DNA of 64,000 nt from Halobaculum rubrum (GCF_019880225.1 NZ_CP082284.1:1798001-1862000), one strand, 5' to 3'. Shown: positions 1-64,000, counted from the stretch's first letter. Numbers and translations: made by a program. Notes: generated by a model not told the origin, from the sequence alone.

Positions 1-1
1 C

Positions 2-735
2 GTCGTCGCCTACGACGTACGGGGCCACGGCCCGACGGGCGGCTCCGATCGGGAAACATACACCGTCGACCCGTTCGCGGAAGATCCGGCGGCGCTGGTC
101 GACGCGCTCGATCTCGATCGTCCCGTCGTCTGCGGGCTGTCGATGGGCGGGTGCATCGCGATGAGGTACGCGGCGCGGTACCCCGACGGGCTCTCGGGGC
201 TCGTGCTCGCGGACACGTTCGGTCCCGCGCCGCTCACGCTCGGGGAGCGCCTCCAGCGGGAGGCGTTGCGGCTGACGGTCCCGTCCGTCCGCGTTTTCGG
301 CTCCCCTCGCGTCGAGCGGGCGACGGTGTGGATCCTGGGGCGGCTCTCGGACGAGAACGTCGCCGGCGACTACGATCGAACCGAGGCGATCCGCGAGACG
401 GGACCGCCGATGTCGACCGCGGAGTTCGCGAAGGTGATCCGCGCGCTGGCGTCGTTCGACCGGGTGCACGTCGACCTCGCGACGATCGCGGCGCCGACGC
501 TCGTGTTGCGCGGCGAGCACGACGCGGCGTTTGTCCGCCGGCAGTCGTCGGCGCTCGGGGCGCTGATTCCCGACGCCGACGTTCCGGAGGGCCCGGCGCG
601 GGAGACGCGTCGACCCTCGACGAGGCCACGTTCGTCACCGCCGCGATCCGCCGCCTTCTGGAGCGTGTCGGCACGACGAACTCCGAGACTCGGTCCGAAA
701 CTCCGGGCCCGGCGAGCGGCGTCGGCGACGCGTGA
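2..735 (+). pseudogene. Alpha/beta hydrolase, 5' truncated by the window edge and frameshifted near its 3' end
   Basis: Reading from base 2, the protein shows the core of an alpha/beta-fold hydrolase: a strand followed by YDVRGHG, then the nucleophile elbow GLSMGG (catalytic Ser, about bases 137-154), a cap region, and APTLVLRGEHD carrying the usual acid residue. After about base 585 this frame turns into Arg/Pro-rich noise. The expected C-terminal helix (DASTLDEATFVTAAIRRLLE) continues in the frame one base earlier and stops at 735. A single-base deletion, or a two-base insertion, between about 580 and 600 explains this. The final His should lie in the short damaged stretch. Substrate is unknown; proline iminopeptidase, haloperoxidase-like and 3-oxoadipate lactonase enzymes share this fold. 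It converges on the histidine kinase gene. A sequencing error in the GC-rich stretch is as likely as real decay. Confidence 0.7.
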
Positions 736-815
736 GCACGACCGGCCCGTGGGCGGCCGGCACGCATCCGCACACGTTCGTGACCGGCGGGACGTCCGGA
801 CGGGGGCCGACCCGC

Positions 816-2648
816 TCAGGCGGTCGGCTCCGCCGCCGCTGGAGCCGACTCCGTTTCCGCAAGCGGGAGGGTTACGGTGACGATCGTTCCGCCCCCGTCT
901 CGGTCGGTCGCGTCGACGGAGCCGCCCGAGATCGTCGTTATCCGATTGATCAGCCACAGACCGAGTCCGTTCGCGTTCTCCAGCGACGGTTCGGTGCCGA
1001 CGAGCACCGCCCGATCGTCCGCCGGGATCCCGGGGCCTTCGTCTTCGATCCGGAGCTCGACCGTCGAGGTCGCCGGGTCGGCGTCGAGCCGCACGGCGAG
1101 CCGGGGCCGATCGTCGTCCGCGTGCTCGATCGCGTTCTCGATCAGGTTGTCGACCACCGAGGGGAACACCGCGACCGCGGAGACGGCGATCGCGTCGTCC
1201 GGAAGCGACGTCTCGAGTCGCACCTCGGGCTGTTCGGCGCGGACCTGCTCACAGCGCTCGCGGACCACGGTCGTCAGATCGAACCGCTTGAACTCGGGGC
1301 TGCCGTCGGCGAGCGTCTCGGCGAGCGCGGCCTGTTCGACCACCGAGAGCATCCCGTCGGTTCGCTTCGCCAGCACGTCCAGCGCCTCGCGCGCCGCGTC
1401 CGACCTCGAATCGGACAGCTCCTCCTCGAGGAGCGTCAGATAGCCGTCGATCACCGAGATATCGTTCCGGAGATCGTGTCGCAGTACGCGGTTGAGCACT
1501 TCCGCGCGGCGTTCGGCTGCCAGCCGCTCGGTGACGTCTCTGAACACGAGGACCGTCGCGTCCGTCCGGTCGAGCGACCCGACGGACACCTCGAAGGTCC
1601 GCGGGCGAGCCGTCGGTTCCCGGTCGTTCCGGCGCCGGCCGTCCGTCGCTCGGTCGGCGGCCGATCCCTGCCGACCGTTCTCTTCCCGTTGCTCCCCGTC
1701 GCCTTGTGCCGATTCGACCGTCGCGGTGACGGTGGTTGTCCCCGAGGACTGCCGCGTCCGGATCGATTCGACCAGCGCCGGCTGATCGTGAAACGTCTCG
1801 TCGATCGGTCGACCGATCGGGTCGTCCTCCTCGAACAGTCGGGTCGCCGCCTCGTTGGTCGCCCGGATCGCTTCGTCCCCGTCGACGACCACGACGGGGT
1901 CCGAGAGATGGGTGACGATGTGATCCTGTGCGACCGCGATCGAGTCGAGAAGCCGATACCGGGTGATCGCGACGCCGGTAATGACCGTCGTCACCGCGAA
2001 CATCGCCGGCGTGAAGTCGATCCGCGGACCCCCGCCGGTGAGAACGACGACGCTCACGACACCGGCGATCATCGGCAGCAGCCCGGCCCCGAACACCGCG
2101 AGCCGACGCGACCGTACGATCCCGGTCGAGCGCCGGACGCTGCGAGCGAGCCGCCAGAGGACGTATATGTCCACCGCGAACGACCACAGGAGGAACGCCC
2201 TGAACCCGACCCCCGGCGTCACCGTCGACCGGACGACCTCGCCCGTCGTCAGGGCAACGTCGGTGTAGATCAGCTCGTGGGCCGGGTTCGAGATCGCGAG
2301 TACGGCGAACGCCAGCGGGACGCCCGAGATGAACGGGATACGCCGGCGCGTGAGCCAGTGATCGTCGCCGGCGACCGCGAACGCGAAGATCGGCCACGAC
2401 GCCCCGACGACACCCGTTCCCAGCCAGAGGAGGTCGTTGTACGCGAGGATCGCGGGAAGCGTCGACGCTCGCAGCTGGAGCGCGTACGCCCAGGCCCATG
2501 TCGTGGCTCCCACCGCCACTCCGAGAAAGCCGACGACCTCGGGGCCACCGAGCGTCACCGACCGTCGCCACAGCACGAACAGGAGCACCCCGACGGACGC
2601 GGCACCCCCGAGTATCAACAGCGGGACGATGTAGGTGATGACTGTCAT
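816..2648 (-). CDS. Membrane sensor histidine kinase (7TM N-terminus, PAS, HisKA, HATPase)
   Basis: A 610-residue sensor kinase. About seven hydrophobic segments fill the first 220 residues, matching the haloarchaeal histidine-kinase N-terminal 7TM region. A PAS-like domain follows, then HisKA with the phospho-acceptor His in LRHDLRND (about residue 391). The HATPase domain has an N-box ([11 protein letters not shown]), a G1 box (EDEGPGI) and a G2 box (NGLGLWL). The PAS part holds a hydrophilic insertion of about 45 residues rich in Gln, Glu and Arg that is not typical of the fold. No receiver domain and no adjacent response regulator are present, so it is an orphan kinase and its signal is unknown. 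An AT-rich tract (TTTAAAAATT, about 2750) lies upstream in the gap shared with ilvD. Confidence 0.9.
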
Positions 2649-2875
2649 GTGGGCTGGATCCGCCGTACTGCTCGCCCGCGGTTGTCCGCCGAAACGGATC
2701 CACCGCGGGCGCGGTCGCGAAGGCTATTCGTCCCTTCGACGAATCGGATTTAAAAATTGCGTCCTCGCTCGCGCCCGCCGCACGATCGAGGGCGTTCCAC
2801 CGTGCTGTCCGGCACCACGGCGACGACGCGGTTCGATCACGTTCGGGGCCGACAGCAACATCTGTTCGTGTGCGG

Positions 2876-2884
2876 CAGTTTATC
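2876..2884 (+). promoter_or_regulatory. Putative TATA box of ilvD
   Basis: The motif cAGTTTATC sits about 25-30 bases before the ATG at 2908. This is the spacing expected for a leaderless haloarchaeal transcript. No Shine-Dalgarno sequence is visible. The assignment is by position and composition only. Confidence 0.4.
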
Positions 2885-2907
2885 AGCGCGCGCGCCGACC
2901 ACGACGT

Positions 2908-4707
2908 ATGAGCAAGCAGGAGCCGCCACGGTCGGACCGCGACAGCGACGGGGCCGACGACGACGCGACGGCGGACGCGGACGGGTTCGCCGGCGAAAAG
3001 GACGAGTCCCTTCGGAGCCGCGAGGTGACGGCCGGCGCAGAGCGCGCCCCGCACCGCGCGATGTTCCGCGCGATGGGGTACGACGACCAGGACCTCTCTT
3101 CCCCGATGGTCGGCATCCCGAACCCCGCCGCCGACATCACGCCGTGCAACGTCCACCTCGACGACGTGGCCGACGCCGCCCGCGAGGGGATCGAGGGCGC
3201 CGAGGGGATGCCTATCGAGTTCGGGACGGTCACCATCTCCGACGCCATCTCGATGGGGACCGAGGGGATGAAAGCCAGCCTCGTCTCCCGGGAGGTCATC
3301 GCCGACTCCGTCGAGTTGGTCTCCTTCGGCGAGCGGATGGACGCGCTCGTCACCGTCGCGGGCTGTGACAAGAACCTTCCCGGCATGCTGATGGCGTCGA
3401 TCCGGACGGATCTCCCCTCTGTGTTCCTGTACGGCGGGTCGATCAAGCCGGGCGAGCACCAGGGCCGCGACGTGACCGTCCAGAACGTCTTCGAGGGCGT
3501 CGGCACGTACGCCGAGGGCGACATGAGCGCCGACGAACTGGACGAGATGGAGCGTCACGCCTGCCCCGGCGCGGGCTCGTGTGGCGGGATGTTCACCGCG
3601 AACACGATGGCGAGCATCTCGGAGGCGCTGGGGATGGCGCCGCTGGGCTCGGCGTCGCCGATGGCCGAGTCCGAGGAGCGGTACGACACCGCCCGACGCG
3701 CGGGCGAACTCGCCCTGGAGTGTGTCGAGCAGGACCGCCGTCCCTCGGACATCATCTCGAAGGAGTCGTTCGAGAACGCCATCGCGGTGCAGGTGGCGAT
3801 GGGCGGGTCGACGAACGCCGTGCTCCACCTGCTCGCGCTCGCGGCCGAGGCCGACGTCGAGTTGGACATCACGGAGTTCGACGAGATCTCCCGGCGCACC
3901 CCGAAGATCGCGAACCTCCAGCCCGGCGGCACTCGCGTCATGCAGGACCTCGACGAGATCGGCGGCGTTCCGGTCGTGATCCGCCGTCTGATCGAGGGGG
4001 GCTACATGCACGGGGACGCGATGACCGTGACGGGTCGGACGATGGCCGAGGAGATCGCGCACCTCGAATCCGAGGGACACCTCCCCGCGGACGACGACAT
4101 CGAGGCCGACTTCCTCTACACCGTCGACGAGCCGTACAGCGAGGAGGGCGCGATCAAGGTCCTGACGGGGAACCTCGCGCCCGACGGCGCGGTCCTGAAG
4201 GTCACCGGCGACGACGCGTTCCACCACGAGGGCCCCGCCCGCGTGTTCGAGGCCGAGGAGGACGCCATGGCGTACGTCCAGTCCGGCGAGATCGAGTCCG
4301 GCGACGTGATCGTCATCCGCAACGAGGGGCCCCGCGGCGGCCCCGGGATGCGCGAGATGCTCGGCGTCACCGCCGCCGTCGTCGGCGCGGGCCACGAGGA
4401 CGACGTGGCGCTCCTGACGGACGGCCGCTTCTCGGGCGCGACGCGCGGGCCGATGGTCGGCCACGTCGCCCCCGAGGCCGTCGAGGGCGGCCCGATCGGC
4501 CTCGTCGAGGACGGCGACACGGTGACGGTGGACATCCCGAATCGGGACCTCTCGGTCGACGTGAGCGACGAGGAACTGGCCGCCCGCGCCGACGCATACG
4601 AGGCGCCGGAGCCGCAGTACGCCGGCGGCGTGTTCGCGAAGTTCGCCCGCGACTTCGGCAGCGCCGCCAACGGCGCCGTCACGAATCCGAAGGCGAAGCG
4701 GGACTGA
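2908..4707 (+). CDS. ilvD: Dihydroxy-acid dehydratase
   Basis: A 599-residue IlvD/Edd family enzyme. It converts 2,3-dihydroxy-isovalerate and 2,3-dihydroxy-3-methylvalerate to the 2-keto acids of valine and isoleucine synthesis in the cytoplasm. Iron-sulfur ligand motifs are clear: [10 protein letters not shown] and [17 protein letters not shown]. The C-terminal [13 protein letters not shown] motif is also intact. The ATG at 2908 is preferred over upstream in-frame starts because it sits just after a TATA-like element and gives the family's usual N-terminus plus a short acidic, haloarchaeal leader of about 40 residues. No other ilv genes are nearby. It diverges from the histidine kinase gene. 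Confidence 0.97.
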
Positions 4708-4816
4708 TCCGGCGGCTCCGCTCGACGATTCGGCAGGTCCGGTCGGCGTCAGAGGACACCGATATCAGCACCGTTCGCGCAACGCCCAAGTACCGCGCCA
4801 GCGACACACCCGCGGC

Positions 4817-5692
4817 ATGAGGGACGGCGGCGACCGAACGAGCGACGACGGGTCAGGCAGCGACCGCGTCTCGAATCGGGACCTGTCGGCACGGTTCGAG
4901 GCGAACCGAGAGCACTGGGAGCGGATGGTCGAGCCGGTGTCGGTCGCCGACGGCACGGCCGAGATCGAGGCGTTCCTCGACGGCGAGTCGGCGCTGCTTC
5001 CGGTCCAGCGCCGGGAGGTGGGCGACGTGACCGGCGACAGCCTGCTGGATCTGCAGTGCTCGATCGGCACCCGGACGCTTTCGTGGGCACGGGCGGGAGC
5101 GACGGTGACCGGCGTAGACATCTCCGGCGAGAGCGTCCGGGTGGCCCGCGAACTCGCGGCGGCGGCCGGCCTCACGGACGACGCGACGTTCGTCCGCGCG
5201 AACGTGTACGACCTCCCCGGGGCAATTCCCGAGGCGCCCGACGGCGGGTACGACACCGTCGTCAGCAACTTCGGCGTGCTCTGTTGGCTCCCCGACCTCG
5301 ACCGGTGGGCCGAGGTCGTCGCCGAGTCGCTGACGCCGGGCGGGACGTTCCATCTCGCGGAACATCACCCGATCGCGACCGCCCTCTCGGACGATCTGGG
5401 AGACGGCGCCGCTGCCGGCGATATCTCCGTGGAACACCCGTACTTCTCGACGGACGAACCGGTGGCCGACGGCGACACCCACAAGTGGACCCACGGACTG
5501 GGGGAGATCCTGACAGCGCTCGTCGGCGCCGGGATCGACCTCCAGCACGTGCATGAACACTCGTTCTCGCCGATCCGACGGTCCGAGGCGATGGTCGAGG
5601 ACGACGAGGGCAGCTGGCGCTTCGAGGGTCACGACCTCCCGCTGCTCGTGACGGTGACGGGGACCCGCCGGGAGCCGGCCGTCGGCGAGTGA
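4817..5692 (+). CDS. Class I SAM-dependent methyltransferase
   Basis: A 291-residue protein with a Rossmann methyltransferase core. The SAM-binding motif I is degenerate (DLQCSIGTRTLSWARAGA), followed by VTGVDISGESV (motif II acidic residue) and a DTVVSNFGVLCWLPDL segment that resembles motif IV. The C-terminal half holds the hydrophobic strands typical of UbiE/SmtA-like enzymes. Motif I lacks the usual GxGxG and reads QCSIGT, as in many archaeal small-molecule methyltransferases. Substrate is unknown. It lies 109 bases after ilvD on the same strand, probably as its own unit, and converges on the prenyltransferase fusion gene. Confidence 0.85.
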   Translation: MRDGGDRTSDDGSGSDRVSNRDLSARFEANREHWERMVEPVSVADGTAEIEAFLDGESALLPVQRREVGDVTGDSLLDLQCSIGTRTLSWARAGATVTGVDISGESVRVARELAAAAGLTDDATFVRANVYDLPGAIPEAPDGGYDTVVSNFGVLCWLPDLDRWAEVVAESLTPGGTFHLAEHHPIATALSDDLGDGAAAGDISVEHPYFSTDEPVADGDTHKWTHGLGEILTALVGAGIDLQHVHEHSFSPIRRSEAMVEDDEGSWRFEGHDLPLLVTVTGTRREPAVGE

Positions 5693-5739
5693 GCCGCCCG
5701 TGACCGCTCCGGCGAACGGTCCGGTCGGGAGTGACGCCG

Positions 5740-6960
5740 CTACAGCCGTTCGGTCCCAGTCCCCAACTCCGCCGCCTCGTCGCCGTCCTCCCGGGGGTGC
5801 AACGTCTCGTGGATGCCGAGCACCAGCGCCGGCACGACGATCATGAATACGTGCTCCTCGATCGGGATCCCGACGAGTTCGACCCCGGTCCGCATCGGGA
5901 TCGAGAACACGCCCACCTCCAGCGTGTACCAGTCCCAGACGTACGCGACGGGGTACAGCGCCGCGACCGTCCGGCCGGCGCGCCACAGCGCGTCCCGCCC
6001 CCGACGGACCAGCAGCGCGAGCGCGGCGGCGCCGAAGACGGCCTCCGTCGCGAGGTAGGTGTACGAACCGAGCACGGTGATGTCCGGGAGCGGGGCGCCC
6101 GCCAGCGGGCGGAAGAAGACGGCGACCAGCAGGCCCGCGAGGAAGAGATACGCGCCGCGAACGAGCAACATCGTCGCCGTCTCCGGATCACGGCGGACGG
6201 CGACGGCGGCGACGGCGCCGAACGCGAGGCTCGCGACGGGCGCGCTCGGCGGCAGTACCCCCGTGATCGTCAGCGGGACGACCGCGAACAGGCCGACCGC
6301 GAGCGCCGCGATCGCGAGGCCCTGGGCGCGCGACGGCCCCAGTGCCACGGCGACGGTCTGCTTGCCGATCGAGCGGTCGTAGCCGTAGTCCTGGGCGTCG
6401 TCGATCACCTTCACGCCCGCGAGCGTGACGACGAGCACCCCCGCCACCGCGAGCGGTGGACCCGTGAGCGTCCCGGTCTGGGCCGCGTAGCCGCCCAGCA
6501 GGCACAGCCCGACGCCGACGGGATAGCCCAGCGTCGTCGTGACGGGGTTGGTGTCGAACTGGGGGGCGTGGAGGTAGCCGATCGCCCACGTCGGCGCGGC
6601 GACCGCGACCGCGAGGGGCGCGGCCGTCGGCTCCGCGAGGACGGCCACGCCGGCGAGACACGCGAGGAAGCCGAGGGTCGACCCCGCGAGGCCGAGGCGG
6701 CAGCCGCGTTCCGTCATCGGGTGATCGTCGTCCTCGCCGCGGCGATGGAAGTCCACGTAGCCGTCCTTCACGTGGGCGGTGTAAACAGCGAAGAAGGCTG
6801 TGCCGGCGTGGACGAGCGCTAACCGCGGGTCGAACGCGCCCGCCAGCGCCGCGCCGAACAGCGCCGTCGCCACCGGCGGGAGCATGAACACGGGGTGGAC
6901 CTGCGAGGCGTACGCTCGCGCGACGGCCGCCGGACCGCGCCCGTGGCGGGCGATGGCCAT
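5740..6960 (-). CDS. UbiA-family prenyltransferase fused to a lycopene-cyclase half-domain
   Basis: A 406-residue integral membrane protein in two parts. Residues 1-285 are a UbiA-type prenyltransferase with about eight membrane segments and both Asp-rich motifs: KDGYVD (D66, D70) and IDDAQDYGYD (D187-D195), which bind Mg-diphosphate. Residues about 295-390 form one copy of the carotenoid lycopene-cyclase domain (CrtYc/CrtYd type) with WDWYTLEVG and a PIEEH motif (P366, E368, E369). The cyclase needs two such halves, so this one either pairs with another protein or does something else. Haloarchaeal UbiA enzymes include lycopene elongase of the bacterioruberin pathway, so a C40/C50 carotenoid or quinone role is likely. 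No other carotenoid gene is in the window. Confidence 0.85.
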   Translation of the reverse strand: MAIARHGRGPAAVARAYASQVHPVFMLPPVATALFGAALAGAFDPRLALVHAGTAFFAVYTAHVKDGYVDFHRRGEDDDHPMTERGCRLGLAGSTLGFLACLAGVAVLAEPTAAPLAVAVAAPTWAIGYLHAPQFDTNPVTTTLGYPVGVGLCLLGGYAAQTGTLTGPPLAVAGVLVVTLAGVKVIDDAQDYGYDRSIGKQTVAVALGPSRAQGLAIAALAVGLFAVVPLTITGVLPPSAPVASLAFGAVAAVAVRRDPETATMLLVRGAYLFLAGLLVAVFFRPLAGAPLPDITVLGSYTYLATEAVFGAAALALLVRRGRDALWRAGRTVAALYPVAYVWDWYTLEVGVFSIPMRTGVELVGIPIEEHVFMIVVPALVLGIHETLHPREDGDEAAELGTGTERL

Positions 6961-7390
6961 ATGTCGTGATCGTGTGTGAATCGCATAAACTGACCGGATG
7001 GACCGTCCCGTCCGACGGGGTCGGGGAGTCAGTCGTTCCGGTACCCGTCGTGCTCGGTGTTCTTCCGGACCGAGCGTTGGACCAGTCCCATCCTCTGATG
7101 ACTCCGTCTCCGGCGTCCTCCTCGAACTTCAAGAGGTGCGTGCCGAAGGACACGTCGGAGCTAGGTCGGGGCTGCTACCACTCGATGACCGGGCATCCGC
7201 CGACGACTGATCACGACCCTTCCGCGTCTCCGCCGGATCGGTTTACGGCTGGATCCCGGGTTACACGTTCCAGGACGGCGCTTGAGATCGGTACTACGCC
7301 CCCAGAGAGAAGCAACGCCGACCCCGATGGAGGGGATGATCGCGGCCGGGTTCGACAGTCCAGTCGTGTGGCGTCGGACGCCCGGCGGGT
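6961..7390. other. Intergenic gap without a recognised gene
   Basis: These 430 bases lie between the divergently ending lipoprotein gene and the start of the prenyltransferase fusion. A TTTATG element on the minus strand around 6983-6990 could serve as TATA box for a leaderless transcript of the prenyltransferase. I see no convincing gene, tRNA or strong hairpin in the rest. Confidence 0.5.
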
Positions 7391-8122
7391 TCAGATCGAT
7401 TCCGAAACTTGCGCCACCCCGTACTCCGCGGTGGTCGACTGTTCGGCCCTCACCGCTCCGTCGACGAGGATCTGAACGGTCAGTTCGCCCGACCCGCCGC
7501 CGTCTCTCTTCTGCGCGTTCCCGGACACGATCGATGCCGAGTTATCTACGGGTAGGTGGCTATCGCCGACGCCGGAGATGCTACGTTGTCCGCCTTCGGT
7601 TCCGAGGGAGCCCGACCACTCGCCACCGTAGAGAACCCTGAACGAAACGTACTGACGGGGCTTTTCGCCGAACTCCTGAAAGGAAGTTTCCGTCCCGTCG
7701 ACGAAGTACGTGAGCGAGAAATAGCCGTTCTGGATCTCGTTTACGGCCAGTCGACTCAGGTCGTCACCGTCGTAGAGCTCGAGCGTCACCTCCGTACGGT
7801 CCCCACCGGGGATCGACACGTCGGCCGAGTCCTCGAGATCTCCGTAGATACCATCGACTCCGATGAGGAGGTTGACGCTGACGGTGAACTCCACCGCCTC
7901 TTCGGCCGTGTTCTCGATCGTCAGCGTCGACTGAGTGACGCTGTCGACGGTCTCCACATCGTTGTTTACGAACTCGACCGCATCCGCGGCGTTCGATCCG
8001 TTGTCGGCCCCGTTCGAGGCAGATGAGCCGTTACCCGTGCACCCGGCGAGCGCGACCGCCGCGGAGGTACCGATCCCGGCCAAAAACGACCGTCGAGTCC
8101 CGAATTCGTCGTCTTTCTTCAT
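7391..8122 (-). CDS. Predicted Tat-exported lipoprotein, unknown function
   Basis: A 243-residue protein. The ATG at 8122 is chosen because it places a twin-arginine signal (TRRSFLAGIG) and a lipobox (ALAGC) at the N-terminus; longer in-frame starts would bury the signal. A Ser/Asn/Gly linker follows, then a beta-rich domain containing TLTIENTAEEAVEFTVSVNL, which resembles a small immunoglobulin-like or FxLYD-type extracellular domain. The mature protein would be anchored to the outer face of the membrane. TATA-like bases (GGTATACATA on the minus strand) lie near 8150. No functional assignment is possible. Confidence 0.8.
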   Translation of the reverse strand: MKKDDEFGTRRSFLAGIGTSAAVALAGCTGNGSSASNGADNGSNAADAVEFVNNDVETVDSVTQSTLTIENTAEEAVEFTVSVNLLIGVDGIYGDLEDSADVSIPGGDRTEVTLELYDGDDLSRLAVNEIQNGYFSLTYFVDGTETSFQEFGEKPRQYVSFRVLYGGEWSGSLGTEGGQRSISGVGDSHLPVDNSASIVSGNAQKRDGGGSGELTVQILVDGAVRAEQSTTAEYGVAQVSESI

Positions 8123-8270
8123 TTTAACTATCGGATGTATTCTCCGCCGGTATGTATACCTCTCGTCCGGACCGTCCCCCGTCGATCGGGGGTTCGACGC
8201 GAACCCGCGGGGTCGCACGAGCACGATCGCCGACCCCACGAACGTCGGTGACGGTCGCCGGCGACAGGTA

Positions 8271-8281
8271 GTATATATAAC
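8271..8281 (+). promoter_or_regulatory. Putative TATA box for the methyltransferase gene at 8330
   Basis: GTATATATAAC stands out in GC-rich surroundings. It lies about 49 bases before the ATG at 8330, which would leave a 5' leader of roughly 20 bases. Confidence 0.45.
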
Positions 8282-8329
8282 AAACCCTATGAAGCTCCAT
8301 TCGCTTGATTCGCCAGTTACACGCCTTCT

Positions 8330-9091
8330 ATGCCGAACCTCAACCGATATTCCGAAGAGTTGGCGGCTTCGTACCGTGCCGCTCACGAACAGGGCGATCT
8401 CGGGGACGAGGCCTTTTACCTCGATCTCGCGATGAACGCGAACGGCCGAGTGTTGGAGGCCGCATGTGGAACCGGCCGGCTCTATCTCCGCATGCTACGC
8501 AATGGAGTCGATGCGGACGGCTTCGATGCGTCCCGTCCGATGCTCGAACTCCTCCGGTCAAAAGCGACCGATAGCGGTGTAACTCCGACAGTCTGGCAGG
8601 CAGACCTTCGAACGGTTGGTGCGTCGGCCGAATACGACCTCCTCATTGTTCCGTACAATTCGTTTTGCAATCTGACGGGAGTTGACGACCAACTTTCAGC
8701 ACTCGATGCGTTGTACGCGGCGTTGAATCCCGGTGGGCGGCTTGTCTTCGACATCTACGTTCCTCGTTACGATGTCATCGCTGAGTCGTTCGATGAGTGG
8801 CACTCGCACCGAACGTTCGAGCATAACGGTAGAGAACTAAGTAGTCGAACTCGGACTACTATCGACAGCCAGATAGACCAAACGTATCGATCTGAACACG
8901 AAATCCGGGAGTCGGACGGCAACGAAGTAGCCCGGGAGGAATTCGTCATGGCGCACCTCCCACGACAGCAAGTGGAGCTGTTGATTCGTCAGTCGCTGTT
9001 CGAACGGTGGTCCGTACATGGTGGGTTCAGCGAAAGGCCACTCGAAGACGGGGATAGCGTCCAATGCTGGAGTCTTTGGAAACAAGCCTAA
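8330..9091 (+). CDS. Class I SAM-dependent methyltransferase in an AT-richer patch
   Basis: A 253-residue protein with a textbook motif I, VLEAACGTGRLYLRML (about residues 42-57), followed by ADGFDASRPML and the motif IV region YDLLIVPYNSFCNLTG. Then come ALNPGGRLVFDIYVPRYDV and a C-terminal beta sheet. The layout fits YcgJ/UbiE-type small-molecule methyltransferases. Its codons use A and T at third positions far more than neighbours do (for example cgatattccgaagagttg at the start), which suggests acquisition from elsewhere. Substrate is unknown. Confidence 0.85.
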   Translation: MPNLNRYSEELAASYRAAHEQGDLGDEAFYLDLAMNANGRVLEAACGTGRLYLRMLRNGVDADGFDASRPMLELLRSKATDSGVTPTVWQADLRTVGASAEYDLLIVPYNSFCNLTGVDDQLSALDALYAALNPGGRLVFDIYVPRYDVIAESFDEWHSHRTFEHNGRELSSRTRTTIDSQIDQTYRSEHEIRESDGNEVAREEFVMAHLPRQQVELLIRQSLFERWSVHGGFSERPLEDGDSVQCWSLWKQA

Positions 9092-9343
9092 CCGCTCGAG
9101 AGTGGCTGGGACGGAGTTTGACAGCCACGCGCCCGTTATTACGCGGGGTCGGGTGAGGAGAACCGGTGTCCGACAGAACCTCCGGAGATACAGTGGCAAT
9201 CCCACCTAGCAGAGAGTCCTCCCAACCCTACAGTGAAACTACTACCTCGTCAATTCCCTATTACACCCTCAACTAGTGACTCGTCATCGATATCGAAGAC
9301 ATCGAACAAAGAATTTTTGACATTAGTAGAGCAAGCAGGTGTG

Positions 9344-9826
9344 ATGCCCTCCAGACGACACGTTCTGACAGGGTTCGGAGTGCCCGGTGCTACCGGGTTG
9401 GCCGGTTGTTCTTCGGCACACGTTGAGACACCAGGACCCTCAGTACCCGGGAAACCGACGGTTAGAAACCACCCGCAGCGCCCCCAGGTCGTTCCCGTCC
9501 GGCTGTTACAGAACAGCGATCCGGTGTACCAGCAGACGAAACAGGCTACACTCGCAGTAGACGGGCAGCTCGACGGTGCCGTTTTTGAAGCCTATCCATC
9601 CGAACCGGGCAGAAATGTCTTGATGGCGGGCTTGAACGGGCAGACACGATCGGTGTGGGACCAGTTCGACTTCGCCGAGTACGATACTCCCTGTCTGGGG
9701 ACCAGTAACGCCATCGAGGACATCACCCCTGGTGACCGGACAGATGTCACGATATGGAAGACGAGCAACCCTCGGCTCTGTCGCGACACGTCGGAACGCG
9801 CTACTAAAGAGGGCCAAAACAGGTAA
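9344..9826 (+). CDS. Small predicted Tat lipoprotein, unknown function
   Basis: A 160-residue protein. The internal ATG at 9344 is chosen because it yields PSRRHVLTGFG, a twin-arginine motif, and the lipobox LAGCSS; the upstream in-frame extension is Ser/Thr-rich without signal features. The mature part is short and polar, with several Cys and Trp residues near the C-terminus. It lies in the AT-richer patch and is followed after 8 bases by a tiny membrane protein gene, so the two probably form one transcript. No homologous family is recognised. Confidence 0.6.
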   Translation: MPSRRHVLTGFGVPGATGLAGCSSAHVETPGPSVPGKPTVRNHPQRPQVVPVRLLQNSDPVYQQTKQATLAVDGQLDGAVFEAYPSEPGRNVLMAGLNGQTRSVWDQFDFAEYDTPCLGTSNAIEDITPGDRTDVTIWKTSNPRLCRDTSERATKEGQNR

Positions 9827-9834
9827 CCGATAGC

Positions 9835-10035
9835 ATGGCGACGAAAGCACTCTGGACGAACGCTGCAGGCCTTCTGATTAGTCTCATCGGTACGGTATTA
9901 CTGTTCGTACATGTAACCAGCAGATACAATTCGGGGATTCAGGACCTCGGATCGATAGCGGTCGGCTACCTCGGGTTGATTCTTCTGGGGATATCGGTAT
10001 CGATCACGGGGGTCGCACTGCTGCTAAATGGCTGA
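9835..10035 (+). CDS. Small two-helix membrane protein
   Basis: A 66-residue protein with two strongly hydrophobic segments (about residues 8-26 and 40-63) joined by a short polar loop. It follows the lipoprotein gene by 8 bases and likely shares its transcript. The pairing of a lipoprotein with a hairpin membrane protein is seen, but nothing identifies a function. Confidence 0.55.
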   Translation: MATKALWTNAAGLLISLIGTVLLFVHVTSRYNSGIQDLGSIAVGYLGLILLGISVSITGVALLLNG

Positions 10036-10233
10036 TACCGGACCGATCGTTGTCCGGTTGGACTCGACCGTGGTAGCGGAGACCGCCGGACGTTCTGTCG
10101 GGGCCTGAATCGCCCGAACGGCTTCTCGTTCCTCAGGAAGGCGTTCGAAGTATCAGTGCAGATCTGCTTGGATAAGCGAGTACGCACTCATCGCGTCGAT
10201 TTCGGTGTTCAGTGAACTGGTGAGATCGTCCAT
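10024..10233 (-). pseudogene. Possible small gene interrupted by an in-frame TGA
   Basis: On the minus strand an ATG at 10233 opens a frame beginning MDDLTSSLNTEIDAM. It runs 26 codons to a TGA at 10153-10155, then continues without other stops (YFERLPEEREAVRAIQ) to a TAG at 10024. Both halves look haloarchaeal: acidic, amphipathic and helical. The interrupting codon is one C-to-T change from CGA (Arg). A purine-rich stretch precedes the ATG. The far end overlaps the last codons of the small membrane protein gene on the other strand. It could be a decayed gene, a real 26-residue peptide, or chance. Confidence 0.3.
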
Positions 10234-10337
10234 CACGTTCCTTCACCTTCCGATAGTAAATTGAACCTATACAGTCGGGTATACTGGCTCGCTACTGGCG
10301 TCAACTACCGATACTCGGAAGGCGACAGCGTGAGAAG

Positions 10338-10408
10338 TGGGACCGCCGAGATTCGAACTCAGGTCCTACGGACCCCATCCGCAGAGGATACCACTACCCT
10401 ACGGTCCC
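10338..10408 (-). tRNA. tRNA-Pro (anticodon GGG)
   Basis: Reading the minus strand, a complete cloverleaf forms. The acceptor stem is GGGACCG pairing with CGGTCCC, and the discriminator base is A. The D-loop carries A14, G18, G19 and A21. The anticodon stem is TGCGG/CCGTA around the loop ATGGGGT (U33, anticodon GGG), and the T-arm is CTGAG/CTCGG around TTCGAAT. There is no intron and no encoded CCA. Its 3' end faces the AT-richer patch, the usual side for integrative elements. Confidence 0.93.
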
Positions 10409-10499
10409 GCACTCGGGTAAAAACGAGCACCGGGGTTAAGCGCTTCGTTTCATTGGGGCCACGTCGTCGTGCGATCACACGGCATGGACTCGGCGGTGC

Positions 10500-11612
10500 T
10501 CACTGGTCCGCGCCCTCTTGACCTCTCGGCACAACCAGCTCCCCGTCGTCGCGGACGGCCATGCTCGCCACCGGGGTCCCCTCGTAGACGGCCAAGCCCT
10601 CGGCCCGACCGATCAGGTAGCCGTCGTGCTCGCTTTCGACAGTGGTCACCGTTTCGCCGTGCGGGGTCACCACGTCGGCGACGGCGTCCCCCGCCTCCAC
10701 GGTTTCGCCGACTGCGACGCGGTGACGCAGCAGGCCCGCCTCCTCGACACGCGGGCCGACGAACCGCCGCACGGGGTACTCGACGGGCGGGTCCGGGGCG
10801 CCGACTCCCGCCTCCGTGATCCCCGCCGGCGGCGAGTCGAGCAGTCCGAACTCGACCGCGGCGGCGGCGATACCGGCGACGCCAGCCGCGCGGGCGTCCT
10901 CCTCCACGACGCTGTGGCCGCCCAACTCGGCGGTGACCGCGGGGATCCCGGCGGTGTTGAGCGCGGCGCCGGCGGTCGAGCGTTGGAGGGACTGTCCGAC
11001 GTACTCCTCGGCGGGGTACTCGGTAAGGACCGGAAGCCCGAGGGCCGTCGCGAGGCGGTCGAGATCCTCCGCCAGCCCTTCCGCTTCCGCCTCGGTCCGC
11101 TTTTCGCCGTACAGCACCCGGTCGCGGATGGTGAACGGCATCGACCCGATCTGCGCGGTGTGGCAGTCGACGAGTAGGTCCGCGGAGTCGGTCAACGCCT
11201 CGAACAGCCGGGTGTCGATGCGCTCTTGCGTCTCGGGCGGGCGCGACCCCTCGCGCTCGGTGTCCGGGAAGTAGCGGTTCGGATCGTCGCCGCCGTAGTA
11301 GGAGGTGCGCTCGGTGCGCCGCACGCCGGCCGGGTTGACGACGGGGACGACGACGACCGCACCCGCGATGCCCTCCGCTCCGACCGCATCGGCGAACGTC
11401 GCGGCCGCGTCCTGCGCGACTGCGACGCCGGTGGCCTCGTCGCCGTGGACGCCGCCCGTCACCCAGAGCACGGGGCCGTCGTCGGCGCCGTTGATCACGG
11501 TGACGGGGAGTCGTTCGCTTCCGCCGGTCGGGAGGTCGGTCGCGTGGAGCCAGCCGTCCGCGCGCTCGCCGGGAGCGGCGCTCGCGGAGCCGACATCGAG
11601 GATGTCGCTCAT
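10500..11612 (-). CDS. Succinylglutamate desuccinylase/aspartoacylase family metallohydrolase
   Basis: A 370-residue zinc carboxypeptidase-like deacylase of the AstE/AspA family. The metal ligands are visible: VHGDE (H56, E59) and the later DCHTAQ (H151). NPAGVRRTERTSYY matches the substrate-binding loop, and TAELGGHS supplies the general-base Glu. The last 90 residues form a biotinyl-lipoyl-like beta barrel (GETVEAGDAVADVVTPHGE) common in this family. It hydrolyses an N-acyl or amide bond on an unknown cytoplasmic substrate. It lies about 100 bases downstream of cbf5 on the same strand. Confidence 0.88.
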   Translation of the reverse strand: MSDILDVGSASAAPGERADGWLHATDLPTGGSERLPVTVINGADDGPVLWVTGGVHGDEATGVAVAQDAAATFADAVGAEGIAGAVVVVPVVNPAGVRRTERTSYYGGDDPNRYFPDTEREGSRPPETQERIDTRLFEALTDSADLLVDCHTAQIGSMPFTIRDRVLYGEKRTEAEAEGLAEDLDRLATALGLPVLTEYPAEEYVGQSLQRSTAGAALNTAGIPAVTAELGGHSVVEEDARAAGVAGIAAAAVEFGLLDSPPAGITEAGVGAPDPPVEYPVRRFVGPRVEEAGLLRHRVAVGETVEAGDAVADVVTPHGETVTTVESEHDGYLIGRAEGLAVYEGTPVASMAVRDDGELVVPRGQEGADQ

Positions 11613-11714
11613 GTTCGTGTCTGGCTCCCCCGGGCGAAAAATCCCCGAGCACCGGCAGTCGATGCGCCCGTCCGCGTCCCGTCTGCTGACGGGGGCAGCA
11701 GATGACCGTCCCGC

Positions 11715-12614
11715 TCAGACCAGCACGCGTTCCAACTCGACGACCTCCCCGGACTCCGCGTCCGGGTCGCCGACGAGCGTCCCGAGACACACCGCCGAGC
11801 AGTTCGGCGTGTAGCACGCGAGCAAGTCGCCCTCTTCGGGTTCGCCCGCGGCGACCTCGCCGGTCGCGATCACGCCGGGTGCGTACACCGGCGCGCCGTT
11901 GGCGATCTCGTGGGCCGCCGACTCGGCGACCGTGAGCGACGGAAGCCCGGTCAGCGCCTCCTCGGCCGGACGAAGAGCCTCGCGCAACAGCGACTCGTCC
12001 GGCTCCCCGTCGATGGTGTCGTCTCCCTCTGCGAAGGCGAGGCCGTCGACGAGGTCGTGCAGGGTGTGGAGGTCGCGGTCGTCGAACGGGTCGGTCGCGG
12101 TGCGTCGGAGGTGGCCCATGTGGCCGCCGGTGCCGAGCGCGAGCCCGATGTCGTGACACAGCTTTCGGATGTACGTCCCCGACTCACAGCGAATCCTGAG
12201 CAGGACCTGCCGGTCCGTGCGGTCGAGCACGTCGAGGTCGTACACCTCGCGAGTGCGGAGTTTCCGCTTGACGGCGGACTTACGCGGCGGTTTCTGGTAC
12301 ACCTCGCCCTCGAACTCGCCGACGACGCGGTCGAGATCGGTCGGGGGCCTGCCGTGGAGTTCCAGCACGGCGACGTACTCCTTGGCGCCCTCGAGAAACA
12401 CCTGCGCCATCCGGGTCGCGTCGCCGGTCAGGGTCGGCAGACAGCCGGTCACCTTCGGGTCGAGCGTCCCCGAGTGGGCCGCGCGGTCGACGCCCAGGAT
12501 ATCGCGGACCCATCCGGCGACCTGGTGGGCCGACGGCCCCGCGGGCTTGTCGAGGTTGACGACGCCGAAGCCGGCGAGGTCGTCGACTGATCGCTCCTCG
12601 GGGGCCGGGCGCAT
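11715..12614 (-). CDS. cbf5: tRNA/rRNA pseudouridine synthase Cbf5 (aTruB)
   Basis: A 299-residue protein. It is the catalytic subunit of H/ACA guide RNPs and can also make pseudouridine 55 in tRNA. The TruB-family motif HSGTLDPKVTG holds the catalytic Asp, KEYVAVLELHG follows, and CESGTYIRKLCHDIG is the conserved motif that closes the active site. A PUA domain ends the protein (APGVIATGEVAAG region). The gene starts 2 bases after the stop of the kinase gene cmk, an arrangement known from archaeal secY-adk-cmk-cbf5 operons. It is slightly shorter than most Cbf5 proteins. Confidence 0.95.
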   Translation of the reverse strand: MRPAPEERSVDDLAGFGVVNLDKPAGPSAHQVAGWVRDILGVDRAAHSGTLDPKVTGCLPTLTGDATRMAQVFLEGAKEYVAVLELHGRPPTDLDRVVGEFEGEVYQKPPRKSAVKRKLRTREVYDLDVLDRTDRQVLLRIRCESGTYIRKLCHDIGLALGTGGHMGHLRRTATDPFDDRDLHTLHDLVDGLAFAEGDDTIDGEPDESLLREALRPAEEALTGLPSLTVAESAAHEIANGAPVYAPGVIATGEVAAGEPEEGDLLACYTPNCSAVCLGTLVGDPDAESGEVVELERVLV

Positions 12615-12616
12615 GG

Positions 12617-13195
12617 TCAGAAGTCGTAGTCGACGCCCTCGACGGGGATCTTCCCCTCGTCGGTGTCGGGGTCGTACGAATCGATGGCGGTCGTGAGCAT
12701 TCCGAGCATCCCTTCCGGCGACCAGCGGGCGGTGTTGTACACCAGGTCGTAGATGCTCAGGTCGTCGATGTGGATGTTGTAGTACTCGCGGTAGCGCTTC
12801 GCCTCGCTGCTCTCGCGGCGACGCGTCTCCTCGATCACCCGATCCAGCGGTTTCTCCTCCCGGTCGACGATCCGCTCACAGCGGACGTCGAGCGGCGCGT
12901 CGAGCCAGATCCGGAGATCCGCATGATCGCCCGCGAGCCACCCCGCGAGGCGCGATTCCAGCAGCACGTCGTCCCGTTCGACGGCGACATCGCGCAGGCG
13001 ACGGTCGAGGTCGCGGTCGATCTGGTCGTCCTCCTCGGCGAGCTCGTTGAACTCGACGGGCGTCATGTCACGCTCTGCGGCGAGGTCGCGGAAGATGTCG
13101 CCGCCGGAGACGTGTTCGAGGTCGAACGCCTCCGCGAGCGCGGCGGCGGTGGTGCTCTTCCCGCTGCCCGGCGGGCCGGAGACCGTTAGCAACAT
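12617..13195 (-). CDS. cmk: Cytidylate kinase (archaeal type)
   Basis: A 192-residue P-loop kinase that phosphorylates CMP and dCMP. The Walker A motif SGPPGSGKST sits at residues 6-15. The archaeal signature HVSGGDIFRDLA follows, and a lid region contains repeated Arg residues (EETRRRESSEAKRYREYY). Length and order match archaeal Cmk rather than the larger bacterial enzyme. It is transcribed just upstream of cbf5 with a 2-base gap, so the two are almost certainly cotranscribed. Confidence 0.95.
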   Translation of the reverse strand: MLLTVSGPPGSGKSTTAAALAEAFDLEHVSGGDIFRDLAAERDMTPVEFNELAEEDDQIDRDLDRRLRDVAVERDDVLLESRLAGWLAGDHADLRIWLDAPLDVRCERIVDREEKPLDRVIEETRRRESSEAKRYREYYNIHIDDLSIYDLVYNTARWSPEGMLGMLTTAIDSYDPDTDEGKIPVEGVDYDF

Positions 13196-13360
13196 AACGA
13201 CACTCGGCCCGTCGCGGTCAAAAAGGCGTCCATGTCTCCTGCGGTGTGTGGCGCGCTCGCGTGGCTCTCCCGTACCCGTGGATCGCCCGCGATCGTGGCG
13301 CCCCCGCGACCGGAGCTCCTGCGCTTGCTCGGCGTCCCGGGGGACGTTCGGCCGGCCTCC

Positions 13361-14158
13361 TCAGCCGTCGAGCACCCTCCCGGGCGTCACCGGTTCGGCG
13401 TCCGAACGGGCCCGATCGAAGCGCTCGCGAGCCCAGTCCACGGCTCCCGGGTCGTCGTTGACCGCCACGCCGCCGACGCCGGTGTCGGTGTAGACGACGA
13501 CCCCGGCCTCGTCGTCGCGGTCGTCGTGGGCGGCGACCCACACGCCGAACGCGATCTCCACGGGCGCACAGAAGAACTCGACCGTCCCTGCGCGGAGCTC
13601 GGCGGCGAACTGCTCCCGCCGCTGTTCGATCAGATGCTCCAACACCGCGGGGGTGACGACCATCTCCGGCACCGCGCCGCCGGCGGTCGCCTCCGCGTCG
13701 AACGTGTCGAGGTGGCCCGACAGCGCGGCCGGCGCGACGCCGTACACCGCGTCGGCAGCGCGGACCGACTCGAACAGCCGCTCGACGACGCCGTCGGGGA
13801 GGGCGGGATCCGGCCGACTCACGGACGCTTCGGCGAGAAACCGCGCATCGAGTTCGGTGTCGTCGGGGAGCGCCTCGAACAGCGGCCCGCCCCGCTTGAG
13901 GCCGTCGAGGCGCGTGCGATAGCGGTCGCGCTCGGACAGCGCCCGCGCGCCGACGGCGGTCGCGCGCACCCCGCCGTCGGCGCGTTCCGCGAGCCCCGCG
14001 TCGACCAGTTCGCGCACGCCGCGATCGAGCGTCGTCCGCGGCACGCCGAGCTCGTCGACGAGCCGCCGTTTCTGGACGGGGCCGTCGCACAGCGCCGCGA
14101 GGACGTCGCGGCGCTTCGCGAGCACGCTCGCGACCTCCGTCGCGTCAGCGGTCGTCAT
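13361..14158 (-). CDS. Winged-helix transcriptional regulator, haloarchaeal FilR1-type
   Basis: A 265-residue regulator. The N-terminal 80 residues form a winged helix ([22 protein letters not shown], then [20 protein letters not shown]). The remaining 180 residues resemble the archaeal ligand-sensing domain that follows the helix in many haloarchaeal regulators. The ATG at 14158 is preferred over a TTG 12 bases upstream. It lies beside the tandem repeat region and its target is unknown. Confidence 0.8.
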
Positions 14159-14380
14159 TCGTCGGGGCAACGGACGGGCGGCTGTTGTGTGTTCCGCTTA
14201 TCGGACCGTTCACCGGACAGTGGGAAGACCACCGGGCGGTGAAGCAATATTGGGTGCTCCAGTACCGTGTACTGCCCCGAATCTCGGGCTCCGACTGCTC
14301 GGCCCTCCACGCCGCGACGGCAGAGCGGCTCCCCTTCCCGCCGTCACCGATGTCTTCTGCTCTGTCGTCACCGGGCCCTC

Positions 14381-14826
14381 CCGCTCCGCCGTGTTCCGAG
14401 ACGCTCGTTCGGTCGCGAGGCTCCGCTCACGGCTCACTACGTTCGCCGTTCGCGTCGAGGCCTCTCGTCACTCACGGGTCGCTGTGCTCCCCGTTCGCCT
14501 CGCGGTCTCCCTCCGGTCGACCGCGCAGCGCTCGGCCTCGCTACTCGCGTCTCGCTGTTATGTGGGCGGAGCGGCACGGAGACCGCTCCGCCGTGTTCCG
14601 AGACGCTCGTTCGGTCGCGAGCCCCGCTCACGGCTCACTACGTTCGCCGTTCGCGTCGAGGCCTCTCGTCACTCACGGGTCGCTGTGCTCCCCGTTCGCC
14701 TCGCGGTCTCCCTCCGGTCGACCGCGCAGCGCTCGGCCTCGCTACTCGCGGCTCGCTGTTATGTGGGCGGAGCGGCACGGCGACCGCTCCGCCGTGTTCC
14801 GAGACGCTCGTTCGGTCGCGAGGCTC
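14381..14826. repeat. 201/202-bp direct tandem duplication, two full copies plus a partial third
   Basis: The string CCGCTCCGCCGTGTTCCGAG recurs at 14381, 14583 and 14784. The bases between are near-identical in copies one and two, with a one-base length difference just after GGTCGCGAG. The third copy runs about 43 bases and ends at the stop codon of moaB. Each junction carries a perfect 10-bp inverted repeat, GGCGGAGCGG and CCGCTCCGCC, around an 8-base loop (14565-14592 and 14766-14793). Short frames across the copies are Arg-rich shadows without protein features. The rest of the 670-base gap (14159-14380) shows no gene. Confidence 0.9.
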
Positions 14827-14828
14827 CC

Positions 14829-15485
14829 TCACTCGCGTCTCGCGAGCCCCGCGAGATGGCCCGCCTCCTCCACGATGATCTCCTCGCTCCCGAGCCGCGC
14901 GGCGTTCTCGCTCCCGGGGAGACAGAACACCGGGACGCCGCCGGCGACCCCGGCGGTCGCGCGCGTCCCGACGACCATCGTTCCGATCTCGTCGTGGCTC
15001 ATCGACCGGAACAGCTCCCCGAACCCCGGGAGCTCCTTGTCGAGCAACGGCGCGACCGCCTCGACGGTCACGTCGTCCGGGGTGACGCCCGTGCCGCCGG
15101 TCGTCACGACGCAGTCCACGTCGCCGCGGTCGACGAAGCGGTCGACGGTCCCCTGCACGCTGTCGAAGTCGTCGCCGACGATCTCGCGGACGACCACCTC
15201 GTCGCCCGCCGACTCGACGGCCGATTCGATGGCGTCGCCGGCGACGTCGTCCTCGTACTCCCGCGACGAGGACACCGTGAGGACCGCGTACCCGAGCTGG
15301 TCGACGTCGTGGGCGTGGTGCTCGTGGTCGTCGTGCGCGTGGGCCCCTCCGCTCTCGTGGCCGTCGCCGTGGCCGCCGTGTTCGTCGTGCTGGCCGTCGC
15401 CGTGGCCGCCGTGTTCGTCGTGCTGGCCGTCGCCGTGGTTATGGCCGTGATCGTGAGCCCGCTCGTGATCGTGGCTGTCACTCAT
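14829..15485 (-). CDS. moaB: MoaB/MogA-type molybdenum cofactor protein with a His-rich N-terminal extension
   Basis: A 218-residue protein. Residues about 60-218 are a MoCF/MogA domain that adenylylates molybdopterin: [32 protein letters not shown] (the GGTG loop), [25 protein letters not shown]. The first 60 residues are almost only His, Asp, Gly and Glu. They arise partly from a perfect 33-bp tandem repeat (15361-15438, 2.4 copies) giving [11 protein letters not shown] units. Such a tail could hold Zn, Ni, Co or Cu. The ATG at 15485 is preferred over an upstream in-frame start that adds a basic, uncharacteristic leader. Confidence 0.9.
15361..15438. repeat. 33-bp perfect tandem repeat inside moaB
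   Basis: A 33-base unit begins at 15361 and repeats exactly at 15394, with a 12-base partial third copy at 15427. It keeps the reading frame and encodes the His/Asp/Gly-rich tail of the MoaB protein. Confidence 0.95.
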
Positions 15486-15530
15486 GGCGACGCCTACCGG
15501 CCGCGAGCGCTTCAACCCCGGGCCCGCGGG

Positions 15531-15992
15531 TTACTCGCCGGTGACGGCGTCGGCGACGAGTCGAACCCCGACGGCAAGGCCCCCGAGTGCGAGGGCGACG
15601 AGCCCGCCCACGAGAAGCCCGACGCCGACGACCCACACTGCGACGGAGACCGTCCCCGAGGTGAGAAACGCGATGCCGAACATGAGAGCGACACCGAACA
15701 CCCCGGCGGCGGCCCCCCCGGCGACGAGCCGGTACGTGCTCGACCGGTCGGCGAGAGGGCCCACGCGGAGCCGGCCGCCGCCAGCCGGGAGTCCGTAGCC
15801 GACGACGGTGACGACGCCGGCGACGGCGGTCCCGAGCAGCGCGAACGCGAACGCGAAGCCCGACGGGACGCCGTCTCCCGTCTCGGGCGGCGGCGGGAGG
15901 TCGAAGACGAACGCCGCGACGGCGACGAATCCGGCGAGACCGACGGCGACGACTCCGGCGCGGAGGGCGGCGAAGAGGCGGGACCGATCCAT
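15531..15992 (-). CDS. Four-helix membrane protein, unknown function
   Basis: A 153-residue protein with about four membrane segments. The first follows a short MDRSRLFAALRAG start, then come a proline-rich loop (LPPPPETGD) and three more hydrophobic helices. The ATG at 15992 is chosen because the upstream extension is Arg/Ser-rich and belongs to the opposite coding pattern. It lies 45 bases upstream of moaB on the same strand. No family is recognised. Confidence 0.65.
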   Translation of the reverse strand: MDRSRLFAALRAGVVAVGLAGFVAVAAFVFDLPPPPETGDGVPSGFAFAFALLGTAVAGVVTVVGYGLPAGGGRLRVGPLADRSSTYRLVAGGAAAGVFGVALMFGIAFLTSGTVSVAVWVVGVGLLVGGLVALALGGLAVGVRLVADAVTGE

Positions 15993-16038
15993 TGGCGACG
16001 CTCGATGGGGCTCAAGGATGGGCTTTGTGGTGGCAGCC

Positions 16039-16245
16039 CTACGTCGCGTCGTCCCCGTCCGGGTCGAACAAGTCCTCGATCCGGCACTCGAAGAACGCCG
16101 CGAGCGTGAACGCCAACTCCAGCGACGGGTCATAGCGCCCGCGCTCGATGCTGTTGATCGTCTGGCGGGTGACGCCGACCTCCTCGGCTAACCCCGCCTG
16201 ACTCAGTCCCCGGTCCTCGCGACGGGCGCGCACGTCGTTGTTCAT
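16039..16245 (-). CDS. Small XRE-family helix-turn-helix regulator
   Basis: A 68-residue DNA-binding protein made almost only of an HTH_3 domain: RREDRGLSQAGLAEEVGVTR, then QTINSIERGRYDPSLELAF, ending in FECRIEDLF. It belongs to the YgzD-like group of short regulators that usually travel with a small membrane protein. Its ATG overlaps the stop of the membrane protein gene by 4 bases, so translation is coupled. The twin palindromes upstream of the operon (16772-16804) are the natural candidate for its binding site. Confidence 0.9.
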   Translation of the reverse strand: MNNDVRARREDRGLSQAGLAEEVGVTRQTINSIERGRYDPSLELAFTLAAFFECRIEDLFDPDGDDAT

Positions 16246-16676
16246 CGTGTCCTGCTGATCCACCCGTATGCGACCGCGAACACGACGAACAGCCCGACGT
16301 AGCCGTACAACACGCCGCCGACGAACGGCGGCGCATCGTAGATCCCGAGGGCGTCCAACGTTCGCGCGCCGGAGGCGCCGAGCACGAGGACGACCGCGGC
16401 CACGACCAGCGTGACGGTGCTCGCACGGCGCTCCAGTTCGGCGTCGCGTTCGTCGAACAGCGTCACGGGGCTGAACTGCCACACCGTGAGGAAGCCGACG
16501 ATCCCGACCCAGTAGGCTGCCTCGGCCGCGACGGGGTACGAGAGGAGCCTGAGCGCGACGTTCGCGACCACGCCGACGCCGACCGAACTGAACAGCAGCC
16601 GTCGGTAGCGCCGACGGGTGGAGACGGTCGGCGTCTCGCCGGATCCGCCTCCGGATCTGAGATCCGTCTCGGTCAT
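16242..16676 (-). CDS. DUF2178-like membrane protein, partner of the XRE regulator
   Basis: A 144-residue protein with about four membrane helices. Between helices two and three it carries FDERDAELERRAS, the charged DERD signature of the DUF2178 group found next to XRE regulators. The N-terminal 35 residues are cytoplasmic and polar. The ATG at 16676 is preferred; a longer frame starts at 16829 but crosses the palindromic operator region. It overlaps the regulator gene by ATGA. The pair may act as a membrane-gated repressor module, which is inference. Confidence 0.75.
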   Translation of the reverse strand: MTETDLRSGGGSGETPTVSTRRRYRRLLFSSVGVGVVANVALRLLSYPVAAEAAYWVGIVGFLTVWQFSPVTLFDERDAELERRASTVTLVVAAVVLVLGASGARTLDALGIYDAPPFVGGVLYGYVGLFVVFAVAYGWISRTR

Positions 16677-16771
16677 CGGTGCGTACCCGCCGGTGTCGCG
16701 TCGAACCGTTCTCCCGTCGATCCCATCCGCCGAGTGGATATCGTGTCGGACATCGTGTGACTCCGCGAGCT

Positions 16772-16804
16772 GTAAAGCTCGCTTTACAGTAAAGGAACCT
16801 TTAC
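16772..16804. promoter_or_regulatory. Twin 16-bp palindromes, probable operator
   Basis: Two perfect palindromes lie side by side: GTAAAGCTCGCTTTAC (16772-16787) and GTAAAGGAACCTTTAC (16789-16804), separated by one A. Both share GTAAAG-n4-CTTTAC half-sites. They lie in the divergent region between the membrane protein/XRE operon and the quinone oxidoreductase gene, 9 bases from a TATA-like TTATACTTA at 16813. A dimeric HTH protein such as the encoded XRE regulator could bind here and control one or both directions. Confidence 0.75.
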
Positions 16805-16812
16805 ACATCGAG

Positions 16813-16821
16813 TTATACTTA
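16813..16821 (+). promoter_or_regulatory. Putative TATA box for the quinone oxidoreductase gene
   Basis: TTATACTTA in GC-rich DNA, about 75 bases before the ATG at 16895 and 9 bases from the twin palindromes. The same bases could serve the opposite strand. Confidence 0.4.
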
Positions 16822-16894
16822 TCGGCCAACCGACCCGTTCCGGCTCGCCGATGGGGAAGGGTTTACTCCCCCCGCGTGGCAGGTGGGAACACGC

Positions 16895-17935
16895 ATGAAG
16901 GCAGTCCAGTTCTCGGAGCACGGCGACCGCGACGTGATCGAGTACGGCGACTTCCCGGATCCCGAACCCGCTCGGGAGGAAGTGATAATCGATGTGAAAG
17001 CGGGCGCGCTCAACCACCTCGACATCTGGACCCGAAAGGGACTCCCTGGGATCGACCTGGAGATGCCGCATATCCCCGGATCCGACGCGGCGGGCGTCGT
17101 CACCGAGATCGGCGAGGGCGTCACCCGCTTCGAGGAGGGCGACCACGTCGCCGTCTCTGCGGGCGTCTCCTGCGGGGAGTGTGAGTTCTGCCGTCACGGC
17201 GAGGAGTCGCAGTGTGTCCGCTTTTCGATCATCGGCGAGCATCAACGCGGCGTCCACTCGGAACTGGCGGCCGTCCCACAGGACAACCTCGTCCCCGTCC
17301 CCGAGCACGTCGACTGGGAGGTCGCCGGCTCCTCCTCGCTCGTGTTTCAGACGGCCTGGCGGATGCTGCTGTCGCAGGGAGAACTCGCGCCCGGCGAGAA
17401 GATCCTCGTCCACGGCGCCTCCGGCGGTGTCGGCCACGCGGCGGTCCAGATCGCCGACTACGTCGGCGCGGAGGTGTACGCGACCGCCTCCACCGAGGAG
17501 AAGCTGGGGTACGCCGAGGAGTTGGGCGCCGAGCACGTCATCAACTACGAGGAGGACGACTTCGCGAGCGAGATCCGCGACCTGACGGGGCGCCGCGGCG
17601 TCGACATGGTCGTCGACCACATCGGCGCGGCGACGTGGCACGACTCGCTGAAGAGCCTCGCGAAGGGCGGCCGGATCGTCACCTGCGGCGCGACCACCGG
17701 CGGCCGACCCGAGACGGACATCAACCGCATCTTCTGGAACCAGCTGAAGGTGATCGGCTCGACGATGGCGACGCCGGGCGAGGTCGACGACGTGCTCGAA
17801 CTCGTCTGGGACGGCACCTTCGAGCCGCGGATCCGTGAGACGCTCCCCATGAGCGAGGCCGCGCGCGCACACGAGATGATCGAAAACCGAGAGGGCTTTG
17901 GCAAGGTGGTGGTTAGACCCGACAGTGAGCTCTGA
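16895..17935 (+). CDS. Zinc-binding alcohol dehydrogenase/quinone oxidoreductase family protein
   Basis: A 346-residue medium-chain dehydrogenase. The N-terminal GroES-like domain has HLDIWTRKGL, PHIPGSDAAGVV and the structural zinc cysteines CGECEFCRHGEESQC. The Rossmann domain has the nucleotide motif VHGASGGVGHAAVQ. The canonical catalytic Cys is absent after the first domain start (NHLDIW), as in quinone-oxidoreductase-like members. Start at the ATG 16895; an upstream in-frame GTG adds four residues only. It faces the XRE operon across the twin palindromes, so its expression may depend on that regulator. Confidence 0.92.
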   Translation: MKAVQFSEHGDRDVIEYGDFPDPEPAREEVIIDVKAGALNHLDIWTRKGLPGIDLEMPHIPGSDAAGVVTEIGEGVTRFEEGDHVAVSAGVSCGECEFCRHGEESQCVRFSIIGEHQRGVHSELAAVPQDNLVPVPEHVDWEVAGSSSLVFQTAWRMLLSQGELAPGEKILVHGASGGVGHAAVQIADYVGAEVYATASTEEKLGYAEELGAEHVINYEEDDFASEIRDLTGRRGVDMVVDHIGAATWHDSLKSLAKGGRIVTCGATTGGRPETDINRIFWNQLKVIGSTMATPGEVDDVLELVWDGTFEPRIRETLPMSEAARAHEMIENREGFGKVVVRPDSEL

Positions 17936-18257
17936 GGGTTCGAACGCGGGCGACCGCCGCGTCGTCACCACCGGCGACGGGTACGAACGCGTCGACGACG
18001 AGTCGGACGCCCCAACCGGCGCCGACGCTCCCGCCGATGCCGACACGGACGCGGATGGCCTCGGACGCGCCGGCTGGGTGCTCGTTGCCGTCGTCGTTAT
18101 CGCGTTCCTCGTCGTCCCCGGGATCATCTACCTTCGCCCGACAGCGCCGGGGGAGCTCGGCTTCCGCTTCCTCGCGGCGATGCTCGTGCTCCCGTTCTTC
18201 CCGGCGGTGCTGCTGGGCGTGACCGCGGTGTGGAGCCTCGCCGCCGGCGGGGAGTGA
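17925..18257 (+). CDS. Small membrane protein with acidic N-terminal tail
   Basis: A 110-residue protein read from a GTG at 17925, overlapping the end of the oxidoreductase gene by 11 bases in another frame. The first 55 residues are acidic and polar (Asp/Ala-rich). Two membrane segments follow (VLVAVVVIAFLVVPGIIYL, then MLVLPFFPAVLLGVTAVW). An upstream in-frame ATG at 17898 would lengthen it by nine residues. Position suggests cotranscription with the oxidoreductase. No function can be given. Confidence 0.7.
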   Translation: MSSEGSNAGDRRVVTTGDGYERVDDESDAPTGADAPADADTDADGLGRAGWVLVAVVVIAFLVVPGIIYLRPTAPGELGFRFLAAMLVLPFFPAVLLGVTAVWSLAAGGE

Positions 18258-18322
18258 GCGGCGGCTCACGGCCGCCTCCGGCCGGTACGTTTTGGCTCGC
18301 CGAGCGCATACGGATACCCGAC

Positions 18323-19225
18323 ATGACAACCTCGCTCAGCGCGGCCACCGACCCGGAGACGCTGCCGTCGAATGTCCCGGGCGAGTCGACGTTCGTCGAT
18401 GCGAACGACCGGACGTTCCACGTCGTCGAGGCCGGTCCCGAGGACGGCGAACTGGTTCTGCTGCTCCACGGCTTCCCCGAGTTCTGGTACGGCTGGCGCG
18501 ATCAGATCCGGCCGCTCGTCAACGAGGGGTACCGGGTCGTCGTCCCCGACCAGCGTGGCTACAACCGCAGCGAGCGTCCCGGTCGCGTCCGCGACTACCG
18601 GATCGAGGCGCTCTCGGCCGACGTGACCGGGCTGATCGACGCGTACGACCGCGAGACGGCCGCGGTCGTCGGCCACGACTGGGGCGGCATCGTCGGCTGG
18701 TGGACGGCGCTGCACTCCCCCGAGCGGCTGTCGTCGTTCGTCGCCGTCAACGCGCCCCACCCGACCGTGATCCGGCGGACGCTGTCCGGGGACCCGGTCC
18801 AGCTGTTCCGGTCGAGCTACGCGCTGTTCTTTCAGCTCCCGACGGTGCCGGAAGCGCTGACGCGGGCGGCGAACTGGCGCCTCCCGGTGCGGATGCTGCG
18901 CGAGTCGTCGATGCCGGGCACGTTCTCGACGCGGGACTTCGACCGCTACCGTGCGGCCTGGCGACGCGAGGGCGCGTTCACCGCGATGCTGAACTGGTAT
19001 CGGGCGGCCGCCCGGCGACGATCCACCCCCGAGACCGACGAGGTCACGGTTCCCACCCGCCTGGTCTGGGGGGTTCACGATCAGTTCCTCAAACACCGCA
19101 TGGCGTACGACTCCGTCGAGTACTGCGCCGACGGTCGGATCACGAACGTCCACGAGGCGACTCACTGGGTCCAACACGAACAGCCGGTGAAAGTCGCCGA
19201 CGCGATCGTCGCGGAACTCTCCTGA
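18323..19225 (+). CDS. Alpha/beta hydrolase, epoxide hydrolase-like
   Basis: A 300-residue enzyme. HGFPEFWYGW forms the oxyanion hole. The nucleophile elbow reads GHDWGG with Asp instead of Ser, as in soluble epoxide hydrolases and haloalkane dehalogenases. RLVWGVHDQFL gives the acid, and EATHWVQHEQP the catalytic His near the C-terminus. A lid with Tyr residues (SYALFFQLP, WYRAAARR) fits epoxide hydrolase. The ATG at 18323 follows a short gap after the small membrane protein. Natural substrate is unknown. Confidence 0.88.
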   Translation: MTTSLSAATDPETLPSNVPGESTFVDANDRTFHVVEAGPEDGELVLLLHGFPEFWYGWRDQIRPLVNEGYRVVVPDQRGYNRSERPGRVRDYRIEALSADVTGLIDAYDRETAAVVGHDWGGIVGWWTALHSPERLSSFVAVNAPHPTVIRRTLSGDPVQLFRSSYALFFQLPTVPEALTRAANWRLPVRMLRESSMPGTFSTRDFDRYRAAWRREGAFTAMLNWYRAAARRRSTPETDEVTVPTRLVWGVHDQFLKHRMAYDSVEYCADGRITNVHEATHWVQHEQPVKVADAIVAELS

Positions 19226-19260
19226 ACGGGACGCGGCCGACCGGACGGCGGGCGGGGCGA

Positions 19261-21132
19261 CTACTCCGTCCGTTCGTCGTCGACGCCGATCGCGACGCCG
19301 CCGTCGTCGTCCCAGTCGCGGCGGTCGCGGGCCGTGTCGCCGCGATGGCTCCTCTCCGCCGTATCGCCGCCGACGTCCCCGCCGCCGGCCTGACTCACCG
19401 CGCCGGGCATCATCGCGCCGGCGGCGCCCGATCCGTCGTCACCGCCCTCCGCGGACTGGCGTTCCCGCATGCTCTGCCGGGTGAACTGTGGCTGGGCCTT
19501 GATCCCGCCCTTCTCCTTCGTGAACGAGCGGTACAGGAAGAACACCATCGGCAGCGTGGCCACGACGATCCCGATCGAGAGGTACACGTCGAGCGTGCTC
19601 GACCCGAACGAGTAGATGATCGCCGCCGAGAGCCCGCCGACCGCGGTGAGCACGGAGTAAGCGATCCGCTTGGCGAGCCGATCGAGGACGTGGTTGCCGT
19701 CCTCCAGGGTGACGTTGACCGCGAGGTCCTCGCGCTGGACGGTGTCGAGTACGTCGTCGAGCTTCGGCGGGACCGTGAACAGCGCGCGCGCGGTGTCGCG
19801 CGTCTGTGTCGCTGCATCGCCCGCGAGCCGGCGGGCCGTGTCCTCCAGGTACCCCTCCTCCGAGAGGTACTCGGTCGCGACCTCGATGAAGTCGAAGTTC
19901 GGGTCGAGGGTGACGCAGACCCCCTCGACGACCGTCGCCACCCGGAGGACGAGCGCCATGTTCTGGGGGAGCCGCAGCGGGAAGTCGTAGATCGTCGACT
20001 CCACCTGCTCGATCACCTGCTGGACGCGGTACTGCTCGATGTCCTCGCCGCGAACGTCGGCGATGGCCAGTTCCATCACGTCGGCCATCACCTGTCGGTC
20101 CGCCTCCGGCGACAGCGTTCCCATCTCGACGAGCGAGTCGAGGATGCCGTCGATGTCCTGGTTCGCGACGGCGATGTAGAAGTCGATGATCTTCTCCTGG
20201 ATGAACGGGTCGACGCGACCCGACATCCCGAAGTCGTAGAAGATGATCTGTCCCTCCGGAGTGACCGAGAGGTTGCCCGGGTGGGGGTCCGCATGGAAGA
20301 CGCCGTCCTCGGCGATCATCTGGAGGTAGGCGCGCTGGAGGGTCGTCGCCAGCTCGGTGCGGTCGACTCCCATCGCGTCGAGCTCGGCGGTGTCGGAGAT
20401 CTTCGTGCCGGGCAGGTACTCCATCGTGAGCACGCGCGGTCCCGACGCGGCGGCGACGGGCTCGGGGATCACGAGCCGATCGCTGTCCTCGAAGTTCGCC
20501 CGGATCTCCCGGAGCACGCGCTGCTCGCGCGTGTAGTTCATCTCTTGGTGGATCGTCTTGTCGAACTCCTCGGCGAGGTTGTCCAGCGAGAACGCCTGCC
20601 CCTGGCCGACGAACCGCGAGAGGAGCGGCACCGACCACTTGATGATGCGGAGGTCGGCCTCCACCAGCTCCTCGATCCCGGGCCGGCGGACCTTCACCGC
20701 GACCTCCTGTCCGTCGTAGGTGGCGACGTACACCTGCCCGAGGCTGGCGCCCGAGATGGGCTCGGTGTCGAACTCGTCGAACACCTCCTCGACGGGACCG
20801 AGTTCGTCCTCGATGACGAGCCGCGATTCCGACCACGGCGCCGGCGGCACGTCGTCCTGCAGCGAGGACAGCACCTCGATGTACGACGCCGGGAGCACGT
20901 CCGGCCGGGTCGAGAGGATCTGTCCGAGCTTGATGAACGTCGGCCCGAGCGTGAGGAGCGTGTCCAGCAGCACCTCCGCCCGCCGAAGCCGCATCTCGCG
21001 GGTCACCGTCCGGGACCCGCCGACGACGATGAACCGCTTCCGGTCGCGAAGGATCGCCCAGATCAGCGGCAGGAACCGATAGACGACGAGGGGGAACCGT
21101 CGGTACGCGCGCAGTGAAACCAGCGTCACCAC
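19261..21132 (-). CDS. ABC1/AarF/UbiB family atypical kinase
   Basis: A 623-residue UbiB-family protein. The invariant KLGQ motif lies at K68-Q71 (FIKLGQILSTRPDVLP). The family's glycine/alanine loop is SGASLGQVY, the ATP lysine is in VAVKVRRP, and HADPHPGNL and YDFGMSG provide the catalytic and metal-binding residues. Two C-terminal membrane helices (about residues 485-535) anchor it. Relatives support quinone or prenyl-lipid metabolism. It starts 5 bases after the Hsp20 gene on the same strand and is probably cotranscribed with it. The C-terminal 80 residues are polar and low complexity. Confidence 0.93.
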   Translation of the reverse strand: MVTLVSLRAYRRFPLVVYRFLPLIWAILRDRKRFIVVGGSRTVTREMRLRRAEVLLDTLLTLGPTFIKLGQILSTRPDVLPASYIEVLSSLQDDVPPAPWSESRLVIEDELGPVEEVFDEFDTEPISGASLGQVYVATYDGQEVAVKVRRPGIEELVEADLRIIKWSVPLLSRFVGQGQAFSLDNLAEEFDKTIHQEMNYTREQRVLREIRANFEDSDRLVIPEPVAAASGPRVLTMEYLPGTKISDTAELDAMGVDRTELATTLQRAYLQMIAEDGVFHADPHPGNLSVTPEGQIIFYDFGMSGRVDPFIQEKIIDFYIAVANQDIDGILDSLVEMGTLSPEADRQVMADVMELAIADVRGEDIEQYRVQQVIEQVESTIYDFPLRLPQNMALVLRVATVVEGVCVTLDPNFDFIEVATEYLSEEGYLEDTARRLAGDAATQTRDTARALFTVPPKLDDVLDTVQREDLAVNVTLEDGNHVLDRLAKRIAYSVLTAVGGLSAAIIYSFGSSTLDVYLSIGIVVATLPMVFFLYRSFTKEKGGIKAQPQFTRQSMRERQSAEGGDDGSGAAGAMMPGAVSQAGGGDVGGDTAERSHRGDTARDRRDWDDDGGVAIGVDDERTE

Positions 21133-21137
21133 CCAGG

Positions 21138-21500
21138 TTACGCGTCCGCGTCCGTGACGGTGATCTCGTGTTCGGGGGCGGCGGCCCGCTTGGGGAGCCG
21201 AACCGAGAGCACGCCCCGCTCCATCTCCGCCTCGCTCCCCTCGTGGGTCGCATCCGGGGGCAGCGGGATCTCGGCGTCGAGGAACAGCGGGCGGTCCTCC
21301 TCGACGTAGCTGAACTCGCGATCGGGCGCCTTCTCGCGCCGGGCCTCGAGGGCGAGCCGACCCCGCTCGACGCTCACGTCCGTGGTCTCCGCGCCGGCAC
21401 CGGGCAGGTCGATCACGAGGAGATACGCGTCGTCACTCTCCAACAGGTCGGCGAACACCGGCTCGGGGAGGTCCCGAAGCGCCTCGCGTAGTTTCGACAT
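21138..21500 (-). CDS. Hsp20/alpha-crystallin small heat-shock protein
   Basis: A 120-residue protein holding one alpha-crystallin domain: AYLLVIDLPGAGAETTDVSV, RLALEARRE, FLDAEIPLPPDA and the closing GVLSVRLPKR. It is an ATP-independent holdase chaperone of the cytoplasm. It lacks the C-terminal IxI tail found in many oligomeric members. The ATG at 21498-21500 gives the usual short N-terminus. The UbiB-type kinase gene follows after 5 bases. Confidence 0.9.
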   Translation of the reverse strand: MSKLREALRDLPEPVFADLLESDDAYLLVIDLPGAGAETTDVSVERGRLALEARREKAPDREFSYVEEDRPLFLDAEIPLPPDATHEGSEAEMERGVLSVRLPKRAAAPEHEITVTDADA

Positions 21501-21607
21501 GGTCGAGCCAAGGGGCGGCGAGTCGAAAAATGCCGCGGTGACGGCGGGGGCTGTGCATGTGTGTCTCTCCCGTGGTGTTTTTATGTGTGCGCCCGGTTCG
21601 CTCGGAC

Positions 21608-21853
21608 ATGACCGAGGGAACCGATGACGCCGAGCGCGAGTCGCCGGCGGCCGCCGCCGCGGCGGCGGGGGTCGGGGCTCGCGTCGAGCCGAACGCGGCG
21701 GTCGTGTCGCTCGACGCCCGGGTCCCGCCGGACGCCCGCGAGGAGACGCCCGTGACGTTCCGTCCGGTGGCGACCGCCCGGGCGGTGGGGAGCCGGATCG
21801 TGCGTGCGCTCGCTCGTCGCGGCGGTCGGTCGCGGCACGGTCGCGGGAACTGA
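21608..21853 (+). CDS. Small hypothetical protein
   Basis: An 81-residue frame with an acidic start (TEGTDDAERESP), an Ala-rich run and a basic C-terminus (ALARRGGRSRHGRG). It diverges from the Hsp20 gene. The composition is low complexity and no domain is recognised, so it may not be a gene. Confidence 0.35.
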   Translation: MTEGTDDAERESPAAAAAAAGVGARVEPNAAVVSLDARVPPDAREETPVTFRPVATARAVGSRIVRALARRGGRSRHGRGN

Positions 21854-21961
21854 TCACGACGCACCCATGGACTGATCCCGACGCGCCGAGAGTGGGTTCG
21901 TCGACCGTGGGGCGGGTCCCCGACTGGCGGCCTTTTTACTCCGGACGCGTAAGGGGTGGGT

Positions 21962-23221
21962 ATGAGTCACGACCGCACACGCGCCGGGTTCAAGGATCGG
22001 ACCCGGGTCGTCGACGCTCGCGAGCGTCTCCTCGCGGCGGCCACCCCACACGGCCGGACGGAGACGGTGTCGCTGACGGCCGCCGACGGGCGAGCCGTCG
22101 CCGACGAGACGACGGCGCCGACGCCGGTACCGGGGTACGACCGCGCCGCGATGGACGGGTGGGCCGTCCGCGCTGCGGACACGTTCGGCGCCGCCGCGCG
22201 CTCGCCGTCGGTGCTGTTCGCCGAGGAGGGAGCCGTCGGCCCGGAGGAAGCGGTCCGGGTCCACACGGGAAGCGAACTCCCGCCGGGCGCGGACGCGGTG
22301 GTCAAGATCGAGCAGGTCACCGAGGTGGGCGACGAGGTCGAGGTGTTCGACGCCGTCGCCGAGGGCGAGAACGTCGGCCCGACGGGGGAGGACGTCGCCG
22401 AGGGACAGACGCTGTACGAGCCGCCGCATCGCCTCCGGCCGTCGGATCTCGGCCTCCTGAAGTCCGTCGGCATCGACGAGGTCGAGGTCGCCGAGCGCCC
22501 CTGCGTCTCGGTGATCCCGACCGGGGAGGAGCTGGTGCAGGCCGACCCCGACCCCGGCGAGGTGATCGAGACGAACGGGCTCACCGTCTCCCGGCTCGTC
22601 GAGCGCTGGGGCGGCGACGCCACCTATCGCGACATCGTCACCGACGACGAGGACGCGCTCCGCGAGGCGGTCGAGCGCGACCTCGACCACGATGTGGTCG
22701 TCACGACCGGCGGCTCCTCCGTCGGCGAGCGGGACCTGATCCCCGAGGTGATCGACGAGATCGGCGAGGTGCTGGTCCACGGCGTCGCCCTCAAGCCGGG
22801 GCACCCCGTCGCGCTCGGGGCCGTCGAGGAGACGCCGGTGATCATGCTGCCGGGCTATCCGGTCGCGTGCATCGTCAACGCCGTGCAGTTCCTCCGTCCC
22901 GTGATCCGCGAGATCGGCTCGCTCCCGCACGACCCGCACCCGACGCGTCGGGCGACGCTGACCCGGAAGGTCTCCTCCGAGCCCGGCGTGCGGACGTTCG
23001 CGCGGGTGAAACTGGACCCGGCGACGGACGAGGACGGGGCCGCCGGCGACGCGGACGGCGGGGACAGCCCCACCGTCGAGGCGACGCCGACGCGCGCGTC
23101 CGGGTCGGGGATGCTCTCGTCGGTCGCGCTCGCCGACGGCTGGGTCGTCGTCCCCGAGTCCCGCGAGGGGCTCGACGCCGGCGAGACTGTCGACGTGGAG
23201 CTGTGGGAGGTGACCGAATGA
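21962..23221 (+). CDS. moeA: Molybdopterin molybdenumtransferase MoeA (first copy)
   Basis: A 419-residue MoeA that inserts molybdenum (or tungsten) into adenylylated molybdopterin. The N-terminal domain has PVPGYDRAAMDGWAVR; the linker domain has GSELPPGADAVVKIEQ. The MoCF domain has VIPTGEEL, ETNGLTVSRL and VVTTGGSSVGERD, and KPGHPVALG ends the active site. The C-terminal barrel follows. The ATG at 21962 is preferred over a GTG 6 bases upstream. It overlaps a second, divergent moeA by 4 bases (ATGA). Confidence 0.95.
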   Translation: MSHDRTRAGFKDRTRVVDARERLLAAATPHGRTETVSLTAADGRAVADETTAPTPVPGYDRAAMDGWAVRAADTFGAAARSPSVLFAEEGAVGPEEAVRVHTGSELPPGADAVVKIEQVTEVGDEVEVFDAVAEGENVGPTGEDVAEGQTLYEPPHRLRPSDLGLLKSVGIDEVEVAERPCVSVIPTGEELVQADPDPGEVIETNGLTVSRLVERWGGDATYRDIVTDDEDALREAVERDLDHDVVVTTGGSSVGERDLIPEVIDEIGEVLVHGVALKPGHPVALGAVEETPVIMLPGYPVACIVNAVQFLRPVIREIGSLPHDPHPTRRATLTRKVSSEPGVRTFARVKLDPATDEDGAAGDADGGDSPTVEATPTRASGSGMLSSVALADGWVVVPESREGLDAGETVDVELWEVTE

Positions 23222-25200
23222 GCGACCGACGGGAGTTCCGCGACCTCGCGGAGCCCGCGGAGGCCCACGAGGCCATCGCCTCGCTGGATCTGGCGCCCGA
23301 GCCCGAGACCGTCCCGCTTCGCGAGGCACGCGGCCGCGTGCTCGCCGAGCGGATCGACGCCGAGTTGGACGTGCCGGGGTTCGACCGCGCGTCGATGGAC
23401 GGCTACGCGGTCCGCGCGCGCGACACGTTCGGCGCCGACGAGGTCGACCCCGCGACGCTGGAGCTGGTGGGCGCGGTTCACGCCGGCGCCGAGCCCGACG
23501 TAACCGTCGAGCCGGGCACCTGCGCGGAGATCTCCACGGGCGCCGTGATGCCCGACGGCGCCGACGCGGTCGTGATGGTCGAACGGACCAGCGAGGTGGT
23601 CGACGAGGACGGCGACGTGGACGCCGTCGAGATCCGTACCTCCGTCGCCCCGGGCGACCACGTCATGTTCGCGGGCGCCGACATCGCGGCCGGCGGCCGG
23701 GCGCTCGGTCCGGGGACGGAGATCACGCCCCGCGAGATCGGCCTGCTGTCGGCGCTGGGGGTCGACGAGGTGCCCGTCCGCGGGACGCCGACGGTCGGGA
23801 TCGTCTCTACCGGCGACGAACTCGTTCGCCCCGGCGGCGACTTACACAGCGAGCGCGGGCAGATCTACGACGTGAACAGCTACACGATCGCCGCCGGGGT
23901 CGAGGAGGCCGGCGGCGAGGCCGTGCTGTACCCCCATGCGGGCGACGACTACGACGAGATGGAGCGCCTGCTCGTCGAGGCCAGCGAGGAGTGCGACCTG
24001 GTGCTGTCGTCGGGCTCGACCTCGGCCTCCGCGGTCGACGTGATCTACCGGGTGATCGAGGAGCGCGGCGACCTCCTGCTCCACGGCGTCTCGGTCAAGC
24101 CCGGCAAGCCGATGCTCGTCGGGCGACTGACGGACTCCGCGTACGTCGGCCTCCCGGGCTATCCAGTCTCCGCGCTGACCATCTTCCGAACGTTCGTCGC
24201 CCCCGCGGTGCGCGAGGCCGCCGGGAAGCCGGAGCCGCGGACCGCAACCGTGACCGGCCGGATGGCCGTCGAGGAGCGCTACTCCGAGGGACGGATGCGG
24301 CTCATGCCGGCCGGACTCGTGGAGAGCGGGCCGACAGGCCCGGCCGGAGCCGGTGGAACCGGCGGACCCGGCGACGCCGAGACCCTCGTCTACCCCGTCG
24401 ACAAGGGCTCGGGCGCGACGACGAGCCTCGTCGAGGCCGACGGCGTCGTCGTCGTCGACCCCGACACCGAGTACCTCGCGGCGGGCGAGTCCGTCGAGGT
24501 GCAGCTGTTCTCGCCCGACGTGCGCGCGCCGACGCTGTTCGCCGTCGGCGAGGACGACCCCGCGCTCTCCCGACTGCTCGACCGCGTCGACCGCCCGCGA
24601 CACCTCGCGCTCGGCTCGCGGGAGGGGCTGCGTCGCCTCCGCGACGGCGTCCCCGACGCCGCGGTCGTCGCGGGCGAGCCCGGCCGCGAGCCGGTCGCCG
24701 CGCCGGACCCGACCGCCGACGACGAGCCGGTCCCGGCCGAGATGATCGGCGAGTGGACGCGCGAGTGGGGGCTGATCGTGCCCGCCGGCAACCCGGACGA
24801 CGTGACGGGGCTGGCCGACCTGGTGGACCGGGACCTCCGATTCGTGAACCGGGACTCGAACGCGGGCTTGCGGACGACCCTCGCGAACGCGCTGGCGGAG
24901 CTGGCCGACGAGCGCGGAACGACCCGCCGGGAGGTGACCGAGGCGATCGAAGGCTTCGACAGGGCCGTTCGATCCCACGAGTCGCCCGCGCGGCGCGTGC
25001 TCGCGGGCGACGCGGACGCGGGGCTGGGGCTGCGAGCGACGGCCGAACGGCTCGAAACGGGCTTCGTCCAGCTCGGAACCGAGCCGGTCCGGGTCCACGC
25101 GAACCCCGCACGCGTCGACAAGCCCGGCGTGGCGCGGCTGCGCGAGGCGATCGCCGACGGCGACGACGTGTTCGACGCGCTCGCCGGCTACGAGCGGTAA
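23218..25200 (+). CDS. moeA: MoeA-type protein fused to a C-terminal periplasmic-binding-like domain
   Basis: A 660-residue protein. Residues 1-415 are MoeA: VPGFDRASMDGYAVR, VSTGDEL, DVNSYTI, VLSSGSTSASAVD and KPGKPMLVG. Here the GGxS loop reads SSGSTS rather than GGSSVG. Residues about 440-655 resemble a type-2 solute-binding domain as in LysR/PBP-like molybdate sensors: LALGSREGLRRL, IVPAGNPDDVTGLADLV, RFVNRDSNAGLRT and AGLGLRATAE. The fusion is known in prokaryotic MoeA-PBP proteins. Coupled translation with the first MoeA suggests the two act in one pathway, possibly one for Mo and one for W, or as regulator and enzyme. Confidence 0.93.
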   Translation: MSDRREFRDLAEPAEAHEAIASLDLAPEPETVPLREARGRVLAERIDAELDVPGFDRASMDGYAVRARDTFGADEVDPATLELVGAVHAGAEPDVTVEPGTCAEISTGAVMPDGADAVVMVERTSEVVDEDGDVDAVEIRTSVAPGDHVMFAGADIAAGGRALGPGTEITPREIGLLSALGVDEVPVRGTPTVGIVSTGDELVRPGGDLHSERGQIYDVNSYTIAAGVEEAGGEAVLYPHAGDDYDEMERLLVEASEECDLVLSSGSTSASAVDVIYRVIEERGDLLLHGVSVKPGKPMLVGRLTDSAYVGLPGYPVSALTIFRTFVAPAVREAAGKPEPRTATVTGRMAVEERYSEGRMRLMPAGLVESGPTGPAGAGGTGGPGDAETLVYPVDKGSGATTSLVEADGVVVVDPDTEYLAAGESVEVQLFSPDVRAPTLFAVGEDDPALSRLLDRVDRPRHLALGSREGLRRLRDGVPDAAVVAGEPGREPVAAPDPTADDEPVPAEMIGEWTREWGLIVPAGNPDDVTGLADLVDRDLRFVNRDSNAGLRTTLANALAELADERGTTRREVTEAIEGFDRAVRSHESPARRVLAGDADAGLGLRATAERLETGFVQLGTEPVRVHANPARVDKPGVARLREAIADGDDVFDALAGYER

Positions 25201-25274
25201 GTGAGGTAGGGGAACGACTGGAGTCGACGACTGAAGACGACGACTGAAGACGACGACCGGAGCCGACCGCCGCG

Positions 25275-26336
25275 CTACGGCGTCGGCGCGGCCTTCTGGA
25301 GGGCGGTCTCGGCGATGTTGCCGCCGTAGTCGGCCGAGCGGGACACAGAGTCGACGATGAGCCCGAGCAGCTGTGCCCGGGCGGGGTCCAGCTCGCGCAG
25401 GAGTTCGTCGATCTCGCGTGCCCGCTGGTCGACACCGAGCACGGCGCCGCGAGCCTCGTTCGCCAGCTCGGTCGCCTCGGCGCTGTCGCCGGCGAACAGC
25501 GCCTCCATCGCGCGGTCGACGACCTCGCGCGCGTCCTCATCGAGCGCCAGGAGCGCCTCGTTGAACTCCGCCGGGAGCACCTCGTCGACGCCGTTCTCCG
25601 GCGCGGGAACCTCGCCGCCCACGGCGTCGGCCGCCTCGCTCCCCAGCAGCTCCAGGGTGAGGTGGGCGATCTTCGTCGCGTGGTCGGCGACGCGCTCGAG
25701 CTGGCGCGCGCTGGAGTGGTAGTCGAAGCACACCTCCCGCGAGAGGCCGATGTCCTCGGCGGCCTTCGGGGTCCGAAGCGTCGACCGGAAGATACGTGAG
25801 ACCACCATGTACAGGCGGTCGACGTCGTCGTCGCGCTGGATCACGTCCATCGCCATGTCCTCGTCGCCGGTTGTGAGCGCGTCCACCGCGTCCTCCAGCA
25901 TGGAGACGGCGATGAGCCGCATCCGCGTCACCGCGTTGTGGATCGACAGCTCCGAGGAGTCGAGTAGATCCCGGATGACGACGCGGTCGCGGGTCTCCTC
26001 CAGTACCTCCAGCCCGACGAGGCTCTGGACGGAGTCGCGGATGGTGCGTCGCTGGTCGTTGGTGATCCGGGGCGCCTCCAGCGCGATGATGTCGAACCCG
26101 GAGACGTACATCGTCATCACCGCACGCGTGAGCTGGTCCCCCTCCAGTTCGCCGATGTCGAGCGTCCCCTCGGTACGCCCCTCCTCGCTCACCGGGGTGA
26201 GAAACAGGGAGTCGCCCTCCGGGTGGAACTCGACCTCGGTGCCCGCGCTCACGCCGTTGTCCGTCGCCCATTCTTTCGGAATGGACACGGTGTACGTCGA
26301 CCCGCCGGTCACCTGCACCTTCCGTGTCTCGACCAT
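25275..26336 (-). CDS. Phosphate regulator: SpoVT/AbrB DNA-binding domain fused to two PhoU repeats
   Basis: A 353-residue protein. Residues 1-45 form a SpoVT/AbrB swapped-hairpin domain (RKVQVTGGSTYTVSIPKEWA, then GTEVEFHPEGD). The rest is PhoU-like helical bundles, with conserved acidic/His residues in YHSSARQLERVADHATK. In archaea this fusion is the usual phosphate-responsive transcriptional regulator. It faces pstSCAB across a 282-base region with TATA elements on both strands. Start: ATG at 26336; longer frames would cross the promoter. Confidence 0.93.
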   Translation of the reverse strand: MVETRKVQVTGGSTYTVSIPKEWATDNGVSAGTEVEFHPEGDSLFLTPVSEEGRTEGTLDIGELEGDQLTRAVMTMYVSGFDIIALEAPRITNDQRRTIRDSVQSLVGLEVLEETRDRVVIRDLLDSSELSIHNAVTRMRLIAVSMLEDAVDALTTGDEDMAMDVIQRDDDVDRLYMVVSRIFRSTLRTPKAAEDIGLSREVCFDYHSSARQLERVADHATKIAHLTLELLGSEAADAVGGEVPAPENGVDEVLPAEFNEALLALDEDAREVVDRAMEALFAGDSAEATELANEARGAVLGVDQRAREIDELLRELDPARAQLLGLIVDSVSRSADYGGNIAETALQKAAPTP

Positions 26337-26380
26337 CGTGGGAGCGTGCGTCCGTCCGCGAATTAAATCCACCGGTGTTC

Positions 26381-26388
26381 TATATATT
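26381..26388 (-). promoter_or_regulatory. Putative TATA box of the AbrB-PhoU regulator gene
   Basis: TATATATT, read on the minus strand as AATATATA, lies about 45 bases before the ATG at 26336 in an otherwise GC-rich area. Confidence 0.5.
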
Positions 26389-26560
26389 GGTCGGGGTTCC
26401 GCATCCACTGGCGTCCGAACCCTCCGGCTATGGAACGTCGATCCGAAAACTCGGTAGAGTACTGAATAGCTATTAAACCGCCTTAGACGGCAAATACCCG
26501 TTATATGGAGTTTCTGCAAGCGGAATCCGAACACCGGCCGATACACACACGTTCTCACAG

Positions 26561-26575
26561 TATATCTATATATTT
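26561..26575 (+). promoter_or_regulatory. Putative TATA region of the pst operon
   Basis: TATATCTATATATTT lies 44 bases before the pstS ATG at 26619. It is the most AT-rich part of the 282-base divergent region (26337-26618), which is expected to hold the phosphate-dependent control site. I could not identify a clear palindromic operator there. Confidence 0.5.
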
Positions 26576-26618
26576 CTCATAGTAGGGTACTTACGTATCT
26601 CGCGGCTCCGATCGAGTG

Positions 26619-27626
26619 ATGACGGATCACTCCGAATCCGCGACGCGGCGTGCCTTCATGACTGCTGCGGGAACGGCGGGCGTCCTCGGGCTGGCCGGTT
26701 GCACGAGCAACCCCGACTCGGGGGGATCCAGCGGCGATTCCGACGGCTCGGACCAGCTCTCGGGCGACATCGACATCGCGGGGTCCTCGACGGTGTTCCC
26801 GCTGGCGACGGCGATCGCCGAGACGTTCCAGCAGGACCACTCCGAGGTCGACATCAACGTCCAGTCGACGGGCTCGGGCGGCGGGTTCGCGAACTTCTTC
26901 TGTCCCGGCGAGACGGACTTCAACAACGCCTCCCGGCCGATCCAGCCCGAGGAGGAGGAGGCGTGTGCCGACAACGACATCGTTCCGGTCGAGCTGACGG
27001 TCGCGACGGACGCGCTGACGGTCATCGTGAACAACGAGGCCGACTTCATCGACTCGATGACCGTCGAGGAGCTCCGGACGCTGTGGTCCGCCGAGACGCA
27101 GCCCGAGACGTGGAGCGACGTCAACTCCGACTGGCCCGACGAGGAGATCGAACTGTTCGGTCCCTCCGACGCCTCGGGGACGTACGACTACTTCATCGAG
27201 GCGGTCATCGGGGAGGAGGGTCCGGGCCACCGTCAGGACTACTCCGCCACCGAGCAGGACCGGACGATCATTCAGGGTGTGCAGGGCTCGCAGTACGCCG
27301 TCGGCTACCTCGGATTCGCCTACTACAGCGCGAACACCGACGCGGTGAAGGCGGTCGCCATCGACGACGGCGACGGGCCCGTCGAGCCGTCGCTCGAAAC
27401 CGCGCGGACCGGCGAGTACACCCCGCTGTCGCGCCCGCTGTTCACCTACCCGAAGCGGTCGGCGCTGGCGGAGGACCACATCGCCGAGTTCGCCCGGTAC
27501 TTCGTCGAGAACACGACCAACGAGGAACTCGTCGCAGAGGACGTCGGCTACGTTCCGCTGACAGACGAGCAGCAGGCCGAGCAGTTGGAGACGCTGGAGG
27601 CCGCGATCGAGGAAGCGAACGCCTAG
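26619..27626 (+). CDS. pstS: Phosphate ABC transporter substrate-binding lipoprotein
   Basis: A 335-residue lipoprotein. The signal has twin Arg (ATRRAFMTAAG) and lipobox LAGC. The phosphate-binding signature IDIAGSSTVFPLATAIAE starts the mature fold. STGSGGGFANFFCPGETDFNNASRP and FGPSDASGTYDYF line the binding cleft. It captures inorganic phosphate outside the membrane for PstCA. The first gene of the pst operon; the ATG at 26619 follows an overlapping GTG at 26616. Confidence 0.96.
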   Translation: MTDHSESATRRAFMTAAGTAGVLGLAGCTSNPDSGGSSGDSDGSDQLSGDIDIAGSSTVFPLATAIAETFQQDHSEVDINVQSTGSGGGFANFFCPGETDFNNASRPIQPEEEEACADNDIVPVELTVATDALTVIVNNEADFIDSMTVEELRTLWSAETQPETWSDVNSDWPDEEIELFGPSDASGTYDYFIEAVIGEEGPGHRQDYSATEQDRTIIQGVQGSQYAVGYLGFAYYSANTDAVKAVAIDDGDGPVEPSLETARTGEYTPLSRPLFTYPKRSALAEDHIAEFARYFVENTTNEELVAEDVGYVPLTDEQQAEQLETLEAAIEEANA

Positions 27627-27694
27627 ACCTGTCACCGAGGCCACGGACGGCCGAACGGAGAAATTTTTCACTACCCCACACAACCACCAACTGA

Positions 27695-28654
27695 ATGAGC
27701 ACCGACGACATCACGGAGGACCTTACCCGGGACACACAGAACGCCCCTGCGGAGCTGTTGACGCGGTCGTTCTTCTTCGTGTGTGCGGTGCTCTCGATCG
27801 TTACCACGGTGAGCATCGTCGTCCTCCTCGTCACCGAGGCGGCCAAGTTCTTCACGCTCACCGCGCCGTTGCTGGGCGTCCAGGGACCGACGGCCTCCGT
27901 CGTCGACTTCCTCACCGGGACGACCTGGGAGATCGGGAACCGGCAGTTCGGCGTGCTCGCGCTCGTCTCGGCGACGCTGATGATCACCATCGGCTCGGCG
28001 ATCATCGCGCTCCCGCTGGGCGTCGCGACGGCCATCTACCTCAGCGAGTACGCCGCCGAGCGCCACCGCGCGTTCCTGAAGCCGGCGCTGGAGGTGCTCG
28101 CCGGCATCCCGACGGTCGTCTACGGCTTCTTCGCGCTCATCTACATCACCCCCGCGATCCAGACGGTGCTCCCGGGGACGGGGACGTTCAATCTCCTCTC
28201 GGCCAGCATCGTCGTCGGCATCATGATCATCCCGATGGTCGCGTCGATCAGCGAGGACGCGATGTCGGCGGTCCCCGACGAACTCCGGCAAGCGGGGTAC
28301 GGGATGGGCGCGACGAAGTTCGACGTGTCGACCGGCATCGTCGTTCCGGCGGCGTTGTCGGGTATCTTCTCGTCGTTCATCCTCGCGCTCTCGCGGGCCA
28401 TCGGCGAGACGATGGCCGTCACCATCGCCGCCGGGTCGCAGGCGCAGTTCCTGAATCCGATCGATCCGACGGCGTATCAGGAGGGAGCGCTCCCGATGAC
28501 CGCGGCGATGGTCCAACTGTTGTTGGGCGACATCACCGGCGGCGGACTCGCGTACCGGAGCCTCTTCGCCATCGGGCTGACGCTGTTCGTCATCACGCTC
28601 GTCATGAACGTCATCAGCGACCTGATCGCACAGCGGTACCGCGAGGAGTACTGA
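27695..28654 (+). CDS. pstC: Phosphate ABC transporter permease PstC
   Basis: A 319-residue membrane subunit with six helices. The binding-protein-dependent transport motif appears as PDELRQAGYGMGATKFDV, and the RAIGETMAV segment is typical of PstC. It pairs with PstA to form the phosphate channel. It starts 69 bases after pstS and is followed 1 base later by pstA. Confidence 0.96.
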   Translation: MSTDDITEDLTRDTQNAPAELLTRSFFFVCAVLSIVTTVSIVVLLVTEAAKFFTLTAPLLGVQGPTASVVDFLTGTTWEIGNRQFGVLALVSATLMITIGSAIIALPLGVATAIYLSEYAAERHRAFLKPALEVLAGIPTVVYGFFALIYITPAIQTVLPGTGTFNLLSASIVVGIMIIPMVASISEDAMSAVPDELRQAGYGMGATKFDVSTGIVVPAALSGIFSSFILALSRAIGETMAVTIAAGSQAQFLNPIDPTAYQEGALPMTAAMVQLLLGDITGGGLAYRSLFAIGLTLFVITLVMNVISDLIAQRYREEY

Positions 28655-28655
28655 G

Positions 28656-30311
28656 ATGGCCACCGACACACGCGGCGGCGACATCGAGAGTTTCGGAACC
28701 GTAAACAAGACCGTCGGGGCCGTTTTCAACTACGTCCTGCTGGCGGCGACGCTGTTCGGGATCGTCGTGCTCGGCGCCCTGCTGGTGTACGTCGCCAACG
28801 ACGCCATCCGGCCGCTCACCGCCGACCCAGGCTGGCACCTCACGTTCCTCCTCACGCTCGTGCTCCCGACGCTCGGCGTCGGCGCGTACCTCTACCGACG
28901 CGACACGGACGCGCTCCGCTTCGGGGCCATGACGGTCGGAATGACCGTCGTGACGCTCATGTTCGCCGGCGGCGTCGGGATGATCTTCGTCGACATCCTC
29001 TCGCCGTTCGCCTTCCTCGCGTACGCGGTCGCGCTGGCGCTGCCGTTCGCCCTCGTGCTCGCGCTGCAACGGCGGGCACGGCGGATCCCGTTCCTCTCCC
29101 GGGTGGGCGCGACGACGCTCGCGTTCTACGTCTCGCTGTTCGGCCTCCCGGGCCCCGTCGGCGCGGTCGCGGGGCTCCCCACGATCGTGCCCGGAGTGCC
29201 CGCGTTGGTTCAGTCGCTCCCGACGATCCCGCTGGGCTGGATGTCCCTCACCGCGACACTCGGACTCGGCGTCGCCGCCCTCGTCGGCGTGTACGCCGCC
29301 CGGGTTCGCGACCCGCGTGCCGGACTGTTCGCGGGGGCCGGCGCGCTGGCTGCCATCGGTGCAAGCGGCGCGATCGGTCCCGCGGTGGGCGTCACACCCG
29401 TTCCCGCCGTGGTGCTCGCGTCGATCGCGGGCGTCCCGATGGTCGCGTACGCGGCCGGAACCGTGGCCGCTCAGCCCCGCCACCGGATCGGCCTGCTCGT
29501 CCCCGCGGTCGTCATCGGCGGCGCCCTCGTCGGCGAGGTCGCCGTCGGCGCCCTCGGGTTCGCCGGACCGCAGTCGTGGGTCGACTGGCAGTTCCTCACG
29601 AGCGCGCACAGTCGAAACGCCATCGACGCCGGACTGTATCCCGCGATCGGTGGGTCCATCCTGCTGATGGTCACGGTCGCGCTCCTGTCGTTCCCGCTCG
29701 GCGTCGGCGCGGCGGTGTATCTCGAGGAGTACGCCCCCGACAACCGACTCACGCGGATCATCGACGTGAACATCTCGAACCTCGCCGGCGTGCCATCGGT
29801 CGTGTACGGACTGCTCGGACTGGGTGTGTTCGTCACGTACCTCGGGCGATCGACGGGAACCGTTCTCATCGGCGGCGCGACGCTCGCGCTGCTCATCCTC
29901 CCGATCGTCATCATCTCCTCGCGGGAGGCGATCCGGAGCGTCCCCAACGAGATGCGGCAGGCGTCCTACGGGATGGGAGCGACGAAGTGGCAGACCGTCC
30001 GGCGCGTCGTGCTCCCGCGGGCGTTCCCGGGGATCCTCACCGGGACGATCCTCGCGCTCGGCCGGGCGATCGGCGAGACGGCCCCGCTCATCATGATCGG
30101 GGCGCCGAGCGTCCTGTTCTCGCTGCCCACCGGCTTCACCTCGAAGGTGAGCGCCATGCCGCTACAGGTGTTCGCGTGGTCGAGCCTGTTCGCGAGCGAG
30201 GACTTCTACACGAAGGCCGTCCCCGCGGGCGTCGTGGTGCTCGTGAGCGTCCTGCTGGCGATGAACTCCATCGCGATCGTCCTGCGAAACAAGTATCAGA
30301 GTGAGCAGTAA
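28656..30311 (+). CDS. pstA: Phosphate ABC transporter permease PstA with an extended N-terminal membrane region
   Basis: A 551-residue permease, nearly twice the usual 280-300. The C-terminal half is standard PstA: VAVYLEEYAPDN-like (AAVYLEEYAP), NISNLAGVPSVVYGLLGLG, MRQASYGMGATKWQTV and GRAIGETAPLIMIGA. The first 260 residues add about six further hydrophobic segments and contain no known domain. Such long PstA proteins occur in haloarchaea. The extra helices may modulate the channel; this is inference. Confidence 0.94.
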   Translation: MATDTRGGDIESFGTVNKTVGAVFNYVLLAATLFGIVVLGALLVYVANDAIRPLTADPGWHLTFLLTLVLPTLGVGAYLYRRDTDALRFGAMTVGMTVVTLMFAGGVGMIFVDILSPFAFLAYAVALALPFALVLALQRRARRIPFLSRVGATTLAFYVSLFGLPGPVGAVAGLPTIVPGVPALVQSLPTIPLGWMSLTATLGLGVAALVGVYAARVRDPRAGLFAGAGALAAIGASGAIGPAVGVTPVPAVVLASIAGVPMVAYAAGTVAAQPRHRIGLLVPAVVIGGALVGEVAVGALGFAGPQSWVDWQFLTSAHSRNAIDAGLYPAIGGSILLMVTVALLSFPLGVGAAVYLEEYAPDNRLTRIIDVNISNLAGVPSVVYGLLGLGVFVTYLGRSTGTVLIGGATLALLILPIVIISSREAIRSVPNEMRQASYGMGATKWQTVRRVVLPRAFPGILTGTILALGRAIGETAPLIMIGAPSVLFSLPTGFTSKVSAMPLQVFAWSSLFASEDFYTKAVPAGVVVLVSVLLAMNSIAIVLRNKYQSEQ

Positions 30312-30320
30312 TCCACAATC

Positions 30321-31211
30321 ATGACTGACGGACACGGACCGGCGGACGACGGAATCGAGCCCGACGGCGGCGAAACGACCGCAAGTGACCCGTCGACGGA
30401 GATGTCGATCACGACGGACGTCAGCGAGAGCGTGAGTGACAACAACCACGCGCGGGCGGCGGAAACGCTCGTTGAGGCGCGGAACGTGAGCGTCTACTAC
30501 AACGACGATCGCGCGCTCAACGATATCACGATGGAGATCCCCGAAAAGCGAGTCACCGCGATGATCGGGCCCTCCGGCTGTGGCAAGTCGACGTTCCTCC
30601 GGTGCATCAACCGGATGAACGACATGATCGACGCCGCCAGAGTCGAGGGCGACCTCTTCCTGCGGGGGAAAAACGTCTACGACGACGATGTGGACCCGGT
30701 CGCCCTCCGGCGTCGCGTCGGGATGGTGTTCCAGAAGCCCAACCCGTTCCCCAAGTCGATCTACGACAACGTCGCCTACGGCCTGGAGATCCAGAACAAG
30801 GAGGGCGACTACGACCAGATCGTCGAGGAGTCGCTCAAGCGCGCGGCGCTGTGGGACGAGGTGAACGACCAACTCGACGAATCCGGACTGGATCTCTCGG
30901 GCGGCCAACAGCAGCGACTCTGTATCGCACGGGCCATCGCGCCCGACCCGGAGGTCATCCTGATGGACGAGCCGGCCTCGGCGCTGGACCCGGTGGCGAC
31001 CTCGAAGATCGAGGACCTCATCGACGACCTCGCCGAGGAGTACACGGTCGTCATCGTCACCCACAACATGCAGCAGGCGGCCCGTATCTCCGACAAGACG
31101 GCGGTGTTCCTCACCGGCGGCGAGCTGGTCGAGTTCGACGACACCGACAAGATCTTCGAGAACCCCGACTCCCAGCGTGTCGAGGACTACATCACCGGCA
31201 AGTTCGGGTAA
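30321..31211 (+). CDS. pstB: Phosphate ABC transporter ATPase PstB
   Basis: A 296-residue ATPase. Walker [10 protein letters not shown], PstB-specific [11 protein letters not shown]-loop [20 protein letters not shown] signature LSGGQQQR, Walker [14 protein letters not shown] and the H-loop VTHNMQQA are all intact. An acidic 45-residue tail precedes the core. The last gene of the pstSCAB run, 9 bases after pstA. Confidence 0.97.
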
Positions 31212-31310
31212 CGCCGTCCGGGTCGGTTCCCCGGCCGGCTGCGGTCCGGTGTCTGTTCTCCGTCGTCCGTTCCCCACTTCTATCACACTGTTCTCCGACC
31301 GTCACGCCGT

Positions 31311-32396
31311 TCAGCGATCGCTATCGACGGCTCGCGCTCCGATCTCGACGTCGCCGTCGTCTTCGAGGCGGACGACGAGCGGCCCGCGGGCGGGGCAGCG
31401 CGCGAGCGACCGCCGGACCGGCTCTCTCCCGTTGCCGCGGGTCGCCGTGACGGTGAACGCCCCCGCGGGCGGGACTGTCGTCTGTACCCGAACAGTCGCG
31501 TTCGCGGCCGGGTAGACGGTCCGGTCGAGCACTCGCTCCCCGTCGGCGTCGACGGCCACGCCGACGGTGGCGTCGGAGTCAGTCGGGTTCTCGACGAGCA
31601 CGTCGCGGACCAGGAGGTCACACACCAGTCGGGGGCCTCCGCCGAGCAGACAGTACAGCGGACCGTCCTCGACCGGACGCCACCCGCGGCGGTCGTCGCC
31701 CGCGTCCGTCTCGACGGAGACGGAGATCCGGTCCTGTGGCACCGACAACGGAACCGGGATGCGCGACCCGGACGGCACGCGGAGGTCAACGCCCGCGGCG
31801 CCGTCGCCGTCCGAGGCGGTGATCCGAAGGCGCCCGCCGTCGGTTGGCGCGTCGACGACGAGCACGGCGGCGGCGGTTCCGCTCGCGGACGCCACGAGCC
31901 CGCCGGTCGCCCCCTCGACGAACGACGGCGCCGCCGACTGCGGGTAGACGTCGCGGACGCTCACGCCGCCGTCGAGGTCGATCCCCAGGTCGTCGCCGCC
32001 GGGCCCGGGCGCCCAGTCGATCGTCCGCCGGCGGTTGTCGGCCGTCCGAACCGACACGGTGTACGGGCGCGCGGCACCCAGCACGTCCGGGAGGACGGTT
32101 CGACCGGCCGGGGGAACACGGACCGTCCGTGCGAGCACGTCCGTTTCGCCCTCCGTGACCTGAAGCGTGATCCACTCGGACCTGACGAGCCGGTTCGAGA
32201 CGACCACCGAGCGGGGGCGGTCGAGCGCATCGGCGTCGCCGGCGCCGTAGGCGGTCGGCTCGGGCGTCGGGGTCGGCGAGGTCGTCGGCGTCGCCCGCAA
32301 CGCGGGGTTGACCGTCCGGCCGCCGGTATCGCTCCCCGCGGACGAACAGCCGGCCAGCGCCGCGGCACCCGCGATCAGGAGATATCGGCGGTACAC
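31311..32396 (-). CDS. Predicted lipoprotein between pstB and phoU, unknown function
   Basis: A 361-residue protein read from a GTG at 32396, which gives YRRYLLIAGAAALAGCSS: basic start, hydrophobic stretch, lipobox. A Thr/Pro linker follows (TTSPTPTPEPT). The mature region repeats beta-rich modules of about 80-90 residues with phrases such as LVRSEWITLQVTEGE and DLLVRDVLVENPTDSDATV, resembling tandem immunoglobulin-like folds. It is transcribed against pst and phoU, so it interrupts the phosphate cluster. A link with phosphate is possible from position alone. Confidence 0.75.
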   Translation of the reverse strand: MYRRYLLIAGAAALAGCSSAGSDTGGRTVNPALRATPTTSPTPTPEPTAYGAGDADALDRPRSVVVSNRLVRSEWITLQVTEGETDVLARTVRVPPAGRTVLPDVLGAARPYTVSVRTADNRRRTIDWAPGPGGDDLGIDLDGGVSVRDVYPQSAAPSFVEGATGGLVASASGTAAAVLVVDAPTDGGRLRITASDGDGAAGVDLRVPSGSRIPVPLSVPQDRISVSVETDAGDDRRGWRPVEDGPLYCLLGGGPRLVCDLLVRDVLVENPTDSDATVGVAVDADGERVLDRTVYPAANATVRVQTTVPPAGAFTVTATRGNGREPVRRSLARCPARGPLVVRLEDDGDVEIGARAVDSDR

Positions 32397-32573
32397 GGCG
32401 ATCGTAAGTGCGACGCCGGCATAACGTCGGCGGCGACGGGGCGGAACGGATTCCGGATGGCGGGGTCGTGCTCGGGACCGCTCGGAACCGCTCTGGAGCG
32501 CTGCGGTGAGCTCTATACACGAACCAGCCCACGAACACAAACCCTTACGACCTGCGCCGAGGGACTCGTGAGT

Positions 32574-33245
32574 ATGGCACGGAAACAGTATCAGGAACGC
32601 CTCGAGGAGCTCCGCGAGGACGTGCTCTACATGAGCGAGATCGTCGCCGAGCGTCTTCGCATGGGGATGGACGCTCTCGATACGAAAGACGAGGAGCTCG
32701 CTCAGCGGGTCATCGATGAGGACGCGGAAGTGAACCAGCTGTACCTCGAACTTGAGCAGGACTGCGTCGATCTCCTCGCGCTCCAGCAGCCGGTCGCGGG
32801 CGACCTGCGGTTCATCGCGGCGACGTTCAAGATCATTACGGACCTCGAGCGCATCGGCGACCTCGCGACCAACCTCGGCGAGTACAGCCTCCAGGCCGAG
32901 CGCGACGTGTTCCCCGACGTGGACGCCCAGCGCATCGGCGAGGCGACCCTGGAGATGCTCGACGACGCCATGACCGCCTACGCCGAGGAAGACGTCGACG
33001 CCTGCTACGAGGTCGCCGAGGCCGACGACGACGTGGACCGACTGTGCGAGGACGCGAGCGCCGCGGTCATGCGGGAACTCCTCGAACGGGAGGGCGTCAC
33101 CGAGCAGGACATCGACGACATGATGGCGGACGTCTCCCGGCTCCTGCTCACGATCCGCGACCTCGAACGCGTCGGCGACCACGCGGTCAACATCGCCGCC
33201 CGGACGCTGTACATGGTCGAGAACGACGACGAGCTCATCTACTGA
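32574..33245 (+). CDS. phoU: Phosphate signalling protein PhoU
   Basis: A 223-residue PhoU with two helical repeats. Metal-binding motifs are seen as DLERIGDLATNLGEY and, in the second repeat, DLERVGDHAVNIAAR. It dampens Pst-dependent transport and signals phosphate state. No TATA was resolved; the ATG at 32574 follows closely after GTGAGT. It ends at a strong hairpin that also serves the convergent CDC48 gene. Confidence 0.95.
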   Translation: MARKQYQERLEELREDVLYMSEIVAERLRMGMDALDTKDEELAQRVIDEDAEVNQLYLELEQDCVDLLALQQPVAGDLRFIAATFKIITDLERIGDLATNLGEYSLQAERDVFPDVDAQRIGEATLEMLDDAMTAYAEEDVDACYEVAEADDDVDRLCEDASAAVMRELLEREGVTEQDIDDMMADVSRLLLTIRDLERVGDHAVNIAARTLYMVENDDELIY

Positions 33246-33274
33246 CCGACCTCTTTTGCGGGGGGCATGTCCTC

Positions 33275-33327
33275 GCGGGCGGCTTCGCCGCCCGCTGCGG
33301 GAACCCGAGACGAAAAGAAGTTTTTTA
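33275..33327. terminator. Bidirectional hairpin terminator between phoU and cdc48
   Basis: A perfect 9-bp stem (GCGGGCGGC/GCCGCCCGC, 33275-33295) closes a TTC loop. Downstream on the plus strand lies a T6 run (33321-33326). The two genes converge here, with only 79 bases between their stops. Archaeal termination needs mainly the T-run; the hairpin is an added signal. Confidence 0.6.
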
Positions 33328-35550
33328 TTGGAAGCCGACCCGCCCGCCGCGGTCGGTGCGGAGGCTGTCGGTGCCGCCGCCCTTGAACTGCTCTTCGATG
33401 TCGGCGTAGTAGCTCATGATCTCGTCGGAGATCGTCGGTCGGACAGTCTCCATCGCCTGCTCGAAGTGGCGCATGTTCACCTCCTCGGCGTCGTCGTCCT
33501 CGCGGAGCGCCTGGATGGCCGCCTCGCGGCCGACCGACTCCAGATCGGATCCGACGTAGCCCTCGGTGCGCTCGGCGAGTTCGCGCAGGCTCACGTCGGC
33601 GCTCAGGGGCGTGTCGTCGGTGTGGATCTTGAGGATCTGCTCGCGGCCCTCCTCGTCGGGCTGGCCGATCATCACGAGGCGGTCGAACCGCCCCGAGCGG
33701 ATGAGCGCCGGGTCGATCATATCGGGCCGGTTCGTCGCGCCGATCACCATCACGTTCTCCATCTCCTCGAGGCCGTCGAGTTCGGTCAGGAGCTGGTTGA
33801 CGACGCGCTCGGAGACGTTGTTCCCCATGTCCTGGCCCCTGCTGGGTGCCAGCGAGTCGAGCTCGTCGAAGAAGACGATCGTCGGGGCCACCTGCCGGGC
33901 CTTACGGAACGTCTGGCGGATCGCCTTCTCGGATTCGCCGACCCACTTCGAGAGCAGCTGCGGCCCCCGCACCGAGATGAAGTTCGCGTTCGTCTCGTTG
34001 GCGACGGCCTTCGCCATCAGCGTCTTCCCGGTGCCGGGCGGGCCGTACAGGAGCACCCCCTTCGGGGCCTCGACACCCATCCGCTCGAACTTCTCGGGCG
34101 TCCGCAGCGGCCACTCGACCGCCTCCTTCACCTGCTGTTGGGCCTCGTCCAGGCCGCCGACGTCCTCCCACGTGACCTTCGGGAGTTCGACGAGCACCTC
34201 CCGCATCGCCGAGGGCTCAACCTCGGAAAGCGCGCCCTGGAAGTCGTCGCGCTTGACGATCATCCGGTCGATGAGGCTCGGCGGGATGTCCTCCTCGTCG
34301 AGGTCGATCTCCGGGAGGTAGCGCCGCAGGGCCTTCATCGCCGCCTCCTTCGTGAGGTTCTCGATGTCGGCGCCGACGAAGCCGTGGGTCTCGTCGGCCA
34401 GGCGGTCGAGGCCGACGTCGTCCGACAGCGGCATGCCGCGGGTGTGGATCTGGAGGATCTCCTTGCGGCCGACCTCGTCGGGGACGCCGATCTCGATCTC
34501 GCGGTCGAAGCGACCGGGGCGGCGAAGGGCGGGGTCGACGCTGTCGACGCGGTTCGTCGCGGCGATGACGATCACCTGTCCGCGCGTCTCCAGTCCGTCC
34601 ATCATCGTGAGGAGCTGGGCGACGACGCGGCGCTCGACCTCGCCGGTCACGTCCTCGCGTTTGGGCGCGATGGAGTCCAGCTCGTCGATGAAGATGATGC
34701 TGGGACTCTCGTCTTTCGCGTCCTCGAAGATCTCCCGGAGCTGTTGTTCGGACTCTCCGTAGTACTTGGAGATGATCTCGGGGCCGGCGATGGAGAAGAA
34801 GCTCGCGGAGGTCTCGTTGGCGACGGCCTTCGCCAGCAGCGTCTTCCCGGTGCCGGGCGGGCCGTGCAGGAGGACACCCTGCGGCGGCTCGATCCCCAGC
34901 TTCTTGAATATCTGGGGGTGTTTCATCGGCAGTTCGACCATTTCGCGGACGCGCTGGATCTCCGACTGGAGGCCGCCGATGTCCTCGTAGGTGATGCCGC
35001 CGCCGGTCTTCTCGAACCCCGAGATCGGCTCCTCGCGGAGTTCGACCTCGGTGTCCTCGGTGATGAGACAGACGCCCTCGGGCTCGGTGTCGACGGCGAT
35101 GAGCGGGATCGCCTGTCCCGGCGAGCGCATGAACGGGTGGTTCGTGGAGGACATCACGGGGACGATGTCGCGCTCGACGACCGGGCGCTTGAGGATCTGG
35201 CGTTTCACCATGCCGGCGGCGTCGGAGCCGAACTGCACCGACGCCTCCTCGGGCGGCGCGAGCGTCAGTTTCTCGGCCTTCTTCGCCTCGGCCTTCCGGA
35301 TCGTGACGCGTTCGCCGATGCCGACGTCGGCGTTCTGGCGCGTGAACCCGTCGATGCGGACGGTGTCGGTGTTCCAGTCCTGCCGGTCGGCGCGCCACAC
35401 CTTCGCGGCGGTGGTTTCCGCCCCCTCGATCTCGATGATGTCGCCCGGAGAGAGCTTCAGGTGCAGCAGGGTGTCCGGGTCGAGGCGGGCGATCCCCCGG
35501 CCGGAGTCGTTCGGGTACGCCTTCGCGACTTCGAGTTGGACTTCATTCAT
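33325..35550 (-). CDS. CDC48/VAT-type AAA+ ATPase
   Basis: A 741-residue tandem AAA+ unfoldase. An N-terminal double-psi barrel (residues about 1-180, [11 protein letters not shown]) is followed by D1 and D2, each with Walker A GPPGTGKT, Walker [10 protein letters not shown] or IVFFDELDS, and an Arg finger in the [10 protein letters not shown] or RSGRFDRLV region. It extracts and unfolds proteins, often for the proteasome. The end reads DRGGRVGFQ without an HbYX proteasome tail. The minus-strand T-rich terminus overlaps the shared terminator. Confidence 0.96.
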
Positions 35551-35813
35551 GATGGGGTTGACCGATGTTCGTTCGAGACACGTCCGTTCGGACGGCTGTT
35601 AAGCGCTCCGTTGCTCGCCGTGGCGCCGGAACGTGGGAATTCCGAGCTGGCGTCGGGGACGCAAGACGTGCTAATCTATCGCACGATACGGGGCCCGGCC
35701 TGAAAACACCACCGCCGATGGCGACCGAATCGGGGGCGCGATCGGCGGGACGACCGCGGTGCCCACGGCGCCGTGGCGGTAGCGACTTCACGCCGCGGGG
35801 CGATCGGTCGACC

Positions 35814-37190
35814 ATGCAAACCATCGCCTTCGACGGGCGGATGGGCGCCGCCGGCGACATGATCCTCGGCGCGCTCGTCGCCGCCGGGGCCGACCCGGAC
35901 GTGTTGGCGCCCGTGGAAGACGCACTGCCGGTCCGCTACGAGTTCGGAGCGACCGAACGAAACGGTATCGCGAGCACCCGCGCTCGGGTCCGCCACCTCG
36001 GCAACGACGACGATCACGACGGCGGAGCTGACAACGGCCACGATAACGATCATCGCGACCATAGCCACGACGGCGACGACCACGACCACGGCCACGACCA
36101 CGATCACAACGCGGAGGGGCACGGTCCCCAGCGCACGTACGCCGGGGTCGTCGAGGTCGTCGAGGGGATGGACCTCCCGGGGCAGGTCCGGACGGACGCG
36201 CTCGCGACGTTCGAGATCCTCGGGGAGGCCGAGTCGTCGGTCCACGGCACGGATCTGGAGGGGACACACTTCCACGAGGTCGGCGCAGACGACGCCATCG
36301 CGGACGTGGTCGGCGCGTGCCTGCTGTTCGACGACCTCGACGCCGACCGCGTCGTGACGACCCCGCTTTCGACGGGCGGCGGCGAGGTCGACTTCAGCCA
36401 CGGCGTCTACCCGGTTCCGGTGCCCGCAGTCGTCGAGATCGCCGAGCGCGCCGACTGGTCGCTGCGCGGCGGCCCCGTCGATGCCGAGTTGCTCACGCCG
36501 ACGGGCGCGGCGATCCTCGCACGCTTCGCGGAGGGCGTCGAGCGACTCCCCTCGCTTCGAGTCGAGGCGTCGGGGTACGGCGCCGGCGGGTGGACGTTCC
36601 CCGACCGGCCGAACGTCCTCCGAGCGGTCGTCGGCGAGGCCGAGCGCGGCGGACTCGTCCGCGACGACGTGGCAGTGCTGGAGACGAACCTCGACGACGC
36701 GTCGCCGGAGGTGCTCGGGGGCCTGCAGGAGACGCTCGCCGACGCCGGCGCCCGCGACGTGTCGATCCTTCCGGCGACGATGAAGAAGTCGCGCCCCGGC
36801 CACCTCGTGAAGGTGATCTGCCGGCCCGGGGACGCCGACCGCGTCGCCCGCCGCCTCGCCGAGGAGACCGGCACGCTCGGCGTTCGCGAGGGCGGGGCGA
36901 ACCACCGGTGGGTCGCCGACCGGCGCTTCGAGACGGCCGCCGTCGCGCTCGGCGATGACGGCGTCGCCTACGAGATCCCGGTGAAGGTCGCCAGCGACGC
37001 CGACGGAGAGGTGTACGACGTGAGCGCCGAGTACGACGACGCCGCGGCGGCGGCGCGCGAGGCCGGCGTCCCGGTGCGCGAGGCGCTCCGGCGTGCGGAG
37101 GCGAACGTGGGCGAGCGACTGGGCAACGACGCGACGGAGGCGACGGACGCGACGGAGGCCCGCTCGACCGACGACACCACGGAGCGATGA
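35814..37190 (+). CDS. larC: LarC-type nickel insertion protein with a His-rich insert
   Basis: A 458-residue protein of the LarC/TIGR00299 family, a CTP-dependent enzyme that inserts nickel into the pincer cofactor of lactate racemase-type enzymes. FDGRMGAAGDMILGAL starts the conserved core. THFHEVGADDAIADVVG and SHGVYPVPVPA follow, then the C-terminal ferredoxin-like domain (LETNLDDASPEVLG). A His/Asp-rich insert of about 40 residues (bases about 36000-36120) is likely a metal store. larB, larE and a racemase are not in the window. The C-terminal tail carries Ala/Thr repeats. A small zinc-ribbon gene overlaps its stop. Confidence 0.93.
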   Translation: MQTIAFDGRMGAAGDMILGALVAAGADPDVLAPVEDALPVRYEFGATERNGIASTRARVRHLGNDDDHDGGADNGHDNDHRDHSHDGDDHDHGHDHDHNAEGHGPQRTYAGVVEVVEGMDLPGQVRTDALATFEILGEAESSVHGTDLEGTHFHEVGADDAIADVVGACLLFDDLDADRVVTTPLSTGGGEVDFSHGVYPVPVPAVVEIAERADWSLRGGPVDAELLTPTGAAILARFAEGVERLPSLRVEASGYGAGGWTFPDRPNVLRAVVGEAERGGLVRDDVAVLETNLDDASPEVLGGLQETLADAGARDVSILPATMKKSRPGHLVKVICRPGDADRVARRLAEETGTLGVREGGANHRWVADRRFETAAVALGDDGVAYEIPVKVASDADGEVYDVSAEYDDAAAAAREAGVPVREALRRAEANVGERLGNDATEATDATEARSTDDTTER

Positions 37191-37354
37191 GCGACGGGAG
37201 CCGCTACACGTGCGACGACTGCGGGACGGGGTTCCGGACGTCCGAGGCGACGCGAACCCGGACGATGGGCGGTCTCGACCCCGACGCGTGGCAGACGCTA
37301 TGCTGCCCTGCGTGTGGCGTGCGGGTGAAGACTGTCTTCGTCGGTCTGGACTGA
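37187..37354 (+). CDS. 55-residue zinc-ribbon protein, translationally coupled to larC
   Basis: A short protein whose ATG overlaps the larC stop (ATGA, 37187-37190). It has two CxxC knuckles, CDDCG at residues 9-13 and CCPACG at 39-44, separated by about 26 residues including a hydrophobic tryptophan, the pattern of a rubredoxin-like zinc ribbon. No Tat or membrane signal is present. The overlap suggests equimolar production with LarC. Confidence 0.75.
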   Translation: MSDGSRYTCDDCGTGFRTSEATRTRTMGGLDPDAWQTLCCPACGVRVKTVFVGLD

Positions 37355-37438
37355 GTCGCTACCCCTTCAGCTCCGCCCGTCGGCGGTCGGGCGTCGCCCG
37401 GTACGGTGACGGGCGGGCGTCTCGCTGTTCGCTGCCAG

Positions 37439-38179
37439 TCAGCCGTCGCGCTGTTCGGCGATGGCCTCCGCGATCGTCAACTCGCCGCGGGCGACCTCGC
37501 GAGCCAACTCCTCGCCCACGGTGAGATCGCCCGCCGATCGGTCGCGCGACTCGTTTTTGATCCGCTGGATCTCCCCGGCTGTCGGCTCGACCGCGCGCGT
37601 GTCGACCGGCTCCCCTTCCATGCGGGCGATGTTGACCGCGGCGAGCACGTCGGCCATCCCCTTCCCGCCGGCGCCACGGCCGAGCGTCGGCGTCGTTCCG
37701 GACTCGTCGACGAGTTCGACGGGGATTTCGGCCAGTTCGTTCACGATCCGTGCGCTCCGAAGGCGGTCACCATCGCCCACGCGGACCAGCGGATCCGGCT
37801 CGTCGTCGACTTCCGCGAGGACGGTGTCGACGGCGTCGCTCAGCGGGACGTGGTACGCGGCGACCACGGTCCCGCCCGACAGCACCGCGATCCCCGGCCG
37901 CTCGCCCGGGTCGACGCCGACGACGGTCCGGCCGTCGCCCCCGCGGAGCCCGCCGAGGGCCTCCTCGACGCCCTCGCGGACGCTGTCGGCGGTCGTAGTG
38001 ACGTGTTCGACCGGCTCGTCGCCGACGCTCAGGCCGTCGTGTGGCGCCGAGATGACGACCGTCGCGCGTTCGGGCAGGTCGGCGTCGGGCTCGCGGGTGG
38101 TGAACGTCGCGCCGCGCTCGCGGAGCTCGGCGACTGCGGCGTGATACAGGGCGAAATCCTCGGTGACGACTACGATCAC
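37439..38179 (-). CDS. Conserved archaeal protein with an RNase H-like (RuvC-type) core
   Basis: A 246-residue protein from the GTG at 38179; an alternative GTG at 38269 would add 30 Gln/Arg-rich residues of doubtful value. The start (VIVVVTEDFALYHAAVAEL) is a Rossmann-like half. The middle contains VVGVDPGERPGIAVLSGG, the hallmark of the RuvC/RNase H fold with its catalytic-type Asp, followed by VVAAYHVPLSDAVD. A C-terminal basic helical region has EIQRIKNESRD. Function is unknown; a nucleic-acid role is plausible. Confidence 0.7.
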   Translation of the reverse strand: MIVVVTEDFALYHAAVAELRERGATFTTREPDADLPERATVVISAPHDGLSVGDEPVEHVTTTADSVREGVEEALGGLRGGDGRTVVGVDPGERPGIAVLSGGTVVAAYHVPLSDAVDTVLAEVDDEPDPLVRVGDGDRLRSARIVNELAEIPVELVDESGTTPTLGRGAGGKGMADVLAAVNIARMEGEPVDTRAVEPTAGEIQRIKNESRDRSAGDLTVGEELAREVARGELTIAEAIAEQRDG

Positions 38180-38339
38180 TCGCTCCCCCGTACGGCGTTC
38201 GAGGGCTTGACACTGACGTTGATGGGTTGACGACGGCGCCGCCGGTTCGGTGTCTCCGCTGTCGACCACCGCGACTGATTCTCCCCTGTGATACCTGCGG
38301 GGCCACTGTTAACCATGGGATCAGAAAGGTCGAACCAGT

Positions 38340-40745
38340 ATGACTAGCGGTTCCGAGCGTTCGATAGGTGCACGCCTGGTTCCGGACGTGATACGTCGCG
38401 GGATCGTTCGCAAGTTCGCGACGGTGTTGTTCGTGTTGATCCTCGCGACCGGAGGCGTCGGCGCGTACGCCGTCTCTTCGACGACTGCGGACCTTCAGGA
38501 GAACGTCAGGAACGACCTGACGACGGTGACTGCGTCGCAGGCTGACGGGCTCTCCGAGTGGTTGAGCGAGCGGAGCACGGCCGTGCGGATGATCTCCGAG
38601 TACCAGGACGTGCGCGAGGGGAACACCGCGGCGCTCCGACCGGTGTTCACCACGGAGCTTCGGGCCCTCCCGAACGACGTCCACTCGATCCACTACGTCG
38701 ACACGGAGGAGGAGACCGTGCTCGCGTCCAGCGACTCGGAGATCGAGGGCGCGTCGCTCGCGGAGGCGTCGCTGGCGTGGGCGCCGGCCGTGATCCCAGC
38801 CTCCGCGGACCGGACGGCCACGTCCTCCGTGTACCGAACGAACGACGGGCCGATGATCGGGTTCGTCAGCGCGGTCCCCTCCGCGCCCGATCGCGCGGTG
38901 GTGCTCGTCGCCGACACTCGGACGATCGGCGAGGGATTGTCCACGCCCGTCGAGGGCGGGTTCGTCCGCGTCGTCGACCGCAACGGCATCGTGGTGATGG
39001 CGGACGACTCCGACGCGATCAGCCAGTCGTACCTCGGCGCCACCGGCGACTCGTTCCAGTACGCGCTCGACGGCAACGACGTCGTCACCGAGGACGCCGC
39101 GGTCGAGGACGCGCTGAACCGCGACCTCGTCGTCTCGTACGCCCGCGTCCCGGGTACGTCGTGGGTGATGGCCGTGCACGTCCCGGCCGACGGGGCGTAC
39201 GCGGTCGCCGACGGGGTCCGACAGAACATTCTCCTGCTTGTCGCCACCGCCCTCGCCGGGTTCGTGGTCGCGGGCGTGCTCATCGCCAAGCCGACCGGCG
39301 ACGCGCTCGACGACCTCAGCGACCGCGCCAGAGCGCTGGGGGCTGGCGATCTCGACGTGTCCGTTTCGACGAGCCGGGTCGACGAGATCGGCACGCTGTA
39401 CGGCTCCTTCGGCGACATGCGCGACGACCTGTCCGATCGGATCGAGCAGGCGCGAACGGAACGCGAACGGGCGGCCGACGCGAAGGCGGAGGCGGAGGCG
39501 CTGGCCGAGTCCCTGGAGCGCCGCGCGAGCGAGTACGGCGACGCGATGGCGCGGTGTGCCGACGGCGACCTCACGGTCAGGCTCGACGAGGACGCGGACA
39601 ACGATGCGCTCGAGGAGATCGCCCGCGCGTTCAACCGGATGGTCGACGATCTCGAGGACACCGTCGGCACGGTTCGCGCGTTCGCCGACGAGACCGACGA
39701 CCGCGCCGTGGCCGTCGCGGCCGGCGCCGACCAGATCGAGGACGCGAGCGCCTCGGTCAGCCGCGCGATGACCGACGTCGCCGACGCCAGCGACGAGCAG
39801 GCCGAGCGGCTGGACGAGGTCCGCGGCGAGATGAGCGGCCTCTCGGCGACCGTCGAGGAGATCGCCGCGACCGCCGCCGACGTGTCCTCGCTGTCGGCGG
39901 AGGCCGCCGACAGCGCCGACGAGGCGGGCGACGCTGCGGAGGACGCGCTCGAGGCGTTCACCGCGGTCGCGGATCGAACCGATCGGACCGCCGACGAGGT
40001 GGACCGCGTCGCCGACGAGATGGACGAGATCACCGAGGTGGTCGACCTGATCGACGGGATCGCCGAGCAGACCAACCTCCTCGCGCTCAACGCGTCGATC
40101 GAGGCCGCCAGGGCCGGCGAGGAGGGCGACGGCTTCGCGGTCGTCGCCGACGAGGTGAAGGCGCTCGCCGAGGAGACGAGCGACGCGACCGACGAGATCG
40201 CCGCCCGGATCGAGACGCTGCGGGAGGCGTCGACGGCGGCCGCCGACGACATGGCGGCGACCGAGGAGGTCGTCGACGACGGCGTCGAGGTCGTCGAGGA
40301 GGCGCTCGACGCCGTGGAGACGGTCGGCGAACGGATCGACGACGCGAACGACGGCGTCGAGTCGATCGACGCGGCCACCGACGACCAGGCGGCGACCACC
40401 GAGGAGGTCGTGACGATGGCCGAGGAGGTGGCGGAGATCGGCGAGCGCACCAGCACCGACGTCGACAGCGCCGCCGCGTCGGCCGAGGAACAGACGGCCG
40501 CCGTCGCCGAGGTGAGCGAGTCCGCCGAGACGCTCTCCGACCGTGTCGAGGAGCTCCGCGAGGTCGTCGCCCGCTTCGACGTCTCCGACGACGCGAACGC
40601 CGGAGCCGTCTCCCAGGCCGCCGACGACGTTGGGGTCGCCGTCGAGATCGGCGACGACGACGCGGGCGACTCCGACGTCGCGATGGCGGACGGCGACGGC
40701 TTCGAGTACGTCGCCGACCGGCGCGGCTCCCCCGGCGACGACTGA
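38340..40745 (+). CDS. Halobacterial transducer (methyl-accepting chemotaxis protein)
   Basis: An 801-residue transducer. TM1 lies around residues 20-40 and TM2 around 294-314. The extracellular part between them resembles a Cache-type sensor ([20 protein letters not shown]). A HAMP domain follows, then a long coiled coil. The signalling hairpin tip carries [20 protein letters not shown] at about residues 567-586. Glu/Gln pairs typical of methylation sites flank it. The C-terminal 55 residues are acidic. It sits next to radB with no che genes in view. Confidence 0.95.
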
Positions 40746-40801
40746 CCGCGGTCCGCCCCGCACTCGGGAGGTTTTTGCGTGGTGACGACCCACGACTGTC
40801 C

Positions 40802-41494
40802 GTGTCCGAGTTCCTCACGACCGGCAGTGACGCCGTCGACGACCTCCTGGGCGGCGGCATCGAGCGCGGCGTCGTCACCCAGCTGTACGGCCCGCCGGCG
40901 TCGGGGAAGACGAACCTCACGCTGACGGCGGCCGTCGAGGTCGCCGCCGCCGGCGGCTCGGTTCTCTACATCGACACCGAGGACCTCTCGATGACCCGCT
41001 TTCGCGACATCGCACAGGCACGCTCCGACGAGCCGGTCGAGCAGGTCGCCGGCAGGCTGGTCGTGAGCGAGGCGATGAGCTTCGCGGAGCAGGGGGAAGC
41101 GGTGAAGGACGCCTCGGAACTGGCCGACGGCGTCGACCTGATCGTCCTCGACTCCGCGACCGGGTTCTACCGGCTGGAGCGCACGGAGGACTCCCGCGGC
41201 GGCGAGTCCGTGCGGGAGGTCGCGCGCCACGTCACCCACCTGCTGTCGCTGGCGCGCAAGCACGACCTCGCGGTAGTGATCACGAACCAGGTGTTCACCG
41301 ACCCCGACGCCGATCGTGACCGTCCACTGGGCGGTAACACCCTCGAACACTGGACGGGCGTCGTTCTCCGGCTGGAGCGCTTCCGCGGCGGCAACCGTCG
41401 GGCGACGCTGGAGAAACACCGCTCGCAGCCGGCGGGCGAGTCGGCACGCTTCCGGATAACCGACACCGGCGTCGAGGACGCCGACGAACGGTAG
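40802..41494 (+). CDS. radB: DNA repair and recombination protein RadB
   Basis: A 230-residue RecA-fold paralogue of RadA. Walker A GPPASGKTN and Walker B DLIVLDSATG are intact. The N-terminal DNA-binding domain of RadA is missing, as usual for RadB. It starts at GTG 40802 in a typical VSEFLTTGSDAVDDLLGGG context and follows the transducer gene by 56 bases. It acts as a recombination mediator in haloarchaea. Confidence 0.94.
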   Translation: MSEFLTTGSDAVDDLLGGGIERGVVTQLYGPPASGKTNLTLTAAVEVAAAGGSVLYIDTEDLSMTRFRDIAQARSDEPVEQVAGRLVVSEAMSFAEQGEAVKDASELADGVDLIVLDSATGFYRLERTEDSRGGESVREVARHVTHLLSLARKHDLAVVITNQVFTDPDADRDRPLGGNTLEHWTGVVLRLERFRGGNRRATLEKHRSQPAGESARFRITDTGVEDADER

Positions 41495-41614
41495 CGGGCG
41501 GGGACCGGGACGGACGACGGCGAGCCGAACGACGCTTCGTCGCCGCGGACGGCCGCGAGGAGCCGTGAGGTTCGATTCGAGCGATTCAAGTAGCCGCACG
41601 GGGTTTCATCTGCC

Positions 41615-41989
41615 ATGAAAGACCAGAGCGGACGCAGGAAGCGGAAGCGGACCGGCGGCCGGCGACGCCCCTCCAGTAACAAGAAGCGACACGAACTCGG
41701 CCGCGAACCCGCCGAGACGACGGTCGGCGAGCCCCGGTTCCGCGTCATCGACTCGCGCGGAACGAACGAGAAGATCCGCGCGCTCTCGACGGACGTCGCG
41801 CAGGTCGCCACCGGCGACGAGACCGTCGAGGCCGAGATCGAGAACGTCGAGGAGAACCCCTCGAACGTGAACTACGTCCGCCGGAACATCATCACGAAGG
41901 GCGCCGTCATCGCCACCAGCGAGGGCGAGGCGCGCGTCACCTCCCGACCGGGCCAGACGGGCCAGGTCAACGCCGTTCTCGTCGAGTAA
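41615..41989 (+). CDS. rps8e: 30S ribosomal protein S8e
   Basis: A 124-residue ribosomal protein. The basic N-terminus (DQSGRRKRKRTGGRRRPSSN) and the conserved NPSNVNYVRRNIITKGAVI region identify S8e. The start context is leaderless. Confidence 0.97.
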   Translation: MKDQSGRRKRKRTGGRRRPSSNKKRHELGREPAETTVGEPRFRVIDSRGTNEKIRALSTDVAQVATGDETVEAEIENVEENPSNVNYVRRNIITKGAVIATSEGEARVTSRPGQTGQVNAVLVE

Positions 41990-42152
41990 CGTCGCCGACG
42001 CCGTTTTTCGGCAGTCCCTGTTTCGGGAGCGACCGCGCCCCTCAGCGGTATCGAGACCGACGTACATGCTGTCAACTAGGGCGACTTGCTGCACCTGACG
42101 CTGCCGAGGACACCGGCTACGGTCGCGAACAGCGGACGCGTTTTTCGACCGT

Positions 42153-42488
42153 TCAGCCGCTGCCGGGGAGCGGACAGAGGCTCGCGGTGAACGCGACTAC
42201 CTCGTCGGTCTCGTTTCGCGCGCCGTGTACGCCGCCGCGCTCGTGGAGCACGACTCCCGGCGCGGCGACCGCCTCCGCCTCGTCGTCGCGGACGACCGTT
42301 ACCTCGCCGTCGAGGACGTGGAAGACGTTCGTGCTGTCGGCGTGCTCGTGGGGGTCCAGTTCGGCGCCGGGGCCGAGCGCGAACAGTTTCACGAGCACGT
42401 CGTCGGCGACGACGAGCTCGGCGGTCTCGACGGCTCCGTCGCCGGGGTCGAGGTCGTCGAGCGCGTCCGCGAGGAGATCGAGTGCCAT
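42153..42488 (-). CDS. Cupin-domain protein
   Basis: A 111-residue single cupin barrel. Motif 1 is LDPHEHADSTNVFHVLDGEV (two His plus Glu); motif 2 lies around VLHERGGVHGARNE. The ATG at 42488 fits; the 5' extension of the frame is Arg-rich shadow. Small cupins of this type bind a metal and a carboxylic or aromatic ligand, but no substrate is evident. It converges on rps8e. Confidence 0.85.
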   Translation of the reverse strand: MALDLLADALDDLDPGDGAVETAELVVADDVLVKLFALGPGAELDPHEHADSTNVFHVLDGEVTVVRDDEAEAVAAPGVVLHERGGVHGARNETDEVVAFTASLCPLPGSG

Positions 42489-42872
42489 GTGGTGTCGTTT
42501 CGTTCGGACAGTAAAAGCGATCTGGAGCGCATAGTGGCGAAGCGCTCCGGGCGACGCCGCGCTCGCGAGGAGCCGTCTCGTTCGACGGCGTCGCGGCGTC
42601 GCCGCGGATCGGCGATCCGACCGCGGTCGACCCGGCGGGGTCGACCGTGGTCGTCGACCGTCCCGTCGTGCCTCTCTCACCCCTGGTCCGGGGGTACGGG
42701 GACCCCCAGTCGCGTGTGTCAGTCGTGCCGGCGCGTGGCCGGCGAGTTCCCAATCGCGCCTTGGCCGGTCCCCGAAGGAACCCCCCGTCAGCGCGGTCGT
42801 CGTTCGGAACGCGCTCGCCGCAGAGCGCGTCGGTCGAGCGCCGATTACTGCAGCGTGCTCTGAAACTCCCGC
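42489..42872. other. 384-base gap rich in inverted repeats
   Basis: No protein gene is convincing. Several perfect inverted repeats cluster: CGGATC/GATCCG at 42604-42618, a 9-bp stem GGTCGACCC/GGGTCGACC with loop GGCG at 42625-42646, GGGGGT/ACCCCC near 42690-42708, and GCCGGC repeated around a 5-base loop near 42733-42750. They could be parts of a structured RNA or of control sites for the flanking minus-strand genes. I compared it with SRP RNA and RNase P RNA signatures from memory and found no match. Confidence 0.4.
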
Positions 42873-43757
42873 TTATCGGTCGTTGCCGTTCCCGTTGCCG
42901 TTGTTGCCGCGGGCATCGTCGTCATCGTCCTCGTCGTCTTCCTCCTCGTCGTCCTCATCGTCCTCGTCTTCCTCTTCGTCGTCATCGTCGTCGTTCGGCC
43001 CGACGTCCTCGGGCGGACCGCGGCGGTCGTCGTCGTCGGTCTCGTTCTCGTCATCGTCGTCGTTCGGCCCGACGTCCTCGGGCGGACCGCGGCGGTCGTC
43101 GTCGGTCTCGTTCTCGTCGTCACCGTCGGGACCGACGTCCGCGGGCGGACCGCGCTCGCCGTCGGGGCCGTTTCCGGCGGCAGCGCTGACTGCCTCGCCG
43201 AGCGTGCTGGCGTTCGTCTCGCCGCTCAGGAACGCGTTGACGGCCGAGAGCACGTCCTTCGCGTTGTCGGAGGCGTCGGCGGGCAGGCCGATCGCGGGGC
43301 CGCGCCGATCGGTTTCGTTCTCGTCGGTTTCGTTCTCGTCAGTCTCGTTTTCCTCCTCCTCGTCGGTCTCGGCCTCGAACTCGGCCTCCGCGACGGTCAC
43401 GGAGCCGTTCTCGAACGCGAGCACGATCTCGCCGGAGACGTTCTCCCCGGTCACGTCGAGCTCGACCTCCTCGGTGTCGGAGGCGTTCACGTCGAACGCG
43501 ACCGCGCCGTCCGCGTCGGTGGTGCCGACGAGCGTGTCGTTGCGAAGCATCGACAGCCCCTCGACGCCGCTCCCGTTCGCGGTCACGGCGAGCGTCACCG
43601 TCCCGTTGTCGTACGCGGCGTCAGTCTCGTACTCGTCGACGGACGCGTCGGTCGCGGCGACCGTCGCCCCCGTTCCGGTACTCGTCGCGGCCGCGCCCAC
43701 ACCGGCGCCCACGAGGAGCGTCGCCAGGGCGACCGCGAGCAGCTTCTTTGCGTTCAT
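42873..43757 (-). CDS. Exported hyper-acidic repeat protein, unknown function
   Basis: A 294-residue protein. NAKKLLAVALATLLVGAGVG is a Sec signal; the ATG at 43757 is chosen for it. A beta-rich Asn-glycosylation-prone domain (NGT, NGS, NVS, NET sites) occupies residues about 45-140. The C-terminal half has imperfect repeats of RRGPPEDVGP followed by Asp/Asn/Glu runs, then a Gly/Asn tail. Such tails are often seen on cell-surface proteins of halophiles. No membrane anchor is visible. Confidence 0.75.
   Translation of the reverse strand: MNAKKLLAVALATLLVGAGVGAAATSTGTGATVAATDASVDEYETDAAYDNGTVTLAVTANGSGVEGLSMLRNDTLVGTTDADGAVAFDVNASDTEEVELDVTGENVSGEIVLAFENGSVTVAEAEFEAETDEEEENETDENETDENETDRRGPAIGLPADASDNAKDVLSAVNAFLSGETNASTLGEAVSAAAGNGPDGERGPPADVGPDGDDENETDDDRRGPPEDVGPNDDDDENETDDDDRRGPPEDVGPNDDDDDEEEDEDDEDDEEEDDEDDDDDARGNNGNGNGNDR
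42979..43155. repeat. In-frame tandem repeat in the acidic protein gene
   Basis: Three successive units encode RRGPPEDVGPN or RGPPADVGPD followed by acidic runs. The DNA copies (about 60 bases each) are near-identical in their GGCGGACCGCGGCGGTC parts, indicating recent slippage or recombination. Confidence 0.7.
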
Positions 43758-43978
43758 CACGACTGTCGCCTGTCGCCCCACGGTAAAGAAGGGAGTAAAC
43801 GGCGAACTCGGATTCTCGGGTTTGAAGCGCTGTAAAGTCGAATTAAGCCCGATTAACCGACGGTGGCGGTGTGGCCTCGACGCCGCCGACGGGATCGACC
43901 GATGGAGGGGGATCTGTCAGTTGCGGCGGTTCGCGCGCGTCGATCAACCAGTGACTGGCGGGCGACCGGTATCCGGGC

Positions 43979-44314
43979 TCACGCGCCGGCGACGAGTTCG
44001 TCGGCGACGACCGCCGCCGAGAGCAGCTCCGGGTCGACCGCCAGATCGGCCTGTCCCTTGGCGAACTCCGGCAGCGACTCGGCCGCGTAGACGACCGCCC
44101 GTACGTCGGGGTTGCGGTCCTTCGCGACGGCGATCCCCGTCGCCTCCGCGGTGTCGGTGAGGACGAACAGCGCCGCGTCGTCGATGCCGGCGTCGTCGAG
44201 GGTGCCGCCGGTGACGGGGCCGTCGATACGCGAAACCGTCACGTCGAGCGACTCGAGTTCGGCGCCGAGGGCCTCCGGATCGGGACCAGCGACGACGGCG
44301 GAGAGATCGGTCAT
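43979..44314 (-). CDS. Small TrkA-N/RCK-like protein
   Basis: A 111-residue protein resembling the core of an NAD-binding RCK/TrkA-N domain: a first strand LSAVVAGPDPEALGAELE lacking the full GxGxxG, then GIDDAALFVLTDTAEATGIAVAKDRNPDV and LAVDPELLSAAVVADEL. Haloarchaeal homologues are often mislabelled CTP synthetase because they sit near pyrG, as here. Its role is unknown; a ligand-binding regulator is one option. Confidence 0.7.
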   Translation of the reverse strand: MTDLSAVVAGPDPEALGAELESLDVTVSRIDGPVTGGTLDDAGIDDAALFVLTDTAEATGIAVAKDRNPDVRAVVYAAESLPEFAKGQADLAVDPELLSAAVVADELVAGA

Positions 44315-44479
44315 TGTCGGTTCGAGTCGGCTGGACGGGATAAGCTTCGTGTCTCGTCGATCGGCGGCGGTGTGTTCGGCGGCGGTGTGTTCGACGGCGG
44401 TGTTTCGAGCGACGCCCCAGCGGAGGCGGTCGAGAACGCGGCGTACTGAATCAGCGAGCGGGGCTGGAACGGGGGTCGG

Positions 44480-45396
44480 CTACTCGTACTCGATCGTCGC
44501 CGGCGGCTTGTGCGTCACGTCGTACACGACGCGCGCCACGTCGTCGTTCTCGCCGGTGATCCGCGACTGGATCCGCTGGAGCGTCTCCCACGGGAGGTTC
44601 TGCGCCCGCGCGGTCATGCCGTCGCGCGACTCCACCGAGCGCACGGAGACGACCCAGCCGTGGACGCGGTTGTCGCCCTTCACGCCCGTCGCCTTGCCGA
44701 TGACGGCGGCGAACGCCTGCCAGGGATCGTGTTCCGCGACCTCCTCCTCGACGACGTGGTTCGCGTCGCGGGCCACAGCCAGCTTCTCCTCGGTGATCTC
44801 GCCGATGATGCGGACGGCGAGGCCGGGGCCGGGGAACGGCATCCGCTCGGAGATGACGGCCTCCAGGTCGAGCGCGCGGGCGACCTCGCGGACCTCGTCC
44901 TTGTACAGGTCGCGCACCGGCTCGACGATGCCCTCGAAGTCGACCACGTCGGGCAGGCCGCCGACGTTGTGGTGGGACTTGATGTTCCCCTCGCTCTCGA
45001 TACGGTCGGGGTAGATCGTCCCCTGCACGAGGTACTCGGCGTCCGTCTCGATCGCCTCGCGCTCGAACTCCCGGATGAACTGCTCGCCGATGACGTGGCG
45101 CTTCTCCTCGGGGTCGGTGACGCCCGCGAGCGCGTCGAGGAAGCGGCCCTGCGCCTCCACGACCTCCAGCGAGTCCATGAACGCGAACGTCTCGCGGATC
45201 TGGTCGGTCTCCCCCTTGCGCATCAGCCCGGTGTCGACGTACACCGGCGTGAGCTGATCGCCGATCGCGCGGTACGCCAGCGCCGCCGCGACCGACGAGT
45301 CGACGCCGCCCGAGAGGGCGATGATCGCGTTCGCGTCGCCCACGGCCTCGGTGATCTCGGTCGTCGCCTCGTCGATGAACTCCTCGACGTTCACCA

Positions 45397-45397
<1 letters not shown>
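44480..45397 (-). CDS. guaA: GMP synthase, ATP-pyrophosphatase subunit
   Basis: A 305-residue GuaA subunit B. It uses ATP and ammonia to turn XMP into GMP. The PP-loop [12 protein letters not shown] is intact and the C-terminal dimerisation domain ends in [11 protein letters not shown]. The glutaminase subunit is a separate protein in Archaea and is not in this window. Its ATG shares one base with the pyrG stop (TGATG), so the two are coupled. Confidence 0.95.
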
Positions 45398-48148
<2,751 letters not shown>

Positions 48149-48489
48149 TCGGTTCGACCCCCGTCGGCGCTCCGCGCGCGAGACACTTCGACGGTCGTTA
48201 TCGACTGCGCTCAGCGGTCGTTTTCGACTGGGTTCGGCCGAAACTGTTGCCAGTGGCGGCCGTCCGGCCGACCCGTCTCCGCTCGGCTCCGTCCGACCGG
48301 AATAAATAACTGTGTCATACGACAGTCCCGTTTGCAGATTTATCACTATTTTTATAACTCTGCGATCGTACTCCAGTACTGCGATATTCGGTCGAACGAG
48401 CCTCGCTCGGACTCTCGACAGTGATAGGCCCATCAGAAGGCTTATAACCGTACTCTCTCTGAATCAGGCTTAATGAGGAGGGGAGACGT
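48149..48489. promoter_or_regulatory. AT-rich upstream region of cetZ1
   Basis: This 341-base gap holds a 16-base direct repeat with one mismatch, CGGTCGTTATCGACTG (48192-48207) and CGGTCGTTTTCGACTG (48215-48230), 23 bases apart. AT-rich bases fill 48300-48360. A TATA-like TTATAA lies at 48442-48447, and a Shine-Dalgarno-like GAGGAGGGGA (48475-48484) sits just before the ATG at 48490. The latter is unusual for this mostly leaderless genome. Confidence 0.55.
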
Positions 48490-49671
48490 ATGAAACTGGC
48501 ACTCATCGGATTCGGTCAGGCGGGGGGTAAGATCGTGGACAAGTTCGTCCAATACGACCAGCGCACGGGCAGCGACATCGTGCGGGCGGCGGTCGCGGTC
48601 AACACGGCCAAGGCGGACCTCATGGGGCTCGAGGAGATCCCGAAAGACCAGCGGGTACTTATCGGGCAGTCTCGCGTCAAGGGCCACGGCGTCGGCGCGG
48701 ACAACGAGCTCGGCGCGGAGATCGCCGAGGAGGACATCGACGAGGTGCAGGGGGCCATCGACTCGATTCCGGTCCACGAGGTCGACGCGTTCCTCGTCAT
48801 CGCCGGGCTCGGCGGCGGCACCGGGTCCGGGGGCGCGCCCGTGCTCTCGAAGCACCTGAAGCGGATCTACACCGAACCCGTCTACGGGCTGGGCGTGCTG
48901 CCCGGCTCCGACGAGGGAGGAATCTACACGCTCAACGCCGCGCGTTCGTTCCAGACGTTCGTCCGCGAGGTTGACAACCTCATGGTGTTCGACAACGACG
49001 CGTGGCGCAAGACCGGGGAGTCAGTCTCCGGCGGCTACGACGAGATCAACGAAGAGATCGTCAAACGGTTCGGCATCCTCTTCGGCGCCGGTGAGATCGA
49101 CCAGGGGCAGGAGGTCGCCGAGTCCGTCGTCGACTCCTCGGAGATCATCAATACGCTCTCGGGCGGCGGCGTCTCGACGGTCGGCTACGCCAGCGAGGAG
49201 GTCGACGAGACGGCCGGCGGCGGCGGGCTGTTGTCGCGGCTCACCGGCGACGCGGGCGAGGAGGACCTCGACACCGCCCACACGACCAACCGGATCACCT
49301 CGCTCGTACGCAAGGCGGCGCTGGGACGCCTCACGCTCCCGTGTGAGATCGAGGGCACCGAGCGCGCGCTGCTCGTCATGGCCGGTCCGCCCCAGCATCT
49401 CAACCGCAAGGGGATAGAGCGCGGTCGCAAGTGGCTCGAAGAGCAGACCGGCTCGATGGAGGTCCGCGGCGGCGACTACCCCGTCAGCGGCTCCGGGTTC
49501 GTCGCGAGCGTGATCCTGCTGTCGGGCGTCACGAACGTCCCGCGGATCAAGGAGCTCCAGCAGGTCGCCATCGAGGCCCAGGACAACATCGACGACATCC
49601 AGCAGGAGAGCCAGGACAACCTCGACACCCTCATCAGCGATGACGAGGACGAACTTGAGTCGCTGTTCTGA
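48490..49671 (+). CDS. cetZ1: Tubulin/FtsZ-superfamily cell-shape protein CetZ1
   Basis: A 393-residue CetZ. The N-terminus GFGQAGGKIVDKFV and the tubulin signature GLGGGTGSGGAPVL (about residues 105-118) bind GTP. A linker with LSRLTGDAGEEDLDTAHTTN and the C-terminal acidic tail ending DDEDELESLF match CetZ1, which directs rod formation and motility in haloarchaea. A GGAGG-type ribosome site precedes it. Its last 32 bases overlap the next gene. Confidence 0.95.
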   Translation: MKLALIGFGQAGGKIVDKFVQYDQRTGSDIVRAAVAVNTAKADLMGLEEIPKDQRVLIGQSRVKGHGVGADNELGAEIAEEDIDEVQGAIDSIPVHEVDAFLVIAGLGGGTGSGGAPVLSKHLKRIYTEPVYGLGVLPGSDEGGIYTLNAARSFQTFVREVDNLMVFDNDAWRKTGESVSGGYDEINEEIVKRFGILFGAGEIDQGQEVAESVVDSSEIINTLSGGGVSTVGYASEEVDETAGGGGLLSRLTGDAGEEDLDTAHTTNRITSLVRKAALGRLTLPCEIEGTERALLVMAGPPQHLNRKGIERGRKWLEEQTGSMEVRGGDYPVSGSGFVASVILLSGVTNVPRIKELQQVAIEAQDNIDDIQQESQDNLDTLISDDEDELESLF

Positions 49672-50431
49672 GCTCACTGCGGTCCTCGCGGTTCTCGCCC
49701 TCGTGTTCGCGGCGGCGGCGCCCGCGGCGGCGGTGTCCGTCCAGGAGACCGACGTGCCCGAGGGCGGCGAGGTGGACTCGCAGGTGACGGCGACGGTGAC
49801 GCTGACGCAGCTGTACGACACCTACGAGACGTGGCAGCTCGCCGGCCGGACGGGGCTACAGGACGTCACCTGGACGGTGACGCTCCTGAACCAGGCCGGC
49901 AACCAGGTGCGCCAGGAGTCGTACGACGGGCAGAACTTCTCCGGCGCGACCGTCGACATCGGGGAGGGGACCGCCGAGGTCCGCGTCCGGGTGACCGGAA
50001 CCGTCCCCGCGGTCGAGGCGTACAGCTACGACCCCCAGCAGTCGTTCACGCTGCTCGCGCTCGATCAGACCCGGGAGGGCGGCACCTCGAACGAGCTGGC
50101 GAACCAGTCGGCGACCCACTACACGAGCGACAGTCGTGAGGCGCGCGAGGCGATGGAGTCGGCCCGGACGGCGATCGACGCCGCCGGCAACCCCGACGCC
50201 GCCGAGGAGTCGTTCGCCAGCGCGGTCGACGCCTACGAGGCCGGCAACTTCGACAACGCGATCACGCTGGCCGAGCGCGCCGAAACCGAGGCGAACCAGT
50301 CCGAGAGCAGCCAGCAGCGCACCCAGCTGATCCTGTACGGCGTCGCCGGACTGGTCGTGCTCGGCGTCCTCGCCGGCGGCGTCGTGCTGTTCCTGCGGAG
50401 CCGCGGGGACGGCTACGACAAGCTCGGCTGA
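49640..50431 (+). CDS. Membrane-anchored secreted protein overlapping cetZ1
   Basis: A 263-residue protein. A signal peptide (LTAVLAVLALVFAAAAPAAA) leads to a beta-rich ectodomain with VTVTLTQLYDTYETWQLAG and QDVTWTVTLLNQAG, a helical segment with tandem Ala/Glu repeats (residues about 165-220), and one C-terminal helix (LILYGVAGLVVLGVLAGGVVLFL) with a short cytoplasmic RSRGDGYDKLG tail. Its ATG is 32 bases inside cetZ1 in another frame, so translation is coupled. It may link CetZ filaments to the envelope; this is inference. Confidence 0.8.
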   Translation: MTRTNLSRCSELTAVLAVLALVFAAAAPAAAVSVQETDVPEGGEVDSQVTATVTLTQLYDTYETWQLAGRTGLQDVTWTVTLLNQAGNQVRQESYDGQNFSGATVDIGEGTAEVRVRVTGTVPAVEAYSYDPQQSFTLLALDQTREGGTSNELANQSATHYTSDSREAREAMESARTAIDAAGNPDAAEESFASAVDAYEAGNFDNAITLAERAETEANQSESSQQRTQLILYGVAGLVVLGVLAGGVVLFLRSRGDGYDKLG

Positions 50432-50453
50432 CGCCGCTCGACCGCTTTTCCCC

Positions 50454-51173
50454 GTGCCCGACATCGTCGACGCGCTCGTTCCGTTCTCTCCCGATCGCCC
50501 GAAGACCCGGCTCTCGGACACGCTCGATCCCGAGGAGCGACGCGCGTTCGCCGAGGCCATGCTGTCGGACGTGCTCGCGGCGCTCGACGGGGCGGGCTTT
50601 GTGCCGCGGCTGCTCACAACCGAGGCCACCGGCCGCGACGTGCCCGAGACGGTCGACGACCGGCCGCTCACCGAGGCGGTGAACGCCGCGCTCGACGCGC
50701 ACGTCCCCGGCCCCGATTCGCCGCTGGCGGTCGTGATGGCGGATCTGGCGCTGGCGACGCCGCGGGCGATCGCGCGCCTGGGCGTCGACGGCGAGCGTGG
50801 TGGCGGCGGCACTGCTGACAGCGCCGGCGACGGTACCGGTGTCAGCAACGCCGACGCCGACGCCGGCGCCGCCGACGTGGCGATCGCGCCGGGTCGCGGC
50901 GGCGGAACGAACGCGCTGCTCGTTCGCCACCCCGAGTTCCGCGTCGACTACCACGGCGCCTCCTACCTCGATCACCTGCGTGTGGCTCGCGATATCGACG
51001 CGAGCGTCCGCGAGGTAGACTCCCGACGGCTGGCGACCGATATCGACGAGCGCGCGGATCTGACGGAGGTGCTGCTCGCGGGCGACGGCGCCGCCCGCGA
51101 CTGGCTCGTGGATGCCGGGTTCAGACTGGACGCCGGCGGCGGGCGGGTGTCGGTCGAACGAATGCCGAAATAG
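50454..51173 (+). CDS. cofC: 2-phospho-L-lactate guanylyltransferase CofC
   Basis: A 239-residue enzyme of coenzyme F420 synthesis that activates 2-phospholactate (or phosphoenolpyruvate) with GTP. FSPDRPKTRLSDTLDPEERRAF starts the nucleotidyltransferase fold and VVMADLALATP holds the metal Asp. APGRGGGTNALL is the phosphate-binding loop. A Gly/Ala-rich insert of about 25 residues (about 118-145) disrupts the usual spacing. GTG start at 50454, 22 bases after the membrane protein gene. Confidence 0.9.
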   Translation: MPDIVDALVPFSPDRPKTRLSDTLDPEERRAFAEAMLSDVLAALDGAGFVPRLLTTEATGRDVPETVDDRPLTEAVNAALDAHVPGPDSPLAVVMADLALATPRAIARLGVDGERGGGGTADSAGDGTGVSNADADAGAADVAIAPGRGGGTNALLVRHPEFRVDYHGASYLDHLRVARDIDASVREVDSRRLATDIDERADLTEVLLAGDGAARDWLVDAGFRLDAGGGRVSVERMPK

Positions 51174-51210
51174 GGTTGCCGCCCGGGACGAGATCGTTTC
51201 CGGTCCGTCG

Positions 51211-51879
51211 CTACTCGCCCGCGTGTTCGAGGCTCGCCACCAGCTCCGTCGCGGCGGCGAGTTCGTCCTCGTTGACGCCGTGGCCCATCCCCTCGTAGAT
51301 GCGCTCGTCCACGTCCGCACCCAACCCGGAGAGCACCTCGGTCGTCTCCGTCACGCGCTCCAACGGGATGTGGGGGTCCACGTCCGAGCAGCCGAGGAAA
51401 ACCGGCGTGCCGTCGAGGTCGCCGTCGTACTCGCGGGGCGTCCCCTCGGGGCCGATCAGCCCGCCGGAGAAGCCGACGAGGCCGCCGTACCGGCGGGCGT
51501 TGCGCGCGACCCACTCCGAGGAGAGGCACGCGCCCTGCGAGAAGCCGAGCAGGAGCACGCGCTCGTGGCCGACGGCGTCGGCGGCGGCGTCGACGACGCT
51601 GCCGACGAACCCGAGCGCGGAGTCGAGGTGTGGCTGGTTCGTGGGCATCTCCTCCATGAACGAGTTGGGGTACCAGGTGTTGCGGCTGGCGGACGGGGCG
51701 AGGTAGGCGACCGAGTCGGTGTCGAACTCGCCGGCCATCCCGAGGATGCTGCGGGCGGTCGCGCCGCGGCCGTGGACCATCACGACCGCCGCCGTCGCCT
51801 CGCCCAAGTCGGCGCCGGCGTGGCGAACGGGCTGGCCGCCGTGGGGGCCGTCGACCCCGCTGGTGTCGATGTCGGTCAT
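51211..51879 (-). CDS. Phospholipase/carboxylesterase family hydrolase
   Basis: A 222-residue alpha/beta hydrolase of the carboxylesterase type. VVMVHGRGATARSI opens the fold; GFSQGACLS is the nucleophile elbow, DVDPHIPLERV carries the acid and YEGMGHGVNEDEL the His. It lies between cofC and cofG in the opposite direction, so it breaks the F420 pair. Substrate is unknown. Confidence 0.88.
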   Translation of the reverse strand: MTDIDTSGVDGPHGGQPVRHAGADLGEATAAVVMVHGRGATARSILGMAGEFDTDSVAYLAPSASRNTWYPNSFMEEMPTNQPHLDSALGFVGSVVDAAADAVGHERVLLLGFSQGACLSSEWVARNARRYGGLVGFSGGLIGPEGTPREYDGDLDGTPVFLGCSDVDPHIPLERVTETTEVLSGLGADVDERIYEGMGHGVNEDELAAATELVASLEHAGE

Positions 51880-52023
51880 CGCTCGTTCACTCGCCCGCGT
51901 GCGGGGTATCGGTTGTGGTGGCGGATCCGGGTCGTCGCCGCGGCGGTCCTCCTTTCCCGTCCGGTCCCCGCCACCCTCGCCACGACCGACTCGTTTTTGC
52001 CCCTCGGTCGGCGACCTCACGGT

Positions 52024-53169
52024 GTGTTCCCCGGGGCCGAGGAGTACGGCATCGAGATCGCGGTCGCCGACCGCGAGGTCGAGCGGCTGTTGTCGGTCAC
52101 GCCCGACGACGTCGACGCGGCGCCGGAACTCACGTTCGCCCGGAACGTGTTCGTCCCGCTGACGACCGCCTGCCGGTACACCTGCACGTACTGCACCTAC
52201 TACGACGTGCCCGGCGAGGCGAGCCTGCTGTCGCCCGAGGAGGTGCGCGAGCGGTGCCGCGTCGGCGCCGACGCCGGCTGTACGGAGGCGCTGTTCACCT
52301 TCGGCGACAAGCCGGACGACCGCTACACCGGGATCCACGACCAGTTGGCGGAGTGGGGATACGACTCGATCGTCGCGTACCACGAGCGCGCCTGCGAGAT
52401 CGCCCTCGAGGAGGGGCTGCTCCCGCACTCGAACCCCGGCGATCTCACGGAGGCCGAGTTCCGCCGCCTCCGCGACGTGAACGCCTCGATGGGCGTGATG
52501 CTGGAGACGACCGCCGACGTGGACGCCCACGCCGGGGGCAGGCGGAAGACGCCCGGCCAGCGGCTGAACACGATCCGCGCCGCGGGGGAGGCGCGCGTCC
52601 CCTTCACGACGGGCATCCTCGTCGGCATCGGCGAGGAGTGGCGCGATCGGGCCGAGTCGCTGCTGGCGATCCGCGCGCTTCACGAGCGATACGACCACGT
52701 GCAGGAGGTGATCGTCCAGCCCGTGACGCCCAACGAGCGCTCCGACTTCGAGGGCCCCTCGAGAGCGACGATGCGGCGGGTGACGGCGATGGCGCGCGCC
52801 GCGTTGCCGCCGGAGGTGTCGGTGCAGTCGCCGCCGAACCTCGCGCCCGTCGGTGACCTGCTCGACTGCGGCGTCGACGATCTGGGCGGCGTCTCGCCCG
52901 TGACGGACGACTACATCAACCCGGAGTACGCGTGGCCCGCCCTCGACGAACTCCGCCAGATCGCCGACTCGGGCGGCGTCCCGCTGCACGAACGCCTCCC
53001 GACCCACGAGCGCTTCCTGCCCGAGGAGCACCGGCGCGCCGGCTTCGACGGCGACCCCGCGCCGGGACGCTGGCTCCACGGCCGGATCCCCGCGGCGCTC
53101 GGCGACGAGAGCCTCCACGGGGAGCGCTTCCGCGGCGTCGCCCGACGCGATGCGCCGCTGTCGGTGTGA
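52024..53169 (+). CDS. cofG: 7,8-didemethyl-8-hydroxy-5-deazariboflavin synthase subunit CofG
   Basis: A 381-residue radical SAM enzyme that together with CofH makes the F0 chromophore of F420. The iron-sulfur motif CRYTCTYC (CxxxCxxC) lies at about residues 50-57. LFTFGDKPDDRY and HSNPGDLTEAE are typical of the family. GTG start at 52024 is chosen since it precedes the conserved core; no ATG is suitable. CofH is not in the window. Confidence 0.92.
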   Translation: MFPGAEEYGIEIAVADREVERLLSVTPDDVDAAPELTFARNVFVPLTTACRYTCTYCTYYDVPGEASLLSPEEVRERCRVGADAGCTEALFTFGDKPDDRYTGIHDQLAEWGYDSIVAYHERACEIALEEGLLPHSNPGDLTEAEFRRLRDVNASMGVMLETTADVDAHAGGRRKTPGQRLNTIRAAGEARVPFTTGILVGIGEEWRDRAESLLAIRALHERYDHVQEVIVQPVTPNERSDFEGPSRATMRRVTAMARAALPPEVSVQSPPNLAPVGDLLDCGVDDLGGVSPVTDDYINPEYAWPALDELRQIADSGGVPLHERLPTHERFLPEEHRRAGFDGDPAPGRWLHGRIPAALGDESLHGERFRGVARRDAPLSV

Positions 53170-53301
53170 GCCGCACGCGGGAGCGACGTCGCGTCGGTCC
53201 GGGTCGTCGACGGGACCCGTGTGAAGTCGGCCACGCGATCCGTGCGAGCGCCGCCGACGCCAGCAGATTCTTCACCCGTCCGACCCTGCCGGAATTCGTA
53301 C

Positions 53302-54240
53302 ATGTACGGCGTGACATCGACGGTCACCGGACTCGCGCTGCAGATCGACACCGGGGCGGTCGTCGCCCGACTGGGCGGTTACGCGACGAACGTGATCGGC
53401 TTCGTCCTCGGGTTCGTGCTCACCTATCTCCTCGGCAAGCTGATCCTGATGCCGCTCGCCCACCGGGTGTTGAACCGTCGCGGCTTCGACCGCACCGTGC
53501 TCAGCCTCGCGGACAGCGTGCTGGCCGCGCTGGTGGTGGTGCTCGCGATCTCGATCGGGTTCATGGCCGCCGGCTTCCCGCGGTTCCTCACCGCGGTGGC
53601 GACGCTGGGCGGCGCGCTCGCGCTGGCGATCGGCTTCGCAGCACAGGACCTCATCGGCAACTTCGTCGCGGGCGTGTTCATCATCAAGGACAAGCCCTTC
53701 GAGGTGGGCGACTGGATCGAGTGGAGCGACAACGCGGGCCGCGTCGAGGACATCGACCTGCGCGTCTCCAGGGTGCGCACCTTCGACAACGAACGCGTCA
53801 CCGTCCCGAACGGCGAACTCGCGAACAACGCGATCACCAACCCCGTCGCCTACGACACGCTGCGTCAGAAGTTCGTCTTCGGCATCGGCTACGACGACGA
53901 CATCGACCACGCGACCGACTGCATCCTCGAGGAGGCCGAGGGCGTCGACGGCATCCTCGACGACCCCGCCCCCTCGGTGCGCGTCACCGAGCTCGGCGAC
54001 TCGGCGGTCGGCCTCCAGAGCCGCTTCTGGATCGACGAGCCCGACCGCGGCGACTTCGTGCGCGTCCGCTCGGCGTACGTGCAGGCGGTGAAGGAGCGCT
54101 TCGACGCGGAGGGGATCGACATGCCGTACGTCCACCGCCAGCTCACCGGCGAGGTGGAGGTGCTGGAGTCCGTCGCCGGCGACGCGGTCGAAGCCGTCGA
54201 CACGCCGGCGGCGACGGACGGCGAGGGCGACGGGGACTGA
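53302..54240 (+). CDS. Small-conductance mechanosensitive channel (MscS family)
   Basis: A 312-residue MscS channel. Three or four membrane helices come first; the pore helix is rich in Gly/Ala (LGGALALAIGFAAQDLIGNFVAGVF). The beta domain FEVGDWIEWSDNAGRVEDIDLR and NGELANNAITN follow. It releases solutes on osmotic downshock. The ATG at 53302 starts a short N-terminus. The tail is acidic. Confidence 0.95.
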   Translation: MYGVTSTVTGLALQIDTGAVVARLGGYATNVIGFVLGFVLTYLLGKLILMPLAHRVLNRRGFDRTVLSLADSVLAALVVVLAISIGFMAAGFPRFLTAVATLGGALALAIGFAAQDLIGNFVAGVFIIKDKPFEVGDWIEWSDNAGRVEDIDLRVSRVRTFDNERVTVPNGELANNAITNPVAYDTLRQKFVFGIGYDDDIDHATDCILEEAEGVDGILDDPAPSVRVTELGDSAVGLQSRFWIDEPDRGDFVRVRSAYVQAVKERFDAEGIDMPYVHRQLTGEVEVLESVAGDAVEAVDTPAATDGEGDGD

Positions 54241-54322
54241 CGCCGCGCGTCGGTCGAGCGTCGTCCGTGCGTCGTCCCGGTCCTCGTAAGACACATATCC
54301 TTTGGCCGACACACTTCGGCTA

Positions 54323-55264
54323 GTGACCCTGCGCTCGCGCCTCGAAACGCTGTTCGACAACACCTACGAGCGCGTGCTGCGCCGAGAGATCGGCGACGGG
54401 CCGGACCACGTCGCGATCATCCAGGACGGGAACCGCCGGTATGCCCGCAGTCGCGGCGACGACGCGCCCGACGGCCACCGCGCGGGCGCCGACACCACAG
54501 AGCGGGTGCTCGACTGGTGTGCGGATCTCGGCGTCGAGGAGCTCACGCTGTACGCCTTCTCGACGGAGAACTTCGACCGGCCCGAGGAGGAGCTGGACCC
54601 GCTGTTCGACCTGCTGGAGGACAAGCTCCGGGAGTTCGCCGACGCCGACCGCGTCCACGAACAGGGCGTGTGTATCCGCGCGCTCGGCGACGTGGAGCGG
54701 CTTCCCGAACGCGTCCGCGACGCCGTCGAGTACGCCGAGGCGCGCACCGCCGGCTACGACGACTTCACGCTGAACATCGCGCTGGCGTACGGCGGCCGCA
54801 ACGAACTGCTCGGGGCGGTCCGGGCGGTCGCCCGCGACGTGGCCGACGGCGACCTCGCCGCCGCCGACGTGGGCGTCGCCGAGGTGGAGTCGCGGCTGTA
54901 CCGCCGGCCCGTCCGCGACGTGGACCTCATCATCAGGACCGGCGGCGACGAGCGCACCTCGAACTTCCTGCCGTGGCACGCCAACGGCAACGAGGCGGCG
55001 GCGTACTTCTGCTCGCCGTACTGGCCGGAGTTCTCGAAGGTCGACTTCCTGCGCTCCATCCGCACCTACGAGGCGCGCGAGGAGTCGTGGCGCCGCACCC
55101 GAGCGAAACGGGCCGCCGCGCTCGTGCGGTCGCTCGCGGAGGTCGAACTCGGCGAGGCGAGGGCTGTCGCCGCCCGCCTGCGCGACCGACTCCCGGGCGA
55201 CGCGACCGACGAGGAACTGAACGAGGCGCTGGAGAGCGGCGCCGCGGGCGAGACGGCCGACTGA
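54323..55264 (+). CDS. uppS: Cis-prenyltransferase, catalytic (UppS/DHDDS-like)
   Basis: A 313-residue cis-prenyltransferase that lengthens allylic diphosphates with isopentenyl diphosphate to give the polyprenol carrier. Catalytic motifs are complete: IIQDGNRRYARSRG (D35), LYAFSTENFDRP and IIRTGGDERTSNFLPWHA. The protein continues beyond the core with a long helix and an acidic tail and lacks the C-terminal RxG that homodimeric enzymes use to bind the diphosphate. GTG start at 54323. It converges on a second, degenerate member 73 bases away. Confidence 0.94.
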   Translation: MTLRSRLETLFDNTYERVLRREIGDGPDHVAIIQDGNRRYARSRGDDAPDGHRAGADTTERVLDWCADLGVEELTLYAFSTENFDRPEEELDPLFDLLEDKLREFADADRVHEQGVCIRALGDVERLPERVRDAVEYAEARTAGYDDFTLNIALAYGGRNELLGAVRAVARDVADGDLAAADVGVAEVESRLYRRPVRDVDLIIRTGGDERTSNFLPWHANGNEAAAYFCSPYWPEFSKVDFLRSIRTYEAREESWRRTRAKRAAALVRSLAEVELGEARAVAARLRDRLPGDATDEELNEALESGAAGETAD

Positions 55265-55337
55265 CCGGGGCCCGGCAAAGCGTCGACGGTCCCTCCCCGG
55301 CTCCCTCCGATCGCGACGAGGTCGGGCCGACGATCTG

Positions 55338-55946
55338 TTACGTTCCGAACCGTCGCTGGCGGTTCTGGTAGTCCAGCACCGCCCGGAGGTAGTCCCGTTT
55401 CCGGAAGTCCCGCCAGTTCACGTCGGTGAAGTACAGTTCCGAGTACACCGACTGCCAGATGAGGAAGTCCGAGAGCCGCTCTGCGCCCGTCTTGATCACC
55501 AGATCCGGCTCCTCGGGGAAGATCAGGCGGTCCTCGATGTCGGCCTCCGCGACCTCGTCGGGGTCGATATCGCCGGCCTCGACGGCCGCGGCGATATCGC
55601 GGACGGCGTCGACGAACTCGCGTTTCCCGCCGAGGCCGATGTTCACCCGGATCGGCGCGTCCGCGCGGGCGGTGTCCTCGGGCGTCCGAACCGCGATCGA
55701 ACGGGGAGCGTCGACGTCCGCCAGTTCGCGAGCGAGGGTGTCGACGACCGCCTCGTCGAGCACCGAGACGGAGACTGTGACGCGCTCGGCGCCGTACTCG
55801 AACGTCCAGCCGAGAAACGACTCCAGCGTGTCGTAGGCCCCCTGTTCGAGCAGGTCGCGTTCGGTGATGACGAGGGCGACGTGGGCGGGCGGGTCGCCGG
55901 GGTTGCGGCGGTGGCGCACGCCGAGGTACGCGTCGTAGAGTCCCAC
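55338..55946 (-). CDS. Non-catalytic cis-prenyltransferase paralogue (NgBR/Nus1-like)
   Basis: A 202-residue member of the UppS family. The N-terminal half is degenerate: at the place of DGNRR it reads HVALVITERDLLEQGA, so the catalytic Asp motif is gone, and the FSxEN motif is replaced by VSVSVLDEA. The C-terminal half is well conserved: KTGAERLSDFLIWQSVYSEL, YFTDVNWRDF. It ends RRFGT, an RxG motif at the extreme C-terminus. This is the pattern of the accessory subunit of heteromeric cis-prenyltransferases. The catalytic neighbour lacks RxG, so the two look complementary. Confidence 0.85.
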   Translation of the reverse strand: MGLYDAYLGVRHRRNPGDPPAHVALVITERDLLEQGAYDTLESFLGWTFEYGAERVTVSVSVLDEAVVDTLARELADVDAPRSIAVRTPEDTARADAPIRVNIGLGGKREFVDAVRDIAAAVEAGDIDPDEVAEADIEDRLIFPEEPDLVIKTGAERLSDFLIWQSVYSELYFTDVNWRDFRKRDYLRAVLDYQNRQRRFGT

Positions 55947-56003
55947 TGCTTGTTCGGGAATCCGACGGGCGCCCGAAAGCGTTACCGCTCTCGTCGCCGC
56001 CGC

Positions 56004-56042
56004 GCCGCCGTCCCGGGACCGCGAGCCGCCGTCCCGGGACCG
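56004..56042. promoter_or_regulatory. Two identical 18-bp elements 21 bp apart, candidate operator
   Basis: GCCGCCGTCCCGGGACCG occurs at 56004-56021 and again at 56025-56042. Each contains the perfect palindrome GTCCCGGGAC. The 21-bp period is two helical turns, so two dimers would bind the same DNA face. The pair lies in the 125-base divergent region between the cis-prenyltransferase paralogue (start 55946) and the DUF92 gene (start 56072), 30 bases before the latter. Confidence 0.6.
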
Positions 56043-56071
56043 TTAAGTGTGCGTCGGGGGTACCCTCGGCC

Positions 56072-57562
56072 GTGAGACACCGACTCCGGCGCGCGGGGGC
56101 GTTCGCCGTCGTCGCCTCGGCGGTGTTGGCCGCGCCGGCGCTGGGGCCGGCCGCCGCCGCGCCGTTCGCCGCCGTCGCCGTCCTCGCGGCGTTCGTCGTC
56201 GACGAGGGTCGGTTCTTCGAGCTGTTCGCCCGCCCGGGCGACTACGAGGACCGCCGACTCAACGGGCTCGCGGGGTTCGCGCTCGCGGCGACCGCCCTCG
56301 GCGTGTTGACCGCGCTCCCGCAGTCGCCGATGCCGGTCACCGTGTACGCCGCGAGCGTGCTCTCGCTGACGTACGGCGTCCTCGGGCGCGAGTTCGTCCG
56401 CGAGTCCACCGGCGACGAGTTCGCCACGACGACCGCGTTCACGGTCGCGGCGTTCGCGGCCGCGACGCTCGGCCAGGCAGCCGTCGCCGTCGCCGCCGAC
56501 TCGTTCGCGGTCGCGGCGCTCCCGACGTACGTGTTCCTCGCGGCGACCGCCGCGCTCGTGGCCGCACTCCTCCGCTCGGTGCTGTTCCCCCGCGACGATC
56601 CGATCGTTGTCGTGTCGGTCGGGTTCCTCCTGTGGCTGCTGTCGGCGCTCGTTGCCGCCGGCGGGGTCGTCGTCACGCCGACGCTCGTTGCCGCCGGCCT
56701 CACGCTCACCGTCGGGCTCGGCGTCGTCTCGTACGTGCTCGAGACCGCGTCGGTCTCGGGAATGTTGACGGGCGTACTGTTGGGCTTCGCGACCGTCGTG
56801 CTCGGCGGGATCGGCTGGTTCGTCGTGCTCATCTCGTTTTTCGCCATCGGCGGACTCGCCGCGAAGTTCCGGTTCGAGGAGAAGAACGCTCGCGGCGTCG
56901 CCGAGGGCAACGACGGCGCTCGCGGCGCCGGCAACGTCCTCGGCAACGCCGGGGTCGCGCTGTGCTCGGTGGTCGCGTTCGCGGCCGCGAGGGCGGTCGT
57001 GCCGGACACCACCCTCCCGACGCTGATCGCGTTCGCGTTCGCCGGCTCGGTCGCGGCTGCGATGGCCGACACGCTCTCCTCGGAGTTCGGCGGGCTGTTC
57101 GACGCGCCGCGGCTGGTGACGACGCTGCGGCCGGTCGACCCCGGCACCGACGGGGCGATCACCTGGCAGGGGGAGGTCGCGGGCGTCGCCGGCGCCGGGG
57201 CGGTCGGCGGGCTGGCGGCGCTGGCGATGCCGCTGGGCGGCTCTGCGACGACGGACGGCCTCGCGGGCTTGGCGGCCGCCGGCGTACCGCTCGCGGTTCC
57301 CGTGGCCGCCGCCGTCACCGGCGCGGGGTTCGTCGGCATGACGGTCGACAGCCTGCTGGGCGCGACCGTCGAGGGCGACCGGATCGGCAATCAGGGGGTG
57401 AACACGCTCGCGACGCTGTCGGGCGCGCTCGCGGCCGTCGTGCTCGCGGTCGTCGCCGGCGCTGCGCCGGTTCCGTCGCCGGCGACGCTCGGGGCGCTCG
57501 CGGACGCGCTCGCGTCGGTCGCGGCGATCGTCGTTCACGTACCGCCGGTCCTGCCGACGTGA
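56072..57562 (+). CDS. DUF92 integral membrane protein (prenyl-phosphate kinase family candidate)
   Basis: A 496-residue protein with 12 or more membrane segments from a GTG at 56072. The C-terminal 250 residues are the DUF92 domain, with RFEEKNARGVAEGNDGARGAGNVLGN, DTLSSEFGGL, PVDPGTDGAITWQGE and NTLATLSGA. DUF92 includes plant VTE6, a phytyl-phosphate kinase that uses CTP or UTP, and TMEM19. The N-terminal half is an extra membrane region. Beside cis-prenyltransferases it could phosphorylate or recycle polyprenyl phosphates; this is inference. Its stop overlaps the next gene (GTGA). Confidence 0.88.
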   Translation: MRHRLRRAGAFAVVASAVLAAPALGPAAAAPFAAVAVLAAFVVDEGRFFELFARPGDYEDRRLNGLAGFALAATALGVLTALPQSPMPVTVYAASVLSLTYGVLGREFVRESTGDEFATTTAFTVAAFAAATLGQAAVAVAADSFAVAALPTYVFLAATAALVAALLRSVLFPRDDPIVVVSVGFLLWLLSALVAAGGVVVTPTLVAAGLTLTVGLGVVSYVLETASVSGMLTGVLLGFATVVLGGIGWFVVLISFFAIGGLAAKFRFEEKNARGVAEGNDGARGAGNVLGNAGVALCSVVAFAAARAVVPDTTLPTLIAFAFAGSVAAAMADTLSSEFGGLFDAPRLVTTLRPVDPGTDGAITWQGEVAGVAGAGAVGGLAALAMPLGGSATTDGLAGLAAAGVPLAVPVAAAVTGAGFVGMTVDSLLGATVEGDRIGNQGVNTLATLSGALAAVVLAVVAGAAPVPSPATLGALADALASVAAIVVHVPPVLPT

Positions 57563-58005
57563 CGATCCGACGGGGGCGACCGGCCGACGAGCCGGCCGTT
57601 CGAAGGCTCCAGCGGCTGCTTCACGAGCCGAGCACGACGCTGTGCTCGCACGGCCTGCGGACCGGGGAGGCCCTCGTCGATGAGACGGCCGAGGGCGTCG
57701 TCGTCGGCTACCTGCTCCCGGTCGCCGGCGACGGCGTCCACGTCGCCGAGCTCGTCGTCCACCCCGACTACAGGCGGGAGGGGCGGGCGACCCGGCTCCT
57801 CCAGCGGCTTCTCGCCCGCGTCGACGGCCGCGTCACCCTCCTCGTCGCCGCCGACAACGACGGCGCGAGGCGCCTGTACGAGTCGCTCGAGTTTCGCCCG
57901 ACTGCGCGGCGTCCCGGCTTCTACGACGACGGGACGGACGCGATACTGCTGGCTCGCGAGCCTCGGAGCACCGGAGCCACGGATCAGACCGACGACGAGC
58001 GGTAG
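57559..58005 (+). CDS. GNAT-family N-acetyltransferase
   Basis: A 148-residue acetyltransferase. Strand beta4 and motif A read VAELVVHPDYRREGRATRLLQRLL, with the acetyl-CoA pyrophosphate loop RREGRA. AADNDGARRLYESLEF gives motif B. GTG start at 57559 overlaps the DUF92 stop by 4 bases. It ends inside the convergent VTT gene (22-base overlap). Substrate is unknown. Confidence 0.9.
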   Translation: MTIRRGRPADEPAVRRLQRLLHEPSTTLCSHGLRTGEALVDETAEGVVVGYLLPVAGDGVHVAELVVHPDYRREGRATRLLQRLLARVDGRVTLLVAADNDGARRLYESLEFRPTARRPGFYDDGTDAILLAREPRSTGATDQTDDER

Positions 58006-58667
58006 TGTCGGTACGCCGGTCCCGCGAGGAGGAGGAGGCCGCCGAGCGCCGCCGCGCCGATCAACCACGGGTCGAGCACGCCGTCGAGGCCCACCTCGGC
58101 GACGCGCCCGGCGGAGGCGCCCGCGACGGTGCCGGCGACGGCCCACGGGAGTTCCCCGATCGCGCTCCCGAGGACGAACGGACCGGCGCGGACGCCCGCG
58201 AGGCCGGCGGCGACGGAGACGGCGTCGGAGGGGAACGGGAGCAGCCGGGAGGCGGCGACCGAGCGGGTCCCCCCCGCGACGGAGACGGCGCGCTCGCCGG
58301 CGCCGACGGCGCGGTCGAGGAGGTCGTTGACGGCCGTCGAGATCCGGTCGGCGCCGGCGAGCGCGCCGCCCGCGCCGCGCCCGCGACGGGCGAACAGGTA
58401 CGGCGGGATCGAGGTCAGTACCATCGCGCCCAGCGACAGGGGGATCGCCGACAGCCCGAAGCCGTAGCCGGCGACGACCGCCAACAGCGTCACCGGCCAC
58501 GCGACCAGCGGACGAACGACCGCCAGTGCGACGAGCACCGCGAGAAGCCTCCACGGATCGGCGGTGACCCACGCGAGGCGGTCGAGCACGGCGTTCGGGG
58601 AGCCGACCGCGACCGCGACCACCACCGCGCCGGCGACGAGGCCGCCGACGAGCGCGCGACGGTTCAC
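57984..58667 (-). CDS. VTT-domain (DedA/TVP38-like) membrane protein
   Basis: A 227-residue protein from a GTG at 58667 with about five membrane segments. The VTT signature is SRLLPFPSDAVSVAAGLAGV, then GSAIGELPW. An early PVTLLAVVAGYGFG loop matches the re-entrant loop. DedA/VTT proteins scramble or flip lipids; some bacterial DedA proteins return undecaprenyl phosphate across the membrane. Here it sits with the cis-prenyltransferases and DUF92. Its 3' end overlaps the GNAT gene. Confidence 0.85.
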   Translation of the reverse strand: MNRRALVGGLVAGAVVVAVAVGSPNAVLDRLAWVTADPWRLLAVLVALAVVRPLVAWPVTLLAVVAGYGFGLSAIPLSLGAMVLTSIPPYLFARRGRGAGGALAGADRISTAVNDLLDRAVGAGERAVSVAGGTRSVAASRLLPFPSDAVSVAAGLAGVRAGPFVLGSAIGELPWAVAGTVAGASAGRVAEVGLDGVLDPWLIGAAALGGLLLLAGPAYRHYRSSSV

Positions 58668-58825
58668 GGCCGCATTGGGGTCGTCACGCGAATAAGGACC
58701 GCGGTCGCGGGTCGGTCGACTGACGGACGCCGTAGTTGTGTCCCCGGGTTCCCCGTTTCGGGATACCGTGTCGAGTTCCGGACAGTCGGGACGCTTAACA
58801 GCGCCCGCGACGAATCGGGGTCGAC

Positions 58826-59215
58826 GTGACACCGGGCGACGACGCGCCGGCGCGAACCCGCGAGGGGACTGTCGCGCTCGGGGTGGAGCTGCTGGAACAT
58901 CTCGAGGACGACGAGCTTCCGCTCCCCGAGCTGATCGACCGGCTTGAGACCGTGACGACGAGCCCGGCGGTCACTCGCGACGTGCTCGAGGAGGCCGAGC
59001 GCCGCGGGGTCATCGACCGCGAGGACGCGATCGTTCGCGTCCACGGGTCGGGGTTCGTCCGGTTCGACTCGCAGGTCGTCCGTCGGGAGGGGGACTTCTC
59101 GTGTCGCCGCTGCGGTGCGACGATCACGACCGGTCACTTCGTCCGGCTCGACGCCGGCGAACTCGGGCCGTTCGGCTCCTCGTGTGTTCGGAAGGTGACC
59201 GGCCGGGACTCGTGA
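58826..59215 (+). CDS. Small winged-helix/zinc-knuckle protein (DUF5830-like)
   Basis: A 129-residue protein from a GTG at 58826. Residues 20-80 form a winged-helix-like region (LEHLEDDELPLPELIDRLET, VTRDVLEEAERRGVID). The C-terminal part has CRRCGATI and a later SSCVRKV, which could hold one metal. The name DUF5830 is from memory. Likely a DNA-binding or RNA-binding factor. Confidence 0.7.
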   Translation: MTPGDDAPARTREGTVALGVELLEHLEDDELPLPELIDRLETVTTSPAVTRDVLEEAERRGVIDREDAIVRVHGSGFVRFDSQVVRREGDFSCRRCGATITTGHFVRLDAGELGPFGSSCVRKVTGRDS

Positions 59216-59249
59216 CGGTCCGGGGAGGAGAGCGGGGGAGACGCCGACG

Positions 59250-60350
59250 TCAGCGACCGCGCCGCAGCTCTTCGATCAGCTGCTCGATCAGCTCGGTCTG
59301 GCGTTCGAGCTGTTCGCCCTGCCGCTCGACGAGCGCTCGGAGGGCAGCCACCTCCTCGGCAACGTCGTCGGTGGGCTCGGCGGGCTCGAAGCCGGTGTCG
59401 CCGAAGCCCTCGCCGTCGTCGGCGCCGACCGCTCGCTCGTCCGCTTCGCCCGGGTCGGCCGCTCCGTGCAGTTCCGTCGCGGCCGTTGTCCCTGCGGCGC
59501 CGGCTGTCCCCGAGGGCGCGCTCATTCCGGTGTCCGTGGCCGTGTCTCCGCGTACTGCGTCGGCCGCGCCCGGCTCCTCGTCGTCGACGAGGGGCTCGTT
59601 GCGGGTGCCGGCGTCGGTGTCGACGGCCGCGGGATCGGTCGACAGCGGGTCGGGGCCGCCGCCGAAGTCCGTCCGGTCGACCGGATCGTCGGCGTCGTCC
59701 TCGCCGGCGGCGGCCGCCGAGAGCGCGCGGAACTCCTCGAAGGAGCCGACGTCGTAGTGGGCCAACAGCGCGTTCGTCAGCACCTCCTTGATCGCCCGGG
59801 CGCTGTCGCTGGGCGCCTTGAACCGCTCTTGGCGCCCGTCGGCGGTGAGCACGAGCGTGGTGGCGACGCTCCCCTCCTCGAACGTGAGATCGGCCACGTC
59901 GTCGTAGTGGAACTCCTCGTAGTCGTCGTCCCAGACGGCCGCGCCGATGTGCTTGACTATCCGGGCTGACGTGACCACGAGGGTGAGCTCGGAGAAGCGG
60001 AAGGTGCGCTCGACGGTCTCGCCGGCCTCGGTGATCCCGGCCGCCGAGAGGACGCCCGCGAGCACGGGGTGGAGGACCTCGTCGAGGGAGCCGCGCGGCA
60101 CCGAGAAGCTGCGGTCGCCGTCGAGGCCGTACTTGAGGGTGAACTTCGCCTTCCGACGCGACTCGGAGACGGCGACGCGCTCGGCGTCGTGAGGTAGCTC
60201 CTCGATGGACTCGTCGGAGAGCAGCCCGTCCGCGCGGTAGATCAGCGTGCGGGTCGGGGTGACGAACAGCTCGTCGTCCCCGCCGAGGTGGACGCGGGCG
60301 ACGGGGTCCTCCTCGCCCAGTTCCCCCCGAACCAGTTCCGGCAAACTCAT
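59250..60350 (-). CDS. Tandem PH-like domain protein with coiled-coil tail
   Basis: A 366-residue soluble protein. Two beta-rich modules of about 100 residues look like bacterial PH domains: ELFVTPTRTLIYRADGL with FTLKYGLDGDRSF, then LTLVVTSARIVKHIGA with SVATTLVLTADGRQERFKAP. A long Gly/Asp/Thr-rich linker (residues about 225-320) follows. The end is a heptad-rich helix (VAEEVAALRALVERQGEQLE). It may oligomerise and bind a membrane or protein surface. The ATG at 60350 is preferred. Confidence 0.75.
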   Translation of the reverse strand: MSLPELVRGELGEEDPVARVHLGGDDELFVTPTRTLIYRADGLLSDESIEELPHDAERVAVSESRRKAKFTLKYGLDGDRSFSVPRGSLDEVLHPVLAGVLSAAGITEAGETVERTFRFSELTLVVTSARIVKHIGAAVWDDDYEEFHYDDVADLTFEEGSVATTLVLTADGRQERFKAPSDSARAIKEVLTNALLAHYDVGSFEEFRALSAAAAGEDDADDPVDRTDFGGGPDPLSTDPAAVDTDAGTRNEPLVDDEEPGAADAVRGDTATDTGMSAPSGTAGAAGTTAATELHGAADPGEADERAVGADDGEGFGDTGFEPAEPTDDVAEEVAALRALVERQGEQLERQTELIEQLIEELRRGR

Positions 60351-60542
60351 ACCAGCGTTTCGCCCGCCCCACGGCTTAAACCCGGCGGGTACGCCGGTCC
60401 CGATTCGCGGGCGGTACACGGCGGGAGGACGCCGCGCCGGTCGAAACACCCCGACGGAACGACGGCTCGCGGTGTGTTCCGGTGTGTCGCACCGGTTCGC
60501 GATGGGAAGCTTCAAGAGTGCGACCGCCCGACGACAACGTGA

Positions 60543-60691
60543 GCCGGGGTGGCTTAGCTGGACATAGCGCCGCACTCATAGGGTTTCGAGATTCGGTGCG
60601 GAACGCCTTGGAAGCCTCCGCCCCAACGGGGCCCGCCGAGCCTCGTACCTGGGCCATGCGGAGATCGTGGGTTCGGAGCCCACCCCCGGCA
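60543..60691 (+). tRNA. Elongator tRNA-Met (CAT) with a 75-nt intron
   Basis: Exon 1 is 60543-60580 and exon 2 is 60656-60691, including the discriminator A. The acceptor is GCCGGGG/CCCCGGC, the anticodon stem CCGCA/TGCGG around C-U-CAT-A-A, and the T-arm GTGGG/CCCAC around TTCGGAG. The 75-base intron (60581-60655) lies between positions 37 and 38, the standard site, and its length equals that known for the haloarchaeal elongator tRNA-Met intron. No CCA is encoded. Confidence 0.95.
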
Positions 60692-60745
60692 TACGTTTCG
60701 CCTTTTGAGGACATACTGTTCTTCGTCCACGAACGCGGTCGTCCG

Positions 60746-60916
60746 ATGAACTCGGCCCGTCGGAACCGCGTTCTCTCGCTGCCGTTCGGCGTGCCGCTGG
60801 CGGTCGGGGGCGTCGTCGCTGTCGGGGCGGCGCTTCCGGCGCTCGCCCCCGTGCTCGCCGTCCCGTCGGCCTTCGCGGGTGGGGTCCGAAGCGTGCTCCA
60901 TCGAGAACTGCCGTGA
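60746..60916 (+). CDS. Small hydrophobic protein
   Basis: A 56-residue frame starting NSARRNRVLSLPFGV, with one or two membrane segments rich in Ala/Val and a basic end. It follows tRNA-Met. No family is known; it may not be expressed. Confidence 0.4.
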   Translation: MNSARRNRVLSLPFGVPLAVGGVVAVGAALPALAPVLAVPSAFAGGVRSVLHRELP

Positions 60917-60935
60917 CCGATCCGGCCTGGCCGGA

Positions 60936-61073
60936 CTAGTCGGCCGACTGCTCCTCGTCCGCCGAGAGGTGCTCCCACACCTCCGCACAGCCGCAGCCGG
61001 CATCGAGGTCGTCGAGATGGGAAGTGTCGACTTCGTCGTCGTCGTATCGACCGTCGGTCGTCTGTTCTGCCAT
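60936..61073 (-). CDS. Small acidic CGC protein
   Basis: A 45-residue acidic protein (AEQTTDGRYDDDEVDTSHL) with a GCGC motif followed by AEVWEHLS. The paired Cys could bind a metal. Comparable short proteins are common in haloarchaea. The ATG at 61073 fits. Confidence 0.6.
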   Translation of the reverse strand: MAEQTTDGRYDDDEVDTSHLDDLDAGCGCAEVWEHLSADEEQSAD

Positions 61074-61288
61074 CACTACCGTACACACCCCGTACTCGCA
61101 TAAGCCGCGCCGCAGAGTCAAGCGTGACCGACGCTCCCCGGTCGAGGACGGCGTTGCCGCTATCCCGAACGCCGGGATCGAAGCGATCCAGCCAGCGGCC
61201 GGCGATCCGCGACTACGTCGGCGTCACCGGAACCGTCGGCCGTTGCGCGCGGCGACGGGGGTATGTCCGCGGGTCGCCTCGCTCGGAT

Positions 61289-61642
61289 ATGAGCGTCGCC
61301 ATCAGGGTGCTCGACGACGGCGCGTGGGTCTCGGTGGACGACGAGCGTCGCGTCGGCGTCAGCGAACCGTGGCGCGTCGGCGGCGACGCGTGCGCCTGCG
61401 AGTGCGCCGACTACGTCGTCGAGGGGTTCACCGATGTCGGCGCGGACGGCCGGACGGTAACGGCCGACGTGTACGGGCAGTGTATCCGGTGTGGACAGGC
61501 CGCAAGCGTCCTGGGGGTCCCGGTCGGGCGGATCGTCGACGGCGAGTTCCGTCCCGTCGCAGGGGAGGCGATCCGCCTCCCGCGAGGCGGGCTCGGAGCG
61601 CCGCAATCGTTGCCGGTTCCCGGCAGCGTCGGGGAGGATTGA
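61289..61642 (+). CDS. Small cysteine-motif protein upstream of the nitrite/sulfite reductase gene
   Basis: A 117-residue protein. CACEC (residues about 34-38) and CIRCG (about 66-70) give four or five cysteines set for a zinc site. The rest is beta-rich (TVTADVYGQCIRCGQAA). It ends 47 bases before the reductase gene on the same strand and may be cotranscribed. Confidence 0.65.
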   Translation: MSVAIRVLDDGAWVSVDDERRVGVSEPWRVGGDACACECADYVVEGFTDVGADGRTVTADVYGQCIRCGQAASVLGVPVGRIVDGEFRPVAGEAIRLPRGGLGAPQSLPVPGSVGED

Positions 61643-61689
61643 CGCGGAGGCGCGGGTTAGGTACGTGGGGGCACTGTGTTCGCCCACGA

Positions 61690-63504
61690 ATGCCCACGGA
61701 CGTCGAGAACTGGAAATCGGAGGTGTACGGCAACGAGATCAGGGAGCACCTGCTGGCGTTCGCCGAGGAGGGGTGGGAGTCGATCCCGGCGGACGAACAC
61801 GACGCCTGGTTCGAGCGCTTCAAATGGTGGGGGCTGTACCACCAGCGGAACGGCCAGGAGAGCTACTTCATGATGCGGATCGGGACACCCAACGGCGTGC
61901 TGAAGCCGGGGCAAGTCGAGGTCGTCGCCGACATCGCCGACGAGTACGCCCGCGGCCCCGCCGAGAACCCCGAGTTCGGCGACGCGTACGTCGACTGGAC
62001 GACCCGCCAGTCGATCCAGCTCCACTGGATCCGGCTGGAGGACATCCCCGAGATCTTCGAGAAGCTGGAGGCCAACGGCCTGTCGACCCAGCAGGCGTGC
62101 GGCGACTCCTGGCGTAACATCGTGGGCTGCCCCGTCGCCGGCAAGGACTCCAACGAGTTCGTCGACGCGCTGCCCGTCGCGCTGGACCTCAACGAGACGT
62201 TCAAGGGTGACGACGACCACGCGAACCTCCCGCGTAAGTGGAAGGTGAGCGTCACCGGCTGCGAGGAGGGCTGCGGGCAGGGCGACATCAACGACCTCGC
62301 GTTCGAGCCGGCCGAGAAGCAGGGACAGAAGGGGTTCAACGTCCGCGTCGGCGGCGGCCTCTCGCGCAACGAGCCGCGGCTCGCTCGCGACATCGACGTG
62401 TTCGTCCCGCCGGAGGACGTCGACGCCGTCGCCGGCGGCCTCTCGGCGCTGTTCGACGACCACGGCGACCGCGAGGACCGCTACAACGCTCGGATGAAGT
62501 TCCTCACCGACGAGTGGGGGACCGAGAAGATCCGGCGCGTCCTCCAAGAGGACTACGTCGACTTCGGGCTCCAGCACGCCGGCCAGGACCTCCGCGACGA
62601 GTACACGTACAACTCCGGGCGCAACGACGCCGGCCACCACGACCACGTCGGCGTCCACGAGCAGAACGACGGCGACTACTACGTCGGCCTGAACGTCCTC
62701 GTCGGGCGGATGGGCGCCGACGACACCCGCGAACTCGCCCGGATCGCCGACGAGTACGGCTCCGGCGAGGTGCGCGTCACCCAGCGCCAGAACGTCATCG
62801 TCACCGACGTGCCCGAGGCGGACCTCGACGACCTGCTCGCGGAGGACCTGCTCGACACCTACGAGCCGGACCCGCACACGTTCATGCGCGGCTCCATCGC
62901 CTGCACGGGCACGGAGTTCTGCTCGCTGTCGATCGTCGAGACGAAGAACCGGCAGGTGCGGTACGCCCGCTGGCTCACGGACAACGTCGAGGTGCCCGAC
63001 GGCGTCGACGACTTCCACATCCACCTGTCGGGCTGTACGGCCTCCTGTGCGCAGCCGCAGATCGCCGACATCAGCCTGCGCGGGATGAAGACGCGCAAGG
63101 ACGGCGAGGCGGTCGAGGCGCTCGACATCGGCCTCGGCGGCGGCCTCGGCGCCGAGCCGCGCTTCGCGGAGTGGGTCGAGCAGCGCGTGCCCGCCGACGA
63201 GGTACCCGGCGCTATCGGGAACCTGCTCGCGAACTTCGAGGAGCGTCGCGAGGAGCGCGTTGTCCCGGAGGGACAACGAAAAGGAGACGGCGAAGCCGTC
63301 GAGTACGAGTCCTTCCGCGACTTCGTCGAGCGCACCGACGAGGAGACGCTCGCCGAGCTGGTCGAGCCGGAGGAGACCTCCTACGAGGACCCGTACATGC
63401 ACAACACGAAGCTGACGTGGTACCCGTACGCCGACGAGGACGACATGGACGCCTCGCCCGCGCCGGCGCGGGCGGACGGAACGCCCATCACCTCCGACGA
63501 CTGA
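61690..63504 (+). CDS. Ferredoxin-dependent nitrite/sulfite reductase
   Basis: A 604-residue siroheme-[4Fe-4S] reductase with the duplicated ferrodoxin-like repeats of the family (RKWKVSVTGCEEGCGQGDIN in the first half; the second half binds the cluster). Ligand cysteines are CTGTEFCSL and SGCTASCAQPQ, that is C-x5-C and C-x3-C. It reduces nitrite to ammonia or sulfite to sulfide with ferredoxin electrons. Sequence alone does not separate the two; no nas or sulfate genes are in view. The C-terminal 90 residues are acidic. Start: ATG 61690. Confidence 0.93.
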   Translation: MPTDVENWKSEVYGNEIREHLLAFAEEGWESIPADEHDAWFERFKWWGLYHQRNGQESYFMMRIGTPNGVLKPGQVEVVADIADEYARGPAENPEFGDAYVDWTTRQSIQLHWIRLEDIPEIFEKLEANGLSTQQACGDSWRNIVGCPVAGKDSNEFVDALPVALDLNETFKGDDDHANLPRKWKVSVTGCEEGCGQGDINDLAFEPAEKQGQKGFNVRVGGGLSRNEPRLARDIDVFVPPEDVDAVAGGLSALFDDHGDREDRYNARMKFLTDEWGTEKIRRVLQEDYVDFGLQHAGQDLRDEYTYNSGRNDAGHHDHVGVHEQNDGDYYVGLNVLVGRMGADDTRELARIADEYGSGEVRVTQRQNVIVTDVPEADLDDLLAEDLLDTYEPDPHTFMRGSIACTGTEFCSLSIVETKNRQVRYARWLTDNVEVPDGVDDFHIHLSGCTASCAQPQIADISLRGMKTRKDGEAVEALDIGLGGGLGAEPRFAEWVEQRVPADEVPGAIGNLLANFEERREERVVPEGQRKGDGEAVEYESFRDFVERTDEETLAELVEPEETSYEDPYMHNTKLTWYPYADEDDMDASPAPARADGTPITSDD

Positions 63505-63512
63505 AGGCGGGT

Positions 63513-63800
63513 ATGCCCGACCGGCTCATCCGCGTCAACGCCTACACGACCTTCGAACTGCTCGACGGCTTCGCCCGCGGGCACGACTTCGAGGAGGACG
63601 CAGTCGCCGTGTTGAACGTCACGGCGCCCCGCGAGAACCCCGAGGAGGTGACGCTCGAACTCGAACTCGACAACACCGGACTGGAGGCGCTCCCGCCCCA
63701 CGCCGAGGGCGTCACCCTCTCCGCGGCGGACGCACGCGAACTCGCCGGCGAACTGGAGAAATACGCCGCCCGCGTCGAGGCCGCGAACGGAGAGAACTGA
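63513..63800 (+). CDS. Small conserved protein next to the reductase (DUF6360-like)
   Basis: A 95-residue protein with an alpha/beta pattern (INAYTTFELLDGF-like start, VAVLNVTAPRENPEEVTLELEL, LSAADARELAGELEKYA). It follows the reductase gene by 8 bases, so the two are probably one unit. The family label is from memory. Confidence 0.65.
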   Translation: MPDRLIRVNAYTTFELLDGFARGHDFEEDAVAVLNVTAPRENPEEVTLELELDNTGLEALPPHAEGVTLSAADARELAGELEKYAARVEAANGEN

Positions 63801-63909
63801 TCGAGGACTGTCCGGGGCCACCGGCGACTCTCCCGCGGGCGACCGCCCCGTTCTCACCGCCGAGAGTCGGGGAGGAATCCTTTTGTAGCGTCCAGATGGA
63901 GCCGGACTC

Positions 63910-64000
63910 ATGTGGGTACGGGAGCGGGACGCCGTCGACTATCTGGGGATCGCCGCCGTGACGGTCCTCGCGTGGATCCACTTCCCGTACCGATTCTTCG
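63910..64000 (+). CDS. Start of a membrane protein gene, cut by the window edge
   Basis: The frame begins at ATG 63910 and reads WVRERDAVDYLGIAAVTVL, the start of a first membrane helix, and runs off the window without a stop. Only 30 residues are visible. Confidence 0.5.
   Translation, partial: MWVRERDAVDYLGIAAVTVLAWIHFPYRFF

Follow-up and report, generated by a model that had tools for sequence, protein, structure and literature searches.

The window analysed here, a 64,000-nucleotide stretch of the Halobaculum rubrum genome, contains five genes within 4.4 kb (54323-58667) that a first-pass annotation had proposed to make, activate and recycle a dolichol-type lipid carrier as one system (Table 1). 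Two of them encode cis-prenyltransferase (cPT) family proteins, referred to here as cPT1 and cPT2, and the DUF92, GNAT and VTT genes that the annotation had placed next to this pair are all found there. The cPT1 and cPT2 genes are convergent, with their stop codons 73 bp apart, and the cPT2 and DUF92 genes are divergent. The locus is therefore not a single operon. The GTG start codon of the GNAT gene overlaps the DUF92 stop codon by 4 nt (GTGA). A genome search found cPT1 and cPT2 to be the only PF01255 proteins in the 3.06-Mb host genome, and a total of exactly two is shared by almost every genome in a sample of 145 from haloarchaea.

Table 1. Features of the cis-prenyltransferase locus, in positions of the window
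Feature	Coordinates	Strand	Description
cPT1	54323-55264	+	313 aa; cis-prenyltransferase, predicted catalytic subunit; PF01255 over full length, TIGR00055
cPT2	55338-55946	-	202 aa; predicted non-catalytic, NgBR-like cis-prenyltransferase subunit; PF01255 C-terminal half
Divergent cPT2/DUF92 intergenic region	55947-56071		125 bp; tandem 21-nt repeat at 56001-56042
DUF92	56072-57562	+	COG1836/arCOG02245, VTE6-related polytopic membrane protein; PF01940, 174.6 bits
GNAT acetyltransferase	57559-58005	+	PF00583; passenger or accessory gene
VTT/DedA-domain protein	57984-58667	-	PF09335, 39.6 bits (cut-off 33.9); outside the conserved unit

The two cPT proteins carry complementary sets of motifs. cPT1 matches PF01255 with 230.7 bits and TIGR00055 with 236.5 bits (cut-off 109.55), and its profile alignment to human DHDDS spans positions 3-278. 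It retains DGNRR and RTGGDERTSNFL and has no C-terminal RxG, just as the first-pass annotation had read it; the 76 aa that lie beyond its WPxF motif contain none. We extended the motif comparison to 112 cPT1 and 168 cPT2 sequences, drawn partly from haloarchaea and partly from other families in the phylum. Every cPT1 sequence (112/112) contains DGN[R/G]R, and none of the 112 has a terminal R-x-G-x in register; the sole terminal match, an RSG at locus L123, sits in an unaligned tail. The segment after WPxF measures 63-104 aa in haloarchaea and 21-25 aa in several other families, in which it stops short of the RxG position.

cPT2 matches PF01255 at positions 105-219 only (95.4 bits) and has VITERDLLEQGAY at the place expected for DGN.R. 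Its C terminus reads NRQRRFGT, in agreement with the earlier description of a protein with a terminal RRFGT and no catalytic Asp motif. Among its relatives DGN[RG]R occurs in 0/168, and all 168 end exactly in R-x-G-x, preceded by another Arg (RRxGx) and followed by nothing. The AF2 model of cPT2 (pLDDT 83) has a cis-prenyltransferase fold that matches those of UppS and DHDDS. In a maximum-likelihood tree of 71 rows, a single branch with support of 100/99 separates cPT1 from cPT2, and the pair is thus older than the haloarchaea.

In the human enzyme hcis-PT, the end of NgBR, R290-L-G-K293-COOH, reaches over the subunit interface into the DHDDS site, where its carboxylate touches R37 and R85 (PMC7573591). 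Human DHDDS/NgBR (PDB 6w2l, 6z1n) and the haloarchaeal pair both combine a catalytic subunit of the DGNRR type, with a C-terminal extension and no RxG, with a pseudo-subunit that ends in R-x-G-x-COOH; the long haloarchaeal cPT1 tail is comparable to the DHDDS C-terminal domain described in PMC7573591. The end of cPT2 has the same residue spacing to the carboxyl terminus as the human NgBR tail, and the partner residues in cPT1 are R38, N83 and R86. These three are invariant across 38 aligned haloarchaeal sequences, which fits a heteromer without proving one, because homodimeric enzymes retain these residues as well. cPT2 differs from NgBR in several respects. It lacks the N-terminal transmembrane anchor of NgBR/NUS1 proper, its first strand starting at residue 22, and a larger part of the IPP-side motif survives in it (TGAERLSDF, W-Q, E170). 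In profile comparisons it is nearer to bacterial UppS, whose C-terminal halves score 106 bits, than to NUS1, which is matched over nearly its whole length at 26 bits, and we therefore describe it as NgBR-like in role and do not class it as NgBR.

From these sequences we predict with good confidence that cPT1 and cPT2 constitute a heteromeric cis-prenyltransferase of the kind known from Methanosarcina and eukaryotes. cPT1 would provide the catalytic pocket (DGNRR, SxENFxR and RTGGDERTSNF), and the R-x-G-x-COOH tail of cPT2, which has no pocket of its own, would cross the dimer and complete the cPT1 site in the way that NgBR completes that of DHDDS. Jointly they would synthesize a long polyprenyl diphosphate, the source of the dolichyl-phosphate glycan carrier. 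The first-pass annotation had also proposed a split-site pair of the DHDDS/NgBR type, and this proposal gains support from the mutually exclusive motifs, the uniform cPT2 tail and the separation into two clades. PMC8131916 describes a heteromeric cPT of Methanosarcina mazei that consists of MM_0618 and MM_1083 and gives C45-50 products, and names MM_0014 as a third paralogue; on that account the M. mazei system shares with cPT1/cPT2 two archaeal cPT paralogues and a long-chain product for the glycosyl carrier. Genomes of the Methanosarcinaceae type (f12) have one cPT1 and one cPT2 each, so that MM_0618 and MM_1083 would, by elimination, be their orthologues. Unlike in the haloarchaea, cPT2 and DUF92 are unlinked in these genomes.

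Comparing the gene neighbourhood across haloarchaeal genomes, as the first-pass annotation had suggested, we found its core conserved. The arrangement cPT1> <cPT2 DUF92> is present in 58 of 75 haloarchaeal genomes within the 18 kb examined per locus, and in 49 of these 58 the gap between cPT2 and DUF92 is <300 bp. The full trio also occurs at 11 non-haloarchaeal loci, from Candidatus Methanoperedens, Argoarchaeum, Ethanoperedens, Methanocellales and isolate Met33H. Some of the haloarchaeal synteny is mere background, given that genes for DnaG (named from a Toprim match and sequence resemblance) and DUF5778 are also conserved around the trio. Around the window locus this background has disappeared, yet the trio persists; in some genera, g2 among them, the neighbourhood itself no longer exists. 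Of 20 haloarchaeal genomes selected chiefly for a trio that is disrupted or incompletely visible, all have cPT2 and exactly one DUF92, and the head-to-head cPT2/DUF92 pair is intact in 11. A further cPT-like gene lies away from the trio in the genomes of loci L043, L053, L064 and L091 (G061, G068, G002 and G105) and, by search, in G098.

The linkage between cPT2 and DUF92 extends well beyond the haloarchaea. In a phylum-wide sample of 148 genomes, 137 of which have a best match listed and form the denominator here, cPT2 lies <=3 kb from DUF92 in 68/137 genomes, spread over 12 of 22 families. The two genes are head to head in all 68 cases, and a linkage with such uniform orientation is more than chance. 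Ten families show no such linkage of the two genes, and in several families with DUF92 elsewhere cPT1 and cPT2 are still convergent neighbours. Five genomes of one family, f17 (G151, G160, G169, G178 and G185), have DUF92 and no match to the cPT2 profile, and G151 has no PF01255 match at all; these genomes must therefore have either a different lipid carrier or a different substrate for DUF92.

We consider it probable that cPT1 and cPT2 act as a heteromer that makes the dolichyl-phosphate carrier chain, with DUF92 coupled to it, most likely as a kinase, with the GNAT gene an occasional companion and with the VTT gene a chance neighbour. DUF92 would then serve the same isoprenoid pathway from the membrane, as a CTP-dependent prenyl-phosphate kinase that provides prenyl phosphates or diphosphates or regenerates them. 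The protein matches PF01940 well above the cut-off of 27.5 bits and contains the conserved motifs DT(L/F)SSE.G, GTDG..TWQG and DS..GAT.E. Plant VTE6, the studied DUF92 relative, also has the PF01940 domain and acts on phytyl phosphate as a phytyl-phosphate kinase, and COG1836 is linked to phytol-phosphate metabolism and VTE6. The window protein is unlike the TIGR00297/VTE6 type in that it scores 134.4 bits against TIGR00297 (NCBIfam), below the cut-off of 205.85, and has an additional ~200 aa of membrane helices at its N terminus.

Makarova, Galperin and Koonin described the uppS gene context of the DUF92 family (arCOG02245) and its kinship with cytidylyltransferases, and proposed that it is a likely isoprenoid kinase (PMC5898192). 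They called the N-terminal extension of the Methanosarcina protein SEC59-like, a character that we did not reproduce for the haloarchaeal extension, which has no Pfam match. The N-terminal and C-terminal halves of DUF92 showed no significant similarity in a profile comparison, and a Foldseek search of the PDB with the DUF92 model returned no match below E 0.001. A CdsA/SEC59-like fold thus finds no support in the Foldseek, Pfam or half-against-half comparisons. Because our fold and profile searches were negative, the kinase assignment, which we nevertheless regard as the most likely one, rests on the published analysis and on family membership. The same publication notes that the dolichol kinase arCOG01881 coexists with arCOG02245. 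We found a separate, weakly matching small SEC59/CTP_transf_1-like gene in 28/28 genomes at a loose threshold; DUF92 therefore need not be the dolichol kinase, and the idea that it is the only one is weakened.

The heteromer could also be real and DUF92 be an isoprenoid-salvage kinase, converting, for example, geranylgeranyl phosphate to GGPP, with the proximity of the genes reflecting ancestral gene order and not a role specific to the carrier. We regard this as possible, if on the unlikely side. The activity of VTE6 on phytyl phosphate points in this direction, as do the ten families with unlinked genes and the retention of DUF92 in f17 genomes in which no cPT is detectable. Conversely, both genomes of another family (f30) have cPTs and no DUF92. 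These patterns indicate that DUF92 is not strictly bound to the cPT product and caution against a role in carrier synthesis only. Inherited gene order does not readily account for a head-to-head pair that survives in 12 families despite changing neighbours, or for its persistence in 11 of the 20 haloarchaeal genomes with a disrupted or incompletely visible trio.

A more elaborate version of carrier synthesis, which we judge to be rather improbable, would make cPT2 a hinge that both completes the cPT1 site and docks the soluble cis-prenyltransferase on the DUF92 membrane kinase, replacing the membrane anchor of NgBR, so that prenyl phosphate is activated and goes straight to elongation. Such a role would explain why, in the phylum at large, DUF92 is paired head to head with cPT2 rather than with cPT1.

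It is conceivable that cPT1 is active alone as a homodimer and that cPT2, a relative with a regulatory or moonlighting role, makes no contact with its active site. PMC8131916 offers a precedent in MM_0014, a cPT that also has no RxG and works as a homodimer with C25-40 products; it reports MM_0618/MM_1083, however, as heteromeric. We consider an independent cPT1 very unlikely. cPT2 holds exactly the tail that is missing from cPT1, in 168/168 sequences and with nothing past it, and is kept alongside cPT1 in nearly every haloarchaeal genome checked, and the haloarchaeal cPT1 bears a C-terminal extension at the position of a homodimer tail.

The remaining genes of the block fit the predicted carrier pathway less well. 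A GNAT gene stands beside DUF92 in 26/80 loci, and most loci thus do without it; we see it as an occasional, lineage-restricted passenger or accessory gene. The VTT gene adjoins the unit in 5/80 loci, in the host genus and two other genera. DedA proteins are able to translocate C55-P, and the window gene shares their VTT domain, but it scores 16 bits against the UptA equivalog model (NCBIfam), for which the cut-off is 250. The host gene for the oligosaccharyltransferase AglB lies outside the window (C1:393644-396631), and a gene for DUF368, a polyprenyl-phosphate translocase of the PopT type, follows it after 445 bp (C1:397076-397831); the region comprises loci L233 and L234. DUF368 is present in 23/24 haloarchaea sampled, the host included (22/23 of the others), and the Haloferax volcanii homologue partially complements a Vibrio cholerae DUF368 mutant (PMC9876793). 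The sparse distribution of VTT, its failure against the UptA model and the position of DUF368 next to AglB together mean that the recycling arm is better assigned to DUF368, the likely translocase of the host and a much better candidate than the VTT gene to which the first-pass annotation had given the return of the carrier. A single dedicated system for making, activating and recycling the carrier that takes in every gene of the block, VTT and GNAT among them, is extremely unlikely and largely refuted by gene distribution: all the genes do lie within 4.4 kb, DedA proteins can move C55-P across membranes and, of the 26 loci with a GNAT gene, 18 show the 4-nt overlap with DUF92, but VTT is rare at the unit and on the opposite strand, most loci lack GNAT, and a PopT-type gene directly follows AglB. 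Because VTT and GNAT are sparse, the "one system" first proposed is reduced to cPT1, cPT2 and DUF92.

Throughout this archaeal phylum the RxG tail and the catalytic pocket are as a rule divided between two proteins, a split familiar from disease mutations in human DHDDS/NgBR. Most of this ground is already covered, by the heteromeric M. mazei cPT in PMC8131916 and by the DUF92-uppS link and kinase prediction in PMC5898192; DUF92 is an ancient and real partner gene of the cPT pair, and was noticed previously. What is new is the extent and regularity of the split, with a terminal R-x-G-x in every cPT2, and the fixed head-to-head pairing of DUF92 with the non-catalytic subunit, together with the removal of VTT from the picture. 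Several steps of archaeal dolichyl-phosphate synthesis are marked unknown in PMC5088576, and the phylum-wide head-to-head pairing of cPT2 with DUF92 opens the kinase question to genetic tests, for instance in the model H. volcanii.

Two local features of the window accompany the conserved unit. Just upstream of cPT1 (50454-54240) lie CofC- and CofG-type genes of F420 biosynthesis and an MscS-type gene, which occupy this place in the host genus and few other genera; in most haloarchaea a DUF5778 gene stands there and diverges from cPT1. This is a local rearrangement upstream of cPT1 that left the cPT1/cPT2/DUF92 trio intact. The divergent cPT2/DUF92 promoter region contains the tandem 21-nt repeat listed in Table 1, which includes a TCCCGGGA palindrome and is possibly a regulator site.
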